Positions 1 to 64,000 of a stretch of 64,000 bases of DNA are shown in pieces. This DNA comes from Corynebacterium jeikeium. GTDB lineage: Bacteria; Actinomycetota; Actinomycetes; Mycobacteriales; Mycobacteriaceae. Below the pieces are notes generated by a model. It was given only the letters and a program-made list of their open reading frames with translations. It was not told the origin of the DNA and made no database searches. Within the stretch, counting starts at the first letter, position 1; every line of letters begins with the position of its first letter. The position numbers and the translations under genes are program-made. Location: contig NZ_JFCH01000022.1 in assembly GCF_000738175.1 (NCBI RefSeq), positions 1 to 64,000 on the forward strand, read 5' to 3'.

Positions 1-1
1 C

Positions 2-841
2 TGCCTGATCGTCGCGGCGACCATCGACCACGTGATCGCCTGGCACTGGTGCAAACACGAAACCACCCGCGACTACCAACTGCTGCTTGAACGCATCGAA
101 GCCCCACTCATCGCCGTCATCGACGGCGGCCAAGGCGCATACAGCGCAATCAAAAAGTGCTGGCCGACTACGAAAATTCAACGCTGCCTCGTCCACGCCC
201 AACGCGTGGTCCGCCGCTACACCACCACCAACCCACGCACCGATGCCGGGCGCACCATCTACCGACTTGCGCTGAAACTGACCCGGATCACCACACTGGA
301 TGAAGCCGCCGCGTGGGGTGTGCAACTGCACGAGTTTTCAACGATCTACCGGGAATGGATGAACGAGAAAACCATGATCAAAGACCCCAAAACAGGTGCA
401 TGGACCCGCGTGTGGACCCACCACAACGTGCGCAAGGCCTACAACAGCCTCAACCATCTTTGGCGGTCCGAGATGCTGTTTGTCTACCTCAACCCGCCAG
501 CAGGAGTCCTTGCGCCCGAGCGGATCAAATCCACCACCAACAGCTTAGAAGGCGGCATCAACGCCCAGCTCAAACTGCTCGCCAGAACCCACCGCGGCAG
601 ATCAGGCGAACGACAACGCCGCATGCTGGATTGGTGGCTCTACTTAAAAACGGAACTGCCTGACGATCCAGTACGAATCGCCAGGCAGTCCGACTGGGGC
701 CAGGGCCAACTCGCCAAAGTATCCACCCTGACCCAAACCGAGAACCAAGCCGACCACGAAACAGGACGCCCAGCCCTCTACGACAACGCTATCGACACCG
801 ACTACACCCACTCAATCGGCATTCAAAAAGGCCAAATCTAA
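2..841 (+). CDS. IS1249-like (IS256-type DDE) transposase, 5'-truncated by window edge
   Basis: The frame is open from the first bases of the window, so this is the C-terminal ~279 residues of a longer transposase. It contains an acidic site in IDGGQGAY, the RCLVH segment typical of mutator/IS256-type enzymes, and NSLEGG, which should carry the catalytic Glu; the first catalytic Asp lies upstream of the window. The sequence resembles transposases of the corynebacterial IS1249 group. The visible part has no frameshift or internal stop. The element sits just beyond the terminator of the tRNA-Ala gene, a neutral spot outside the gyrA operon. Family assignment is from recall of the protein pattern and was not searched. 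Confidence 0.85.
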   Translation, partial: CLIVAATIDHVIAWHWCKHETTRDYQLLLERIEAPLIAVIDGGQGAYSAIKKCWPTTKIQRCLVHAQRVVRRYTTTNPRTDAGRTIYRLALKLTRITTLDEAAAWGVQLHEFSTIYREWMNEKTMIKDPKTGAWTRVWTHHNVRKAYNSLNHLWRSEMLFVYLNPPAGVLAPERIKSTTNSLEGGINAQLKLLARTHRGRSGERQRRMLDWWLYLKTELPDDPVRIARQSDWGQGQLAKVSTLTQTENQADHETGRPALYDNAIDTDYTHSIGIQKGQI

Positions 842-882
842 CCCCCGCGACACGCCGAGCCAGACACACATTTTGACCCTTA
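842..882. mobile_element. Probable right end of the IS1249-like element
   Basis: After the transposase stop there are about 40 bases ending in ACACATTTTGACCC, which looks like an IS terminal inverted repeat. The exact end cannot be fixed because the left end is outside the window, so neither the inverted repeat nor a target duplication can be verified. Confidence 0.45.
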
Positions 883-913
883 ACCCGCTGAGAGCAAGAA
901 GGAAAAGCCGAAC

Positions 914-960
914 AAGCAAAAATGAAGGCCTCCCCCGGTTTACTTTCCGGGAGGGCCTTC
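914..960 (-). terminator. Intrinsic terminator of the tRNA-Ala transcript
   Basis: A near-perfect hairpin (GAAGGCC... against ...GGGCCTTC, stem about 14 bp) is followed on the minus strand by a T-rich run (the complement of 916-923). It lies immediately 3' of tRNA-Ala and would end the DUF3566/tRNA transcription unit. Confidence 0.8.
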
Positions 961-974
961 ACCTTATTTAGTTG

Positions 975-1047
975 TGGAGCATAGGAGAATCGAACTCCTG
1001 ACCTTCTGCTTGCAAAGCAGATGCTCTACCAATTGAGCTAATGCCCC
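975..1047 (-). tRNA. tRNA-Ala (anticodon TGC)
   Basis: On the minus strand the sequence begins GGGGCAT and closes with ATGCTCC plus discriminator A, giving a 7-bp acceptor stem with one G-T pair. The D arm (TAGCTCAATTGGTAGAGCA), the anticodon loop TTTGCAA with anticodon TGC, and the T arm GGTTCGATTC-like segment are all in place. CCA is not encoded. Pairing with tRNA-Ile downstream of gyrA is conserved in corynebacteria and mycobacteria. Confidence 0.96.
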
Positions 1048-1116
1048 TTGACTATCGAACCAAGCTTCCGAAACTATATCAGACGCTTTGATCTCTAGCG
1101 AAGAGTGTTCGATTGG

Positions 1117-1190
1117 TGGGCCTAGGAGGACTTGAACCTCCGACCTCTTCGTTATCAGCGAAGCGCTCTAACCGCCTGAGCTATAGGCCC
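1117..1190 (-). tRNA. tRNA-Ile (anticodon GAT)
   Basis: On the minus strand GGGCCTA pairs with TAGGCCC. The anticodon loop CTGATAA carries GAT, and the T loop TTCAAGT is intact. The gene is 74 nt without an encoded CCA. It lies 69 bases upstream of tRNA-Ala in the same direction and 104 bases after the DUF3566 gene, as expected for the gyrA-DUF3566-Ile-Ala arrangement. Confidence 0.96.
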
Positions 1191-1294
1191 TCGAACGAGT
1201 AGAAACATTACCCACCAATCCAGCCAATCACCAAATCGCCTGGTCAGTAGCGGTTTTTATAGCTGGAAAGTGGGCGTCAAAAAGAACCAAAGAG

Positions 1295-1933
1295 CTAGCG
1301 ATCCAGCTGGATGCGCAGACCGCCGAGAATGCTCGACGAGGCGTTGTAGATCAGCGCGGCGACGGGCGCCAGAAGAGTGAAGAGCACGACCTCGAAAAGA
1401 CCAATGGCCACAACAGCACCGAAGTACATGCCGGCGGACATGCCAGAGGAATCCGTCAGGTCACCGATCAGCGAATCCAGACGGTCCCACGTGCCCGCAG
1501 CGCCGAGAACGATGTAGATCAACGCCATAGCCACAAACCACACCGCAAACAGCGCCAGGTTGAAGATGAGCGCCATCTTCAGGGCACTGATCGGCTCGAT
1601 GTACGTGATCGTGCGCTGCACGCCCCGCTTGGCCGGGTTGCCGGGCTTGCTGGGCTTGTTGTCGCGCTGGGCGGACTGAGCGGGCTGGGCAGGCTGGGTA
1701 GCCGCGTTGGTCTCTGGCGCTTTCTGGTCGGCGTTCACGGTAGCCTTCTGCCCGGCCTCCTCGGCGGCCTTATCACCAGTTTTCACGGTGGTCTGGTTCT
1801 TCGCGGCAGCCTGATCCTGCACCGGCGCCTTGGCCTGCTCCGCCGGAGCGTTCTTAGCGTTCTCCGCCGTTGCCTTCGCGTTTTTGGCCTTCTTCGCGTT
1901 CTTCGCGTTCGGCGGGGGCGTTTTGTGCGTCAT
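1295..1933 (-). CDS. DUF3566 transmembrane protein (Rv0007-like)
   Basis: A 212-residue protein. The first ~105 residues are low-complexity, rich in Ala, Lys, Asn and Gln, and probably disordered in the cytoplasm. A DUF3566-type domain follows from about TITYIEPISALKMALIF onward, with two hydrophobic segments (about 118-145 and 170-200). In actinobacteria this family sits directly downstream of gyrA and has no assigned biochemical function; an envelope or division-associated role is suspected. The start is ATG at 1931-1933. The 156-base gap to gyrA contains degenerate ~10-bp repeats (about 1941-1995) and a hairpin, so it may be cotranscribed with gyrA or have its own promoter. Confidence 0.8.
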   Translation of the reverse strand: MTHKTPPPNAKNAKKAKNAKATAENAKNAPAEQAKAPVQDQAAAKNQTTVKTGDKAAEEAGQKATVNADQKAPETNAATQPAQPAQSAQRDNKPSKPGNPAKRGVQRTITYIEPISALKMALIFNLALFAVWFVAMALIYIVLGAAGTWDRLDSLIGDLTDSSGMSAGMYFGAVVAIGLFEVVLFTLLAPVAALIYNASSSILGGLRIQLDR

Positions 1934-1999
1934 CGCATCTCCGTACTTGTTCGTACTCTTCAGTACTCGTTCGTGCTCGGTTGTGCTCTTTTGTGCCTT

Positions 2000-2042
2000 T
2001 ACGACAGTAGCCTAGCGGTATCGACCGCCAGGCTACTTCGGT
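2000..2042. repeat. Hairpin between gyrA and the DUF3566 gene
   Basis: GTAGCCTAGCGGT and ACCGCCAGGCTAC face each other around a 4-base loop, giving a 13-bp stem with one mismatch. No T-tract follows on the minus strand, so it is more likely an RNA processing or stability element, or a weak terminator, than a full stop. Confidence 0.5.
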
Positions 2043-2089
2043 TCAAGGCTTATCCTGCAGGCCTACCCGGGCTGCCCCGGTTGCTCGGA

Positions 2090-4603
2090 CTACTCGGATT
2101 CCGTCTCCGCCTTCGCGGTGGCCTCAGCAGACTCCTCTGCTTCTTCCTCCACGTTGCGGTCCACGGCAACCAACTCGTTGCCCTTGGCCAGGTCCACCAG
2201 GCGCACGCCCATGGTTGCGCGACCGCTGTGGCGGATCTGGCTGACCTCAGTGCGAATCACGCCGCCGTTGGAGGTCATAGCCAGGATTTCGTCATCATCG
2301 TTGACCGTCAGCGCACCGATCAGCTTGCCGCGCTTCTTGTCATACTTAAACGCAACCACGCCCAGGCCGCCACGGCCCTTCGTCGGGTATTCCTCCATCG
2401 GCGTGCGCTTGCCGTAGCCGCCAGAGGTAGCCACGAACAGTGAAGAATCCTCAGCCACGACCGTCAGCGCCAGCAGCTGGTCCTCCTCGCGGAAGCGCAT
2501 GCCCTTCACACCGGCGGTAGCGCGGCCCATCGGGCGCAGCGTCTCATCGTCAGCGGTGAAGCGCATGGCCTGGCCTTCTTCGGAAACCAGCAGCAGATCG
2601 TCCTCGGCGGTGCACAGCTGCGCACCAACCAGGCGATCGCCCTCGTTCAAGTTGATGGCAATCAGGCCGCCAGAACGGGCAGTGTCGTAGTCCGTCAGGC
2701 GGGACTTCTTCACCCGGCCATGTGCGGTAGCCAACACCAGGTACGGGGCATCCTCGTAGGACTGGATCTGGATAACCTGGGCGATCTGCTCGCCCGGCTG
2801 GAACTCCAGCAGGTTAGCCACGTGCTGGCCGCGAGCCGTACGGGTGGCCTCCGGCAGCTCGAAGGCGCGCAGGCGGTACACGCGGCCGAAGTTGGTGAAG
2901 AAAAGGATCGTGTCGTGCGTCGAGCAAACGAAGAAGTGGCGTACCACGTCGTCCTGCTTCAACTCGGCACCGCGCACGCCCTTGCCGCCGCGACGCTGGC
3001 TACGGTAGCTATCCACCTTCGTGCGCTTCGCGTAGCCGGTGGACGTGATGGTCACAACCACGTTCTCGCGGGCAATCAGGTCTTCCTCGGACACGTCGCC
3101 GGAAGCGGCGATGATCTGCGTGCGGCGCTCGTCGCCGTACTTATCCACGATCTCGGCCAGCTCGGTACGGACGATGTCGCGCTGGCGCTGTGGGGATTCC
3201 AGGATCGCCTTCAGGTCGGCGATGGTCTCCTCCAGCTCCGCCAACTCGTCGATAATCTTCTGGCGCTCCATCGCGGCCAGGCGGCGTAGCTGCATAGCCA
3301 GAATGTGGTCGGCCTGCACCTCGTCGACATCCAGCAGGTCGATCAGGCCGGTGCGGGCCTCGTCCACCGTCGGGGAGCGACGGATCAGGGCGATGACCTC
3401 GTCCAGCATGTCCAGAGCCTTCACCAGGCCACGCAGGATGTGGGCGCGCTTCTCGGCCTCGTCTAGGCGGAACTGGGTGCGGCGCACGATCACGTCGATC
3501 TGGTGGTCCACGTAGTGGCGCAGCATCTGGTCCAGGCGCAGGGTACGCGGCACGCCGTCCACGATGGACAGCATGTTGGAGCCGAAGCTGGTCTGCAGCT
3601 GGGAGTGCTTGTACAGGTTGTTCAGCACCACGCGCGGCACAGCGTCGCGCTTCAGAGTGATGACGATGCGCATGCCCACGCGGTCGGAGGACTCATCGTC
3701 AATCTTGGAGATGCCGGCGATCTTGCCGTCGCGGATTTGCTCCGCGATCGAGGCCACCAGGTTGTCCGGGTTCACCTGGTAGGGCAGCTCGGTGATGATG
3801 ATGACCTGGCGGTTGCCCTCTTCCTCGATGCTGGTCACGCCACGCATGCGGATGGAGCCACGGCCGGTGCGGTAGGTGTCCTGGATACCCTTGTCGCCGA
3901 CGATCAGCCCAGCGGTCGGGAAGTCCGGTCCCTTCACCCGCTCCATGCAGGCCTCCAGCGCGTCGGCCTCCTCTGCGTCCGGGTTGTCGAGCAGCCAGTA
4001 AATGGCTTCCGCCAGCTCGTTCAGGTTGTGCGGCGGGATGTTCGTGGCCATGCCCACGGCAATGCCGCCGGAGCCGTTCATCAGCAGGTTCGGCACGCGG
4101 GACGGCAGCACTGTCGGCTCGGTGGTCTTGCCGTCGTAGTTGGGCTGGAACTCGACGGTGTTCTCGCGGATGTCGCGCACCATCTCCATCGCCAGGGGCG
4201 TCATGCGGCACTCGGTGTAACGCATGGCGGCCGCGCCGTCGTTACCGCGGGAACCGAAGTTGCCCTGGCCGTCGACCAGCGGATAGCGCATAGACCACGG
4301 CTGGGCCAGGCGCACGAGGGTATCGTAGATCGCGATATCGCCGTGCGGGTGGTAGTTACCCATCGTGTCAGCGACGGGCTTTGCGGACTTCACGTAGCTG
4401 CGCTCGGGGCGGTAGCCGTTGTCGAACATCGCGTAGAGGATGCGTCGGTGCACGGGCTTCAGACCGTCACGGACTTCGGGCAGGGCGCGTCCGACGATCA
4501 CGCTCATGGCGTAATCGATGTAGCTGGACTTCATTTCCTCCTGCAGATCGATCGGTGTGACTCGATCAAAGAGGTTGTCGCTACCGTTGTTGTCGTCGCT
4601 CAC
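2090..4603 (-). CDS. gyrA: DNA gyrase subunit A
   Basis: 837 residues, the normal GyrA length. GyrA cuts and rejoins DNA in the A2B2 gyrase that introduces negative supercoils ahead of replication. The catalytic tyrosine is Tyr129 in AAMRYTE. The C-terminal half carries the repeated beta-pinwheel blades, including a GyrA-box-like QRRGGKG, and ends in an acidic E/A-rich tail. The start is GTG at 4601-4603 with an AAAGG element upstream. In the quinolone-resistance region the sequence is [10 protein letters not shown]: residue 90, equivalent to E. coli Ser83, is Ile (codon ATC, 4334-4336), while Asp94 (E. coli Asp87) is kept. gyrA is separated from gyrB by the phosphoesterase, Efe, surface-protein and hydrolase genes. 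Confidence 0.98.
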
Positions 4604-4886
4604 TGTTTTGAGAAGCCTTTCTGTTTAGCCTTCAGACCTATCCATTCTACCCCCTTGTTGTGGGTTTCCTGCGCTTTGGAGGCTTTGTGACGCCACCTTT
4701 CCCGCCCCATTAAGTGAATTCGAGATGTTGCACAGGTAAATAACCGCTGAACTCATGCGGATGCGCCCTCTTCGCCCTGCGAGGTCACAGAACCAGGAGT
4801 TAGATCAGAAGTGTTCAAACACTGACCCTATTGCAGCCATAGCCGACTAGTGGCTATGACCGCTATCGCAAGAGGAAGCCCAAAAA
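4604..4886. promoter_or_regulatory. Divergent gyrA / phosphoesterase promoter region
   Basis: This 283-base spacer drives gyrA leftward and the phosphoesterase gene rightward. It contains one copy of the over-represented TGACGCC motif (4688-4694), a short inverted repeat AGTGTTCAAACACT (about 4808-4821) and a second inverted repeat, ATAGCC to GGCTAT (about 4838-4857), in the leader of the rightward gene. These are candidate operators only. No clear DtxR-type iron box is visible. Confidence 0.4.
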
Positions 4887-6833
4887 ATGAACTCTCCCAA
4901 GCCCTTTACCGCCCTGCGCAAAGTAGCGTCGATGGCCGCCTCCAGTGCCCTGCTGGTCGCCGCAGCCACCGGCGGCATGGGTGTTGCCGCCGCCGACGAT
5001 GCTCAGGCCAAGCCGAAGACTCCCATCGAGCACGTCGTCGTCATCTACAGCGAGAACATCTCCTTCGACCACTACTTCGCCACCTACCCCAAGGCCGCGA
5101 ACAAGGACGGCGAGAAGCTGCAGTCCAACGACCAGGATGCGCCGAAGTTTAAGGCAAAGAAGGGCACCCCGAAGGTCAACAACCTGGCTAGCGAGGATCT
5201 GCTGGGTAAGAACAACCCCAACTCCGTCAAGCCTTTCCGCCTGGGCCCGGACCAGGCCGTCACCGTAGACCAGAACCACGAGTACTCCGCGCTGCAGGAG
5301 GCTTTTAACGGCGGCAAGATGGACAAGTTCCCGGAGACTGTCTCCACCGACGTGGATAAGGAAAACGAGGGTCTGTACGCCCGCCCGGGTATGACCATGG
5401 GCTACTACGACGGCAACACCGTCACGGGTCTGTGGAACTACGCGCAGCATTACGCCATGAACGACAACAGCTACTCCACCATCTTCGGCCCGTCGACCCC
5501 CGGCGCGCTGAACCTGGTGGGAGCTACCGTCGCCGGCGCCACCATCCACGATCCGTCGAACGGCGAGCAGGTGAAGATCACACCGGGTGAGTCCGACGAG
5601 TTCGCCGGAGTATCCAAGGACGGCAAGACCGTCACCGTCGTGGGCGACCCGGATCCGCTGTACGACGACTGCTCCAACAGCTCCTCCTCCAAGACCGACG
5701 AGGTGGCTGCGCTACACAACAAGAACATCGGCGACCAGCTGAATGAGAAAGACATCACCTGGGGCTGGTTCCAGGGCGGCTTCCGCCCGACGGAGAAGGC
5801 TACGGACGATGCCCGCGCTCGTTGCGGTGCCACGCACAAGACCCTGACCGGCCAGGAGAAGACGGACTACAACCCGCACCACCAGCCTTTCCAATACTTC
5901 GCATCCACCGCCAACCCACACCACCTGGAGCCCAGCAGCCCGGACATGATCGGCAAGTCCGACCAGGCCAACCACCAGTACGACCTGCAGGATTTCGATA
6001 CCGCCCTGGAGAACAACAACCTTCCGGCCGTGAGCTACCTGAAGGCCTCCAACTACCAGGACGGCCACGCGGGCTACTCCAACCCGCTGGACGAGCAGGC
6101 CTTCATGACCCACTACATCAACGAGATCCAGAACTCTGATCAGTGGGGTTCCACCGCCATCGTCATCGCCTACGACGATTCCGACGGCTGGTACGACCAC
6201 CGTGCCCCGAAGGTTCTGAATGGCTCCAACGACACGACCAAGCTGGAGGAAACCGGTAAGCCGATCGATTCCAAGATCTGCACCGACGCTGCCAAGAAGG
6301 TCGGCGTGGCCGATGACGAGGACGGCCAGTGCGGCCCGGGCACCCGCCAGCCCATGCTGGTTATTTCGCCGTACTCCAAGGTCAACCACGTGGATAACAC
6401 CTACACCGAGCAGACCTCGGTGACGAAGTTCATCCAGGACAACTGGGAGCTGGGCCGCCTCGGCGAGCACAGCTTCGATAACCGCGCGGGCAAGCTGGAC
6501 AACATGTTCGACTTCGACAACGCCAGCGCGGAGAAGCTGTTCCTCAACGAGACCGACGGCACCGTGGCCAAGGACTACGACTCCATCGAGCGGGTGGATG
6601 ACAGCGACCGCGCGGGCGAGAAGCTGAAGGACGTCGCCGAGGGCATGAACGACCCGAAGGTCACGGAGAAGGACGTGCAGAACGTCGCAGCCTCTAACGG
6701 CAAGAACAACGCAGCCGGCGAGTCCGACGACTCCAACCACCTGGGCGCCTGGCTGGGCATGGGCGCGGTGGCCGTAATCGTGTTGGGCTTCCTCACCTGG
6801 ATCTCCAACCGCAAGGGCGGATCCGAGAGCTAG
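4887..6833 (+). CDS. Secreted, membrane-anchored phosphoesterase (phospholipase C / acid phosphatase family)
   Basis: 648 residues of the bacterial phospholipase C-type phosphoesterase family, which cleaves phosphodiester or phosphomonoester bonds outside the cell. The signal peptide spans about 1-38 and ends near VAAADDAQA. The family motif ENISFDHYFATYP follows at once, and DDSDGWYDHR later supplies metal-binding Asp and His residues. The C-terminus has a transmembrane helix (GAWLGMGAVAVIVLGFLTWI) and a short basic tail, so the enzyme is probably tethered to the membrane facing outward. The start ATG has a GAGGA-like site 8-12 bases upstream. It lies 40 bases before efeO and may be cotranscribed. 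The substrate (phospholipid, phosphate ester or cell-wall phosphate) cannot be read from the sequence. Confidence 0.85.
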   Translation: MNSPKPFTALRKVASMAASSALLVAAATGGMGVAAADDAQAKPKTPIEHVVVIYSENISFDHYFATYPKAANKDGEKLQSNDQDAPKFKAKKGTPKVNNLASEDLLGKNNPNSVKPFRLGPDQAVTVDQNHEYSALQEAFNGGKMDKFPETVSTDVDKENEGLYARPGMTMGYYDGNTVTGLWNYAQHYAMNDNSYSTIFGPSTPGALNLVGATVAGATIHDPSNGEQVKITPGESDEFAGVSKDGKTVTVVGDPDPLYDDCSNSSSSKTDEVAALHNKNIGDQLNEKDITWGWFQGGFRPTEKATDDARARCGATHKTLTGQEKTDYNPHHQPFQYFASTANPHHLEPSSPDMIGKSDQANHQYDLQDFDTALENNNLPAVSYLKASNYQDGHAGYSNPLDEQAFMTHYINEIQNSDQWGSTAIVIAYDDSDGWYDHRAPKVLNGSNDTTKLEETGKPIDSKICTDAAKKVGVADDEDGQCGPGTRQPMLVISPYSKVNHVDNTYTEQTSVTKFIQDNWELGRLGEHSFDNRAGKLDNMFDFDNASAEKLFLNETDGTVAKDYDSIERVDDSDRAGEKLKDVAEGMNDPKVTEKDVQNVAASNGKNNAAGESDDSNHLGAWLGMGAVAVIVLGFLTWISNRKGGSES

Positions 6834-6873
6834 AACTAATAGGCGCCATTATTAGCCACCATCGGTACCAGCC

Positions 6874-8133
6874 ATGACCTCCCCTGAATCATCGGATCAA
6901 CCCCGCCCGCGGCGGCAGCCCGCCCGGGTTGTCGCAGCCCTCGCCGTGGCCTCTGTCTCGGCGAGCGCATTGCTGCTATCCGGCTGCTCTAGCGAGAATA
7001 GCGACAACGGCACTGGCGGCAACGGCACAAACGCTGCCGATGGTTCCGGCGATACCGACGTTTACGCTGACGCCGACATTCACATCAAGAGCCGCCGCGC
7101 CTGCCCCTCCCCCGGCGATCTGCGCGGCGACCTCAACCACATCCGAGTGACCAACACCGCGGACGCCTCCACCACGGTTTACGTCGCCGACCAGGAGGGT
7201 TTCGCCTACCAGACTCTAGAGCGCGTCGGCAGTTCCGCCACCCGCTCCTGGTCCGTGAAGCTGACCGACGGCACATACCACCTGACCTGCGTCTTCCAGG
7301 GTAAAAAGGCGATCTCTAGCGACGAGTTTAAGGTCACCGATTCTTCTCTTCGTGACGCCCCCAGGATGAAACCGATCACGGACAAAGAGGTCACGGACGT
7401 ATCCATCGCTCACGCGCGTGCACAAAAACCCCAGGTGCGCGAGTGGGTTTCCAAGGACGATGCGCTGTTGCGTGCCGTGCGTTCCGGCGACCGCACAGCT
7501 GCCAAAGAAGCCTGGAAGACGGCTTACTTGGCCTACCGCAGGCTAGATGATTCGAACCACGAGTGGCCGGGGCCGGTGGATGAAATCGCGGACTTCGGTA
7601 CCAGTTCGAAGGCCAACGGCAATCAGGCCAAGGATCTTTCGGGCTACCACCGGCTGGAGTGGGGACTGTGGCACGGCGAGTCCATGGGCGATCTGCTCGA
7701 CCCAGCCGAGAATCTGAACGAAAATGTCCACGAAGTGGCGGACGGCATCGAGCATTTTGCGATCTTCGCACCCAATTATGGCCTGCGAACACACGAGGTC
7801 ACCGAGGAGGTCGAGCGCTTCGACCTCAAGAGCCATAACGACTTCGGCGCCCACATCACGGGCAGCGCGGTGCGGGCCGCACTCTACTCCACCCGCTCTA
7901 CCCTCGATCCTCTGCGCGACCTGGTGGAAGACCGCGGGGCGGATCTGCGCGAACTCGACAAGCAGCTGGATCGAACGGACGCGGTAGCCAAGAAAATGGC
8001 GGCTAAATACGACGGTAAAAAGCCCTTCACCGCGTGGGAACAGGCCGATCAGCGAGAGCTGGGAGCGGCCATTGGGAAGCTGAACGAGCTGCTTGCCCCG
8101 CTGGCGACGATGACTGTGATCAGGAGGATGTAG
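6874..8133 (+). CDS. efeO: EfeO-type iron-binding lipoprotein (cupredoxin + M75 imelysin domains)
   Basis: 419 residues. A lipoprotein signal peptide has the lipobox LLSGC, so the mature protein should be anchored in the outer leaflet of the plasma membrane. An N-terminal cupredoxin-like domain (about 60-155) precedes an M75 imelysin domain (about 175-415) with the metal-ligand motif GYHRLEWGLWHGE. EfeO proteins collect iron and pass it to the EfeU permease. efeB follows with a one-base overlap (TAGTG), so the two are translationally coupled. No efeU permease gene is present on either side; the preceding gene is the phosphoesterase. Confidence 0.9.
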   Translation: MTSPESSDQPRPRRQPARVVAALAVASVSASALLLSGCSSENSDNGTGGNGTNAADGSGDTDVYADADIHIKSRRACPSPGDLRGDLNHIRVTNTADASTTVYVADQEGFAYQTLERVGSSATRSWSVKLTDGTYHLTCVFQGKKAISSDEFKVTDSSLRDAPRMKPITDKEVTDVSIAHARAQKPQVREWVSKDDALLRAVRSGDRTAAKEAWKTAYLAYRRLDDSNHEWPGPVDEIADFGTSSKANGNQAKDLSGYHRLEWGLWHGESMGDLLDPAENLNENVHEVADGIEHFAIFAPNYGLRTHEVTEEVERFDLKSHNDFGAHITGSAVRAALYSTRSTLDPLRDLVEDRGADLRELDKQLDRTDAVAKKMAAKYDGKKPFTAWEQADQRELGAAIGKLNELLAPLATMTVIRRM

Positions 8134-9431
8134 TGAACTGTCCTTTTCATTCCCGTGCCACCACAGACGACCACGGCGAGCAGGAGAACCGCCCCGGAGG
8201 CGCCCGGGTTTCGAGGCGCACCATGCTCGGCGGAATGCTGGGGCTGGCTGGAGCGGGTGGCGTCACTACCCTTGCAAAAACCGGCGCCACCGCCGAAGAA
8301 AACGACGGCAGCGACGAGCTACCCGACTATCCATTTGAGGGCAAACACCAGCAGGGCGTGATTACGCCACCGCAAAAAGAACTGATCATCTGCGGTTTGG
8401 ACGTGCTGGTTAAAAAGCGCGAGGAGCTAAAGGAGTTGCTGCAGACAATCACCGAACGGGCGCGCGTGCTGACCACCGGGGGTCCGGCGGCACCCGATGG
8501 GATTGCGTATCCGGCGACGGATTCCGGGGAGCTGGGCGAGGACGTGCCGGTGGACGGGCTGACGATCACGCTAGGGGCGGGCGCAACGCTGTTCGACGAT
8601 CGCTTCGGGTTGAAGGCTAAGAAGCCAAAGCACCTCAAGACCATGAAGGCCTTCGCGGATGATTCGCTGGATCCCGCGCAGTGCCATGGCGACCTGGCGC
8701 TGCAGATCTGCGCGCACAACCGGGATACGGCGATGCACGCTCTGCGCGATATTCTGCGGCACACGCGCGGGGCGATGGCGGTGCGGTGGCGCCAATCCGG
8801 TTACCAGAACCCGCCCCGGCCGAGTGGCACACAGCGCAACCACCTGGGATTTAAGGATGGAATCGTTAATCCCACGCCCGAGCAGCACGACGAGCTGGTG
8901 TGGGCCGGTGGCGACGAGCCGAAGTGGGCAGCGGGCGGTAGCTATATGGCCGTGCGGCTGATCGTAATGCTGACGGAGTTCTGGGATCGCATCTCTATCG
9001 CGGAGCAGGAGCAGATCTTTGGCCGCGAACGCTTCAGCGGCGGGCCGCTTTCCGGCGGCGACGAGTGGGAGGCGCCGGACTATCTGGATGACCCCACAGG
9101 GGATGTGATTCCGGTGGATGCGCACATCCGCTTGGCGAACCCGCGGACCGAGGAAACGGCGGACCAGTTGATGCTGCGGCGCGCCTATAACTACGACAAT
9201 GGTGTGCTGGACAACGGCACCTTGGACGTGGGTTTGGTGTTCGTGTGCTTCCAGCAGGATCTGCAGCGACAGTTTATTACCGTGCAGAAGCGGCTAGAGG
9301 GCGAGCCGCTGGCTGACTACATCAGGCCGTACGGCGGTGGGTATTTCTACGTATTTCCCGGGGTGTCCGGGAAAGATGACTTCCTGGGTAAGGGACTTTT
9401 CGTTCCCCCATACGTGGGTAGATCAAAGTGA
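8133..9431 (+). CDS. efeB: EfeB / dye-decolourising haem peroxidase, Tat-exported
   Basis: The likely start is GTG at 8133, five bases after a perfect AGGAGG (8122-8127) and overlapping the efeO stop by one base, giving 432 residues. An earlier in-frame ATG at 8034 lies deep inside efeO and is rejected. A twin-arginine signal is present (SRRTMLGGMLGLAGAGG). Dyp-peroxidase hallmarks are LGFKDGIVNP with the catalytic Asp, the probable proximal haem His in DAHIRLANP, and GGSYMAVRLIVMLTEFWD. EfeB oxidises ferrous iron or releases iron from haem at the outer face of the membrane and works with EfeO. Confidence 0.93.
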   Translation: MNCPFHSRATTDDHGEQENRPGGARVSRRTMLGGMLGLAGAGGVTTLAKTGATAEENDGSDELPDYPFEGKHQQGVITPPQKELIICGLDVLVKKREELKELLQTITERARVLTTGGPAAPDGIAYPATDSGELGEDVPVDGLTITLGAGATLFDDRFGLKAKKPKHLKTMKAFADDSLDPAQCHGDLALQICAHNRDTAMHALRDILRHTRGAMAVRWRQSGYQNPPRPSGTQRNHLGFKDGIVNPTPEQHDELVWAGGDEPKWAAGGSYMAVRLIVMLTEFWDRISIAEQEQIFGRERFSGGPLSGGDEWEAPDYLDDPTGDVIPVDAHIRLANPRTEETADQLMLRRAYNYDNGVLDNGTLDVGLVFVCFQQDLQRQFITVQKRLEGEPLADYIRPYGGGYFYVFPGVSGKDDFLGKGLFVPPYVGRSK

Positions 9432-9631
9432 CTGGTGTGAAAAGCTGCGTATATGTGCAATCTCGCGCTGACCAGTCAATTTAAAGAATCTACTTGAAGA
9501 AACCGTCTGATCAGGGGTTTTTGTAATTTCTAGCACTGAAAAATCCCAGGGCGAAAGTTACTTTAAAAATGTCCGACGTTTCACCCAGAAGCCAAACGGT
9601 TTGGCTACACACGCAAACACAGGAGAAAGAC
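9432..9631 (+). promoter_or_regulatory. Promoter/leader of the surface-protein gene
   Basis: The 200-base gap holds an AT-rich stretch around 9550-9570 (TTACTTTAAAAAT), a plausible promoter region, and an inverted repeat AGCCAAAC-G-GTTTGGCT at 9590-9606 just before the ribosome-binding site AGGAG (9621-9625). The hairpin may affect translation or mRNA stability. Confidence 0.4.
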
Positions 9632-10348
9632 ATGAAGCTGTCCAAGAAGATCACCGCTACCGCCGCTGCTACCGCTCTGGCCTCCGCAGCCCTGCTGACC
9701 CCGGTTGCTAGCGCTGAGGAAGACGGCGCCACCCCAGCTCCGGAGGCTCCGGCTGCAGAGAACGAGAACACCCAGCCCGAGGACAACGGCGCTGACGAAG
9801 AGCAGCCGGGCGAAGGCGAGGACGAGGGCGCCGAGTCCGGCGACGACCAGCCGGGCGAAGGCGAGGGCGACGAGAACGGCGCCGAGGACGGCCAGACCGG
9901 CTCCTCCAACATGAGCAAGGAAAACAAGATCGCTGCTGGCATCGGTGGCACCATCGTTGGCCTGGGTGTTCTGGGTGCAGTCCTGGGCAACGCCGGCGAC
10001 AAGGGCGAGGAGGCTCCGGCCGAGGATGAGGCTGAGGCTCCGAAGGATGGCGAGAAGGAAGAGGCTCCGGCTGAGGGCGAGGGTAAGCCTGAGGCACCGG
10101 CTGCCGACGAAGAGGCTCCGGCTAAGGAGGACATCGAGGCTCCGGCAGAAGACGCTGAGGCTCCGGCAGAGGGCGAGGCTGAGGCACCGGTCGCAGAGGC
10201 TCCGGCAGAAGACGCTGAGGCTCCGGCAGAGCGCAACGTTCAGCTGGCTAACACCGGCGTTAAGCCGGAGATCTCCATCCTGGCTGGCCTGGCTCTGATC
10301 TCCATGGTCGCTGGCGCTTGGATGATGTTCGCTCGCCGCCAGGCATAA
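9632..10348 (+). CDS. Acidic repeat surface protein with LANTG-type sorting signal
   Basis: The start is ATG at 9632, seven bases after AGGAG; an upstream in-frame start at 9569 lacks such a site. The 238-residue product has a signal peptide cut near VASAEED, two acidic low-complexity regions rich in Glu, Pro, Ala and Gly, a central hydrophobic patch (KIAAGIGGTIVGLGVLGAVLG) and imperfect EAPAEDAEAPAEG repeats before the C-terminus. It ends with LANTG, a hydrophobic helix and the basic tail ARRQA, an LPXTG-like signal for sortase. It is therefore probably covalently wall-anchored or held by the tail. Function is unknown. Repetitive codons such as GAGGCTCCGGC make it prone to length variation. 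Confidence 0.8.
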   Translation: MKLSKKITATAAATALASAALLTPVASAEEDGATPAPEAPAAENENTQPEDNGADEEQPGEGEDEGAESGDDQPGEGEGDENGAEDGQTGSSNMSKENKIAAGIGGTIVGLGVLGAVLGNAGDKGEEAPAEDEAEAPKDGEKEEAPAEGEGKPEAPAADEEAPAKEDIEAPAEDAEAPAEGEAEAPVAEAPAEDAEAPAERNVQLANTGVKPEISILAGLALISMVAGAWMMFARRQA

Positions 10349-10409
10349 CTCACGCTTCCATAGCGTAATCACGCAAAAGGCGGACCACGCCTTCCGTTTA
10401 ACCCACTAA

Positions 10410-10450
10410 CCCGCGGCTCCTTCTCACTTTGGAAGGTCCGCGGGTTTCTT
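10410..10450 (+). terminator. Intrinsic terminator after the surface-protein gene
   Basis: CCCGCGG...CTTC pairs with GAAG...CCGCGGG (stem about 13 bp, loop about 8) and is followed by TTTCTTC. It is correctly placed to end the rightward transcript from 9.6 kb. Confidence 0.75.
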
Positions 10451-10537
10451 CATGCGTTCCCACGCGGCCAGGCTCTGAGCACGCTCCAGACTCTCTCAGA
10501 GCCGCCTTGAGCGCGGGACCGAGCGCCGAGAGCGCCG

Positions 10538-11539
10538 CTAGTCGGCCATCTCCCGCCAGAACTCCTCCAGCCGATCGGACACCAGCTCCGGCTCCCGCGC
10601 CCAACGGTTGTGCCCCAGCTGCGAATCGAGCTCCTCTACCTGCACCACGTCGGCGGGCAACTCCGACCCCAGGTTCTCCGCGGAAGCAATGGGGCAGTCC
10701 TCGTCGTTCGCGCAGCGCGTCAGCAGCACTGGGGTGCGCACGGACTTCTTCGCCTCTTCGTAGTCCATGTCCTGGTCCGCCAGCTTGTGCAGGCGGTTTG
10801 TTTGCCCATAACGGAACCACTCACGCAGCTGCGTGCCCGATTGGCGCCCATAACCCGCCAGATCCAGCACGCCCGCGGGCTGGTAACCAAACAGCAGGAT
10901 ATTCAGCATGATCTGGTAGGTACCGAAGCGCAGGCGCGTACGCTGCTTACCCTCAAACCCTTTGTAATACGGGGTGCCGGAACCCACGCCCATCATCCCC
11001 TGAATGCCCAGCTCTTCAGCCTCGGGTCGCGCAAGGAAGAGCGCACCGATCTGTCCGCCCATCGAGTGGCAAAGCATTAACGTGGGGTGATTTTTATTGA
11101 CGCCCAGCGCCTCCTTCGCAGCCCGGATCGTTCGCGGATAATCCTCAGAGGCCAGGTGGTGGTAGCCCCACTGGTGCTTGCGTGTGGCTACAGCCGTGGA
11201 ACTACCTTGACCACGCAGCTCGCCGGTAACCACCGGGTATCCGCGGTCGGCTAACTCCCAGGCGATCGGGTCGTAGTAGCGGGCACCCATTCCAAAGCCC
11301 GGCCAGACCACGACCAGGGGGCGGGCACGATCCCACGCGGCATCCGCTGGGCTGTTCGCTGGGTTCGCAGTACTGCCGGAGGTGGTGGCGTCAGTACCTT
11401 CCTCCCCCACCTTCGCCGTGCCGGGCAGGAACAGGCGAACCTGCGACGTGGTGCCGTCGACCATCTCAACCGGCAGCAGGGTCGGCTCCCGGCGCGGCTG
11501 CGTACGAGTGGTTTTCGCTTGGTGTTTCGAATCGCTCAC
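10538..11539 (-). CDS. Alpha/beta hydrolase
   Basis: 333 residues with an alpha/beta-hydrolase fold. An oxyanion-region VVVWPGFGMG occurs near residue 75 and the nucleophile elbow is CHSMGG (near residue 157), with Ser as nucleophile. A C-terminal RWAREPE or LGHNRW segment can supply the catalytic His. The GTG start is 9 bases after the gyrB stop and has no strong ribosome-binding site, so translation is probably coupled to gyrB. Substrate is unknown. The family includes esterases, lipases and lysophospholipases, and LMLCHSMGGQIGALF resembles serine aminopeptidase S33-type hydrolases. Confidence 0.8.
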   Translation of the reverse strand: MSDSKHQAKTTRTQPRREPTLLPVEMVDGTTSQVRLFLPGTAKVGEEGTDATTSGSTANPANSPADAAWDRARPLVVVWPGFGMGARYYDPIAWELADRGYPVVTGELRGQGSSTAVATRKHQWGYHHLASEDYPRTIRAAKEALGVNKNHPTLMLCHSMGGQIGALFLARPEAEELGIQGMMGVGSGTPYYKGFEGKQRTRLRFGTYQIMLNILLFGYQPAGVLDLAGYGRQSGTQLREWFRYGQTNRLHKLADQDMDYEEAKKSVRTPVLLTRCANDEDCPIASAENLGSELPADVVQVEELDSQLGHNRWAREPELVSDRLEEFWREMAD

Positions 11540-11548
11540 AACACTCGA

Positions 11549-13579
<2,031 letters not shown>

Positions 13580-13683
13580 TCAAACTCCTTTTCTCGCGCG
13601 TAAATAACCACCCCATTCTAGCGCGTCGCGGGCCTAAAGGTGCCATTGGACAGGCCGTTTGAGCTATTTGAGCCGTGTTTAGA

Positions 13684-14223
13684 TCATCCGAAGTCGTCTC
13701 GCGGCCCGCGCCCTTGCACGCTCAGCTTGCCGTATTTCGGCCGCCGGATGTTGGGACCCTGGATCCGCAATTGGGCTACCACGTCCTCGCCCGCACGCTT
13801 GGCGATGGCCTGCAGGATCACGGTCTGCATGTAGCGCAGCTGAGTGGTCCACGGGGTGGAATCGCACTCAATCACCAGGATCTGCGTTTCCTCCTCGTAG
13901 CGCACCGGGCGAGTGTGTTCGGCGATCTTGTCACCCACCAGCTCCGGCCAGGCGTTCATGATCCGCGCAACGCTCACCCGCTGCTGCCAGCCCTGCCGCT
14001 TGATCTCGCGCCCAATGAGCGCACCGAAACGCTTCGGCTCCCGGTAACTGCGATCCAGCCGCCCATCCATGCGGGTTTTGTACCTGGTCGCCTTGCGGTA
14101 CGTTGCCTTCTTGTTCTTTTTTGGTGACGCCACCAGCGGCAACTCAGCTTGCGGGGAACCACCGGCCTTCTTCATGGCAGCGAGAGCTTGGGCTACTGGG
14201 TCAGTCGCCATCGGCCTCGCCAT
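13684..14223 (-). CDS. dciA: DciA-type helicase loader (DUF721, Rv0004-like)
   Basis: 179 residues. The DUF721/DciA domain (about 75-150) shows RVSVARIMNAWPELVGDKIAEHTRP and the downstream strand region ILVIECDSTPWTTQLRYM. DciA proteins help load the replicative helicase DnaB in bacteria that lack DnaC/DnaI. The ATG start at 14223 overlaps the end of recF by 23 bases; a second ATG at 14211 is possible. The N-terminus is basic (PKKNKKATYRKATRYK), consistent with nucleic-acid contact. The position between recF and gyrB is conserved across Mycobacteriales. Confidence 0.9.
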   Translation of the reverse strand: MARPMATDPVAQALAAMKKAGGSPQAELPLVASPKKNKKATYRKATRYKTRMDGRLDRSYREPKRFGALIGREIKRQGWQQRVSVARIMNAWPELVGDKIAEHTRPVRYEEETQILVIECDSTPWTTQLRYMQTVILQAIAKRAGEDVVAQLRIQGPNIRRPKYGKLSVQGRGPRDDFG

Positions 14224-15550
14224 CCTTCATACTGCGATCCGCCGCGCTAGCTGCTGCATTTGCTGCTGCATCTTCCGGGGCACTAGTTGGAGTACCCGCT
14301 GGAGTATCAGCTAGGACATTAGCCGCGGGAGTCTTGAGTTCATCAATAGTGTAGATCTTCGCCACATTCCGCAGGGCTTCTGGAATGTCCTCATCCACCG
14401 CGGCCGTGATGAGGACCTGCTCGGCGCTGGAGATGAGGTCGACGAGGTGGTGGCGTCGAGAAGAATCGAGCTCCGCGAAAACATCATCGAGGATCACGAC
14501 GGGCTCGACCCCGTCCCCGCGCTGCATAAAAAACGCAGCGAGCCGCAGCGAAAGAGCAAAGGACCAGGATTCACCGTGCGAGGCGTAACCCTTGGCTGGC
14601 TGGTGGCCGAGGATCAAGTTCACATCGTCGCGGTGGGGGCCAAGCAGTGTGGTGCCACGCTCGACCTCCTGGGGTCGCTTGGTGGCGAAGGCCTGCAGCA
14701 GCGTGGCTTCGGCGATCTCCGGGCTCAGCAGTGCCGTAGGCTGATCCGGCTCGCTCACGCCCAGGCGAATGCCCAGGTCAGCGAGCTCCTCATCGATGGT
14801 GGACGTGTAAGACATGTGCGCGGGGCGCGACTGCGGAGCCAGCGATTGGTAGGTCTGCTGCAGGTGCGGGGCGAGGTCGTGGACGATCTGCACCCGCGCG
14901 GACATGATCTGCCCACCCAGCGCGGCCAACTGGCTATCCCACACGTCCAGGGTGGCCAGGGCGGATTCCGCATCAGCCTTGATGTCCTCCGAGAGGTTGT
15001 GGCTGGCTCCCTTCGGAGCGCCCACCACTAGCCGCAGAGCGAATGCTGACTGCCGCAGCAGGGCATTCCGCTGGCGCAGCGCCTTGTCGTAATCCGCCTT
15101 CACCGCAGCTAGGCGCGGGTATCGGGCGATCATGATCGTATCCAGAAAATGGCGGCGCTGCTCGGGTTCGCCGCGGATGAGCGCCAGATCCTCCGGGGAG
15201 AACAATGTAGTCCGCACAACCCCCAGCAGATCCCGCTGAGAGTTCATGGCAGCACGGTTTATGTGCGCGCGATTCGAGCCTCGGGCGCGGATAGCTAGGT
15301 GAGCGGTGAGCTCGCGGCCATTGTTCACGGCAGTGGCGGAAATGTTGGCGATGTCTTCCCCACGCCGCACCAGGGCGGCATCGCTGTTGACGCGGTGCGA
15401 GCTTAGGTGGGCTAGGTAACCGAGTGCCTCAACGATATTGGTTTTCCCGTGGCCATTGGGGCCGGAGAAGATCGTGATGCCAGGGCTGAGTTGCAGGTCG
15501 AGTTCCTCCCACGACCTGTAATTACTCAGACGAAGATTGGAGACATACAC
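14201..15550 (-). CDS. recF: DNA replication and repair protein RecF
   Basis: 449 residues, longer than the usual 360-400 because of a C-terminal extension rich in Ala, Pro, Thr and Asp. RecF is an SMC-like ATPase that helps RecOR load RecA at gaps. The Walker A motif is GPNGHGKTN (30-38). The signature and Walker B region appears in SWSFALSLRLAAFFMQ and VILDDVFAELD. The start is GTG at 15548-15550, 47 bases after dnaN. The end overlaps dciA, so the two are probably coupled. Confidence 0.96.
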   Translation of the reverse strand: MYVSNLRLSNYRSWEELDLQLSPGITIFSGPNGHGKTNIVEALGYLAHLSSHRVNSDAALVRRGEDIANISATAVNNGRELTAHLAIRARGSNRAHINRAAMNSQRDLLGVVRTTLFSPEDLALIRGEPEQRRHFLDTIMIARYPRLAAVKADYDKALRQRNALLRQSAFALRLVVGAPKGASHNLSEDIKADAESALATLDVWDSQLAALGGQIMSARVQIVHDLAPHLQQTYQSLAPQSRPAHMSYTSTIDEELADLGIRLGVSEPDQPTALLSPEIAEATLLQAFATKRPQEVERGTTLLGPHRDDVNLILGHQPAKGYASHGESWSFALSLRLAAFFMQRGDGVEPVVILDDVFAELDSSRRHHLVDLISSAEQVLITAAVDEDIPEALRNVAKIYTIDELKTPAANVLADTPAGTPTSAPEDAAANAAASAADRSMKDGEADGD

Positions 15551-15597
15551 GGTTAGCTAGAAATCTACCCCCAAAATCAACCTTGGCCTAGCCCGGA

Positions 15598-16782
15598 TTA
15601 GCCCGGCAGGCGTACTGGCATCAGCAGGTAGGTGAAGTCCGTCTCCGGGGTTGCGAAGTTACCCTCTGCATCTGCCTCGGGCAGCTCGCCCGGATCCGGC
15701 AGCAGGATCGCGGGGCGGGAGGCCATGGTGAAGCCGAAGACCACGCGCGGGGTGTGGATGGCCGCCAGGCCTTCCTTCAGGTAGCTGGGGTTAAACGCAA
15801 TGACCAGCGGCTCGCCGGCGAAAGCGCAGTCCAGGGTTTCCGTAGCCGAACCGACATCGCTGCCACCTGCGGAAAGGGTGACGGTGTTGTCCTTGAAGTC
15901 CATCCGGATCTGGGAGTTCCGCTCGGCGACGATGGAGACGCGCTTGATGGCCTCCTGCAGCGGGGCGATCTCGACGCTGGCCAGGGCGGTGTGCGTCTTT
16001 GGCAGCAGTGGACGGAACTTTGGGAATTCTGCGTCGAGCAGGCGCGTGGTGGTGTGCCGCGATTCGGTGGAAATACCCAGCAGGCCATCGGCGCCGATGT
16101 CCTCGCCACTACCTACTGCGATCTCGATGGGGTCGGTGTTGTTCGGATCCATGGAGCGCGCGGTATCCGCCAGGGTGCGGGCCGGGATCAGCAGCTTCGC
16201 CTGCGCGTCGGCCTGCGCCGGGTTCCACTGGAAGCTGCGGACGGCCAGGCGGAAGCGGTCGGTGGCGACCATAATGACATTCTCGCCGTCGATTTCCACG
16301 TGCACGCCGGTGAGCATCGGCAGGGTGTCGTCGCGGCCAGCCGCCACAGCGACCTGCGAGATGGATTCCGCAAAGAGGTTCGGATCGATAGTGCCGGTGA
16401 CCTCGGGCAGCTCCGGCAGAACCGGGTAATCCTCGATGGTCATTGCGGGCAGCTCGAACTTGGACTTGCCAGTCTTGAGGGTCACGGTGGTGCCGTCGAA
16501 CTCAATGTTGATCGGCTTGTTTGGCAGAGAGCCGACAATGTCGGAGGCCAGCTTGCCTGCTACCAGGATCTTGCCGGGCTCGTTGACCTCAGCATTAATA
16601 CGCACGCGAGTGGAGACCTCGCGGTCGAATCCAGAAAGTTCCAACCCTTCGTCGTCGGCGACAATCATCACGCCGCGCAGGATGGGCTGGGTTGGCTTGC
16701 TAGGCAGGGAGCGGGCTACCCAACCGAGTGCGGATGCGAAGTCATCCTTGGGAACAATGAAACTCACTGTTTGGCTATCCAT
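15598..16782 (-). CDS. dnaN: DNA polymerase III beta sliding clamp
   Basis: The preferred start is ATG at 16780-16782 (MDSQTVSFIV), giving 394 residues, the usual length. A GGAAG element lies 11 bases upstream. The frame stays open to 16881, but the extra 33 residues are not expected in the family. The beta clamp encircles DNA and tethers polymerase III. The sequence contains LGWVARSLPSKPTQPILRGV at the start of domain I and a C-terminal LLMPVRLPG, the conserved end of the clamp that forms the peptide-binding pocket. It is the first gene transcribed leftward away from oriC. Confidence 0.97.
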   Translation of the reverse strand: MDSQTVSFIVPKDDFASALGWVARSLPSKPTQPILRGVMIVADDEGLELSGFDREVSTRVRINAEVNEPGKILVAGKLASDIVGSLPNKPINIEFDGTTVTLKTGKSKFELPAMTIEDYPVLPELPEVTGTIDPNLFAESISQVAVAAGRDDTLPMLTGVHVEIDGENVIMVATDRFRLAVRSFQWNPAQADAQAKLLIPARTLADTARSMDPNNTDPIEIAVGSGEDIGADGLLGISTESRHTTTRLLDAEFPKFRPLLPKTHTALASVEIAPLQEAIKRVSIVAERNSQIRMDFKDNTVTLSAGGSDVGSATETLDCAFAGEPLVIAFNPSYLKEGLAAIHTPRVVFGFTMASRPAILLPDPGELPEADAEGNFATPETDFTYLLMPVRLPG

Positions 16783-16929
16783 GCTCAATCTAACTTCCGT
16801 GCTCTCGTCGCTCTCGTGGTTATCGAGGTTCTCGGGGGTCTGGCGGTCCTCGAGGTTCGTCTGATCAAGATTAACCCACAAGCTCTATTTCTGTTTATTC
16901 CCTTTTATTTAGAGAGATAGCAGTCGTAG

Positions 16930-17350
16930 TAGGTGTTGTGGATGCTGTGCACAAACCCTAATCGATGCACGTCGCACCGTGGGTTCGCGTGTTGATGATT
17001 CGGTGGACAAGTTGTGAATAAGAGTTCTTGACTGTGGATAACTTCGGCGGGTCGTAAGTTGTACACATCTTGTCCACTGCTGTTTACCCAGTTTAGGCGC
17101 AGTTTTCCCCAGGGGACGGGGTGCTGTTTTGTGACGCAGCTAACTTTTCATCCTTCGTGGCGTATCCGGAGACCGCCAAAACCGCTACCCCTTGAATTAC
17201 AAGTTTGAAATTACACCTGTGGAAAACCCTGTGGAATTGTGGATAACTCAGTTGAATCCTGGTCTAGTAAAGGTCAGACCCTCGTGAGTTATCCACAGCG
17301 AGCCTGGGGATAATTCGTCGAATCTGGGGAAAACTGTGGGAAACTCACGT
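16930..17350. other. oriC, main DnaA-box cluster between dnaN and dnaA
   Basis: The spacer contains three perfect DnaA boxes (TTATCCACA or its complement): 17033-17041, 17238-17246 and 17289-17297. Several one- or two-mismatch copies occur (for example TTGTGAATAA near 17011 and TGGGGATAA near 17305). An AT-rich stretch around 17192-17220 (TTGAATTACAAGTTTGAAATTACA) lies beside the boxes and could be the unwinding element. Location between dnaA and dnaN is the standard actinobacterial origin. Confidence 0.9.
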
Positions 17351-17390
17351 CTCCCACTGTCGCCGGGGGTGGTGCTAGTGGTCGGCGGAG

Positions 17391-19142
17391 CTAATCCCGG
17401 GCATGGGACTTGATCTTTTGTGTTAGTTCCTGCACCTGATCGAAGACCTTCTTATTCTCCGACAGGGATTCCCGCACGCGCCGCTCCGCGTACATCACCG
17501 TGGTGTGGTCGCGGCCGCCGAATGCGCTTCCCAGCTTCGGCAGGGATAGATCCGTTAGCTCGCGGCACAGATACATGGCGATCTGCCGAGCCTGCACAAA
17601 CTTCTTGGCTCTACCCTTCCCCACCAGTTCGTCCGTGGTCAGGTTGAAGTAATTTGCTACTACCTCGATGACGTGCTGCGGCACGATCTCTACGTCCTGG
17701 TCCGCCGGCGAAATATCCCGCAGCGCAATCTCGGCCGTCTCTACCGTTAAAGGTTCGTGGCTCAGCGCGCAGTAGGCCGTCACGCGGATCAACGCACCGT
17801 CGAGCTCGCGGATGGACTTCTCGTAGCGGCTGGCAATCAGCACCTTCACGTCCTCCGGCAACTGCACATTGTCGGATTCGGCCTTCTTCGTCAGAATCGC
17901 AATGCGCGTCTCCAGGTCCGGAGTCTGCACATCCGTAATCAGGCCGCCCTCGAAGCGCGTGCGCAGGCGGTCTTCCAGGGTGGTCAGCTGCCGGGGAGGC
18001 CGGTCGGAACTCAAGACGATCTGCTTATTCGCCTGGTGCAGGGCGTTGAACGTGTGGAAGAACTCCTCCTGCGTGGATTCCTTGTTCTGCAGGAACTGAA
18101 TATCGTCCACGATCAGCATGTCCAGGTTGCGGTAACGCCGCTTGAAGGATTCGCGGGTGTCGTTGGCGATCGAGTTAATGAAGTCGTTCGTCAGCTCTTC
18201 CGAACTCACATACTTCACCCGCATATTCGGCTGCAGTTCTTTGGCGTAATGGCCAATGGCGTGCAGCAGGTGGGTCTTGCCCAGGCCCGATTCGCCCCAA
18301 ATGAACAGGGGGTTATAGGCCTTCGCCGGTGCCTCGGCAACAGCTCGACAGGCCGCGGCGGCGAAGTTATTGGAGGAACCGACCACGAAGTTCTCGAACG
18401 TGTAGTTCTTGTTCAGCAGCGACTCGCCGTCGAGGCCATCGTTGAAGCTCGAAGACGGCTGCGGCGAATGGGTGTGCGGCGGTGTGTGCCGCGGGGCCGG
18501 ACGGTGCGCGGTCTCCTTGTTCGTCCAGCGCGTGGGCGTCGGAGACGGGTTCGGGTCGATACGATTCTCCGACGCTGCGTATTGCCCGGCGAGTTCGTCG
18601 GCGTCATGCTCCCGACGCCGCGCAGCTTCCTCAGCAGTCTCGGCCGCACCGCCAGCCCCAGCCTGCGCCGTACCGTCCCTCTGCTCGGCCCGGTTGACCA
18701 GCTCTTCTACCTGCGACATTGAAAGATCGTCTGCGGTCGCCACCGACCCTTTTTGTGACGCCCCTTCGTGGGTATCGCCAGCGGCATCAGCATCGGTGCG
18801 ATTGTCATCGGCTGCCTCGGCGCGATCCTCAGGTTCCCCGTTAATGCTGGTGATGGCGAGGCTAACGGAAAGATCCAGCCGCGTCTTGAGCACGTGCTTG
18901 ATGGGGTCGATGAGGTCTTGTTCGATCGACTCTTTGGTCCACTTGTTCGGGGTCTCCAGCACCACAATGCGCCCCATGAGTCCCACCGGCCTGACTTTGC
19001 GCAGCAGGGAACGCTGCTTGGGGGAGATCGTCGGCAGATCCGGATCGGGATTAGCCGACGAGCTATCGGCAAGCCAATCGTGCATGATGGCATCCCACAT
19101 GTCTGGGAAATGTTCCTCGATGGAGAAGTTCGAGTTGCTCAT
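17391..19142 (-). CDS. dnaA: Chromosomal replication initiator DnaA
   Basis: 583 residues. DnaA binds the TTATCCACA boxes, oligomerises with ATP and opens oriC. Domain I is about 1-95. Domain II is a long acidic, Ala/Pro/Asp-rich linker of about 140 residues. Domain III is the AAA+ module with Walker A GESGLGKT (283-290) and Walker [10 protein letters not shown]. Domain IV carries the DNA-binding signature [15 protein letters not shown] near the end. The start is ATG at 19140-19142, four bases after GGAG. The long linker is usual for high-GC actinobacteria. DnaA boxes on both sides of the gene suggest autoregulation. Confidence 0.98.
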
Positions 19143-19847
19143 GGGACTCCAGGGTTGGTCGGGGGTGGCCGAAAGGTTAACGGGGGTTAAACCATGGGTG
19201 GTTTAGCGGGCCGCGCTGTTTGGCAGTTGTTCACGGCCCAGTGCACAGTGCGAAACGCCGGTTGTCCTGCGTTTCCACACGGTTATACACACCTGTGGAT
19301 AACTTCTTTTCACATGTTATCCCCAAGGTACAGCGCTCTTGTGGATAACTCTAATTAAATTGTGAAAACGCGCGTGACCTGCATGTATAGGGTGTAAAGT
19401 AAAGGTTTAATGTTTGGGGGTGGAGGAGTTTTCCACAAGGCCCAACGATATTTGACGTAGTCCGTTTCCACCTCTAAGCCCCGTTGTTCACACCCAAGCC
19501 CCTCTGAAGAATTCCGTTGCTAAAGAGCGCTTATATGCACATTGAGGTGGCATTTTTCGCTATATCTGCCGTGGGGGCTCGCTAAAATTTGGATAACTTC
19601 CGTCACAGCACGTATCCTTGACTCGTCTATGGCAACCCACGTACGACAGCAGGTCACCACGCTGTCTATCGGGTGCCACCGGTACTGGCTCTTAAGTCCT
19701 CCCGGACTTTGCCGGTGCAACTGTCCACTTAAATTTGTGGGCGCGCCGCTGGCTTAAGCGTTGATCCCAGCCCTCGTAGGGGCTGGGTGTCTGTTGTGGC
19801 TGCAGGTGGCTCGTCCGCTGCTAGCGAAAGTTAAGGAGTGAAGTACC
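19143..19847. promoter_or_regulatory. dnaA-rpmH divergent spacer with extra DnaA boxes
   Basis: A 705-base gap without a credible gene. It holds two perfect DnaA boxes at 19294-19302 and 19340-19348 and an imperfect one near 19316. These lie upstream of dnaA, so the origin may be bipartite or DnaA may repress its own promoter. AT-rich promoter-like blocks toward rpmH occur near 19385 (TATAGGGT) and 19580 (GCTAAAAT). A hairpin in the rpmH leader is at 19766-19787 (CCCAGCCC to GGGCTGGG). Confidence 0.6.
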
Positions 19848-19991
19848 GTGGCCAAGGGCAAGCGTACTTTCCAGCCCAACAACCGTCGTCGTGCACGCGT
19901 GCACGGTTTCCGTACCCGCATGCGTACCCGCGCCGGCCGTGCCATCGTTTCCGCACGCCGCAACAAGGGCCGCAAGTCCCTGACCGCCTAA
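19848..19991 (+). CDS. rpmH: Ribosomal protein L34
   Basis: 47 codons plus stop. GTG start at 19848, nine bases after AAGGAG (19833-19838). The product reads [20 protein letters not shown] at its start and ends in [10 protein letters not shown], the standard L34 of the large ribosomal subunit, almost half Arg/Lys. It is first in the conserved rpmH-rnpA-yidD-yidC order. Confidence 0.98.
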
Positions 19992-20009
19992 ATTAGGCAC
20001 AGACGTTCG

Positions 20010-20037
20010 CTCCACCCCAATACTCTTGGGGTGGATT
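20010..20037 (+). repeat. Hairpin between rpmH and rnpA
   Basis: TCCACCCCA and TGGGGTGGA face each other around ATACTCT, giving a 9-bp stem. A T-tract is missing, so it probably reduces read-through or protects the abundant rpmH message while allowing some rnpA expression. Confidence 0.5.
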
Positions 20038-20075
20038 GTCGTAGGGGCGTCAATAAATAAGAAAGAGCCACCACA

Positions 20076-20465
20076 GTGCTAGCTCCCCAGCACCGGCTTC
20101 GGTCGACCGCCTTGTTCGGGCAGACGATACGGAATGGTCGGAAGAAGGGAAGCCGCACTGTGGTGGCTCACATTTTGGTGAGCTGCGGTCGGGCTGAAGA
20201 GCTCCCGCTGCCGCTGCAAGAGGGGGCGACTGCTGGTCCGCGTTTGGGGCTCGTGGTTTCCAAGGCGGTCGGAAACGCTGTGACCAGGCATAATACCTCG
20301 CGGAAGCTTCGTCATGCCTTCCGCACCGTGATGGAGGAAGGTAGCCTGGACTTCCCTGCTGGCACCACGGTAGTGCTCCGCGCGTTGCCTAAGAGTGCCA
20401 CCGCAAGTTTCGAGGAGTTGGTCGGCGATGTGCGCAGCTGCATCCGACGAGCCCTCCCCAACTAG
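20076..20465 (+). CDS. rnpA: Ribonuclease P protein component
   Basis: 129 residues, GTG start with a GAAAGAG element upstream. RnpA binds the RNase P RNA and assists 5' maturation of tRNAs. The family motif [18 protein letters not shown] (about 69-86) is present, an RNR-box variant. The N-terminal [21 protein letters not shown] segment is also typical. The 3' end overlaps the likely start of yidD. Confidence 0.95.
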
Positions 20466-20817
20466 CGAGCCTTTCCTCGCTGGCGAGCCCTCCCCCAATA
20501 GTGATGTGGCCGCCAACAGTGACGGTCGCTATGGTCGGCCCGATGGTGACAGTCGGCTGGGGATTGGGGCCCGAATGGCTCGCCGATTGATCCTTGGTTA
20601 CCAAAGTTATGTGTCACCCCTTAAAATGGGGCCAACATGCCGTTTTGATCCTACGTGCAGCAACTACGCCTTAACCGCTATAGGCCGCCACGGTCTGGTT
20701 AAGGGGTCGCTTCTCGCGTTGGGTCGTCTGGCCCGCTGTGGGCCATGGCATCCGGGAGGTTGGGATCCTGTCCCGCCTCGTCGTCCCCTGTGCTCGTGGG
20801 GCAAGCGACGCCGCTAA
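20428..20817 (+). CDS. yidD: YidD membrane protein insertion efficiency factor
   Basis: The conserved part is [41 protein letters not shown] with its three Cys, then a [11 protein letters not shown] segment, the diagnostic YidD pattern. YidD is a small membrane-associated protein that assists YidC insertion. The start is uncertain. ATG 20428 follows GAGGAG and overlaps rnpA, giving a product of 129 residues with a non-conserved leader. ATG 20575 gives 80 residues, close to the typical size. An operon with rnpA and yidC is likely. Confidence 0.88.
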
Positions 20818-20904
20818 CTGCGTTTTTTCGTTGGACGCCGACTAACGGTGGCGCCGACCCTACGGGCCTTAATAGATCAACTACAGGAGAAACCTCGAGT
20901 CGCC

Positions 20905-21879
20905 ATGGATTTTATTTATTATCCAGTGTCCGGCGTTTTGTGGTTCTGGCATAAGCTGTTCAGCTACGTCCTGAGCCCAGATTCGGGCATCACTTGGGCG
21001 CTGGCAATCATGTTCCTCGTGTTCACCATTCGTATTCTCTTGGTGAAGCCGATGGCCAATCAGCTGCGTTCCAGCCGCAAGATGCAAGAAATGCAGCCAA
21101 AGATGCAGGAGCTGCAGCGCAAGTACAAGAACGACCGCCAGACCCTGGCGATCGAGATGCGCAAGCTGCAGAAGGAGATGGGCGTAAACCCGTTGGCTTC
21201 TTGCCTGCCAATGCTGGTGCAGATGCCAATCTTCCTGGGTCTGTTCCACGTGCTTCGTTCCTTCAACCGTACGGGAACCGGTGTGGGTCAGCTGGGGATG
21301 ACGGTTGAGGAGACTCGTAATACCCCGAACTACTTCTTCGGCGTGGACGAGGTCCAGTCCTTCCTGGACGCTCGTATCTTCGGTACCCCGCTGTCCGGCT
21401 TCATCTCCATGGATCCGAACAACTACCGTGCGTTCTCTGCGGACGGTCACGTGGACTTCACCCGAACCAACATCATCATGGTTGTTGTGCCGCTGATGTT
21501 GCTGGCTTCCGTGCTGATGCACTTCTCTGCCCGCATGTCTATGGATCGCGCTGCCAAGCGTCGCGCAGAGAATCCGATCAAGGCGAACGATCCTAAGGCC
21601 ATGCAGTCTCAGATGCAGATGGACATGATGCAGAAGCTGATGCTCTGGGTCATGCCGGTTCTGTACCTGATGGGTGGTTTCGCTTGGCAGGTAGGGCTCG
21701 CCCTGTACATGGCTACGAACATGACTTGGTCCTACCTACAGCAGTACTTCCTCTACAAGAAGATGGATGCTGAGGAGGAAGCGGAGAAGGAAGCTATCGC
21801 CGCCTCCAAGCGCACTTCTGCCCCGAAGGTCGGTGTCCGTCCGGATAACCCGAAGAAGAAGGGTAAGAAGCGCAAGTAA
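20905..21879 (+). CDS. yidC: Membrane protein insertase YidC
   Basis: The start is taken at ATG 20905 (MDFIYYPVSGVLWFWHKLF), matching corynebacterial homologues, and gives 324 residues. The upstream in-frame start at 20848 adds non-conserved residues. YidC inserts and folds membrane proteins alone or with Sec. Hydrophobic segments fall near 5-25, 35-55, 100-120, 195-215 and 245-275, and a conserved Arg (TIRILLVKP) lies in the first core helix. A basic tail (KKKGKKRK) probably contacts the ribosome. It is followed by an intrinsic terminator. Confidence 0.95.
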   Translation: MDFIYYPVSGVLWFWHKLFSYVLSPDSGITWALAIMFLVFTIRILLVKPMANQLRSSRKMQEMQPKMQELQRKYKNDRQTLAIEMRKLQKEMGVNPLASCLPMLVQMPIFLGLFHVLRSFNRTGTGVGQLGMTVEETRNTPNYFFGVDEVQSFLDARIFGTPLSGFISMDPNNYRAFSADGHVDFTRTNIIMVVVPLMLLASVLMHFSARMSMDRAAKRRAENPIKANDPKAMQSQMQMDMMQKLMLWVMPVLYLMGGFAWQVGLALYMATNMTWSYLQQYFLYKKMDAEEEAEKEAIAASKRTSAPKVGVRPDNPKKKGKKRK

Positions 21880-21893
21880 CCCTTAAGCACTAC

Positions 21894-21929
21894 GAGCCGT
21901 CACCGGAAAGGTGGCGGCTCTTTTGTTTT
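21894..21929 (+). terminator. Intrinsic terminator after yidC
   Basis: GAGCCGTCACC-GGAAA-GGTGGCGGCTC forms an 11-bp stem with one G-T pair, followed by TTTTGTTTT. It ends the rpmH-rnpA-yidD-yidC operon. The jag/khpB gene, often found between yidC and rsmG, is absent. Confidence 0.9.
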
Positions 21930-21995
21930 CCTTAGGTCTTCTGTAACAGCCATTCGCTACTACGAGGCTCGGGTGCTGCTTAGTGCCGGATGGGC

Positions 21996-22003
21996 TATAG
22001 AAT
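21996..22003 (+). promoter_or_regulatory. -10 element of the rsmG-parAB promoter
   Basis: TATAGAAT is a strong extended -10 sequence placed after the yidC terminator and upstream of rsmG. It would start transcription near 22010, putting parS site 1 (22026-22041) within the early transcribed leader. Confidence 0.55.
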
Positions 22004-22025
22004 GGGTGGAGTAATAGAAGCCGAT

Positions 22026-22041
22026 TGTTTCACGTGAAACA
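22026..22041. promoter_or_regulatory. parS: parS site 1
   Basis: Perfect TGTTTCACGTGAAACA, the universal 16-bp ParB-binding palindrome, 36 bases upstream of rsmG. Confidence 0.97.
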
Positions 22042-22076
22042 TTGCCCCTACCTCCCACCGTTGAAGGAGTGTCTAG

Positions 22077-22745
22077 ATGGCGAATCGAGACGATGTAAAT
22101 ATACAGAGCCCGGAACTAGGTGAACCCCCAGCGGCCGCCCAGGAGGTTTTCGGGGATCGTCTACCCCTTGCCCGGGAGTATGCGGAGTTCTTGGCAACGG
22201 CTGGGATTGAAAGAGGATTGCTGGGCCCCCGCGAGGTTCCCCGTATCTGGGAGCGCCATGTTCTTAACTCCGCTGTCCTCGGGGAGGTAATTGATGAAGG
22301 TTCCCGTGTTGTGGACATTGGATCGGGTGCCGGCTTACCGGGTATCCCCTTGGCCATCGCGCGTCCGGATTTGAAGGTTCAGCTCCTGGAACCCTTGCTG
22401 CGACGTTATAACTTTCTGTCCGAGATCAACGATCGACTCGATTTGGGCTGCGAGGTCGTTCGCGGCCGCGCTGAAGAACCCGATGTGGTGAAGGCCTTGG
22501 GGGGTGCGGACGTCGCTACTTCTCGGGCTGTGGCACCGCTGGGCAAGCTCACCCGTTGGTCGCTCCCCCTAGTACGAATCGATGGAGCCATGAAGGCTCT
22601 CAAGGGAGGTTCGGTCGCAGAGGAACTCGAGCGAGACGCTAAGGAGATCACTAAGGCAGGCGGTGGCGATGGAACCATCCAGCTTGTTGGCGAGTCTAAA
22701 GTGGCTGAACCTACACACGTGATCACCATTCCGCGTATCAAGTAG
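22077..22745 (+). CDS. rsmG: 16S rRNA m7G527 methyltransferase RsmG (GidB)
   Basis: 222 residues. RsmG methylates N7 of G527 in 16S rRNA using S-adenosylmethionine; its loss gives low-level streptomycin resistance in many bacteria. The substrate-side motif is [13 protein letters not shown] and the SAM motif is [17 protein letters not shown], followed by [14 protein letters not shown]. The start ATG follows GAAGGAG. It sits between parS sites 1 and 2 and precedes parA by 97 bases, the conserved gid-parA-parB order. Confidence 0.96.
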
Positions 22746-22797
22746 GGCTCTCATTGTGGCCTCTTTGAGGCTGATCTATCCTTTACATACACCTCGA

Positions 22798-22813
22798 TGT
22801 TTCACGTGAAACA
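22798..22813. promoter_or_regulatory. parS: parS site 2
   Basis: Perfect TGTTTCACGTGAAACA in the rsmG-parA spacer, 29 bases before parA. ParB bound here could also influence parAB transcription. Confidence 0.97.
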
Positions 22814-22842
22814 TCATCTTTCGACTTCAGGATTGGACATAG

Positions 22843-23781
22843 ATGTCGACCTTCGACATGGATGAAACACCCATTGGGCGAGCCGCCCAGCAGGCCGCGC
22901 GTTTGAAGAACCCAAACCGGAATAAGCTGCCGCGGCCGGAGAAGTGCAGGAAGATCACCATTGCCAACCAAAAGGGTGGCGTTGGTAAAACGACCTCTAC
23001 CGTGAACCTTGCTTGGTCACTCTCCCTTTTAGGCATGAAGGTGCTCGTTATTGACCTGGATCCGCAGGGTAATGCGTCGACGGCCCTCAACGCGGTGCAC
23101 CATACTGGAACACCCTCGTCTTATGAGGTTCTACTGAATGAGATGACTATCGACGAAGTGATGCAGGGCAACGAAGACAATGAGAACATCTTCTGCGTTC
23201 CCGCCACTATCGATCTTGCCGGCGCTGAGATCAACTTGGTGAATGAAGTACGTCGTGAGTACCGACTTTCTTCCGCTATCAGTGACGAGTGGATCGAAGA
23301 ACACGGCTTCGATTACGTCTTTATCGACTGTCCCCCATCCCTCGGGCTCCTGACGATCAATGCAATGACCGCCGTCAACGAGGTACTCATTCCGATTCAA
23401 TGTGAGTATTACGCCCTTGAAGGCGTAACCCAGTTGATCGATAACATCGCCATGATTCGGGAGAACTTGAATCAGAACCTCCATATTTCGGGCGTTCTAC
23501 TAACGATGTATGATGGTCGCACACGGCTGTCGCAGAACGTCAGCGACGATGTTCGTACCCACTTTGGCTCCGTGGTCTTGGATAACCATATTCCGCGTAA
23601 CGTCAAGGTATCCGAGGCTCCGAGTTACAACATGACAGTGTTGCAGTACGACGGTGGCGCGCCTGGTGCGCTTGCTTACTATGACGCAGCGAAGGAGTTC
23701 GCTCAAAGAGGCGACTATCTCCCGGCGGTGGAAACTGCACCGATCGGTATTGCCCCAGAACTCCATAATCAGGGTGATTAA
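22843..23781 (+). CDS. parA: Chromosome partitioning ATPase ParA
   Basis: 312 residues. The deviant Walker A motif KGGVGKTTS appears near residue 45 after IANQ, and a Walker B-like FIDCPPSLG follows, as in ParA/Soj ATPases. ParA forms nucleoid-bound gradients that pull the ParB-parS complex to the cell pole; in corynebacteria it also interacts with the polar growth machinery. A 35-residue non-conserved N-terminus precedes the ATPase domain. The stop is two bases before the parB start, so the pair is coupled. Confidence 0.96.
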
Positions 23782-23783
23782 TA

Positions 23784-25319
23784 GTGGGGAAGCGCAATAA
23801 AAAAGATTCCAAATTGTCAAAAAAAGAGTTAAAGAGCGCAAAAAATACCGCATCCAAGGTTTCGGGTGACAACTCGAGCCTTAATCTGGTGGATCAAGCG
23901 CCTCAAAGTCAGGAGAGTCCGTTGCCGAAGAGCAAGCCGACGGGCGCGAAGATGCCCCAGAAAACTGAAAAAGGTCTACCTTCGAATACCGGACGAGTTC
24001 TAGGGGCGACCAAGCCCAGTGGCTCATCTCGAAAGCCGCAGATGCCCTCCCCTAATGCGGTAGGCAATGCCCGCCGCGGTGGGCTTGGCCGCGGTCTTGC
24101 ATCTCTTATCCCTACCGGGCCCGCTCGCCCATCCCTAGGGGACGGAGCTGCGGACATAGTACTGGGTAGCGGATCAGGCAGTAACAACGGAGCTAGGAGT
24201 TCCCATGTCGGCGCACAATCGCAAATCGGCGCAAAGGACTCTCGGGAAACAGATTCGCACAGCACCCCACATACTGACCAAGGAAAGCGACAAACGGGTC
24301 TGAGCGATTCTGATCAGTCGAATTTCGATGGCGTGAGTGCCGTTCAAGAGGGTACTTCGGGTATGGATCCGAAACGTCACAGTGACGCTTCAGGATCGGC
24401 TGCCCGGGAGTACTCCGGATTGGGAGGCGGAGTGTCTGAGGGTCGTTCCTCAGCTGCCACTGATTCGAATGTTTCACGTGAAACATCGCAAGACGATTTC
24501 GGGGCAACCTACCAAGAGCTCCCCCTCGACGCCATTCGTACAAATGCGAAGCAGCCGCGAGAGGTGTTTGACGAGGAGGCCCTCCAAGAACTCGTCCACT
24601 CCATCAAGGAGTTCGGGCTCATGCAGCCGATCGTCGTTCGTAAAGCTCCAGATGAGGATTCTACGTATGAGCTCATCATGGGCGAACGCCGTCTTCGAGC
24701 TGCGAATCGGGCCGGGTTCGAAGTAATCCCTGCAATCGTTCGGGAAACTGCTGACGATGAGATGCTCCGGGATGCGCTGCTGGAGAATATTCACCGTGTT
24801 CAGCTGAATCCACTAGAAGAAGCAGCTGCGTACCAGCAACTGATGGAGGAGTTCGGAGTAACCCAGGAGCAGCTGGCGAAGAAGATCGGGCGGTCTCGTC
24901 CGCTTATCACTAATATGATTCGCCTTCTTCAATTGCCTGTATCTGTGCAGCGGCGAGTCGGAGCCGGTGTGCTCAGTGCCGGCCACGCGCGTGCTCTACT
25001 CGGCTTGAAGAGTGGCGCGGAGGAGCAGGAGAAGCTTGCTACTCGTGTCGTAAGCGAGGGATTGAGTGTCCGCGCCACAGAAGAAGCAGTGACTCTTCTT
25101 AACCGAGGGGAAAAGGCAACTAGTGGCACAAAGCTCAGCGGTCGCACACCTCAGCAGCTGCCTGAAGATGTTTCCAACTGGATTGACAGCGCCTCTGATG
25201 CTCTGGAGACCAAGGTCAGTGTTCAGATGGGGAAGAAAAAGGGCAAGATTGTCGTTGAATTTGGTGGTCCTGAGGACTTCGACCGAATTGTCGAGCTGTT
25301 GAAGTTCAAGAAGCACTAG
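23784..25319 (+). CDS. parB: Chromosome partitioning protein ParB
   Basis: 511 residues, well above the usual 330-380. The first ~235 residues are a Ser/Gly/Lys-rich, probably disordered extension containing [11 protein letters not shown], the conserved ParA-activating peptide. The CTPase/ParB-N domain follows ([22 protein letters not shown], with [15 protein letters not shown]), then the helix-turn-helix ([23 protein letters not shown]) and the C-terminal dimerisation domain. GTG start at 23784. A perfect parS lies inside the coding sequence at 24471-24486. ParB spreads from the parS cluster and directs origin segregation. Confidence 0.96.
24471..24486. promoter_or_regulatory. parS: parS site 3 (inside parB)
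   Basis: Perfect TGTTTCACGTGAAACA within the parB linker region, reading as VSRET in the protein. A parS inside its own ParB gene is also known in other bacteria. Confidence 0.97.
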
Positions 25320-25417
25320 AACGCTTATTCTAACCACGACAAATCCCAACCTGGGGAAGACCAACTAGGCAAAGCGAACCAGCACAAAGCGAAATATAAC
25401 CAAAGGAGCAGATTCTT

Positions 25418-25999
25418 ATGTCTCTGACCGTAAGTGAAGCTATTACCTCTCGCCGAGCAACGCGCCAGTACACCGATCAGGCGATTCCCGCTGAAGTCTT
25501 GGATCGAGTGGTTCAGAATGCCCTCGAAGCCCCTAGTGCATTTAATGCGCAGATGCGTGACCTGGTAGTTGTCCAGGATGAGGCCGTTAAGCAGGCGATT
25601 TTCGACGCCTCGGGGCAACAGCAGTTCCTAGATGCGCCCGTGGTATTCGTGGTGGTCGGCCGATCCGAGGTGGTGCCGGACGATGCTGAGAAGATTCTCG
25701 GAGCAGATCTAACGGAGAAGGTTCGTGGTTTCAACGGCTCGGCATCCGCGGAGAAGCTTCGCGAAATTGGTATTCGAGATGCCATGCTGGTTGCAGGATT
25801 CCTGCTACTTGCAGCCCAGGAACAGGGTCTGGCTACCTCCCCCACCACCGGTTGGAACGAAGATGGCGTCAAGAAGGCAATTGGCCTCGAGGGGCGCGAC
25901 GACCGATCAATCGCTCTCGTAGTGGCTGCGGGCTACGCCAATGAAGAACCCACTCATCCAGGCCGTGCGGCGAACCGACGAGTGAATGACCACTATTAA
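25418..25999 (+). CDS. Nitroreductase-family flavoprotein
   Basis: 193 residues of the FMN-dependent nitroreductase family. The N-terminal SRRATRQYTDQAIP holds the phosphate-binding Arg pair, and APSAFNAQ resembles the NAPS/SPSA cofactor-contact motif. A GWNEDGVKKAIGL region and the C-terminal ALVVAAGY and NRRVNDHY complete the fold. Such enzymes reduce nitro groups, quinones or flavins with NAD(P)H. The ATG has AAAGGAG upstream. It is 98 bases after parB and ends before a combined parS-terminator. The physiological substrate is unknown. Confidence 0.85.
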   Translation: MSLTVSEAITSRRATRQYTDQAIPAEVLDRVVQNALEAPSAFNAQMRDLVVVQDEAVKQAIFDASGQQQFLDAPVVFVVVGRSEVVPDDAEKILGADLTEKVRGFNGSASAEKLREIGIRDAMLVAGFLLLAAQEQGLATSPTTGWNEDGVKKAIGLEGRDDRSIALVVAAGYANEEPTHPGRAANRRVNDHY

Positions 26000-26021
26000 T
26001 CGGTTGCTCTTCCACTTCTAA

Positions 26022-26056
26022 CCCCGATGTTTCACGTGAAACATCGGGGTTTTGTG
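26022..26056 (+). terminator. Terminator hairpin after the nitroreductase gene, built on parS site 4
   Basis: The parS core at 26028-26043 is extended on both sides by CCCCGA and TCGGGG, making a 28-bp perfect palindrome (26022-26049), followed by TTTTGTG. As RNA it is a hairpin with a U-tract, so one sequence can act as ParB-binding site and transcription terminator. Confidence 0.8.
26028..26043. promoter_or_regulatory. parS: parS site 4
   Basis: Perfect TGTTTCACGTGAAACA at the centre of the terminator palindrome; the most origin-distal of the four sites in the window. Confidence 0.97.
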
Positions 26057-26202
26057 TAACGAAAAACTAGCGATTTTGCCACGGGAATGATTGGTCCCCT
26101 ATAGGATTCTCGTAGAAACCAACCGCACGCAGCGGATTGCGCATTCCAGACTCGCTACTTTCAGGGACTCTTGGATGTCTTCAACGAACAGAAAGGAGCG
26201 CT

Positions 26203-27189
26203 GTGGAAGTACATATTAAAGCCATCACGCCTCAGTGTTCCGAAGATCTAGAGCCCAGTGCTGCGGCATCGACTTTCTGGGCGCTCCCCCCGGCTTACGG
26301 GACTCAGCGTAGTTCAGCCAAGGATCCGCTATTCGATAAGCAAGTATGGCTGCAGAATGTCCTGCTGGAATGGGGAATCTGCGGCTACACGGCCTTCGTC
26401 AGCGCCGGAGGTGCAGGTACTCGCCCAGTTCCAGCAGCGACGGTCTTCTTCGCTCCTGCGCGCTATATGCAGGGCATCGCGAACATGCCAACTGGGCCGA
26501 TCTCCCCTGATGCAATCCTGCTGAGCACCGTCCACGTGGCGGTTCCGTATATGGGCCTATATCTGGAACATCAACTCATCGATACTGTGCTTACCGAGGC
26601 GCACCGACGGGGAGTCAAGGCAGTAGAGGCTTTCGCTCGAGTTGAGGACTTTGACGAGGAGTTTGCACGGCAGCTCAACGAGCCTTCGTGGCAGAAGGTG
26701 CGGGACGAGACAAAAAAAGAAGAAAGCGGATACAGCGCGCTCGAATCTCTCAAGTATGTGCCCGAATCCTATCGGGGCTGGAAGACCGCCGCGGAAACCC
26801 ACGGGGGCAACGCGGACATTTTGGATAGCGCCCCGATGCTCTCCGAGGACATTCTCGAGGCGGAGGGTTTCAAGGTGGTTAAACACCACCGACACTTCCC
26901 ACGCTATCGCTTTGAGATCAACGGGCCCCATAGCCTCTTTGGGGACTTTGCTGAAGAGGATCACGCACAGGTCAATGGACCGGAGAAGATTTCCACGGTA
27001 ATTGGTGGAAACCAGACACTAAAACTAACTGGAACGTCTAGAACGCTCGCAACGCGCGGAAACCCTGAAACGCCCGGCAGTTCTGGAAGTCTCGCAGCGC
27101 TTGGACGAGGCAGAACGTCCAGCCGGATGACTAAGCTCAGTCAAGCCAGTCCGGAGCAGAATCTACTTGTTCGGAAGCTCTTCCTGTAG
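26203..27189 (+). CDS. GNAT-like acetyltransferase-fold protein (Rv3916c-like)
   Basis: The start is GTG at 26203, five bases after AAAGGAG; the frame is open from 26137 but has no better start. 328 residues. The region from about residue 70 to 150 (PVPAATVFFAPARYM to LEHQLIDTVLTEAHRRGVKAVEAFAR) resembles a GNAT N-acetyltransferase core. The C-terminal ~70 residues are Gly/Ser/Thr-rich and weakly conserved. The place between parB and cwlM, on the opposite strand to cwlM, is conserved in mycobacteria. It converges with cwlM and overlaps it by 27 bases. Substrate is unknown. Confidence 0.7.
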   Translation: MEVHIKAITPQCSEDLEPSAAASTFWALPPAYGTQRSSAKDPLFDKQVWLQNVLLEWGICGYTAFVSAGGAGTRPVPAATVFFAPARYMQGIANMPTGPISPDAILLSTVHVAVPYMGLYLEHQLIDTVLTEAHRRGVKAVEAFARVEDFDEEFARQLNEPSWQKVRDETKKEESGYSALESLKYVPESYRGWKTAAETHGGNADILDSAPMLSEDILEAEGFKVVKHHRHFPRYRFEINGPHSLFGDFAEEDHAQVNGPEKISTVIGGNQTLKLTGTSRTLATRGNPETPGSSGSLAALGRGRTSSRMTKLSQASPEQNLLVRKLFL

Positions 27190-28362
27190 GAGCTCCACAA
27201 AGCTGAAGGTGCCAGTGGCGTGGACGTCCTTGTCCAGCAGGTATAGGCGCTTCACGGCCACTACGATGGCCTCGGCGATGGTATCGCGCATCGCGGGATC
27301 AGTGAGAATCTCTACGTCCTTCGGGCTGGTCAGGTAACCGGGCACGACCTGCACCGTCGGCATGCTGGTCAGGCGCAGAATGTCCCACGTCTGACCGTGG
27401 TTAAAGCAGTTCTGCAGCGGGGTGCGGGCTACAATCTCGCGCTGAATAAAGCCGGAGAGCTTCTCGCCCACCATCGACGAGTAGCCCGTCAGCGAGCCAA
27501 AGTAGAACGTTGCTGCGCCGTTGGCCTTCTCGTTTGGGTAGATGTCGGCACGCAGGCTAATCATGACATCCGCGCCGAAAGCATTTGCGATGTTCGCACG
27601 ATCCTGGTTAGTGGGGTTGGCGGACCGGGGGCGCGAAAGAATAGTTTCCATTCCCGCTGCAATCATGCGGCCCTCTACCCTGCCGGCGAGATCCCAGAGG
27701 ATCTCCTCCTCCGAGATCTGTCCGAAGGGGCCGTCAACGATGTATCCCTTGTCCGAGCCGCCGAGACCCGGGTCAATCACCACGCGTTTGCCGGTCAGCT
27801 GTGGCCCGGCGGAGCGAATCTGTTCCTTCTCTCGAATGGATTGGGGCGAACCGCCGGTGATTCTCCGTCCCAGGTAAGACAGGGCGCGCAAAGTATCTGG
27901 ACCAACCACGCCGTCGTTGTTTAGCCCGTAGTTCAGCTGGTAGTTCACCACGGCGGAGTGGGTACGCGGGCCGAAGTGGCCATCCACACGGCTGGTGTAG
28001 AAGCCCAGGTCGTGCAGCTGAGTCTGCAGTTGCGCCACGTCGTCGCCGACGAACTGGTTGCCCTGGAGCGAGAGCACACGCGCCCCCAATGTGTAGGAGG
28101 CCTCACGTAGCGCACGCAACGTGCCGGGAGTGATGGTGCCGTCGGCGATAATGCCGCGCTGCTGCTGAAACGCCTTTAGTGCCTCCGCCAGCGCTTCGTC
28201 GAAAACTTCTTCCTCGCTGGTCCAGCGCTGCGACTTGCTGCCGGTCGCGTCGCCTTCATACCCTTCCAGCAGCCCGAGGCGCGCCAAGGTGCCACGGACC
28301 TCGGCGACGCGCGGGCTGCGGTCGCCGACCTGGAGAAGCAAACGATCCACTGGGTTCAACAC
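27163..28362 (-). CDS. cwlM: CwlM-type amidase-fold regulator of peptidoglycan synthesis (probable pseudoenzyme)
   Basis: 399 residues. Two peptidoglycan-binding-1 repeats (about 10-90 and 100-165) precede an Amidase_3 domain (about 190-375). In active amidases a zinc His is found in DPGHGG and another in SIHAN; here these are DPGLGG (Leu200) and SLRAD (Arg271), so zinc catalysis should be lost. The same losses occur in mycobacterial CwlM, which when phosphorylated activates MurA. The likely role is regulation of precursor supply rather than wall cleavage. GTG start at 28362 (an alternative GTG lies four codons later). A GlxR-type site lies 44 bases upstream. Confidence 0.88.
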   Translation of the reverse strand: MLNPVDRLLLQVGDRSPRVAEVRGTLARLGLLEGYEGDATGSKSQRWTSEEEVFDEALAEALKAFQQQRGIIADGTITPGTLRALREASYTLGARVLSLQGNQFVGDDVAQLQTQLHDLGFYTSRVDGHFGPRTHSAVVNYQLNYGLNNDGVVGPDTLRALSYLGRRITGGSPQSIREKEQIRSAGPQLTGKRVVIDPGLGGSDKGYIVDGPFGQISEEEILWDLAGRVEGRMIAAGMETILSRPRSANPTNQDRANIANAFGADVMISLRADIYPNEKANGAATFYFGSLTGYSSMVGEKLSGFIQREIVARTPLQNCFNHGQTWDILRLTSMPTVQVVPGYLTSPKDVEILTDPAMRDTIAEAIVVAVKRLYLLDKDVHATGTFSFVELLQEELPNK

Positions 28363-28405
28363 TCCAATTCTTCAAACTTTCGCGGCCTAGAGCCACTTTA
28401 TCCAC

Positions 28406-28421
28406 TGTGATCCAGATCACA
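28406..28421. promoter_or_regulatory. GlxR (CRP-type) binding site
   Basis: TGTGATCCAGATCACA has perfect TGTGA-N6-TCACA arms, the consensus of the corynebacterial cAMP-responsive regulator GlxR. It lies between the trxA stop and the cwlM start, 44 bases before cwlM, in reach of a cwlM promoter. Confidence 0.75.
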
Positions 28422-28523
28422 TTTAAGATCTTTCGCCGACAGTGGCGAGCCATAGGTGCAATTCTAGGGACAAATTAAACAATCTGCTTCACTTGCAGGT
28501 CAGGCGTGTTTTATCAGCTGTTC

Positions 28524-28847
28524 TTAAAGCTGCGCCTCAATCGCAGAGCGCAGCGTGTCCCGATCCTGGGCGCCGGTGAATTCCGCGACCTTCTCCCCGT
28601 CCTTGAAAACCATGAGGGCGGGAATGGACATGACCTGAAACATGGCGCCCAACATGCGCTCCTCATCGACGTTCACCTTGGCAATCTTCGCCTTGCCATC
28701 GAACTCCGTCGCCAGCTCGTCGAGAATGGGCGTCATAGCTAAACAAGGGCGGCACCATTCGGCCCAGAAGTCGACAAGAACAGGCTGAGTAGCTTCGACG
28801 ACCTCGGACTTGAAGGTGGATTGGGTGACGTTCACGATGTCGGACAT
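28524..28847 (-). CDS. trxA: Thioredoxin with a CRPC active site
   Basis: 107 residues, normal thioredoxin length. Thioredoxin reduces protein disulphides and is recharged by TrxB with NADPH. The fold markers PVLVDFWAEWC, KVNVDEE and SIPALMVFKDGE are present, including the cis-Pro (IPAL). The active site is WCRPC instead of WCGPC; the intervening dipeptide tunes redox potential, so reactivity may differ. The gene follows trxB by 123 bases in the same direction, as in mycobacterial trxB2-trxC. Confidence 0.95.
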   Translation of the reverse strand: MSDIVNVTQSTFKSEVVEATQPVLVDFWAEWCRPCLAMTPILDELATEFDGKAKIAKVNVDEERMLGAMFQVMSIPALMVFKDGEKVAEFTGAQDRDTLRSAIEAQL

Positions 28848-28970
28848 AGTGGCGACAAACCTCCTGGTTGGGAGCGCTTTTCTTTAGGTTGGAGGTTACC
28901 CTTCAACATGCAAGTATCTTATGCCCGACCGGCCATAGTTACCTAACGGTGACCGAACTTATCCGATCCG

Positions 28971-30005
28971 TTACAGGGCGGCGAGGTAAGCCTCGGCGTC
29001 CAGGGCGGCGCGGCAGCCCGAGCCAGCTGCGGTGATGGCCTGCTGGTAGTGGGAATCCACGAGGTCGCCCGCTGCGAATACACCCGGCAGGCTAGTGCGG
29101 GTGGAGGGCTCCTCGACCTTCACGTAGCCGTTCTCCTGCAGCTCCACCTGACCTTCGAAGACGGTGGTGCGCGGGTCGTGGCCAATGGCGACGAACATGG
29201 CGTCCATCGCAACGTCCTTCTGCTCGCCGGTCTGAGTGTCCTCCACCACCAGCGTGTCCACGGACTTGTCGCCCTTGACCTCCACGACCTTCGCGTTGGT
29301 CAGGAACTTGATCTTCGGGTTGTTGCGGGCGCGCTCCTCCATGATCTTGGAGGCGCGGAACTCGTCACGACGGTGAATGATGGTGACGTTCTCGCCGAAC
29401 TTCGTCAGGAAGTCGGCCTCCTCCATCGCGGAATCGCCGCCGCCGACCACAGCGATCTGCTTGTCCTTGAAGAAGAAACCATCGCAGGTCGCACAGGCGG
29501 ATACACCGCGGCCGAGCATCTCCTGCTCGCCAGGAACGTGCAGGTAGCGCGGGGCGGCGCCGGTAGCCAGGATCACGGCGCGGGCCTGGTACTCCTCGCC
29601 ATAGGCCCACACCTTCTTGATCTCGCCGGTCAGGTCGACCTTCTCCACATCCTCCTGGCGCAGGTCAGCGCCGAAACGCTCGGCCTGGGCGCGCATTTCT
29701 TCCATAAGATCCGGGCCCATAATGCCCTTCTGGAAGCCCGGGAAGTTCTCCACCTCGGTGGTCTGCATCAGCAGGCCGCCGTACTCTACGCCCTCGAAAA
29801 CCACCGGGTTCAGCTCGGCGCGTGCCGCGTATACAGCAGCGGTGTAACCCGCGGGCCCGGAGCCGATAATGATGACGTCATGAACCTTGCCTGCCTCTGC
29901 GTTTGCAGCGCCGTCTGCGCTGGTAGCGCTGGCGTTATCCGCGTCCGCGGCACCCTTCGAATCATTGCTGAGAATACCGCTGGCCTGCAGGAATGGCTGG
30001 TTCAT
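28971..30005 (-). CDS. trxB: Thioredoxin reductase
   Basis: 344 residues. The FAD motif is [16 protein letters not shown], the redox-active pair is CATCDGFFF, and the NADPH motif is [12 protein letters not shown]. It transfers electrons from NADPH to thioredoxin. The first ~40 residues are an Ala/Asp/Ser-rich extension not seen in typical TrxB, with no internal start that would remove it (the codon at the expected V is GTT). It lies 38 bases downstream of sigM; in corynebacteria SigM controls thioredoxin-system genes under disulphide stress. Confidence 0.96.
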
Positions 30006-30043
30006 ATCTATCCTTTGAGGTCGAAGATGTTGTTCACTTCAGT

Positions 30044-30661
30044 CTAACCGGCCACAGCCATTCCGTATTCCTCTGCCCCTCCGAGGTGCTCGTATATCAT
30101 CCGTTTCGCCCGATTCTTCCGTGATTTCACGGTGCCAACGGGAATCCCCAGTTGCTCCGCGGTTGTCGCCTCGCTTAGCCCTCTGATTTCCGTCAACACC
30201 ATCACGTCACGCATCTCGGGCGAAAGTTGCCGTAGGCTGCGGTGCACATCCAACCGGGCGACCGTCGCCTCTTCTCGCATCCCCCGCGCGGGCAGGGTTC
30301 GCGTACGCTCGTTGAAATCCTCGCGCCCCGGTTGCGCTTCGCGGCTGTAGCGCTGCATGTATGACAGCGCCGCGTTGCGCATAATGGTCGCCATCCAGGT
30401 GCTCACGCTGGCGGAGCGCTCTCCGTTGAAGCGTGCGGCGAAGCGGTGCACGCGCAGCAGTCCCTCCTGGTAAACGTCCATTTGGTGGGCCTCGGGCACG
30501 TTGACTCGCCGCACCGCCCACCACAGCGTGCGTTGGTGGCGGTCGATCAGCTCGCGGAACGCGCCGGGTTGCCCCTCGTTGTGGCCGCGCAGCAGCTCGT
30601 GGTCGGTTTGTTGCGCTGGCCGTGTGTTGCTCTTTGTTCTTTGTGACGCCCCCAGCATCAT
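30044..30661 (-). CDS. sigM: ECF sigma factor SigM
   Basis: 205 residues with sigma region 2 (FRELIDRHQRTLWW to YQEGLLRVHRFAARFNGERSASVSTWMATIMRN) and region 4 (LRQLSPEMRDVMVLTEIRGLSEATTAEQLGIPVGTVKSR). ECF sigma factors direct RNA polymerase to stress promoters; in corynebacteria SigM responds to disulphide stress and drives trx and Fe-S assembly genes. It lies between murJ and trxB, as in mycobacteria, but the anti-sigma gene rsmA that separates sigM from trxB2 in M. tuberculosis is missing: only 38 bases lie between sigM and trxB. Confidence 0.93.
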   Translation of the reverse strand: MMLGASQRTKSNTRPAQQTDHELLRGHNEGQPGAFRELIDRHQRTLWWAVRRVNVPEAHQMDVYQEGLLRVHRFAARFNGERSASVSTWMATIMRNAALSYMQRYSREAQPGREDFNERTRTLPARGMREEATVARLDVHRSLRQLSPEMRDVMVLTEIRGLSEATTAEQLGIPVGTVKSRKNRAKRMIYEHLGGAEEYGMAVAG

Positions 30662-30753
30662 CTTCCCCCTAGTGTGTCTGCGGGAGCCGTGCCGCCCCCG
30701 TGCTCCACACTTTATTCATGAGCGGGCAGATTGTGGGTTCGAAGTTCCTGGCC

Positions 30754-30762
30754 TGTGGATAA
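30754..30762 (+). promoter_or_regulatory. Isolated perfect DnaA box upstream of sigM
   Basis: TGTGGATAA at 93-101 bases upstream of the sigM start, 12-14 kb from oriC. It could be a chance match or a site linking sigM expression to DnaA. Confidence 0.4.
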
Positions 30763-30768
30763 CTGGGA

Positions 30769-30814
30769 ACGGCGCCTGCCTCATTGTGAACTTCACAGTT
30801 GAGGCAGGCGCCGT
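30769..30814 (-). terminator. Long hairpin between murJ and sigM
   Basis: ACGGCGCCTGCCTCA and TGAGGCAGGCGCCGT form a perfect 15-bp stem around a 16-base loop. Neither side has a strong T-run, so termination could be factor-assisted. Its position isolates sigM from murJ transcription. Confidence 0.6.
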
Positions 30815-30859
30815 GTTGCGCTATAGGGGCGCAGGCGTTCCGAGCGTCTATTCGAGCGT

Positions 30860-33800
30860 CTATCCGACGGGCTGCACGGGGCGTGCGGGTCGGGAGCCTT
30901 CTACAGTGTCGGCTTCGTCGGCTTCGTCGGCGTCACCAGAGTCGCCAGAGTCACCGGCACCGGCATTTTCCTCGCTGGTCTGATCCAGCCAGTTGCCGAC
31001 GGCGGTAACCTCCGCCAGCGTGGCAGGCTTCGGCAGCGGCAGGCCGGTAATCCAGATCAGCAGGCGGTTGCCCTTGGCGGCGCTGACCTTATCGGTATCG
31101 TATTTGCCCTTTTCATTGCCCTTCTGGCTTCCCTCGGCGTCCTCGTTGTCGCCGTCGCCGTCGCTGTTGCCTTCACCCGGCGCGGCGGAGGAGCCTTCGC
31201 GGTCGACACCCCAGCCGGAGTCGCCAGTTGTATCTGCGTGGTCCGCACCCATGCCAGCCAGATCCACGGTCACGTCGTCGGAGTCCGCATGCACGGACTT
31301 CAGCAGTGTCGTCTGATCCAGGGAGGCCAGCTTGCCGTTGATGTCAGCCTGCGCCAGGCGCAGCTCCAGGGTGGTCCCCCGGGTCAGGCCGCGCAGCTGA
31401 ACCTGCGACAGGGCGGTGCCCTCTGGCAGCGTCATCAAAAGACCAATTCCAGGCTTCGTGGTGCCGGGCTGGCCACCCAGCTGCACGGACGCAGGGTTGG
31501 ACTGCCAGAACGTCTCCGGGTCGCCGTCGGTGATTAGGCGCGCCAGGTCCGGGCGATCCAGCGGCCAGTTCACATCGGCGGGTAGCCACTCGAGGGGGCG
31601 GCTCAGAGGAACCTCCGCCGGGTCCACGCCACGGACGGCCTGCGCACCCTGGCGCAGCGAGTCGGTGGACAGCGGCGAATCCTTCCGGTCGCCGCCGACC
31701 ACACTGACCACCGCCGCAACCAGCGCGGCGATAACCAACACGGAGACGAACGCGATGGCCGCCGCGGCGGCCATGCCCACCGGGCGGTTGCCGCGGGCAC
31801 CGAAGCCGGACTGTGCACTCGGATCCGGAGTTGCATCCTCCTGGACAGCCAGGCCGCCGGCCTGCAGCTCTCGCAGGTCCTTCGCTACCTTGCGCAGGTC
31901 CTCCGGGCCCACCTTCTCGCCGTCGAGTTCGTGGATCTTCTTGTAGGTGCGGGTGAGGTTCTCCGGCACCTCCTCGTAAGGGACGTGCTCCAGCAGCACG
32001 CGCAGCGCCGCGGCCACGCCGTGGGCATCCTGTGCCGTGTCATCGTTCGGCAGCACACCCGGGAAGGCCAGCACGGCCGCGCCATCGGTGCCGATGCGCA
32101 CGCGGTCGCGGTGATCCAAGCCCAGCGAGGTGCCGCTGTCTTCGGCCTGTGCGGCAGCGTCGGCCAGGGAGGACACGGCGAAGGCAGCCGCCAGCGGCTC
32201 CGGCTGGCTCTCCGCCACGGTGGTCAGCGGGGAACCCTGCACCCAGCGGGACACAATGACCACCAGGTTGCCGTAATCGATCACGCGGTTGACCTGTGCC
32301 ATACCCGGCACGTTGAATTGCTTCAGCTTCGCGGAGAGGCGCAGCATCTCGTCCTTCGCGCGCGCCACTTCCACGCCGTTGACGGGCACGGATATTCCAG
32401 GGGCGACCTGCGAGCGGGCATAAGCCACCGGATCCATGATGGTCAGAGCCACAATGTCGCCGGTGGCCAGCTCGCGGCCCTGCCAGAACCGGGCGGCAGA
32501 CCAACCGCCGTGATCGGCCAGCAGGCGGTAGCGGCCCTCCAGCAGCGGAGCACCCGGCACCAGGCGCGGACCGCGCACCCGGCCCGCCGCCAGTGGCGGC
32601 AGCGCCACGCCGGCCATCATGTGGTCCAGAGCAATGGCCTCCCGGGCGGCCAGCTCCTGGGCCGACAGACGACGGGGCTGGTCCTCTTCGATGGGTTGCT
32701 CGTCGCTGGGAAGTGGGCGTCGAGACGGAAGAACCCGCGACATACCCGGGATGCGCGACAGGGCGCCCACCAGGGTTTGGATCTCCGGCAGCGGGGCGCG
32801 CACCAGGATCAGCCCGGTAATGCTCAGGAACAGCACGCCGGCGATGAGCAGGCGGATGACAAACCAGGGGTTGGCGAGCGCCGGGAAGGCGAAGTGCGTC
32901 AGCAGCACGTCCACGCGCCAGGCGACCAGTGCACCGATCAGCGAGGAACCCAGCGCCCACAGCACGGTCTTCGTCACCTTGCGGAACTGCAGATCCCCCA
33001 GCGAGCGCCGCAACAGGCGGTCGCCGATGATCGCACCGGCCATAAAGCCCAGGCCATTGGCCGCACCTAGCAGCACCACAACCAGGCGCGGCTCGGTGGC
33101 GATCTGCGGGGCGATGTAGGCGAAGGTCAGCTTCGTCGCGGTAATGCCTGCGATGATGAAGGTGGGCGTCCAGACCTCCTCGCGCGCGTAGAACACGCGG
33201 AGGTGCAGCAGCACCAGGGCGTAGGGGATCAGGGTGAACGCGGAGAAGCTGATGGTCCAGCCCAGCACGTTCGCATCCTCCAGGGTGAACTCCTTGTACG
33301 CAAACAGGGCGGCGGAGATCAGGGTGCCGAAGCAGGTGAAGAACACGATGATCGGCACCATCGCCAGCATCGTCAGCTTCGAGGCGACGGTCAGGTCGCG
33401 CACCACGGCCTTGTCGTCACCCTCCGCGGCGTTGCGGGACAGGCGGGGCATGACGGCCGTCAGCAACGTCACGCCGATCACGCCATAGGGCATCTGCAGC
33501 AGCTGCCATGCCTGCATGTAGATCGTCGGCGCGACCTCCCACGTGTCGGAGGCGATGCGGTTGTTCAGCAGCCAACCGACCTGGGAGATAGCCACGTACA
33601 CCACGATGGCGATGGCCATGCCGCCGAAGGATTTCAGGCGCTCGTCGATCCCCCACAGCGGGCGCAGGTTAATGCCGGCCTTGCGCAGGAAGGGCACCAT
33701 GATCAGCGCCTGCATGACCACGCCCGCGGTGGTGCCCAGGCCCAGCAGCAGCACGTGCGGGTCGGTGATAGTCACGTTGTCCGTGGGCTGCAGCTTCGTA

Positions 33801-34759
33801 TCCCGTGGCAGGAACATGTACAGCCCCAGCACGGCTAGCGTGACCACGTTGTTGGCCACGGGCGCCCACGCGCCGGGTTTGAATACTCCCTTGGTGTTCA
33901 AAATCGCCATGAATACGGCAAACATGGCGTAGAACATGATCTGCGGCAGCACCAGGTAGGCGAATGCCGTGGACATGCCGATGTTCACGTGGCCCTCGGA
34001 ATCCAGGCTCATGCGCACCAGCAGCGGCGCGCATGCCACGGAGACCAGGGTGATGACCAGGGTCAGCGAGAACGTGAGCGTCAAGAGTCTTCGTATGAAA
34101 GCCTCGCCGCGGTCCGCGTCCTCCTTCTCGGCGCGCACCAGCACGGGCACGACCAGGGAGGTCAGCACCGCGCCGAGCACTAGCTCGGTCACGAGGTTCG
34201 GCAGCGTGTTGGCCGTGTTGAAGGCACTGGCCACCGCACCGCCCAGCGCGGAGGCGATGAACACCGTGCGCAGGAAGCCCGTGATGCGGCTAATCAGGGT
34301 GGCAATGGCCATGGAGCCGCCGGCGCGGACGATCTGCTCATCGCTCTGCTTTTGGCTCTGGCCGTCTGTGTTGTCGTCGCCGCCACTATTGCCGTTGCTG
34401 CCACTGCCGCCATTGCCGCCATTGCCGGTCGGCTCGTCGGCTGCGGTCACGGTGGCGGCGCTCGCGGTGCCCGCGGTTGCCGCCGTGGCTGCCGCGCCCT
34501 GAGCCGCGGTCGTGCCGTCGCCGTTGTGGGCACTGTTGCCTTGGCCGCTCTGGCCACCGTTGCTTTGGCCTTGGCCGCTCTGGGAGGTCGGGGCTACCTC
34601 TGCAGGGCTTTGTGACGCCCCGTCTCCGCCCGCAGACACTCCAGCCTTCGTGCGGTCTTTCTTCGGCGCTAGCGCCGGCGGCTGGGTCGCACGGAAACGT
34701 CCGCGCTGTCCGGCCGAGAGCCTAGCCGGTTGGTCTTCCCTCTCTTGCTCAGAAGTCAC
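30860..34759 (-). CDS. murJ: MurJ-type lipid II flippase fused to a pseudokinase and extracellular domain (Rv3910-like)
   Basis: About 1,300 residues. The start is set at GTG 34759, close after a GGAG; the frame stays open to a TTG at 34780. A ~140-residue Gly/Ser/Asn/Gln-rich disordered head precedes the MVIN/MurJ domain (RAGGSMAIATLISRITGFLRT onward, about 14 helices) that flips lipid II. A kinase-like domain (about 740-1000) lacks normal catalytic motifs, as in mycobacterial MviN, where it binds the FHA protein FhaA. After another helix (AAAAAIAFVSVLVIAALVAAV) a discoidin-like extracellular domain and an acidic tail follow. Confidence 0.92.
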   Translation of the reverse strand: MTSEQEREDQPARLSAGQRGRFRATQPPALAPKKDRTKAGVSAGGDGASQSPAEVAPTSQSGQGQSNGGQSGQGNSAHNGDGTTAAQGAAATAATAGTASAATVTAADEPTGNGGNGGSGSNGNSGGDDNTDGQSQKQSDEQIVRAGGSMAIATLISRITGFLRTVFIASALGGAVASAFNTANTLPNLVTELVLGAVLTSLVVPVLVRAEKEDADRGEAFIRRLLTLTFSLTLVITLVSVACAPLLVRMSLDSEGHVNIGMSTAFAYLVLPQIMFYAMFAVFMAILNTKGVFKPGAWAPVANNVVTLAVLGLYMFLPRDTKLQPTDNVTITDPHVLLLGLGTTAGVVMQALIMVPFLRKAGINLRPLWGIDERLKSFGGMAIAIVVYVAISQVGWLLNNRIASDTWEVAPTIYMQAWQLLQMPYGVIGVTLLTAVMPRLSRNAAEGDDKAVVRDLTVASKLTMLAMVPIIVFFTCFGTLISAALFAYKEFTLEDANVLGWTISFSAFTLIPYALVLLHLRVFYAREEVWTPTFIIAGITATKLTFAYIAPQIATEPRLVVVLLGAANGLGFMAGAIIGDRLLRRSLGDLQFRKVTKTVLWALGSSLIGALVAWRVDVLLTHFAFPALANPWFVIRLLIAGVLFLSITGLILVRAPLPEIQTLVGALSRIPGMSRVLPSRRPLPSDEQPIEEDQPRRLSAQELAAREAIALDHMMAGVALPPLAAGRVRGPRLVPGAPLLEGRYRLLADHGGWSAARFWQGRELATGDIVALTIMDPVAYARSQVAPGISVPVNGVEVARAKDEMLRLSAKLKQFNVPGMAQVNRVIDYGNLVVIVSRWVQGSPLTTVAESQPEPLAAAFAVSSLADAAAQAEDSGTSLGLDHRDRVRIGTDGAAVLAFPGVLPNDDTAQDAHGVAAALRVLLEHVPYEEVPENLTRTYKKIHELDGEKVGPEDLRKVAKDLRELQAGGLAVQEDATPDPSAQSGFGARGNRPVGMAAAAAIAFVSVLVIAALVAAVVSVVGGDRKDSPLSTDSLRQGAQAVRGVDPAEVPLSRPLEWLPADVNWPLDRPDLARLITDGDPETFWQSNPASVQLGGQPGTTKPGIGLLMTLPEGTALSQVQLRGLTRGTTLELRLAQADINGKLASLDQTTLLKSVHADSDDVTVDLAGMGADHADTTGDSGWGVDREGSSAAPGEGNSDGDGDNEDAEGSQKGNEKGKYDTDKVSAAKGNRLLIWITGLPLPKPATLAEVTAVGNWLDQTSEENAGAGDSGDSGDADEADEADTVEGSRPARPVQPVG

Positions 34760-34812
34760 TACTCCATCTTTATGCAACAATCGTGCATTCCCTAACGGAG
34801 CCCCGGGCGTGT

Positions 34813-37551
34813 CTAGTTTTGATCGCCCTCCTGCGGGCGCGGAGCGGGCCGCAGCGGAGTGGCTGTATTCCGCTTAGAAGTGGGCCCACCCCGGCGATCC
34901 CACAGCATCTTGCCCGCCGCGCCGATGCCCAGCAGCAGCACGGCGATGATGGCCACCCCGCGGGAGGACAGTCCCGGTACGGACTGCACGCGCAACTCCA
35001 CCGGATCCGAAATGCGGGTTCCGTCTTCCAGATCCCCCTTGCCTTCCTGGCTGTTGGTCGCCAGCCACAAAGATAGGTTGACCTGCTCGGACGTGTCCGC
35101 GATGTCGGTGGTTAGTGACCAGGTGATGGAGCCCTTTGCCGGGATCGTCGGCGAGGCCGTGGAATCCACGTGGACGGTGACATCCGTGTCGGCGTCAGAA
35201 GAATAACCAACCTTGGCCGTCACCGGCAGGGGCAGTCCGTTGCGCGCAACCACCAGCAACGGCGAGGAATCCGACGTGCGGGTAAAGACGTTGCCCGGCG
35301 GCAGCAGACTGATGGAGCGGCGCAGCTGGGAGGTGACCTGCCCCACGCGGGCGAGGTTGGTGCCGAGTTGCTCACGCAGGACGTCCACGTGGTCGCGCTC
35401 GCGCTTGCGGTAGGTGGAAAGGCCACGCAGAAGATCGGAAAACAGGGGGCTGGTGAAGCCCTCGCGGGTCAGCGCAATGGCGGAATCATTTTGCATAAAC
35501 AACGTGAGCTCCCGCAGCTTGCGGGCGGCATCCGCCACCGTTCCGAGGTAAGGCGAGGAGTACGCACCGGGGTCGGTGTAAGGCACCGTGGTGCTGCCGG
35601 AGCTCACATCCGCCAGGTCGATGCCGCGGGGCTGCACGGCCTCCGGCAGCGGGGCGGGAGTAGCCGAGTGATCGTCCAGGTGCTGGCTGATGGTCTGCAG
35701 GAAGCTGCTGGCCTGGGTCTTGTTCACGGACCACGCGGCGGGCGGTACGGCGAGGGTCGGACGGCCGGAGTCGAGCTCCAGGTTCAGCACCGCCTGTGCG
35801 CTGGCCAGGCGGGCGACAGCGCTATCGTCGGCGAGGTTAAAGCGCAGGTCAGGGTTGGAGTATGCGGCAATCTCCGGGTGCTCGCCAGTGGCCTTGAGTA
35901 CCGTGCCGAGGTCCGCGGAGTACGTCAGTGCGGTGGCGGTGGTCTTCGCACTGTCGGTCTGCGCGCCGGGGAGGTTCACCAGACGCTCGTTCCATGCCTC
36001 GTCGGTGGGGTTGGCGTGGTCGATGCTATCTGGACCTGCGTCGCCGGGATCTTGTTCGGGTGCGGCCGCCGGCTGCTCGATGTTCACCGTATTCTCCGCC
36101 ACCAGCGTGGTAACGTGCCCGGCCTGCGGAATTGCCGGTTTACCCTGCACGGTCTGCTCAAAACGGCGTGATTGGTCGGTCTCTACCGGCTCCACACCCT
36201 CAGGAGTCTTGCTGATCCCTGCCGCCAGAACCTGCTGTGCCTCCGGGGAGACGTAGCCAGCGTCCGGGATCACCACGTTCTGCGTCGGCACCACGCCCAG
36301 GATCCGCTGAATCACCCCGGCACCCGTGCCCAGTGCACGCACGCGCAGCCAGTCGGAATCCACCTGCGAAAGCCCATTGATGTCCGTCCCGGCGTACGGC
36401 AACGCCACCGAGCAGTTGCTCTGCACGACTTCCCGCAGGTCAGCGATCCATTTCTTCGCATCCGCATTGCCGGGCATGTGCTGGGCGTCCACCTCCTTGC
36501 CGCCCAGGATCTCATCCCAAGAGTCGCGCAGCCGTTGCGGTTCCTCCACCGGGTCAGGCGCGCGCTCGCCCACGAAATACCCCTCTGCCAGGCGGTTTAC
36601 AGTATCCAGCAGCTCCGGGTCGATGGCGATGCACGTCGCCTGCTTCAGCTTGCTCGACTTCGCCTCTCGGTAGGCATCCAGCAGCCCCCGCAGCCTACCG
36701 CCCTTACCGACCTCGGCTGCCAGCACGTCCTTCGTCACGAACGCGGGCCGCCGCTTCGGAGCATCGCCCGTCTGCCCCGCCGCCATGTACGTAGGCCCCG
36801 CCAGCGGATACACGACCGTCACTGGGGTGCTGGGTTGGTCTTCTTTTCTTGTGGACGCCCCCACGCTCAGCGTGGTTCGCGCCACCGCCAGGTACTGTGC
36901 GCCCCCCTGCTCCGGGCTCTCCGGGTTCGTGTCTTGGCCGCTCAGGCTAAACAACAGGGGATAAGCGCCGGGTTCCTCAAAAGCATTAGGCGGGAGGTTC
37001 AGCGGTTGGGGCGAGGGGGCGTCACGAGAAGAGTCGATGGAGACACCAGTCGCAGGAAGAGTGACCGTGACCTCGCGCGTCTCGCCGGGGCTGAGCGTGC
37101 CGTCGAGCTGCAGAGGCTGACTGCTGAGGGAGTATTCTCCCTGGTTAGCGAGCTGCGCGACGCGCACCTCTGCGGCGGTGGCGGCCGAGCGATAGAACAA
37201 GGTGAGCGAAAGATTGCTCAGGGCGTGGGAGCGATCATTGCGGATGCGCAGGGTATAAGTCTGACCCGCGGCGGCGTGGACGCTCGAGCTGGCACCAATG
37301 CCGGTGATCTCCAAGTCCACGTCCTGCTGCGGATCCGTCGCGCGAGCCAGCGGGTTGGCCCAGGTGGAATCCTCGCGAACCGCGGGGTCGGTGGGGTCCG
37401 GGGTCCGCCCCTGGGCTGAGTATTGAGTGGTGGAGGCCGAGGGGGCGTCATTAATAGGGTCAGCGACCGCCGGGGCCACAGGCAGGGCAAACAGGCCACA
37501 GAGCGCGACAGAAACACCAAACGCCGTGCAGGCGTGGGGGAATCTAGACAT
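34813..37551 (-). CDS. DUF6049 family envelope protein (Rv3909-like)
   Basis: 912 residues from ATG 37551, which sits 8 bases after AAAGG; a GTG nine bases earlier is possible. The signal peptide ends near PAVADP. A large extracytoplasmic part follows, and a C-terminal helix (GVAIIAVLLLGIGAAGKMLW) with a basic tail anchors it. The N-terminal region looks like beta-sandwich domains. The gene is always next to murJ in Mycobacteriales, separated here by 53 bases, so a role with MurJ in envelope assembly is inferred. Biochemical activity is unknown. Confidence 0.8.
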   Translation of the reverse strand: MSRFPHACTAFGVSVALCGLFALPVAPAVADPINDAPSASTTQYSAQGRTPDPTDPAVREDSTWANPLARATDPQQDVDLEITGIGASSSVHAAAGQTYTLRIRNDRSHALSNLSLTLFYRSAATAAEVRVAQLANQGEYSLSSQPLQLDGTLSPGETREVTVTLPATGVSIDSSRDAPSPQPLNLPPNAFEEPGAYPLLFSLSGQDTNPESPEQGGAQYLAVARTTLSVGASTRKEDQPSTPVTVVYPLAGPTYMAAGQTGDAPKRRPAFVTKDVLAAEVGKGGRLRGLLDAYREAKSSKLKQATCIAIDPELLDTVNRLAEGYFVGERAPDPVEEPQRLRDSWDEILGGKEVDAQHMPGNADAKKWIADLREVVQSNCSVALPYAGTDINGLSQVDSDWLRVRALGTGAGVIQRILGVVPTQNVVIPDAGYVSPEAQQVLAAGISKTPEGVEPVETDQSRRFEQTVQGKPAIPQAGHVTTLVAENTVNIEQPAAAPEQDPGDAGPDSIDHANPTDEAWNERLVNLPGAQTDSAKTTATALTYSADLGTVLKATGEHPEIAAYSNPDLRFNLADDSAVARLASAQAVLNLELDSGRPTLAVPPAAWSVNKTQASSFLQTISQHLDDHSATPAPLPEAVQPRGIDLADVSSGSTTVPYTDPGAYSSPYLGTVADAARKLRELTLFMQNDSAIALTREGFTSPLFSDLLRGLSTYRKRERDHVDVLREQLGTNLARVGQVTSQLRRSISLLPPGNVFTRTSDSSPLLVVARNGLPLPVTAKVGYSSDADTDVTVHVDSTASPTIPAKGSITWSLTTDIADTSEQVNLSLWLATNSQEGKGDLEDGTRISDPVELRVQSVPGLSSRGVAIIAVLLLGIGAAGKMLWDRRGGPTSKRNTATPLRPAPRPQEGDQN

Positions 37552-37652
37552 TGCGCTCACCTTTGTGCACGATTACACGCTTACGTAAGTAATTAGTAGT
37601 TGTTAGTCGCTATTAGTTCTAACAGCAACGGCTGGCAATCCGTTAGCGCTCC

Positions 37653-38426
37653 TTAGCGTGGCGTTGCACGGCCGGCTTCGGCCTCCGCGCGCGCCAGATC
37701 AGCCAGACTGTCGAAGGCTTGGCGGGCAAGGCGCCGCTCGTCGGCGTAGGCCAGGTGCTCGATCAGACGGTTGACGGGCAGCCAACGAACCTCGGTGACC
37801 TCCGGGTCTTCGTCGTTCAGATCCCCATCGACATAGCGAAGCAGGTGGTGGTGGACGGTTTTGTGGATACGGATGCCCTCGGAGACGAACCAGTAGTCGA
37901 TGGTGCCGAGGTCGGCGATGACCTCCCCGGCCACGCCCGTTTCCTCCCACACCTCGCGCTCGGCGGTGGCGTGTTGGGATTCATCCGGTTCGATGTGCCC
38001 CTTCGGCATGGACCACAGCAGCCTGCCACGGCGATCCAGGCGGCCGATGAGGGCCACATAGATTGCGGAGAAGTCGACCTCGCCATTAGGCTGCACGGCC
38101 TCCGCCAGGCCGGAAAGTACCAGGCCGCCCGCGGAGGTCTCCACGGAGGTCGGCAGGCTGGAGTGCTCGTCGAAAGAGCGCGGGCGCGAGTTGCTGCGGT
38201 TGCGCTGGCGGTTGCGGTTGTTGGAGTTGGCGCCCTTCTTGCGGTGCGACTGGTTCCGGTTGCTCTTGCGCTTGCCCTGGTTGGAACTGTTTTGGGAGTT
38301 CTGGCCGCGCTGGCTGTTGCCCTGGCCGTTGCCTTGCTGCTGGCCGCTGCCAGAGCGGTGCCTTCTTCTTGAACGGCGGCGCCGGCGGCGGGGCGTGCCG
38401 TTTCCGGTGCTGTCGTTTCCACTCAT
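37653..38426 (-). CDS. Nudix hydrolase with a basic low-complexity N-terminus (Rv3908-like)
   Basis: 257 residues. The first ~85 are Arg/Gln/Asn/Ser/Gly-rich and strongly basic, probably RNA-binding or disordered. The Nudix domain has [23 protein letters not shown], matching the GX5EX7REUXEEXGU box, preceded by WSMPKG. Such enzymes hydrolyse nucleoside diphosphate derivatives; the substrate is not evident. The ATG is preceded by TATCGT seven bases upstream, consistent with a leaderless transcript. It is divergent from pcnA, as in M. tuberculosis. Confidence 0.88.
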
Positions 38427-38834
38427 TCTGATAACGATAGCCGGTTATCTGCGCAATGTGGAACTGAATGGAAGCGAGTGGAGGCGAAATTATAACTGAA
38501 TTTGTAACTATCTGCGGGTGGTGTGCAGGTACAGGCTTCTGGGGGTTCCGGCAGGGCCGCAAGCTGGTGAATGTCGTTAGAACGGGAATACGTTATTGAA
38601 AGTAAGCGTCGATTATGCAAAGTGCCTGGTCAGAGGATTGCGGATTTTTTGGGCGTTAGCTTTTGCTCGGCGTATTCCCGTTCTAACGACATCTGCCGCT
38701 CATCTAGGGAGATTTTGAGGGGGGACTTGGCGCCCGTGCGGGAGGTCCTGAGATATTTGAGACTTGTGCGGGGGTTTTGGGAGGTTATGAGGGGGCCGTT
38801 GGCTCGTCCGAGGGGGCTAGTAGAATCTGGCAGC
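38427..38834. promoter_or_regulatory. Nudix-pcnA divergent spacer
   Basis: A 408-base gap. It contains the Nudix -10 (TATCGT, minus strand, 38434-38439), the inverted-arm element at 38571-38692, and a likely leaderless pcnA promoter with TAGAAT at 38821-38826, eight bases before the GTG start. No gene is supported here. Confidence 0.6.
38571..38692. repeat. Inverted-arm intergenic element A
   Basis: A 22-bp arm starting ATGTCGTTAGAACGGG (38571-38592) is repeated perfectly inverted at 38671-38692. The interior contains GCCTGGTCAG (38624-38633) followed by AGGATTGCGGA and a T-run. The same arm flanks element B at 63.5 kb, and a related centre occurs in elements B to E. It is not an IS and has no credible coding capacity. 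Confidence 0.85.
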
Positions 38835-40478
38835 GTGACGAAACCCGCCCACTCCCCCGCAAACTCGGATCCCGCGCAGCCCGGCAAGGCGGCACAGCCA
38901 GCGCAGCAGGCCACTGCGAAGGCCACTGAGCAGCCGGCGCAGCCGGCCGCTGCGCCGGCCAGCTCGCGCACGATTGAAGGCATGCTGCAGGAGGCCTTTA
39001 CCTCCCTGCGCGCGCTTGACCGCGACCTTTTGCCACTCACCCAGGCTTTCCACGACGCTGGCCACAGCCTCTACCTCGTCGGCGGGTCGGTACGCGACGC
39101 TCTGCTGGGGCGCCTCTCCCACGACCTGGATTTCACTACCGACGCCCGGCCGCAGGCCATCGTCGACATTGTCACGCCCCTGGCGGAGACAGTGTGGGAC
39201 ACGGGCATTGAATACGGCACCGTATCGGCGCTGGTCAAGGGTCAGATCCTGGAGATCACCACCTTCCGCGCCGACCAGTACGACGGCCAGTCCCGCAACC
39301 CCGAGGTCTCCTTCGGCGACAGCCTCGACGGAGACCTCATCCGCCGCGATTTCCGCGCAAATGCCATCGCACTGGAGCTCTCCCCCGACGGAAATCACCA
39401 GCTCCGCGACCCTCTAAACGGCCTCGAAGACCTCCAGGCCGGAGTGTTAGACACCCCGGATAGCCCGGAGATCAGCTTCAACGACGACCCGCTGCGCATG
39501 CTCCGCGCGTGCCGATTCGTCTCCCAGCTGGAGTTTGGCGTCACAAAGAGGGTCAAGGAAGCAATGACGGCGATGAGCGAGCAGATCAGCCGCATCACCG
39601 TCGAGCGCGTGGCCGTCGAACTGAACAAACTGATGCTCGGCTCGGCACCGTGGGTGGGCCTGGACCTGATGGTCGAGACCGGGCTGGCCGACCACGTGCT
39701 GCCGGAGCTGCCAGCTCTGAAGCTCACGCAGGACGAGCACCGGCAGCACAAGGACGTGTACTGGCACTCGCTGAAGGTGCTGCGCAACGCCGTGAACCTG
39801 GAAGCCGAGCGCGGGTTGGAGCCCTCGCTGGAACTGCGCATGGCCGCGCTGCTGCACGACATCGGCAAGCCTGACACCAGGGCTTTTACCGAATCCGGCG
39901 CGGTGACCTTCCACCAGCACGAAGTCGTGGGCGCGCGCATCACCCGCCGCCGCCTGCGCAAGCTCAAGTACTCCAAGCAGCACGTTCAGGACATCGGCCA
40001 GCTGGTATTTCTGCACATGCGGTTCCACGGCTACGCGGACACGCAAGGCAAGGGGCAGAACCAGGATGCCCGCCGCGGCGCCGGCGAGAAGGACAACAAC
40101 GAATCCACCTGGACCGACTCCGCCGTGCGCCGCTACGTCAACGACGCCGGCGAGCTGCTGCCACTGTTGCACCTTCTGGTTCGCGCCGACTGCACCACCC
40201 GCAACCAGCGAAAAGCCCAGAGGCTGCAGCGCACCTACGATAATTTGGAAAAGCGTATCGAGCAGCTGCAGGAGCAGGAGGACCTCGCCGCCGTCCGCCC
40301 CGACCTGGATGGCAACGAGATCATGCAGATCTTGGACCTCAAGCCCGGCCCCGATGTGGGCAAGGCCTGGGCATACTTGAAGGAGCTGCGGCTGGATCGC
40401 GGGCCGATGGAGCGTGAGGACGCCATCGCCGCGCTGAAACAATGGTGGGGCGAACAGAAAGGTGGGTCGCAAAAGTGA
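38835..40478 (+). CDS. pcnA: CCA-adding tRNA nucleotidyltransferase / poly(A) polymerase family
   Basis: 547 residues from GTG 38835, chosen because TAGAAT lies eight bases upstream and the frame before it runs through element A. A ~50-residue Ala/Pro/Gln head is followed by the nucleotidyltransferase domain: LVGGSVRDALLGR and the metal motif DLDFTT. Later comes an HD domain with LLHDIGKPDTR. The family adds or repairs CCA at tRNA 3' ends. A Gln/Glu-rich segment follows the HD region. The stop overlaps the next gene by four bases (GTGA), indicating coupling. Confidence 0.93.
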   Translation: MTKPAHSPANSDPAQPGKAAQPAQQATAKATEQPAQPAAAPASSRTIEGMLQEAFTSLRALDRDLLPLTQAFHDAGHSLYLVGGSVRDALLGRLSHDLDFTTDARPQAIVDIVTPLAETVWDTGIEYGTVSALVKGQILEITTFRADQYDGQSRNPEVSFGDSLDGDLIRRDFRANAIALELSPDGNHQLRDPLNGLEDLQAGVLDTPDSPEISFNDDPLRMLRACRFVSQLEFGVTKRVKEAMTAMSEQISRITVERVAVELNKLMLGSAPWVGLDLMVETGLADHVLPELPALKLTQDEHRQHKDVYWHSLKVLRNAVNLEAERGLEPSLELRMAALLHDIGKPDTRAFTESGAVTFHQHEVVGARITRRRLRKLKYSKQHVQDIGQLVFLHMRFHGYADTQGKGQNQDARRGAGEKDNNESTWTDSAVRRYVNDAGELLPLLHLLVRADCTTRNQRKAQRLQRTYDNLEKRIEQLQEQEDLAAVRPDLDGNEIMQILDLKPGPDVGKAWAYLKELRLDRGPMEREDAIAALKQWWGEQKGGSQK

Positions 40479-41299
40479 GCGCTGAACAGCAGCCGAATGG
40501 TGCCGAGAACCAGTTCAACGTGCACCCCGGTGACGTGATCTTCCAAGCACCGGCAGTGGTTGTGGATCCGGATGGTTACCTGGACACCGCGGACGTCGAC
40601 CCCGCACACCTGGAGGCGTTCGTCGACGCCTTCGGCACCTCCCCCGGCGTGCTCGCCGTGCCGGGGCTGCCCGGCGCGGACGCGCTATTGGTGCTGGAAG
40701 TGCAGGACAACCCGGAGGCCGACGGCCAGGGCCCCGGCGCCGCGCAGGCCGACGGCGCCACCATCGTGGCCGTCCGCCTGGGTCTCATGAGCAGCGAAGC
40801 CGTCGCCAACCACTTGCCTTCGTTGGCGGATAAGCTCACCAAGCCGAAGGTCTTCTTCATCGGCGGCGACAACGAACCCGTCGTGCTCGCCGTTGGCCTG
40901 TTGGACGCGGACCGTTTGGAGCTGGACGCCGCGGGCGCCTCCGCCGCCTCCGGCAGCCCTGAAGCCCTAGCCCCCGCCACCCGCTTTGGCGCGCGCGGGC
41001 AGTTCATGCTGATCAGCACCGCCGAAGAGGCGCCCAGCGTAGACGAGCAGGTAGCGCAGGTTGTCGGCCATGTGGACCCCTCTATGCTGCGCGGCCTGCG
41101 GCTCTTCCACAGCTACGTCCTCCTCAACGCCGCCGACGTGCGCGGCTGGCTGGATTCCGGGATTGCCGGCCTCCAGGCCGCAACCGCAGAGGATGTGTTC
41201 ACGGACCGACCGGCGGAGACGTGGCGTCAGATTATGAAGAACAGCCCCTTCCCCAAGAACCTGTTCGCAACCTGGGCGAGCCACCCGGAGCGCAACTAG
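40475..41299 (+). CDS. Conserved hypothetical protein coupled to pcnA
   Basis: The start is GTG 40475, overlapping the pcnA stop by four bases. The 274-residue acidic, soluble protein has no signal peptide or membrane helix. Visible features are a VVVDPDGYLDTADVDPAHLEAFVDAFG segment, repeated Asp/Ala/Gly-rich stretches and a C-terminal TWRQIMKNSPFPKNLF. I do not recognise a family. It ends directly at the ATG of azlC (no gap), so pcnA, this gene, azlC and azlD appear to form one transcript. Confidence 0.75.
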   Translation: MSAEQQPNGAENQFNVHPGDVIFQAPAVVVDPDGYLDTADVDPAHLEAFVDAFGTSPGVLAVPGLPGADALLVLEVQDNPEADGQGPGAAQADGATIVAVRLGLMSSEAVANHLPSLADKLTKPKVFFIGGDNEPVVLAVGLLDADRLELDAAGASAASGSPEALAPATRFGARGQFMLISTAEEAPSVDEQVAQVVGHVDPSMLRGLRLFHSYVLLNAADVRGWLDSGIAGLQAATAEDVFTDRPAETWRQIMKNSPFPKNLFATWASHPERN

Positions 41300-42052
41300 A
41301 TGGCCGTGAGCAGCACCCACCGCGACAGAAACGCTGACTGGCGCGCCGGGATTGCCGACGCCTGGCCTGTGGCCTTGGGCATGGTGCCGCTGGGTCTGGC
41401 CTTTGGCCTGCTGATCACTCAGGTCGGCTTCGCGTGGTGGTGGGCGCCGATCTTCTCCTTCGTCATCTACGCGGGATCCATGGAGTTCCTGGCGGTCTCG
41501 CTGGTCACGGGTGGCGTGGGGCCGCTGAGCGCGGCGCTGTACGGGTTCCTGGTGAACTTCCGCCACGCCTTCTACGCCCTGAACTACCCCATCGCCCACG
41601 TCCGTGGTTGGCTGGCCAGGGCTTATGGCATTTATGCACTGACGGACGAGACGTATGCGATCCTCGCCGCCCGGCGCGATGCGCAGTGGTCCACTGCCCG
41701 CGTGATGGCGGTGCAGATTCTGCTGCAAGCGGGTTGGGTCGGTGGTGGCCTGGTCGGTGCTCTGTTCGGCAGCGCCCTGCCCTTCGAGATCCAGGGCATG
41801 GAGTTCGCGCTTTTTGCCCTGTTTACGGTTCTGGCGATCGAGGCTTTCGTGAGCTTCAAGGATCTTTCGCTGCCGATCATGGCCGCGGTGTGTGGCGCGG
41901 TGAGCTTGCTGGTTTCGCCCGACAACATGCTGATGATCGGCATGAGCCTGTACTTCGTCAGCCTCATCGTGCGCTTCCTATGCCCGCCGCTGGACCGCGC
42001 GCTACGGCTGAAAGTCGGCGCGGACAATGCTGTATCTCGGGAGGTGGAGTAA
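41300..42052 (+). CDS. brnF: AzlC/BrnF-type branched-chain amino acid exporter, large subunit
   Basis: 250 residues, about seven hydrophobic helices. Family markers are GIADAWPVALGMVPLGLAFG near the start, IYAGSMEFLAV, and LYGFLVNFRHAFYALN. With the small AzlD/BrnE partner it exports branched-chain amino acids (and methionine in C. glutamicum BrnFE). Its start abuts the preceding stop, and azlD starts directly after its own stop. No adjacent lrp regulator gene is present, unlike in C. glutamicum. Confidence 0.88.
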   Translation: MAVSSTHRDRNADWRAGIADAWPVALGMVPLGLAFGLLITQVGFAWWWAPIFSFVIYAGSMEFLAVSLVTGGVGPLSAALYGFLVNFRHAFYALNYPIAHVRGWLARAYGIYALTDETYAILAARRDAQWSTARVMAVQILLQAGWVGGGLVGALFGSALPFEIQGMEFALFALFTVLAIEAFVSFKDLSLPIMAAVCGAVSLLVSPDNMLMIGMSLYFVSLIVRFLCPPLDRALRLKVGADNAVSREVE

Positions 42053-42421
42053 GTGGCCGTGCCGATGCAGGTGCTCGCCACCGCCGGCCTGCCCGAAGGT
42101 GTGCAGGTGGGCCCCACCCTCGCGATCCTCGGCGCGGTCTTCCTGGTCACCCTCGCCCTGCGCGGCCTGCCCTTCGCCGCCCTGCGCTTCTTCCGCGAGT
42201 CCGACCTGGTCGCCTGGCTGGGGGTGGCGATGCCCGTCGGCGTGATGACCCTCCTCGTCATCTACACCGTCTCCGGCCAGGCCAGCGCGCCGGGCGGACT
42301 GGCCGCGGTTGGCATCGCCCTGGCCTTCACCGTCGCTGTGCACCTCTGGCGCCGCTCGGCCACGTTGTCGATCTTGCTGGGCACGGTGCTGTATCTGGTG
42401 CTGGTGAACCTTATTTTTTGA
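42053..42421 (+). CDS. brnE: AzlD/BrnE-type exporter, small subunit
   Basis: 122 residues with four hydrophobic segments and LRGLPFAALRFFRESDLVAWLG, typical of AzlD. It forms the exporter with the upstream azlC product. GTG start immediately after the azlC stop. The stop codon lies in the TGACGCC motif copy at 42419-42425. Confidence 0.86.
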   Translation: MAVPMQVLATAGLPEGVQVGPTLAILGAVFLVTLALRGLPFAALRFFRESDLVAWLGVAMPVGVMTLLVIYTVSGQASAPGGLAAVGIALAFTVAVHLWRRSATLSILLGTVLYLVLVNLIF

Positions 42422-42456
42422 CGCCCCCTCCCCCGCCGCACCTAGCCCCAGCACCG

Positions 42457-42462
42457 TAGAAT
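42457..42462 (+). promoter_or_regulatory. -10 of a probable leaderless promoter for the Nudix gene
   Basis: TAGAAT at 42457-42462 is seven bases before the ATG at 42470 and no ribosome-binding site is present, the pattern expected for a leaderless mRNA. Confidence 0.6.
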
Positions 42463-42469
42463 AGCGCCC

Positions 42470-43030
42470 ATGCCGACCCCTGATTTCATCGTTGAACTGC
42501 GCAAGAAAATCGGCCACGACGAGCTGTGGCTGCCCGGCGTGACGGCCATTGTCATCCGAGACGTCCCAGAGGACGCACCCATCTGGGCCGTGCCGGAGGT
42601 GCTGTTGGTGAAGCGCGCCGACGACGGTCAGTGGACCCCCGTGACGGGGATCGTGGACCCGCGGGAGGAGCCGCACCTGGCGGCCATCCGCGAGGTGCGA
42701 GAGGAAACCGGCCTGCACGTGCAGGTGGATGCGCTGCTGGGCGTGGGCCAGGTCGGCCCCGTGGAATACCCGAATGGGGATGTGACCAGCTACGTGGACA
42801 CCACCGTCCGCTGCACAGTGATTCCCGACCCCGCGACCGGCGAGTTCAACGACGAGCCGGTGATCGGCGACGACGAGTCCACGCAGGTGGGCTGGTATTC
42901 GATCTCCCAGATGCCGCCGATGCAGCCGCGTTTCCGCCTGGTGATTGCCGACGCGGTGGCGCAGATGAAGCACCCGGCGGGCTTCCGCCCGCGCATGGGC
43001 TACGTGAAGCGGCTGCAGAAGCCGGAATAG
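42470..43030 (+). CDS. Nudix hydrolase (MutT-like)
   Basis: 186 residues. The Nudix box is GIVDPREEPHLAAIREVREETGL, complete with REVREE catalytic metal ligands. An N-terminal strand region GVTAIVIRD and VLLVKRADDGQW precede it. These enzymes hydrolyse X-linked nucleoside diphosphates; length and sequence suggest an ADP-ribose or (d)NTP-type hydrolase, but this is not certain. It has its own leaderless-type promoter and converges with the next gene. Confidence 0.86.
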   Translation: MPTPDFIVELRKKIGHDELWLPGVTAIVIRDVPEDAPIWAVPEVLLVKRADDGQWTPVTGIVDPREEPHLAAIREVREETGLHVQVDALLGVGQVGPVEYPNGDVTSYVDTTVRCTVIPDPATGEFNDEPVIGDDESTQVGWYSISQMPPMQPRFRLVIADAVAQMKHPAGFRPRMGYVKRLQKPE

Positions 43031-43076
43031 TGCGGCAAGTGTGCGGCAGGCTCCGTGCCCGCGTTAGCCCGAGCTC

Positions 43077-44090
43077 CTACCAGGTGTGCGCGCCCGCGGT
43101 CTTCTCGCCCTCCGGGAAGCGCGCGGCATAGGTGCTGGCACGCAAGGAGCAGATCACCAGCTGCACCTGGTGGAAGATCATCAGCGGCAGGATCATCATG
43201 CCCAGGCTCGCCCCGCCGAACATCACCGCCGCCATCGGTAGCCCCGAGGCCAGGGACTTCTTGGTGCCAGCGAACTGGATGGCCACCTGGTCGGCGTAGT
43301 TGAATCCCAGTTTCCGCGAGGTCACGCTCGTCACGCCCAGCATCAGATGCACCAGCGCGATGGAGCCCAGCACCAGGCCCAGAATCGTCAGCCAGTTGAC
43401 GGAACCCCACACGCCGGAGACGATGCCCTCCGAGAAGCTGACGTACACCACCAGGCCGATGGAGATCTGGTCCACCTTCTTCGTCGCCTTGGAGGCCGCG
43501 AACTTGAACACCCACCTACGCAGCAGCTGGCCGATGGCAAACGGCAGCAGTAGCTGGACTCCGATGTCGAGGAACGTGGTGGCGTCAATATGAAAGCCTT
43601 CCGAAGAAGACATCAGCAACAGCACCAGCAGTGGTGTGAAGAGCACTCCCACAAGGCTAGACACGCTGGCCGCGACGATCGAGGCGGCGACGTGGCCGCG
43701 CGCGATGCTGGTGAACGCAACGGAGGATTGCACTGTCGATGGCACCAGGGTGCAGAAGAGAATGCCCAGGTAGAGTTCGTTTCCGACGACCGCCTTCAGA
43801 GGCATCATCGCCACGCCGATCAGCGGGAAGACCACGAAGGTAAACGCCATGATCAGCAGGTGCAGCCGCCAGTGCATCAGGCCTTTCAGGGCCTCCTGTG
43901 GCGACAGGCGCGCGCCGTAGAGGAAAAACAGGAATGCGATGGCGATCTTGGTGATGGTGTTGGCGACATCCGCCGCCTCGCCGCGCACGGGCACAATGAT
44001 TGCCGCGACGACCGCGATGACGATCAGGACGATGAGGAAGTCCGGCCGGTAGTTAATGATGCGGTGCCATAGCGACTGTTTTTCTACCAT
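43077..44090 (-). CDS. Bile acid:sodium symporter-family transporter (SBF-like, PF13593 type)
   Basis: 337 residues and about ten hydrophobic helices: FLIVLIVIAVVAAIIVP, then TKIAIAFLFFLYGARLSP, with VPSTVQSSVAFTSIARG and FAGTKKSLASGLPMA, the two crossover motifs typical of this branch. It is predicted to move an organic anion with sodium; the substrate is unknown. Start ATG at 44088-44090. It lies downstream of the uridine cluster in the same direction, with 132 bases between. Confidence 0.85.
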   Translation of the reverse strand: MVEKQSLWHRIINYRPDFLIVLIVIAVVAAIIVPVRGEAADVANTITKIAIAFLFFLYGARLSPQEALKGLMHWRLHLLIMAFTFVVFPLIGVAMMPLKAVVGNELYLGILFCTLVPSTVQSSVAFTSIARGHVAASIVAASVSSLVGVLFTPLLVLLLMSSSEGFHIDATTFLDIGVQLLLPFAIGQLLRRWVFKFAASKATKKVDQISIGLVVYVSFSEGIVSGVWGSVNWLTILGLVLGSIALVHLMLGVTSVTSRKLGFNYADQVAIQFAGTKKSLASGLPMAAVMFGGASLGMMILPLMIFHQVQLVICSLRASTYAARFPEGEKTAGAHTW

Positions 44091-44222
44091 GGGTCTTTAT
44101 CTTATTGACGCCCTCGCCTCCGCGAACCTTGACCGTCCACAACGGGCCAGGCGCGGGTGGGGTGGGCGCCTGCGGGGGCCGGGGCGCAGAGTGGTGCGTG
44201 GACCCGCGCGCGGCGCCGGGGG

Positions 44223-45746
44223 TTAGACGATGGCGCGGTCGAGCTCCGCGACGGTTTGCTTCGGGATCAGCGCCGCCACGGCCGCGGCGATGCCGAGGAT
44301 CACCGCGGCGACGATGAACGCGGTGATATAACCCGCGGCAGAATCCGAGCCCTGCGGGGAGCCCGCGACCTGGAAGACCGGCAGCACGGCGAAGGACACG
44401 CCCGCGCCCAGGTTGAAGGCTGCGGAGTTCATGCCGGGCAGGAAGCCCTCGTTATCCTTCGGGGAGTTCACCACGCCCAGGTTGTTGATGACGATGTTGC
44501 CGATACCCGCGTAGGTAACACCCAGCAGGATCACTGTGATGATCAGCACCGGCAGCGAGTGCACGCCGACGAACGCCAGAGCCAGCATGAGGGCCGCACT
44601 GGCGAGGTTGGCGATGATGATCAGCCGTCCGTAGCCGACCCTCGGTGCCCAGCGTCCAGCAAAGGGGCCGACGGCCCAGCCGATGAGGGCGTAGGGGGTC
44701 AGCAGCCACAGGGAGGCCTTGTCGGCCTCCAGGCCGAAGCCCGCATCCGGGTTTTGCGCCAGGGAGATAGCCAGGCCGTTGACCGCGGCGAACACGCCGG
44801 TCATGGTCAGCACCGTGGTGGCCAGCAGCGCCCAGGTGTGGCGGCGGGCCAGGTACTTCGGGGCGACCAGCGGCTGGTCGTGGCGGTTTTCGTACTTCCA
44901 GAAGGCCAGGAAGACGACCGCGCCGACGATGAACATGGCGATGACGTACAGCCAGTTCGCTGCCCCGGCCTTGCCTGCCTCGTTGACGCCCAACGTGATG
45001 CACAGCACCGATACCACCAGCAGAGCAGCGCCCGCCCAGTCCATTTTCACATTGTCCGACGGCTTGGATTCCGGAGCGCCGAAGGCGACGACCAGAGTGG
45101 CGATGATGCCGATGATGGCGATGAGCCAGAACACGGAGCGGAAGCCCCATTGCTCGGCCATCCAGCCGGCCAGGATCACGTCGATACCAGCGACGCCACC
45201 GTTGATGGCGGCGAGCAGACCCATGAGCGTGCCCAGGCGGACTTCCTCCTTGACCTGGCTGCGCAGGATGATCAGGGTCATGGGGATCGTGGGGCCGGCG
45301 ATGCCCTGCATGGCGCGGGCGACCATCAGCACGCCAATGTTGGGCGCCAGCGCGGCGATGAGGCCGCCGAGGGACATCACGCCCAGCATGATGACGAGGA
45401 TCTTCCGGCGGCCGACAATGTCCGACAGCCGCGGCAGGAACAGGCCGCACATGGCTCCACCGGTGAAGAAGGCGGTCTGGGTGAGACCCGTGGCGGCCTC
45501 GTCGGTGTTCAGCTCGCGAGCCATGGTGGCCAGCACCGGGGAGAGCATGGAGGCGTTCAGCTGGAACGCGACGGCCGCGGTGATCAGCACCGTCATCAGC
45601 AGGCCGATACCGCCGGGACGGGAGTCGACCGGATCCGGGGAAGCTGCTGCGGTTGTAGCAGGGGCTCCAGTGGCTGTGGCTCCGTCGGCCTCGCCACCGG
45701 GCTTTCCGGATGGTGCGTTGTCGGCGTGCGGATTAGTGGAGTTCAT
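44223..45746 (-). CDS. uriT: MFS transporter, probable uridine/nucleoside importer (UriT-like)
   Basis: 507 residues. A Ser/Ala/Gly/Pro-rich N-terminal tail of about 45 residues precedes about 14 helices of the drug:proton antiporter-2-like MFS group (SDIVGRRKILVIMLG motif A, and WAPRVGYGRLIIIAN). In C. glutamicum the uridine cluster pairs rbsK1, uriT and uriH; the neighbours here are the matching hydrolase and ribokinase, so uridine or ribonucleoside uptake is inferred. It follows uriH by 100 bases. The function could also be efflux. Confidence 0.78.
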   Translation of the reverse strand: MNSTNPHADNAPSGKPGGEADGATATGAPATTAAASPDPVDSRPGGIGLLMTVLITAAVAFQLNASMLSPVLATMARELNTDEAATGLTQTAFFTGGAMCGLFLPRLSDIVGRRKILVIMLGVMSLGGLIAALAPNIGVLMVARAMQGIAGPTIPMTLIILRSQVKEEVRLGTLMGLLAAINGGVAGIDVILAGWMAEQWGFRSVFWLIAIIGIIATLVVAFGAPESKPSDNVKMDWAGAALLVVSVLCITLGVNEAGKAGAANWLYVIAMFIVGAVVFLAFWKYENRHDQPLVAPKYLARRHTWALLATTVLTMTGVFAAVNGLAISLAQNPDAGFGLEADKASLWLLTPYALIGWAVGPFAGRWAPRVGYGRLIIIANLASAALMLALAFVGVHSLPVLIITVILLGVTYAGIGNIVINNLGVVNSPKDNEGFLPGMNSAAFNLGAGVSFAVLPVFQVAGSPQGSDSAAGYITAFIVAAVILGIAAAVAALIPKQTVAELDRAIV

Positions 45747-45846
45747 GGGCGGCTCCGATTCAGCGTCAATTGAAAACCAATTGGGGTTCTAATAGTTGCA
45801 GCTAGAACTTTAAGCGATGAATGCGCGCCTGACTAGAACCGCCTAA

Positions 45847-46881
45847 CTAGAATCCCGTACTCCCGATGCGCTGTAGCGCGTCGACCAGCAGGTTCCAGAA
45901 GCGCTCGGCGTCGACGTCCACAGCCACGCGGGTGCGTAGGGTAGCGCCCGCTGCAGTGGCGGAGGCGGGGGCGTCAATATCAGAATCATCCGCCGTGCCC
46001 AGCGCCGTCGGATCCTGCCCGCCATCCTGGCTACCCCAGGTGCGCCGCAAGTCCACGACCGTCGCCCCGCGCGTCAGCTCGCCCTTGGTCTCCACGTCGA
46101 TCGGCGCCAGGATTGTGCGCACGACCTGCGGGTCCGCCACGGCCGCGACGGCCAGCGGGTCGTGCATCGGCGGGCCGGGGTAGTGCCGCTCCTTCATGTA
46201 CGCGCCGCCGAAGAACTCCACCAGCTCCGCGATGAACTTCGCCACGTCCGTGTCGACCTCCGCCAACTGCTTCATTCGCTGCGGCGTGGCCAGCACCTTG
46301 TGCGTGACGTCCAACCCGACCATCGTCACCGGCCAGCCCGCGCCGAACACGATCTTCGCGGCCTCCGGGTCGGCCAGGATGTTGAACTCGGCACTCGGGG
46401 TCATGTTGCCTGCGTGGTGCGCACCACCCATCAGGGTGACGCCACCCACCCGCTCCACCAGCTCGGGATACATGCGGGCGAACAGGGCGATGTTGGTCAG
46501 CGCCCCCGTGGGGACGAGGGTGACGGTCCCCGGCTCGTTGTCGCGGATAATGTCCGCGATGAGGTTCACCGCGTGGCGGGGATCCAGCTCGGCCCCGGCG
46601 GCGGGCAGCTGCGGGCCGTCCAGGCCGCTATCCCCGTGGATTTCCTCCGGAATGATCTGCGGCGCCACCAGCGGGCGATCCGCCCCGGCGGCGAAAGGAA
46701 TGCCGGTGATGTTGCCGACGCGCGCCAGCGCCAGGGCGTTCTTGGTGACCTTCTCCAGCGTCTGGTTGCCCGCCACCGTCGTGACCGCCAGCAGATCCAG
46801 GTTCGGGTTTCCCCAGGCCAGGAGCATGGCGATTGCGTCGTCGTGCCCCGGATCGCAGTCCAGGATGATCTTCTGAGTCAT
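45847..46881 (-). CDS. uriH: Inosine-uridine preferring nucleoside hydrolase
   Basis: 344 residues. The calcium-binding motif ILDCDPGHDDAIAML (DxDxxxDD) lies at the N-terminus, and EFNILADPEAAKIVFGAGWP, then GLDVTHKVL, are typical. It splits ribonucleosides into base and ribose. A ~25-residue Asp/Ala/Ser/Gly-rich insertion (DPTALGTADDSDID region) near the C-terminus is unusual. The ATG lies one base after the rbsK stop and the ribosome-binding site AGGAG lies inside the rbsK end. Confidence 0.93.
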   Translation of the reverse strand: MTQKIILDCDPGHDDAIAMLLAWGNPNLDLLAVTTVAGNQTLEKVTKNALALARVGNITGIPFAAGADRPLVAPQIIPEEIHGDSGLDGPQLPAAGAELDPRHAVNLIADIIRDNEPGTVTLVPTGALTNIALFARMYPELVERVGGVTLMGGAHHAGNMTPSAEFNILADPEAAKIVFGAGWPVTMVGLDVTHKVLATPQRMKQLAEVDTDVAKFIAELVEFFGGAYMKERHYPGPPMHDPLAVAAVADPQVVRTILAPIDVETKGELTRGATVVDLRRTWGSQDGGQDPTALGTADDSDIDAPASATAAGATLRTRVAVDVDAERFWNLLVDALQRIGSTGF

Positions 46882-46882
46882 T

Positions 46883-47812
46883 TTATGCGTCTCCTAGTCG
46901 ACGGATTTCGTTCTCGGTGGCGTAGCTGCCTGCCGCGCCACGCTTCTGCGTGGCGAGAGCCCCGGCCGCCGCGCCCAGCGTGCACGCATCCACCAGGTTC
47001 TCCCCCTGCGCCAGCGCCGCCGCGAGCGTGCCGCAGAACGCATCGCCTGCACCAGTGGTATCCACGACGCGCTCGACGTAGACGGCGGGGATGTGCACCG
47101 GTTCGGCGTCACCCTCCAAGATCATGGCTCCACGCTGCCCCAAGGTAACCACCACAGAGCGAGCGATGGGGCGCAGGCGCTCCAGCAGCTCCTCGATGGG
47201 CGTGCCGGGGGCGGCGTCGAGCACCGCGGCGGCCTCACCCTCGTTCAGCACCAAGGGGTCGGCCGCGGCGAGCAGGTCGGGGTCGCGCGTGGTCACGGGC
47301 GCGAGGTTCAGCACCAGCCGCGAGTCCGAATTCGCCACCAGCTTCGGCAGCTCCGCGCTGTGCTCGGGGGTCAGTTCGCCCTGCGCAAGCACGATAGGTA
47401 CGGGTCCCTGGCGGCGCAATTCCTCCACGGTTTCACGTTGCTGAGCCGGGCTGACCAGCTCGTTTGCGCCCGAGGTGACGATGATGATGTTCTCGCCGCT
47501 CGGGTCGTTCATGATGAACGCCCGTCCGGTTGGCTGCCGGCTACTTACGATGTAGTCGGTGTTCACACCGTGTTCGCGCAGCTCTTTGATCGCGAGTTCG
47601 CCCTGCGGATCGGTGCCCACCGCAGATAGAAGGACGGTATTGACGCCCAAGTGTGCGCAGGCTGCCGCCTGATTGGCGCCCTTACCGCCCAGCCCCTCTA
47701 TGCCGGGTTCTGCGATGGTCGTTTCCCCTGGCTGGGGGAAATTCTGGACGGTGACGAAGGTGTCGACGTTGGTGGTGCCGGATACGACGACGGTGGCGTT
47801 GGAGTCTCTCAT
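46883..47812 (-). CDS. rbsK: Ribokinase (PfkB family)
   Basis: The start is ATG at 47812, preceded by GGGGA; the frame is open upstream to 48088 but that part is non-conserved. 309 residues. The substrate motif is GGKGANQAAACAHLG and the catalytic/anion-hole motif is DTTGAGDAFCG. It phosphorylates ribose released by the nucleoside hydrolase. With uriH and uriT it forms rbsK-uriH-uriT, the uridine-use operon; the LacI-type regulator uriR found in C. glutamicum is not present. Confidence 0.93.
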   Translation of the reverse strand: MRDSNATVVVSGTTNVDTFVTVQNFPQPGETTIAEPGIEGLGGKGANQAAACAHLGVNTVLLSAVGTDPQGELAIKELREHGVNTDYIVSSRQPTGRAFIMNDPSGENIIIVTSGANELVSPAQQRETVEELRRQGPVPIVLAQGELTPEHSAELPKLVANSDSRLVLNLAPVTTRDPDLLAAADPLVLNEGEAAAVLDAAPGTPIEELLERLRPIARSVVVTLGQRGAMILEGDAEPVHIPAVYVERVVDTTGAGDAFCGTLAAALAQGENLVDACTLGAAAGALATQKRGAAGSYATENEIRRLGDA

Positions 47813-47907
47813 GGTTCCCCAGAATACTGGGTTGCCGGGCGCGGTGGAGCTGCGGCGACGGGTGCAGTGGTGCTGGGCTAGGCCCGTGTGGGGTCTTGCG
47901 CTGGATT

Positions 47908-48534
47908 CTACGCTGGGTTCTGGGCCGAGTCTTGCGCCGAGGCGGCCCGCTGGGCAGCCTCCCAGTCCACGCCACCGCCCTCGCAGGAGCCATTCAGAGA
48001 GCAGCTGCCGCACGCCTGACCGCTTGCGCACGCCTCCGCGCTCACCGCGCCAGCTTCGGCGCCGACGCCAGAGCCGTCGGAACAGCAAGCGCCAGCAGCC
48101 TGACCAGCGCCGGCGGCCGCGCTGGAATCGCCGCAGCAGGAGTCCGAGGTGGCGTCACCGCTAGAGCAACAAGAAGATTCGGCGGCCTCGAGCTGGGCGG
48201 CACGGGCGTCCAGGCGCGCGACGGCGTGGGCGCCCAACGCGGAGCCCAGGCCGATCAAGAAAGCGGCGCCGACCAGCAACAACGCGAAGACCAGCCACAT
48301 CCAACCGCTCACCTTCAGGGTGATCAGCGCCGCGCCGATGAACGCCGCACCAGCTCCCATCCAGGCCGGGCCGACGATGCGGTGCGCGGTGTTCCAGAGC
48401 TCCTCGGTCTTGCGAACCTCCGGAATGCGCAGGCCAACGACCGGGTTACCCGGCAACTTCCCCGCAGCCCCCAGCAGGCCCGCGATGAAAAAGGCGAGAC
48501 CCACGACTACCAACACAACGGTCAACACGATCAT
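47908..48534 (-). CDS. SdpI-family membrane protein with a cysteine-rich tail
   Basis: The start is ATG at 48534; TAGACT (48542-48547 on the minus strand) lies seven bases upstream, which argues for a leaderless start here rather than an earlier in-frame one. 208 residues. Three hydrophobic segments and the SdpI signature PGNPVVGLRIPEVRKTEELWNTAHR are present. The last ~90 residues hold three CC pairs and several single Cys (SSCCSSGDATSDSCCG, GACCSDG, ACASGQACGSCSLNGSC), suggesting metal binding or disulphide chemistry on a cytoplasmic tail. SdpI members confer immunity to a peptide toxin, but many have unknown roles. Confidence 0.75.
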   Translation of the reverse strand: MIVLTVVLVVVGLAFFIAGLLGAAGKLPGNPVVGLRIPEVRKTEELWNTAHRIVGPAWMGAGAAFIGAALITLKVSGWMWLVFALLLVGAAFLIGLGSALGAHAVARLDARAAQLEAAESSCCSSGDATSDSCCGDSSAAAGAGQAAGACCSDGSGVGAEAGAVSAEACASGQACGSCSLNGSCEGGGVDWEAAQRAASAQDSAQNPA

Positions 48535-48604
48535 GCCAAACAGTCTATTACCGCAGGTGGCTAACAAGCCAAACGCAATAACCTGCCCTGTCCAGGCGAC
48601 CTAC

Positions 48605-48610
48605 TAGACT
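48605..48610 (+). promoter_or_regulatory. -10 of a probable leaderless leuS promoter
   Basis: TAGACT, eight bases before the leuS ATG at 48619, with no ribosome-binding site in between. Confidence 0.55.
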
Positions 48611-48618
48611 GTTAAAAC

Positions 48619-51561
48619 ATGACTAACGGCAGCACTGAAGACAATTCTTATCGCTATACTCCTGGCCTCGCGACCAAGATCGAGGCCAAGTGGCAGAAGC
48701 ACTGGGCCGACAACGGCACGTTTAACGCCCCTAACCCGACGGGCGATCTGGCGGAGCCGGGCGCGGAGCTGCCGGAGGACCGCAAATTTATCCAGGACAT
48801 GTTCCCCTACCCCTCCGGTGTGGGCCTGCACGTTGGCCACCCGCTGGGTTACATCGGCACGGACGTGTTTGCGCGCTTCCACCGCATGAAGGGTGCGAAT
48901 GTGCTGCATACGCTGGGTTACGATGCGTTCGGTCTGCCCGCCGAGCAGTATGCCGTGCAGACCGGCACCCACCCGCGAACCACCACCATGGCCAACATTG
49001 CCAACATGGAGCGCCAACTGGGCCGCCTGGGCCTGGGCCACGACAAGCGCCGCAGCTTCGCCACAACGGATACGGATTATTACCGCTGGACGCAGTGGAT
49101 CTTCCTGCAGATTTACAACTCCTGGTTCGACCCGGAGGCTAAGAACGCCAACGGCACCCTGGGCAAAGCTCGCCCGATTAAGGAGCTGGAGGAGAAGCTC
49201 GCTGCCGAGCGCTCCGACTGGGCGGACCTCAGCGCCGCCGAGAAGCAGGAGATCCTGGATAGCTACCGCCTGGTCTACCGTTCGAACTCGACGGTGAACT
49301 GGTGCCCCGGTCTGGGCACCGTGCTGGCGAACGAGGAGGTCACGGCGGAGGGCCGCTCCGAGCGCGGCAACTTCCCCGTCTTCCGCAAGAATCTGCAGCA
49401 GTGGATGATGCGCATTACCGCGTACTCCGACCGCCTGATCGACGACCTGGAGTACCTGGACTGGCCGGAAAAGGTGAAGTCCATGCAGCGCAACTGGATC
49501 GGCCGGTCCCGCGGTGCGGAGGTCACGTTCGACTGCCTTGGCCGCGACATTGACGTGTTCACCACGCGCCCGGACACGCTGTTCGGCGCGACGTACATGG
49601 TGCTGGCCCCGGAGCACGACCTGGTGGATACGCTCGTCGCGCAGTCCGGTGGTTCTTCTGCGGGTAGTGACGCCTACACGGATGTCGACCCACGGTGGAC
49701 CTACGGCCAGTCGACTCCGGCTGCTGCAGTGGAGGCTTACCGGGCGGCAATTGCCGCTAAGTCGGACCTGGAGCGCCAGGAGAACAAGGAGAAGACCGGC
49801 GTTTTCCTGGGCGTTTACGCCACTAACCCGGTGAACGGCGCGCAGGTGCCGGTCTTCATCGCGGACTATGTGCTGACGGGCTACGGCACCGGCGCGATCA
49901 TGGCTGTGCCGGCGCACGATACCCGCGACTTTGAGTTCGCCACCGAGTTCGGGCTGCCGATCGTGCCAGTGCTGGCGCCGGAGGGCGCTGAGGCAGGCAA
50001 GGCTGGCGCAGATGCTGGTGAGAAGGGGCTCGAGCTCACCGAGGCGTTCACCGAGGACGGACCGCACATCAACTCCAACAACTCCGACGGCCTGGAGCTC
50101 AATGGCCTGGGCAAGGCGGAGGCCATCGACAAGGCCATCGAATGGCTGGAATCCAAGGGCGCCGGCAGCGGAAAGATCCAGTACAAGCTGCGCGACTGGC
50201 TGTTCGCCCGCCAGCGTTACTGGGGCGAGCCCTTCCCCATCGTCTACGACGAAAACGGCATGGCCCACGGCCTGCCGGAGGACATGCTCCCCGTCGAGCT
50301 GCCTGAGGTGGAAGACTACAAGCCCGTCAGCTTCGACCCGGACGACAAGGACTCCGCCCCCCAGCCCCCGCTGGCCAAGGCCAAGGAGTGGGTCGAGGTC
50401 ACCCTGGACCTCGGCGACGGAGAAAAGACCTACTACCGCGACACGAACGTCATGCCGCAGTGGGCAGGTTCTTCCTGGTACCAACTGCGCTACATCGACC
50501 CGAACAACGACAACGCCCTGGTAGACATCGAAAACGAACGCTACTGGGTCGGTCCACGCGAAGGCCGCCCCTCCGGCGGCGTGGACCTGTATGTCGGCGG
50601 CGTGGAGCACGCCGTGCTGCACCTGCTGTACGCCCGCTTCTGGCACAAGGTGCTGTTCGACCTGGGAGTAGTCTCCAGCTTTGAGCCCTACTACCGCCTC
50701 TACAACCAGGGCTACATCCAGGCCTACGCCTACACGGACTCCCGCGGCGTGTACCTCCCCGCGGAGGAGGTCACCGAGCGCGACGGTAAGTTCTTCTGGG
50801 TTCGCGAGGCGGATGATGCTGAGGGCGTCACAAAGGAAGAAGAAGTATTCCAGGAATACGGCAAGATGGGTAAGTCCCTCAAGAACGCGGTCTCGCCCGA
50901 CGAGATCTGCGACGACTACGGTGCGGATACCCTGCGCGTTTACGAGATGGCGATGGGTCCGCTCGACACGTCGCGGCCGTGGGCTACGAAGGACGTGGTC
51001 GGCGCGCAGCGATTCCTGCAGCGCGCGTGGCGCCTCGCCGTCGACGAGAACACGGGTAAGGGTTCTGTGAGCGATGACGCCCTCACGGATGAAGACCTAA
51101 AAGCCCTGCACAGGACCATCGCGGGGGTTCACGAAAACTATGCAGAGCTGCGCGACAACACGGCTGTAGCGAAGCTGATTGAGTACGTGAACTACCTGAC
51201 GAAAACCTACTCCGCCGGGCAGGCTCCGCGGGCAGCCGTGGAACCGCTGGTGCAGATGCTGTCGCCGGTGGCGCCGCACATCGCCGAGGAGATGTGGGAG
51301 ATCCTGGGCCACTCCGAGGGTATTACTTATGAGTCCTTCCCCGAGTGGGATGAAAAGTGGCTGGTGGATGACACTATTGAGTTGCCAGTGCAGGTGATGG
51401 GCAAGCTGCGCGGTCGCATTAACGTGGCGGCGGATGCTTCGCGGGAGGACATTGAGGCTGCTGCGCTGGAGGAGCCGAATGTTGCTTCGCACATTGAGGG
51501 CAAGACGGTGGCGAAGATCATCGTGGTGCCGGGCAAGATGGTGAATATCGTCGCGAAGTAG
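48619..51561 (+). CDS. leuS: Leucyl-tRNA synthetase
   Basis: 980 residues, typical for actinobacterial LeuS. The class I HIGH motif is [15 protein letters not shown] (HVGH near residue 70) and the KMSKS motif is KMGKSLKN (near residue 750). The CP1 editing domain is in between (about 230-460) and contains [13 protein letters not shown] and the [15 protein letters not shown] region. It charges tRNA-Leu and proofreads mis-activated amino acids. A Gly/Ala/Glu-rich insertion near residue 455 is a length variation. It is divergent from the SdpI gene. Confidence 0.97.
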
Positions 51562-51894
51562 CGCCCGCGCTGGGGCGCCCGCTGGGCATGGGTGCCGCGG
51601 GGGTGCCCGCTGGCGCGCCCGGGCTGGAGTTCTCCTTCTTCCGGCGCCCCGACCCTACCCTGCGGCGGCGCTGTTCTAGTGCTGTCGGGCCGCAGGTCTA
51701 TTTTTCCCGGCGGCACGGTGGGGGTGCGTGCGCCTTCATTACAGTCACGGACGGAAGCTGCGGACTCTAAGGCGCAGAATAGAACTAAGGTGCGAGTTTA
51801 TGCATCTGAAATGTCACAGTGACGCTTCCGAAAGGCGTGGATTGGGCTTTTGCGAGGCGTTGATGACGGGCTGGATGGCCTGCTCGAGGGGCGA

Positions 51895-52005
51895 ATGTCC
51901 CAAATTCCACGTCTTAAAACATAACTATTCTATTCCTGCAGGTCAGAGCGTCGCTATTTTGGGCTTCAAACCCTCTACTTTCAATAACTCGACGATTTGG
52001 GACAT
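51895..52005. repeat. Inverted-arm intergenic element D
   Basis: Left arm begins ATGTCCCAAATTCCAC and the right arm ends CGATTTGGGACAT, inverted. The centre has GCAGGTCAG at 51938-51946 followed by AGCGTCGCTATTTT. Arms are related to those of element E but not to A, B or C. Confidence 0.75.
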
Positions 52006-52063
52006 TACCCCGCCTAAGGCTCTGTGATTGCCCTCGGCGACGTGTCAATTGGAGTGTCTCGCT

Positions 52064-52111
52064 GGCTGGGTCTACCTCGGAGGGGTTGGCTGGGTCTAGC
52101 TCGGAGTGGCT
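52064..52111. repeat. 24-bp tandem repeat pair
   Basis: GGCTGGGTCTACCTCGGAGG and GGCTGGGTCTAGCTCGGAGT begin 24 bases apart, at 52064 and 52088. Confidence 0.7.
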
Positions 52112-52150
52112 AGCTCAGATGGGTTCAAAGGGGACGGTCCGCAGGGGGGA

Positions 52151-52262
52151 TTGTCCCAAATCTTCCACTCTGTTTCTATAAGTTTCTATTCCCGCAGGTC
52201 AGAAGGTTGTAAGATCTGCGCTTCACAGATGCTACTGGCCGAAAGTGGAAGATTTGGGACAT
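52151..52262. repeat. Inverted-arm intergenic element E
   Basis: Left arm TTGTCCCAAATCTTCCACT matches the inverted right arm AGTGGAAGATTTGGGACA (52244-52261). The centre has GCAGGTCAG at 52194-52202 followed by AAGGTTGTAAGATC. Confidence 0.8.
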
Positions 52263-52290
52263 CTCCTGAGTGCCCGGGCGCAGGTAGGCG

Positions 52291-52402
52291 GTGCTGGCGG
52301 GTGGAGTAAGTGGACGTAGAGCGCGCGGAGGCTAGAGGAGTGGGAGTGTGCTGGCGGGTGGAGTAAGTGGACGTAGCGCGCGGAGGCTAGCGGAGTGGGA
52401 GC
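52291..52402. repeat. 57/55-bp tandem duplication
   Basis: GTGCTGGCGGGTGGAGTAAG starts at 52291 and again at 52348; the second unit differs by a 2-bp deletion and one or two substitutions. Confidence 0.75.
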
Positions 52403-52435
52403 GCAGGGTCAGGGGAACTAGGGGAACTAGCGGTC

Positions 52436-53047
52436 CTAGAGGTTGTGGTCGAGGAGCAGGTACGCGCCGACCGAGGTGATCCAAGCCATGCAGAACGGCA
52501 TGATGAACCAGATCACCGCTACCCATGGGCGCCAGCGCTGGTGGTTCTTCCACTTGTAGTAGGTGATGAAAGCCGAGCCGAAAAGCCCAAAGAAAGCCAC
52601 GGAAGTGGGCACTATGGCGAACAGCAGCTGGAAGGTCCGGCTGCACAGCTGTGCGGAGGAGTCTGCATCGCAGTAGGGGCCGCCGATTACCTTGGAGGAA
52701 ATCCAAATCAGGATCGCAGACAAAGTGGTGGCCACGATCACGCCGACGAAGAACCAAATCGCCTGGCGAGTGGACTTATTGTTGCGCTCGAGGCGGAGCA
52801 ACGGGTCGGCCTCGTAGTCCAGCTCGGTGGGGGCGCTGGGGCGATCCAGCTCGGACATCTCGAGATGGGAGCCATCAGGTGAGGAGGCGCCTGGCTGGGA
52901 GCTTGCGGGAGAGGAGCCGTCGGGAGTGGATGCGGCAGGCTGGGAGCTTGCGGGAGAGGAGCCGTCGGGAGTGGAGCCGTCGGACTGGGAGGAAGGGTCC
53001 GGGTTATCAGCAGGTGAGGGGCCGTTGTTCAAACCATCATTGCTCAT
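52436..53047 (-). CDS. Small multi-pass membrane protein with a Ser/Pro/Gly repeat head
   Basis: 203 residues. The first ~60 are low-complexity with PDGSSPASSQP repeats. Three hydrophobic segments follow (AIWFFVGVIVATTLSAILIWI, FQLLFAIVPTSVAFFGLFGSAF, and WVAVIWFIMPFCMAWITSVGAYLLL), with two Cys in the loop between the first two (PYCDADSSAQLC). I do not recognise a family. It is alone on the leftward strand and is not obviously in an operon. Confidence 0.7.
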   Translation of the reverse strand: MSNDGLNNGPSPADNPDPSSQSDGSTPDGSSPASSQPAASTPDGSSPASSQPGASSPDGSHLEMSELDRPSAPTELDYEADPLLRLERNNKSTRQAIWFFVGVIVATTLSAILIWISSKVIGGPYCDADSSAQLCSRTFQLLFAIVPTSVAFFGLFGSAFITYYKWKNHQRWRPWVAVIWFIMPFCMAWITSVGAYLLLDHNL

Positions 53048-53126
53048 AATGACCTCAAATCTACACTCCTCGGTGCTTAATCAGAACCCGCGCGGGATCG
53101 CGCACCGCGCGGCACGCTGAGGAGCG

Positions 53127-54056
53127 CTAAACGGTGCTCAGCAGGACCGGCACCGGGCTGTGCCGCAGAATCTGGTTCGTCGACGGGCCAATGAATACGC
53201 GGTGGAAACCACCCAGCGTGCTGGAACCCATCACCAGCAGATCGCCCTTCTTCCACTTCAGGGCGTTAATCGCGCCGGACCAGCCGTAGCCGCTGCCGAC
53301 CTCCATCTGCACGGTCAGGTCGCTGTGCCTGTTCAGCGCACGGTCCCGGCCACGGTCCAGCAGCGCCAGCGCCTGCTCACGCCACTCGACCATCATGTCC
53401 GAGTTGTCGATGAACTCCGTCTCCGTCGGGTACATCGTCGCCCCGCGCGGGCTAAACGCCACCAGCCGCAGCGGAACATTCCAACGGTGCGCCAGGTCGG
53501 CGGCGCGGCGCAGGGCCTCGTGCGACTGGTCGGTGTCGATGTAACTGCAATTGACCCTGGTGACGCCACGTTTCGACAGCTTCGGCGTCCGCGGAGCCAG
53601 CAGTAGTGGTAGCGGGGCGTAGTGCAGCAGTGCGTCCGCCGTCGAGCCGATTCGGAAGCGAGAATGCGGCGCGGCGGGGTGGGAGCCCAAGATCATCATG
53701 TCGGCATTGAACTCGGCGGCGGCGTCAATAAGAGCCTTCGTTTCCGAGTGATCAACAGTGACGGTGGAGGGCTCGTCGGCGTCCAGCATCTGCTCCGGCA
53801 GCTTGGCCAGAGCGAGGGCCTTCCGCGCGGCAGAGGAGACAGCCTTGGATTCCTTGTCGAGCCACTCCGAGTAGCTGTCGAACTCCAGCTCCGGCTGCGC
53901 CGTCCACGAGCGCGAGATGACCGTGGCGGTGCGCAGGGCAATGGTTTCCGTGCGGGCGATCCAGGCGGCGACCTGCGCAGCCTCGTCACCTGCGGATTCG
54001 GGGCGCCACGTGAGGAGTAGACGGAGGGGGTCGGCGGACTTAGGGGTGTTGCTCAA
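53127..54056 (-). CDS. Universal stress protein (tandem Usp domains)
   Basis: 309 residues with two Usp domains. The second carries the ATP-binding signature GSSTLGGFHRVFIGPSTNQILRHSPVPVLL near its C-terminus, and the first has GSHPAAPHSRFRIGSTADALLHYAPLPLLL. Usp proteins bind ATP and promote stress survival. The start is TTG at 54056 (no better start nearby). It lies 25 bases after the MarR-type gene in the same direction, so it is probably controlled by that regulator. Confidence 0.88.
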   Translation of the reverse strand: MSNTPKSADPLRLLLTWRPESAGDEAAQVAAWIARTETIALRTATVISRSWTAQPELEFDSYSEWLDKESKAVSSAARKALALAKLPEQMLDADEPSTVTVDHSETKALIDAAAEFNADMMILGSHPAAPHSRFRIGSTADALLHYAPLPLLLAPRTPKLSKRGVTRVNCSYIDTDQSHEALRRAADLAHRWNVPLRLVAFSPRGATMYPTETEFIDNSDMMVEWREQALALLDRGRDRALNRHSDLTVQMEVGSGYGWSGAINALKWKKGDLLVMGSSTLGGFHRVFIGPSTNQILRHSPVPVLLSTV

Positions 54057-54081
54057 GGAAGATTGCTCGCTAGCTCCAGCT

Positions 54082-54549
54082 TTAGTGCTGGTCGTTGTTC
54101 AGCTTTGCCTCTATGGATTCAGTGTAGCGGCGCAGAACCAGCTCGATGACAGAGGTGGCGTCTGCAACTTCCTTGAGTTCTTCCTCGCTGAGGCTGTCCA
54201 GCATGCTGGCCAGCTGCTCGGCGCGCTCTTCGCCCAGGCGCTCGAGCTCCTCGCGGCCCTTGTCGGTGAGGGCGACGCTCACGCCACGGCGGTCGGAGGT
54301 GTCGCGCACGCGGGTGACCAGTTCCATCGTCTCCAGCTGGTTGACCGCGTTGGAGGCGGTGGGCATGCGGATCGTCTCGGTCGCCGCGATCTGGCTGATG
54401 CGCATTGGGCCGTTTTCCTCGAGAATCATGAGGATCGACAGTTGCGCCATGCTGATGTGCGAGCTCTCCGTTTGGCGGAAGTACAGCAGGTACAGGCGCG
54501 TCAACGGGAGGCGCAGTTTCTTGGCAATTTCAAGAGATGTGGAAGCCAT
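54082..54549 (-). CDS. MarR-family regulator (MalR-like)
   Basis: The start is ATG at 54549 (MASTSLEIAKKLRLPL), with a TATTTT -10-like sequence six bases upstream; the frame runs on to 54588 without a ribosome-binding site. 155 residues. Winged-helix signature: ISQIAATETIRMPTASNAVNQLETMELVTRVRDTSDRRGVSVALTDKG. In C. glutamicum the gene in a similar place is malR, a repressor linked to malic enzyme and envelope stress; orthology here is inferred from position and sequence type. It heads an operon with the usp gene. Autoregulation is likely. Confidence 0.82.
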   Translation of the reverse strand: MASTSLEIAKKLRLPLTRLYLLYFRQTESSHISMAQLSILMILEENGPMRISQIAATETIRMPTASNAVNQLETMELVTRVRDTSDRRGVSVALTDKGREELERLGEERAEQLASMLDSLSEEELKEVADATSVIELVLRRYTESIEAKLNNDQH

Positions 54550-54728
54550 AGGTACTAAAATACAACAGTTTTGCAAGTAAATGCTCATGAGGGTTGCCTA
54601 GTACGGCAGTTTCGCCCCCTACGGATGAAAACAAGTGCCGGTGACGCCCACTGTTGCATAGGCGTGCACCGACACTCCTGCCGGAAACTCCCACCCCCCG
54701 GAAGCTCCTGGCGCCACGTGCCCAGCGC

Positions 54729-55820
54729 TTAAGCGCCGTTGATGAACTCTTCCAGCTGCGCGCGGGCGACGTCGTCCGGCAGCTGCGTCGGCGGGGACTT
54801 CATCAGGTAGCTGGAGGCTGCCTCAACCGGGCCGGCCACTCCCCTGTCCAGCGCGATCTTCGCGGCGCGCACTGCGTCGATGATGATGCCCGCGGAGTTC
54901 GGGGAGTCCCAGACCTCCAGCTTGTACTCCAGGTTCAGCGGCACCTCGCCGAAGGCGGAGCCCTCCAGACGGACGTATGCCCACTTGCGGTCGTCCAGCC
55001 ACTCCACGTAGTCGGACGGGCCGATGTGGACGTTGCGGTCGTGGACCTTGCCGGCCAGCGGGCTTTCCTGCAGGTTGGAGGTCACGGCCTGGGTCTTGGA
55101 GATCTTCTTGGATTCCAGGCGGTCGCGGTCCAGCATGTTCTTGAAGTCCATGTTGCCGCCGACGTTCAGCTGCATGGTGCGCTCCAGGCGCACGCCGCGC
55201 TCCTCGAAGAGGCGGGCCAGCACACGGTGGGTGATCGTGGCGCCGACCTGGGACTTAATGTCGTCGCCGACGATCGGCAGGCCAGCTGCGCGGAACTTTT
55301 CGGCCCACTCCGGGTCGGAGGCGATGAACACCGGCAGGGCGTTGACGAAGGCGCAGCCTGCGTCGATGGCGCACTGCGCGTAGAAGCGGTCGGCCTCTTC
55401 GGAGCCGACGGGCAGATAGCTGACCAGCACGTCCACGTTTGCGTCGCGCAGAGCCTGTGGCACGTCGACGGGCTCTGCGTCGGATTCGGTGATGCTTTCC
55501 TGGTAGTGGCGCCCCAGGCCGTCGAAGGTGTGGCCGCGCTGCACGGTCACGCCGGTGTGGGGCACGTCGGCGATCTTGATGGTGCAGTTCATGCCCGCGT
55601 CGATGGCCTCGGAGACGTCCTTGCCTACCTTGTCCGCATCCACGTCGAAAGCAGCGGTCACGTGCACGTCGCCGACCGAGTAGGGGCCGAACTGGGTGTG
55701 CATGAGGCCGGGGACGTTCTCGGTCGCGGCGGCGTCGGAATACAGGTGAATGCCCTGGATCAGTGAGGTCGCGCAGTTGCCGAGACCCACGATTGCGATG
55801 TTGCAAGTCTTAGATGTCAT
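54729..55820 (-). CDS. ino1: myo-Inositol-1-phosphate synthase
   Basis: 363 residues of the short actinobacterial type. NAD-binding [17 protein letters not shown] lies at the N-terminus, and [15 protein letters not shown] and [17 protein letters not shown] supply catalytic-region residues. It converts glucose 6-phosphate to inositol phosphate for phosphatidylinositol, mannosides and mycothiol. ATG start at 55820. In C. glutamicum the gene is controlled by the LacI-type regulator IpsA; near-direct repeats CCGATCAAGC and TCGATTAAGC upstream (55876-55909) are a candidate operator. Confidence 0.94.
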
Positions 55821-55938
55821 GCGGTCAACGCTAGGTTGTGGGCTGGTGAAAACCGCTCCTCGTCGGCAGGTTTACCGATCAAGCCGGGCGGGTGTATCGA
55901 TTAAGCTCGCGCGCGGTGGGGGTTGTCCGAGCCGTGTT

Positions 55939-55944
55939 TAGAAT
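55939..55944 (+). promoter_or_regulatory. -10 of a probable leaderless promoter for the DUF5318 gene
   Basis: TAGAAT ends six bases before the GTG at 55951, with no ribosome-binding site. An in-frame GTG at 55945 is even nearer but would leave no room for a transcript start. Confidence 0.6.
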
Positions 55945-55950
55945 GTGGGT

Positions 55951-56352
55951 GTGTCGATTTCGCGAAGGGTTATTGATAGGTCACTCGATCGCCGTCGCAC
56001 TCTGTCTCAGGTGCGTGGGGTCGGGCGCTTTGTTGGTGACGCCACCCCGCGGCTCCTTTCGTCCGCGGAGGTTCTAGGTCAGGCAGTCGACCGTCCGTGT
56101 CCGGTGTGCGGAAGGCATGATTTAAGGGAAACGCAGTGGATTCACGGCGACGTATTAGGTGAAAAGTCGGGTACAGCGCGTAGTGTAAGAGAGATCAATG
56201 GTGTTATTGATGCGCTAGTGAATGCGCAGCAGGATGCTGAGTTCTCGATACACACCGTTGAAGTGTGCATGAAGTGTAGATGGAATCACTTGATCCGAGA
56301 AGAGCTGATCGGAATCACGATCGACAATCAGGAGACTCGTCTAGTTGAGTAG
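55951..56352 (+). CDS. DUF5318 family protein (Rv0049-like), zinc-ribbon-like
   Basis: 133 residues from GTG 55951. Two CxxC pairs (CPVCGRHD near residue 49 and CMKCRWNH near residue 106) can bind one zinc. The N-terminus is basic (ISRRVIDRSLDRRRTL). In M. tuberculosis Rv0049 sits directly before ponA1, as here. Function is unknown; a small soluble or membrane-proximal factor coupled to the PBP is inferred. The 3' end overlaps the PBP start by eight bases. Confidence 0.82.
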   Translation: MSISRRVIDRSLDRRRTLSQVRGVGRFVGDATPRLLSSAEVLGQAVDRPCPVCGRHDLRETQWIHGDVLGEKSGTARSVREINGVIDALVNAQQDAEFSIHTVEVCMKCRWNHLIREELIGITIDNQETRLVE

Positions 56353-59074
56353 CGACAAGCCGTCCAAGAACCCGTTCTCCCGCGGTGGTGCCGGAAATTC
56401 CGGTGCTGGCCGTGGCGGACAGCGGAAGCCGGGGCAACCGGGTAGGCCTGGCCAAGGTCAGGGTGCTCAGTCTGGCAAGCGTCGGGCTAAAAACGGCAAG
56501 CCTGCGCAGGGGCGCCCAGCACCGGGCCAGTCGGGTAAGCCTAGCCAGCCGGGCAAGCGCCGGGCTGCAAACGGCAAACCTGCGCAGGGTCAGGGTGCTC
56601 AGCCAGGTAAGCGCCGCAGTGCCCAGGGACGTCCTGCACAGGGTCGTCCTGCACAGGGTCAGGCTGCCCAGGGGCGCGCAGTGAAGGGTCGTCCGGCTAA
56701 GGGGCGCCCGGCGCATGGCAAGCCCGCACAGGGCAAGCCAGCGCAGGGTCGCGGCACCAAGCCGGTGAAGTCCGGAGGTTCCCGCCGGGCCGGAGCCGCA
56801 GCGGGAGCTGGGGCTGCAGCGGCGGGGGCGGCGGCGTCACAAAGAAAGAGGCCGCAGAACAACGGCCCCAGCAAGAATGGGCCCAATCAGAATGGACCAC
56901 AGACTCGCGTGAAAAAGAATGGATCCCGCTCCGTGGGCGATGGAAAGCTGAAGGCAAGGACGCGCAAGAAGCGCAGCTGGCGCGATAAGCGCACCCTGCG
57001 AAACTTCTTCGCGGGGCTGGCGGCCGTCATGGCGGTGCTGATCATTGTGCCGCTGGTGGCGTTCTTTACGGCGTATTCGGTGACGAAGGTGCCGGAGCCG
57101 GAAGAGCTGGTGAACAATCAGATCTCCTACATTATGGCCAGCGATAACGACACCGAGCTGGCGCGCATCGTGCCGCCGGAAGGCAACCGCCAGAACGTCA
57201 AGATTGACGAGGTGCCGATGCCGGTCCGCCAGGCCGTGCTGGCTGCTGAGGACCGCGAGTTCTACAGTAACCCCGGCTTCTCCGTCTCCGGCTTCGCCCG
57301 CGCGGCGGTCGGCCAGGTGCTGGGCCGCGAGGGTGCCGGTGGTGGCTCGACCATTACCCAGCAGTACGTGAAGAACGCGCTGGTCGGCGACGAGTTTAGC
57401 CTGAGCCGTAAGGCCAAGGAGCTGGTTATCTCCGCGAAGATGGCCCGCGAATGGTCGAAGGACGAGATCCTCGAGGCCTACCTGAACACCATTTACTTCG
57501 GCCGCAATGCCTACGGCATCAGCGCGGCCTCTCACGCCTACTTCGACAAGGACGTCAAGGACCTCACCCCGGAGGAAGGCGCGGTGCTGGCCGCGACCAT
57601 CCAGGCGCCCTCTGGCCTGGATCCGTGGACCAACCGCGAGCGTGCAGAAGCACGCTGGAACTATGTACTGGACGGCATGGTCAGCATCGACGCGATGAAG
57701 GAATCGGACCGGCGGAACGCCGCGTACCCGGACGTGAAGGACCCGGCGGAAACCGCGGAGAGCACCCAGGCCGTGGGAACCAACGGTTTGATCAAGACCA
57801 AGGTGATCGAGGAGCTTGAGCGCGCGGGCATCACCGAGGAACAGGTGAACACGGGTGGCCTGAAGATCACCACCACCATCGACGCAAAGATGCAGGCCGA
57901 CGCGGTGGATGAGGTCCACAAGAAGCTCGAAGGCCAGCAGGAAGGCCTGCGTACGGCCGTGGTCTCGGTGGATCCGAAGACCGGTGGCGTGCGCTCCTGG
58001 TACGGCGGCGATAACCCAGTGGGCTTCGACTTCGCCGGAGGAGGCCTGCAGACCGGTTCTACGTTCAAGATTTTTGCGCTGGCCGCATACCTTGACCAGG
58101 GCGGCAGCATTTACGACCAGTTCGACTCCTCCCCCGTCATGACCGGTGACGCGCAGGTGAATAACGTCGGCGGCGTCAGCTGTGGCACATGTAGCATCGC
58201 CGAAGCGCTGAAGCAGTCGCTGAACACCAGCTTCATCCGCCTGACCCAGTCGTTGAAGGGCGGCCCGCAGGACGTCGCTGACATGGCGCACCGCCTGGGA
58301 GTGGCCGAGGAACTGCCGGGCGTGGGCAAGACGCTGCAGGAGGCAAACGGCAAGCCGGCAGAGGGCATCACTCTGGGTATGTACCAGTCCAGCCCGCTGG
58401 ATATGGCTACCGCGCTGGCCACCCTGACCAACGGTGGCGTCTACCACCGCCCGCACTTCGTGCAGAAGGTGGAGAACTCCAACGGCGACGTGCTGCTGGA
58501 TAACACCAACGACGACGGTGACCGCGTGGTTTCCGAGGAAGTCGCCAACGGCGTGATCCAGGCAATGCAGCCCATCGCGGCCTACTCCAATGGCAACACG
58601 CTGGCCGGTGGCCGTCCGTCGGCTTCAAAGACCGGTACGGCGCAGCTGGGTGATACTGGCGAAAATAAGGACGCCTGGATGATTGGCTCCACCCCGCAGC
58701 TGTCCACCGCAGTGTGGGTTGGTACCGCCGAGGGCAAACCGATTCATAACAGCTACGGCGGCATCATGTACGGCTCCGGCCTGCCCGCCCAGATCTGGAA
58801 GGGCGTGCTGGATCGTCAGCTGGAAGGCAAGGAGGTCGAGCAGTTCGGTACCGGCCCAGCGGCTTCCGGCGGCGGTGGCTACGTCGGCGGCGAAGCTGCC
58901 CAGGGAAGCGACGAGGGTGCGCAGGAGCAGCCGGCGGAGCCGGAGTCTCCGGAACCGGCTTCACCGCCGGCGCCCGCGCCGCAGCCCGAGCCGCAGCGCC
59001 CGGCTCCGGGAGGTGGCAACCCGCCGCAGAACAATGACCTACAAGACCTAATCGATGGAATCCTCAACCCATAG
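56345..59074 (+). CDS. Bifunctional class A penicillin-binding protein (PonA1-like)
   Basis: 909 residues. TTG start at 56345, overlapping the DUF5318 stop. A ~210-residue very basic, Gly/Pro/Gln/Lys/Arg-rich cytoplasmic head has GKPAQGRPAQG repeats. One transmembrane helix follows (about 222-245), then a GT51 glycosyltransferase domain (VLAAEDREFYSN; RKAKELVISAKMAREWSKDEILEAYLNTIYFGRNAYG) and a transpeptidase domain with active-site STFK (near 570), SLN and SKTGTAQ (near 761). A Pro/Glu-rich tail closes the protein. It polymerises and cross-links peptidoglycan at the cell surface. The basic repeats are encoded by highly repetitive DNA. Confidence 0.95.
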   Translation: MSSDKPSKNPFSRGGAGNSGAGRGGQRKPGQPGRPGQGQGAQSGKRRAKNGKPAQGRPAPGQSGKPSQPGKRRAANGKPAQGQGAQPGKRRSAQGRPAQGRPAQGQAAQGRAVKGRPAKGRPAHGKPAQGKPAQGRGTKPVKSGGSRRAGAAAGAGAAAAGAAASQRKRPQNNGPSKNGPNQNGPQTRVKKNGSRSVGDGKLKARTRKKRSWRDKRTLRNFFAGLAAVMAVLIIVPLVAFFTAYSVTKVPEPEELVNNQISYIMASDNDTELARIVPPEGNRQNVKIDEVPMPVRQAVLAAEDREFYSNPGFSVSGFARAAVGQVLGREGAGGGSTITQQYVKNALVGDEFSLSRKAKELVISAKMAREWSKDEILEAYLNTIYFGRNAYGISAASHAYFDKDVKDLTPEEGAVLAATIQAPSGLDPWTNRERAEARWNYVLDGMVSIDAMKESDRRNAAYPDVKDPAETAESTQAVGTNGLIKTKVIEELERAGITEEQVNTGGLKITTTIDAKMQADAVDEVHKKLEGQQEGLRTAVVSVDPKTGGVRSWYGGDNPVGFDFAGGGLQTGSTFKIFALAAYLDQGGSIYDQFDSSPVMTGDAQVNNVGGVSCGTCSIAEALKQSLNTSFIRLTQSLKGGPQDVADMAHRLGVAEELPGVGKTLQEANGKPAEGITLGMYQSSPLDMATALATLTNGGVYHRPHFVQKVENSNGDVLLDNTNDDGDRVVSEEVANGVIQAMQPIAAYSNGNTLAGGRPSASKTGTAQLGDTGENKDAWMIGSTPQLSTAVWVGTAEGKPIHNSYGGIMYGSGLPAQIWKGVLDRQLEGKEVEQFGTGPAASGGGGYVGGEAAQGSDEGAQEQPAEPESPEPASPPAPAPQPEPQRPAPGGGNPPQNNDLQDLIDGILNP

Positions 59075-60680
59075 GAAACCGACCGCCGGGAGTCCGGCCA
59101 CGGGTTCGGCCACGAGCCGGGGCGCGGGCCAGCGCGTGCTGCCCTCCCGCACAGAGCCGATGGCCCGCGGATTCATCCGCTTCATCGGCGGCCCACCCGG
59201 CGCCCACGCCCTTATCGGCCGGGCGAACTGGTGGACTCCCTTGCGCGTCCTGCTCGCCACCGCCGCCACCTTCCTAGTATTCGGTTGGCTGCAGAAGGCA
59301 CAGTGCATCCGCACCGGGTTCGACGGCGATGGCAACCCCTTTGTGGACTGGTCCGGGAAGCGCCAGTTCACCTCCGCCTGCTACTCCGACACGGTTTCCC
59401 TGTATGCGGGCCGCGGGCTGGATAACCTCGACTTCCCCTACTTCACCTCCTTCGTCGACGATGGCGTCACGCGGTACATGGAATACCCCGTGCTCACGGG
59501 CCTGTACCAATGGCTGATGGCCGCAATCGCGCGCCCGGTGGAGGCCGTGTGGAACTTCCTCCCCCTGCCGCAGGCAGCGCCCGCGGCGATCTACTTCGGA
59601 GTCAACGCATTCTTCCTGGCCCTGTTCTGGCTGATCGCCACCGGCCTGATGACGAAACTCACCGGCAACCGAGTGTGGGACACGCTGCTGATGGCGGCCT
59701 CTCCCCTAGTCATCGTCCACGCCTTCACCAACTTCGACCTGCTGACCTGCGCGGCGGCCGTCGCCATCTTCCTCTTCTGGGCCAACCGGCGCCCCGGCTG
59801 GGCTGGCGTGGCCACGGGCGTGGGCGTGGCGCTGAAGCTATGGCCCGCGTTCATCGGCGGTGCACTGATCCTGCTGTGCCTGCGCCAGCGCGCCTGGGTT
59901 CCGCTGGCGAAGCTGGTCGGCTGGACTTTCGCCAGCTGGCTGATCATCAACCTGCCGATCATGGTTTTCGCGCCGGAGGGCTGGTCGCAGTTCTTCAAGC
60001 TGAACTCCGAACGCGGTTGGGAAGGCTCGACCATCTATGCCGTCATCGCTCACCTCTTGGGTAATGACGCCTGGAACGGCGTGTCTCCCACAAGGTCTGT
60101 CGAAGGCGCTGAAACTCTCAACCTGCTGACAGGCGTACTGCTGCTGGTCGCACTTCTGGCTCTGGCCTGGCTGGTCATCTTCGCAGCGCCGCGCACTCCG
60201 CGGGTCGGCCAGGTGGCGTTCCTGGCCACGCTGGCCTTCATGATCACCAACAAGGTGTGGAGCCCGCAGTACTCCATCTGGCTGGTGCCGCTGCTGGTGC
60301 TGGCTCTCCCCCGCTGGCGATTGGTCTTTGGCTGGGCGGCATTGGAGACTGTGTATTGGTACCTGCGCATGTGGCAGTTCCTGCCTGCGAACCAGGCGGC
60401 ACCGAACTGGCTGGTCGATACCGTGACCATCGTCCGGCTCGGGTTGCTGGTGTTCATGGCGGTGCTGGTCATCCGGCAGATCATGGGCCGCAGCCCGGAC
60501 CCGATCCGCGAGGCCCACGGAGGGCGCGACCCGTTGGCCGGAGTGCTGGCCGAGGAACCGCCTGAGGTGCAGGACGGCGCGCCAACCAACCAGACCGCGC
60601 GCGAGAGCGGGAATGGTTCCGGCGGAGAAGTGGGCGTCAATAAGAAAGGCGCCGAAAAGAAAGAGAGCAACGATGGATAA
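59055..60680 (+). CDS. GT-C polyprenyl-phosphate glycosyltransferase, GT87 family (Rv0051-like)
   Basis: 541 residues starting 20 bases before the PBP stop. Around ten hydrophobic helices are visible, with extracytoplasmic DNLDFPYFTSFVDDGVTRYMEYPVL and PVEAVWNF segments after the first helix, typical of DUF2029/GT87 enzymes that use polyprenyl-phosphate mannose or arabinose donors in envelope glycan synthesis. The C-terminal ~60 residues are disordered and charged. The gene follows the PBP as Rv0051 follows ponA1. Donor and acceptor are unknown. Confidence 0.85.
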   Translation: MESSTHRKPTAGSPATGSATSRGAGQRVLPSRTEPMARGFIRFIGGPPGAHALIGRANWWTPLRVLLATAATFLVFGWLQKAQCIRTGFDGDGNPFVDWSGKRQFTSACYSDTVSLYAGRGLDNLDFPYFTSFVDDGVTRYMEYPVLTGLYQWLMAAIARPVEAVWNFLPLPQAAPAAIYFGVNAFFLALFWLIATGLMTKLTGNRVWDTLLMAASPLVIVHAFTNFDLLTCAAAVAIFLFWANRRPGWAGVATGVGVALKLWPAFIGGALILLCLRQRAWVPLAKLVGWTFASWLIINLPIMVFAPEGWSQFFKLNSERGWEGSTIYAVIAHLLGNDAWNGVSPTRSVEGAETLNLLTGVLLLVALLALAWLVIFAAPRTPRVGQVAFLATLAFMITNKVWSPQYSIWLVPLLVLALPRWRLVFGWAALETVYWYLRMWQFLPANQAAPNWLVDTVTIVRLGLLVFMAVLVIRQIMGRSPDPIREAHGGRDPLAGVLAEEPPEVQDGAPTNQTARESGNGSGGEVGVNKKGAEKKESNDG

Positions 60681-60855
60681 CACGACCATAATCATCACCA
60701 TGGCCAGTGTGCTGGTGGGGTTCCTGTGCGTGGGCGGCAGTTTTGCGAGTTTCATGTACGGCAAGTCGAAGAAGCAGGTGTGGACGCTTTTCAGCTTCGC
60801 CGTCTTGTTCCTGACGATCGTGCCGGTGGGGCTGGCAGTATTCGTAGCGGCGTAG
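60673..60855 (+). CDS. Small two-helix membrane protein
   Basis: 60 residues from ATG 60673, overlapping the GT87 stop by eight bases and preceded by the GAGAG-like sequence in that gene. Two hydrophobic segments (TIIITMASVLVGFLCVGGSFASFMYG and LFSFAVLFLTIVPVGLAVFVAA) are separated by a short KSKKQ loop. The overlap suggests a coupled partner of the GT87 enzyme. No family recognised. Confidence 0.7.
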   Translation: MDNTTIIITMASVLVGFLCVGGSFASFMYGKSKKQVWTLFSFAVLFLTIVPVGLAVFVAA

Positions 60856-60904
60856 GGGCGCGCAGCGCGGGAGCGGGGCTCGGCTTGGGGCGCGAGGGGG
60901 CATT

Positions 60905-61018
60905 TCTTAAAACGCGGGGGCACCAGGTAGGCTGAGAGAGTTGCTGACGCAACGACCCTCCTGCCATGCCCAAAAGGGGTATGGCCGAAACACAAGACCA
61001 TAGGAGGTGATGAGGTCC
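60905..61018 (+). promoter_or_regulatory. rpsF leader with two hairpins
   Basis: The untranslated leader contains GTTGCTGACGCAAC and CCATGCCC-AAAA-GGGGTATGG stem-loops before AGGAGG (61002-61007). It may be a ribosomal-protein feedback leader for S6, but the S6:S18-binding consensus is not clearly recognisable. Confidence 0.45.
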
Positions 61019-61306
61019 GTGCGTCAATACGAGATGATGATCATCATCGACCCTTCCCAGGATGAACGCACCGTTGCCCCGTCGCTGGACAAGTACTTGG
61101 ATATTGTCCGCAAGGAAAACGGTTCCGTGGAAAAGGTTGATATCTGGGGCAAGCGTCGCCTCGAGTACCCGATCAACAAGAAGGACGAGGGCATCTACGT
61201 TGTTCTCGACCTGAAGTGTGAGTCGGCTACCGTGCTGGAAATTGACCGCCTGCTCAACATCAACGACCAGATCCTGCGCACCAAGGTGCTGCGGAAGGAC
61301 CAGTAG
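61019..61306 (+). CDS. rpsF: Ribosomal protein S6
   Basis: 95 residues from GTG 61019 (MRQYEMMIIIDPSQDER), the standard S6 N-terminus; AGGAGG is 11 bases upstream. S6 binds S18 on the small subunit. Conserved YPINKKDEGIYVVLDL and LDIVRKENGS are present. It is first in rpsF-ssb-rplI; rpsR, which follows ssb in many bacteria, is not here. Confidence 0.97.
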   Translation: MRQYEMMIIIDPSQDERTVAPSLDKYLDIVRKENGSVEKVDIWGKRRLEYPINKKDEGIYVVLDLKCESATVLEIDRLLNINDQILRTKVLRKDQ

Positions 61307-61443
61307 CTTTCACAGCTGCAGGCTCCGAACGGACTGTACAGGCGCCTTTAAACCACTAACCTAAGCACTGTAACCACTGAACCTTTTTGGGCTTCTATTC
61401 TTTTTGACGCCCACACGTCACCACACAACGTTAGGAAAGAAAC

Positions 61444-62112
61444 ATGGCACAGGGAGATACCCAAATCACCGTGGTCGGCAACATCGTTGCGGATCCGGAA
61501 CTGCGCTACACCCCCAACGGGGCCGCAGTGGCTAACTTCCGCGTGGCCTCCACGCCCCGTCGCTACGACCAGCAGGCTGGTCAGTTCGTCGACGGCGAAC
61601 CGCTGTTTTTGACCTGCAACGTGTGGCGCCAACCAGCCGAGAACGTGGCAAACAGCCTGAACAAGGGTGACCGCGTGATCGTGACCGGCCGACTGCGCCA
61701 GCGTTCCTACGAGGATCGTAACGGCGAGCGCCGCACCGTCTTCGAGATTGAGGTGGAAGAGGTCGGCCCTTCGCTGCGCTTCGCTACCGCGGATATCAAC
61801 AAGGCATACCGTGGTGGTGGCCAGGGCGGAAACGCTGGTGGCAACGGCGGAGGCTTCGGCGGCGGTAATGCCGGCGGCTTCGGTGGCCAGGGCGGTTTCG
61901 GCGGGAACGCCGGCAACCAGGGCGGCCAGGGTAATGGTGGCAACGGTGGCCAGGGTGGCTTCGGCGGGAACGCCGGTAACCAGGGTGGCCAGGGTAATCA
62001 GGGACAGAACAACCAGGGCTTCGGTGGCCACAATGCGGCCATGGATGACGACCCGTGGAACTCTGCCCCACAGTCCGGTTTTGGTGATGGCGACGACGAG
62101 CCGCCATTCTGA
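61444..62112 (+). CDS. ssb: Single-stranded DNA-binding protein
   Basis: 222 residues. The OB fold spans about 1-115 ([37 protein letters not shown]). A Gly/Asn/Gln-rich linker with [14 protein letters not shown] repeats follows, and the acidic tip is DDEPPF, the protein-interaction tail. It coats single-stranded DNA at forks. The repeats in the linker are encoded by near-identical ~45-base units, so length may vary between strains. ATG follows GGAAAGA. Confidence 0.97.
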
Positions 62113-62195
62113 TCGGCTAGCTTAAAAGCTGCTGGTCAGCGTTAAATTTTTTTGAACATAATTGGTCAAACCAAAGCACAACGAAAGGCTGGATC

Positions 62196-62648
62196 ATGAA
62201 GCTGATCCTCACCGCCAACGTTGACAAGCTCGGTGTCCCCGGCGACATCGTAGAGGTCAAGGCTGGCTACGGACGTAACTACCTGCTTCCGCGCGGCTAC
62301 GCAATTGTTGCTACCCGCGGCGCTGAGAAGCAGATCGAAGGAATTAAGCGCGCGCAGGAAGCACGACAGATTCGCGACCTGGATCACGCACGCGAGGTTA
62401 AGGAAGAGCTGGATAACCTGAGTGGCGTGACCGTTGCGGTCCGCACTGCAGAGACCGGCAAGATCTTCGGCTCTGTCACTGCAGATCACATTGTTGATGC
62501 AGTGAAGAAGGCCAACGGTCGTTCCCTGGACAAGCACAGCATCAAGCTGCGCAAGGGCGATGTTAAGGCAACCGGCGTTTACTCTGTGGACGTTCAGCTG
62601 CACGACGGCATCGTTGCATCCCTGAGCTTCGAGGTCGTTTCCGCGTAA
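62196..62648 (+). CDS. rplI: Ribosomal protein L9
   Basis: 150 residues. The N-terminal domain is MKLILTANVDKLGVPGDIVEVKAGYGRNYLLPRGYA, a long helix connects, and the C-terminal domain ends in VASLSFEVVSA. It is a large-subunit protein that supports reading-frame maintenance. In most corynebacteria dnaB follows; here a 1.27-kb repeat region and an IS element follow instead. Confidence 0.97.
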   Translation: MKLILTANVDKLGVPGDIVEVKAGYGRNYLLPRGYAIVATRGAEKQIEGIKRAQEARQIRDLDHAREVKEELDNLSGVTVAVRTAETGKIFGSVTADHIVDAVKKANGRSLDKHSIKLRKGDVKATGVYSVDVQLHDGIVASLSFEVVSA

Positions 62649-62764
62649 CTTCGCCCGGCTTGGCTCGGCATTTCAGCTGGCCCTGGTCGGCTGATACTTC
62701 GGTCGGCGGGCTTGGCTCGGCTGATATTTCAGCTGGTCTGAAATTACCGGGAGCTTCTGCGCCC

Positions 62765-62871
62765 TGTGCCTAGACACCACAGGTCGCGTGATTCGTGCCT
62801 AGACACCACGGATCAAGTGCCTAGTGTTTGCCTATTGTTAGGCGTCACTGGTCGCGTGCTTAGACACCACG
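62765..62871. repeat. Direct repeats of a GTGCCTAGACACCAC unit
   Basis: Three copies (near 62766, 62795 and 62857), two joined by AGGTCGCGTG-like spacers. The unit is partly self-complementary (GTGCCTAG versus the inverse near 62835). Spacing is irregular, unlike a CRISPR. Confidence 0.6.
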
Positions 62872-62950
62872 CGGCGGCATTCACATTCCGGAGCTGTGTA
62901 AAGAGCCGCTGAGCTGCTGAGCCGCTGAGCTGCTGAGATGCGCGTGCGAC

Positions 62951-63024
62951 TATAACGCACCAGAAAAACTTAACTTAGACAACAGCAGGTTGAGGCCCCA
63001 CGTTTTTGTGCGTGGGGCCTTTTC
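62951..63024 (+). ncRNA. Candidate small RNA ending in a strong terminator
   Basis: TATAAC at 62951-62956 could be a -10; a transcript from about 62963 would run ~60 bases to the terminator at 62993-63024 (GGCCCCACG to CGTGGGGCC). It may instead just be the end of the rplI transcript. Confidence 0.3.
62993..63024 (+). terminator. Strong intrinsic terminator 3' of rplI
   Basis: AGGCCCCACG and CGTGGGGCCT form a perfect 10-bp stem with an 8-base loop, followed by TTTCC. It lies 345 bases after rplI. Confidence 0.85.
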
Positions 63025-63127
63025 CGTTGCTCGGATGTTTCCCGGATACGTTGCCCAGCCCAGGTAATCTGGCACAGCTACTAAACACGCAGCTTGGCGG
63101 TTCCTTCACCGCTGGCTCCAGCGGCCG

Positions 63128-63253
63128 GTGGCGCCGTGATGCCCAGGTTTTGTCCGGCCACCGTTGCCAGTGGCGCCGTGATGCCCAGATTTCGATCTGC
63201 CACCACTGCCAGTGGCGCCGTGATGCTCAGGTTTCGTCCGGCCACCACTGCCA
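63128..63253. repeat. 42-bp tandem repeat, three units
   Basis: Units starting GTGGCGCCGTGATGCCCAGG at 63128, 63170 and 63212, exactly 42 bases each with few substitutions; a truncated fourth begins at 63254. Because 42 is a multiple of three, several frames stay open across it, but no start with a ribosome-binding site is evident. Confidence 0.85.
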
Positions 63254-63263
63254 TTGGCGCTAG

Positions 63264-63416
63264 ATGTCGGAAAAGTTGCACTTCTCAGGCTTAAATGTCG
63301 GAAAAGTTGCAAAACTAAAATTGGCGCCGAAAACGCGATCCTCGGAAAACTCGCTGACCTGCATGTTTACAAAATTGGTAATGGTTTGCGGTAACAAACT
63401 GCAACTTTTCCGACAT
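63264..63416. repeat. Inverted-arm intergenic element C (double left arm)
   Basis: ATGTCGGAAAAGTTGCA occurs at 63264 and 63295 and its inverse TGCAACTTTTCCGACAT at 63400-63416. The centre has CTGACCTGC (63354-63362), the complement of GCAGGTCAG, and is preceded on the other strand by GAGTTTTCC. Confidence 0.8.
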
Positions 63417-63470
63417 TTAGGCCTCCATATCGCAGGCTTCTGGGCCATTCGGGGCTCCTGGTGGTCCGGA

Positions 63471-63716
63471 ATGTCGTTAGATCGGGAATACGTCGGCCGG
63501 TTCGGGCTGTGCGGAGCCTCCGTTGGGCCGGAATGTCGCTAGAACGGGAATACGCCGACGCCCACGACGGCTTGCAAAACTCTGCAACGCCCTGACCTGC
63601 GCTTTTGCGGTATTGCAAATCAGTGTTAATAACGTATTCCCGTTCTAACGACATTCCCTTCTATACGTGGTCGCAAAAAGGTCTCCGCTTGCCCCGGATT
63701 CCCGTTCTAACGACAT
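63471..63716. repeat. Inverted-arm intergenic element B (nested arms)
   Basis: Left arms beginning ATGTCGTTAGATCGGG (63471) and ATGTCGCTAGAACGGG (63533) face right arms ending CCCGTTCTAACGACAT at 63633-63654 and 63697-63716. The centre has CTGACCTGC at 63592-63600. Arm sequence equals that of element A, 25 kb away; the stretch just outside (CAGGCTTCTGGG) is also shared. Confidence 0.85.
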
Positions 63717-63807
63717 TTTCCAGCTGCAGGGCGCAGAAACTATGGCTTTAGGCCGCCGGAACTGGGAGCCGAGGGCCGGAACAGGGGGGCAGGGCTCAGA
63801 ATTTATG

Positions 63808-63921
63808 GGGTTGCGTCCCTTAGTGTGGTGTAACGCTTGCTGATGGTGGGTCCCGGAAAGTAGTGGGCGGCCACCGCCAGTTAGCCTTTCGACTCAACTA
63901 CCACATCTCACCGAAAGGCCT
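63808..63921 (+). mobile_element. Left end of an IS256-type element
   Basis: A GGGTTGCGTCCCTTAGTGTG-like end about 115 bases before the transposase start resembles IS256-family termini. The right end is outside the window, so the inverted repeat cannot be checked. Confidence 0.5.
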
Positions 63922-64000
63922 ATGACGATGACCGCTGCACCGTATTCTATCGACCCGACAACCTATCTGGATGATTTGCTGGCCCAAGCGTCTCCGGATT
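63922..64000 (+). CDS. IS256-family transposase, 3'-truncated by window edge
   Basis: The first 26 codons read MTMTAAPYSIDPTTYLDDLL followed by AQASPD, the usual N-terminus of corynebacterial IS256-type transposases. ATG at 63922 or, two codons later, 63928. CGAAAGG lies just upstream. The rest lies beyond the window. Whether the element is intact cannot be seen. Confidence 0.75.
   Translation, partial: MTMTAAPYSIDPTTYLDDLLAQASPD

Follow-up and report, generated by a model that had tools for sequence, protein, structure and literature searches.

One chromosomal parS site of Corynebacterium jeikeium lies within a longer perfect palindrome, followed by a T-rich run, at the 3' end of the parAB operon. 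The element is real, is conserved as a structure and is not ordinary; what is new about it is that two known things are combined. In our preferred reading, to which we give a probability of about 0.8, one sequence would do two jobs, the parS doubling as the stem of an intrinsic terminator that closes the parA-parB(-nitroreductase) operon. This dual use, as a ParB site in DNA and as a terminator in RNA, had been proposed from the letters of this locus (below, the sequence-only reading), and it now has good support from conservation, covariation, strand asymmetry and position.

The extended parS site at the parAB locus

The features considered here are listed in order of position within the window, which is the whole stretch of DNA that was analysed (64,000 nucleotides).

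22026 to 22041, no strand: exact parS upstream of rsmG, extension 0
22798 to 22813, no strand: exact parS between rsmG and parA, 2-bp extension only
22843 to 23781, + strand: parA (AAA_31, E 1.7e-57)
23784 to 25319, + strand: parB (ParB_N, HTH_ParB and ParB_C; TIGR00180 above cut-off)
24470 to 24485, no strand: exact parS inside parB, 1-bp extension only
25418 to 25999, + strand: nitroreductase-family gene (PF00881, E 7e-22), the final operon gene before the hairpin
26020 to 26051, + strand: 32-bp perfect palindrome made of parS and 8 further pairs on either side, predicted to form a hairpin as RNA (from sequence, fold, conservation and covariation)
26028 to 26043, no strand: parS core TGTTTCACGTGAAACA, the last of the genome's four exact sites (sequence search)
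26050 to 26057, + strand: TTTTGTGT, the T-rich run that would serve as tail of the intrinsic terminator (from sequence)
26100 to 26107, + strand: TATAGGAT, identical in the window and the four genomes closest to it
26203 to 27189, + strand: gene 3' of the hairpin, without a Pfam or NCBIfam match

All four exact parS sites of the 2.42-Mb assembly (63 contigs) fall inside 4.1 kb at parAB, and no further parS was found elsewhere in the assembly at up to two mismatches. The site at 26028 has the attributes of a chromosomal parS, namely the exact 16-bp consensus, membership of a parAB cluster, a low copy number and a ParB with the cognate domains. Given the exact site and this ParB, the core is probably bound by ParB. 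Upstream of rsmG lies a gene that we take from its translation to be yidC. Past the 26203-27189 ORF come an amidase gene and then a gene that we read from its translation as trxA, both on the opposite strand. The octamer at 26100-26107 may be a -10 element for the next transcription unit. An Rfam search of the window returned two tRNAs and no further match.

The palindrome starts 20 nt after the stop of the nitroreductase gene (25999), and its two halves are AACCCCGATGTTTCAC, from 26020, and GTGAAACATCGGGGTT, to 26051. The sequence-only reading had recognized the perfect dyad symmetry but gave its length as 28 bp (26022-26049), too short because it did not count two A-T pairs that share letters with the T run. 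It was right that a T-rich run, TTTTGTGT from 26050, directly follows, and also that the other three parS sites are not similarly extended: symmetry continues for 8 bp past the 16-bp core at 26028 versus 0, 2 and 1 bp at 22026, 22798 and 24470. We estimate the random odds of eight more matched pairs at one site at about 0.25^8.

The predicted RNA fold has an energy of -29.2 kcal/mol, compared with a mean of -12.8 for shuffled sequences (z = -6.1), and none of 200 shuffles was equally low. The terminator score is 18.9 on the forward strand and -15.1 on the reverse. As in known intrinsic (Rho-independent) terminators, a G+C-rich hairpin stands behind a stop codon with a T-rich tail on the same strand, and the stem covaries; unlike in those terminators, the inner 16 bp are fixed as a ParB recognition site. 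The T run at 26050 is short and interrupted. A promoter and terminator consensus scan of the window did not list the hairpin at 26028, probably a miss rather than a true absence, in that a stem rule extending through AA/TT leaves too few T.

Conservation and covariation in Corynebacterium

Of the 151 genomes of the genus, 149 yielded a ParB, and the neighbourhoods of 141 (the window and 140 others) were compared. These parB loci hold 96 exact parS sites, 59 with one mismatch and 27 with two. Extensions of at least 6 bp occur at 13 of the 96 exact sites, while the 86 mismatched sites never exceed 4 bp. Ten of the 13 are within 0.8 kb behind parB in the window's nearest genomes, and the other three are outside this group, one in L093 and two in L110. 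Two of these outlying sites, L093 7958 (9 extra pairs) and L110 1735 (7), lie at another gene end, between rsmG and parA. Arms alone need not mean a terminator, because L093 has little T tail and one L110 site, with a 6-bp extension, is apparently inside parB judging by gene extents.

We treated the window and L035-L051, the top 18 genomes by ParB score, as a clade. An exact parS lies 16-752 bp past the parB stop in all 18, and within 2.5 kb behind parB in none of the 123 other loci, within the stretches compared; a parS with one or two mismatches stands directly behind parB in six of these 123. In two of the genus's genomes, L057 and L059, two adjacent one-mismatch parS sites are located 5-33 bp behind parB, with no terminator candidate within the next 200 nt. 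Downstream, the 26203 ORF or a homologue is 3' of the hairpin in 17 of the 18 clade genomes and the oppositely oriented amidase is present in all 18, the window included in both counts.

The gene preceding the clade parS differs: it is the nitroreductase gene in nine genomes and parB itself in the other nine. The window, L035-L041 and L045 have the nitroreductase gene, which was not found in L042-L044 and L046-L051, a distribution that points to its gain or loss within the parAB operon. The earlier placing of termination after the nitroreductase gene is too narrow as a description: relatives without that gene have the hairpin directly behind parB, and what it marks is where the parAB operon ends.

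The sequence-only reading had noted that conservation of the 16-bp core alone in relatives would speak against it. The opposite was observed: the whole block ACCCCGA-parS-TCGGGGTTTTGTGT is unchanged across the window and its four closest genomes by ParB, and both flanks are variable. With the five closest genomes, the window shares nearly identical arms. More distant members of the clade have arms with new letters that are yet paired (CCCCGA, GGGCAA, GCCGGA, GGCGGA, TGGCGA, GCGGGA). At least five perfect extra pairs are found at 11 of the 18 clade sites, and L041 has six extra pairs of which one is G.U. Arms are absent or weak in six of the 18 (L044, L045, L046, L047, L049 and L051); L046 and L047 retain a weak hairpin centred on parS, with T5 as its tail and a score below 0. 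The core is invariant across the 18 sites, which were picked as exact.

Pairing in the arms was compared with shuffled controls, which leave the relatedness among genomes in place. Over the 18 clade sites (16 distinct rows), 79.7% of cells are paired versus 54.2% after shuffling, and the covariation score is 0.632 versus 0.237, a value reached by none of 500 shuffles; it is at most 0.269 when the alignment is slid by 1-3 columns. Of five covariation measures, three were reached by 0/500 shuffles, one by 1/500 and one by 90/500. The last counts the pairs in which both partners have changed (8 of 8). Pairs 3-6 beyond the core are all complementary at 11 of 18 clade sites, compared with a mean of 2.3 and a maximum of 7 in 1000 arm swaps; the corresponding figure for the other sites is 3 of 76, versus 0.4 after swaps (maximum 5).

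These results bear on a reading in which bound or clamped ParB is itself the roadblock that stops RNA polymerase, the hairpin being accessory and ParB feeding back on its own operon. The site closes the ParB-encoding operon in the 18 nearest genomes, as such feedback would have it, and ParB-parS is reported to repress adjacent promoters in Pseudomonas aeruginosa (PMC7022226). A roadblock would need neither covarying arms nor a T tail, yet both are often kept, and we consider this reading unlikely.

The terminator scores differ by strand. Of 20 clade sites behind parB, 9 score above 0 on the parB strand and none does so on the reverse strand; the 76 other exact sites score above 0 on neither strand. 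In L039, L040 and L048 arms are present and the score is below 0, with the reverse strand scoring better in L048 (-13 versus -37). Among the 22 outgroups nearest by ParB identity, the first 200 nt past parB never yield a T-tailed hairpin with a score over 0, and eight of the 22 lack any terminator candidate there.

The same comparison weighs on the idea of an extended DNA palindrome, in which the outer arms would make ParB loading stronger or give it a direction, the T run being incidental. The pairs at +/-1 and +/-2 are common at other parS sites (0.74 and 0.47 of 76 exact sites), so the ParB core may slightly exceed 16 bp, and the extension apparently inside parB in L110 also fits a role in DNA. 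Against this, arm letters change by subclade without a consensus (on a ParA+ParB tree with several weakly supported inner forks), scores above 0 are confined to one strand, the sites follow stop codons, and the arms are missing at the window's other three parS sites. The G.U pair tolerated in L041 fits RNA better than a symmetric DNA site. On this evidence we regard the DNA-only explanation as very unlikely.

Recurrence in other bacteria

We scanned genomes for parS with four G/C on either side and TTT behind, a pattern that does not require the arms to be complementary. The scan set was contigs from one genome per species (at least 119 stretches). Among the 130 directional matches listed, in which palindromes readable both ways are counted twice, the arms are fully complementary in 116 (likewise with double counting), compared with a mean of 17.7 and a maximum of 32 when right arms are swapped. 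Counted as distinct arm pairs among the matches listed, 14 of 27 are complementary, versus 1.8 by swapping (maximum 8). The candidate explanation that the pattern arises by chance only is rejected by these controls.

The matches listed represent at least 105 loci in eight named phyla. Among them, Pseudomonadota account for at least 47 loci, 34 of which are from Burkholderia, Paraburkholderia, Trinickia or Caballeronia, Actinomycetota for at least 32 and Bacillota for at least 18. Spirochaetota and Bacteroidota have at least two each among the matches listed, and Fibrobacterota, Thermomicrobiota, Armatimonadota and one unassigned lineage at least one each. By crude ORF calls, 97 of the 116 complementary matches listed are outside ORFs, and the 19 inside an ORF were kept in the counts. 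On the same crude calls, a same-strand ORF ends 10-80 bp before the centre in 69 of the 116, and an opposite-strand ORF lies there in five. Two examples directly behind parB come from Psychromicrobium silvestre, whose 46-bp palindrome begins 5 nt past the parB stop, carries T-rich tails in both directions and faces a thioredoxin-like gene, and from Arthrobacter pullicola, where the palindrome is 38 bp long and begins 9 nt past the parB stop. At other loci, the upstream genes are presumably an ABC transporter gene, mnmG/gidA or a D-Ala ligase gene, names that are our reading of the translations.

Within Corynebacterium we count 18 occurrences of the pattern, spread over 15 of 151 genomes, and by eye the arms are complementary in all 18. 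In an even sample of Actinomycetota it was found in one of 149 genomes, the window's own, and the same sample contains 364 parS 14-mers spread over 98 genomes. The design is thus recurrent yet uncommon, given one genome in 149 despite 364 parS 14-mers, and is concentrated in some lineages; as the pattern is strict, these frequencies are lower bounds only. The proposal that parS-terminators are general is rejected by the same 1/149. As a separate observation from this sample, one 3.4-Mb actinomycete genome of another family (G292) has 114 parS 14-bp cores, compared with 14 in a member of its family (G204) and 0-23 in the other genomes.

That terminator and parS overlap by accident in one lineage and were co-inherited accords with the rarity of the pattern across Actinomycetota at large and with the almost identical arms that the window and its five nearest genomes share by descent, but is hardly credible given several distinct arm sequences at the same clade position and complementary arms in 116 of the 130 matches listed, from eight named phyla.

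Mechanism, precedents and implications

Under our preferred reading of a parS that doubles as a terminator stem, the central 16 bp would be bound by ParB as double-stranded DNA, and the same letters, transcribed together with the G+C-rich arm pair, would fold into a hairpin. The T-rich tail would then allow RNA polymerase to be released, ending the parAB transcript. The arms and tail were probably added onto a parS already standing behind parB. We infer this order because a one- or two-mismatch parS occupies that place in six of the 123 genomes that are not clade members, and no terminator candidate of the 22 near outgroups scores above 0 within 200 nt of parB. Part of the benefit may be that transcription is kept from running through and past parS.

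In Corynebacterium glutamicum, parS sites are clustered on one side of oriC and nine of ten are intergenic (PMC7083940). The site described here is of the same 16-bp kind, and differs in that it belongs to a conserved terminator-like stem; the main text of PMC7083940 contains no word beginning 'terminat'. The nearest precedent known to us for a DNA motif that shares its letters with terminators appears to be the neisserial DNA uptake sequence, a short recognition motif that also forms Rho-independent terminators (PMC2397512). The neisserial stem is built of two motif copies as inverted repeats, whereas here a single palindromic parS, recognised by ParB, is the stem. Other parS sites have been connected with transcription: one overlaps the gidB promoter in Mycobacterium bovis BCG (PMC2346475), and at parS3 and parS4 of Pseudomonas aeruginosa ParB is reported to affect neighbouring promoters (PMC7022226). 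Both cases concern initiation, whereas the parS here concerns termination. A search by title or abstract start, restricted for some topics to the best 10-20 of 116 to 1,498 matches and mostly excluding subscription journals, found no description of a parS inside a terminator.

A broader idea, which we put forward tentatively and would not ourselves bet on, is that parS-terminators form a recurring composite class in several phyla. Polymerase would be let go where ParB loads, so that transcription does not disturb the loading and sliding of the clamp, and at the end of parAB the occupancy of the site by ParB might tune read-through.

The placement of parS and the loading of ParB alongside transcription are, in our view, open questions. 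A parS-terminator is a natural test case for them, as arms, core and tail can be changed separately in one sequence, and such elements may explain part of the placement of parS at gene ends. They also carry a warning: deleting or relocating a parS can alter the expression of neighbouring genes through lost termination and not lost segregation.
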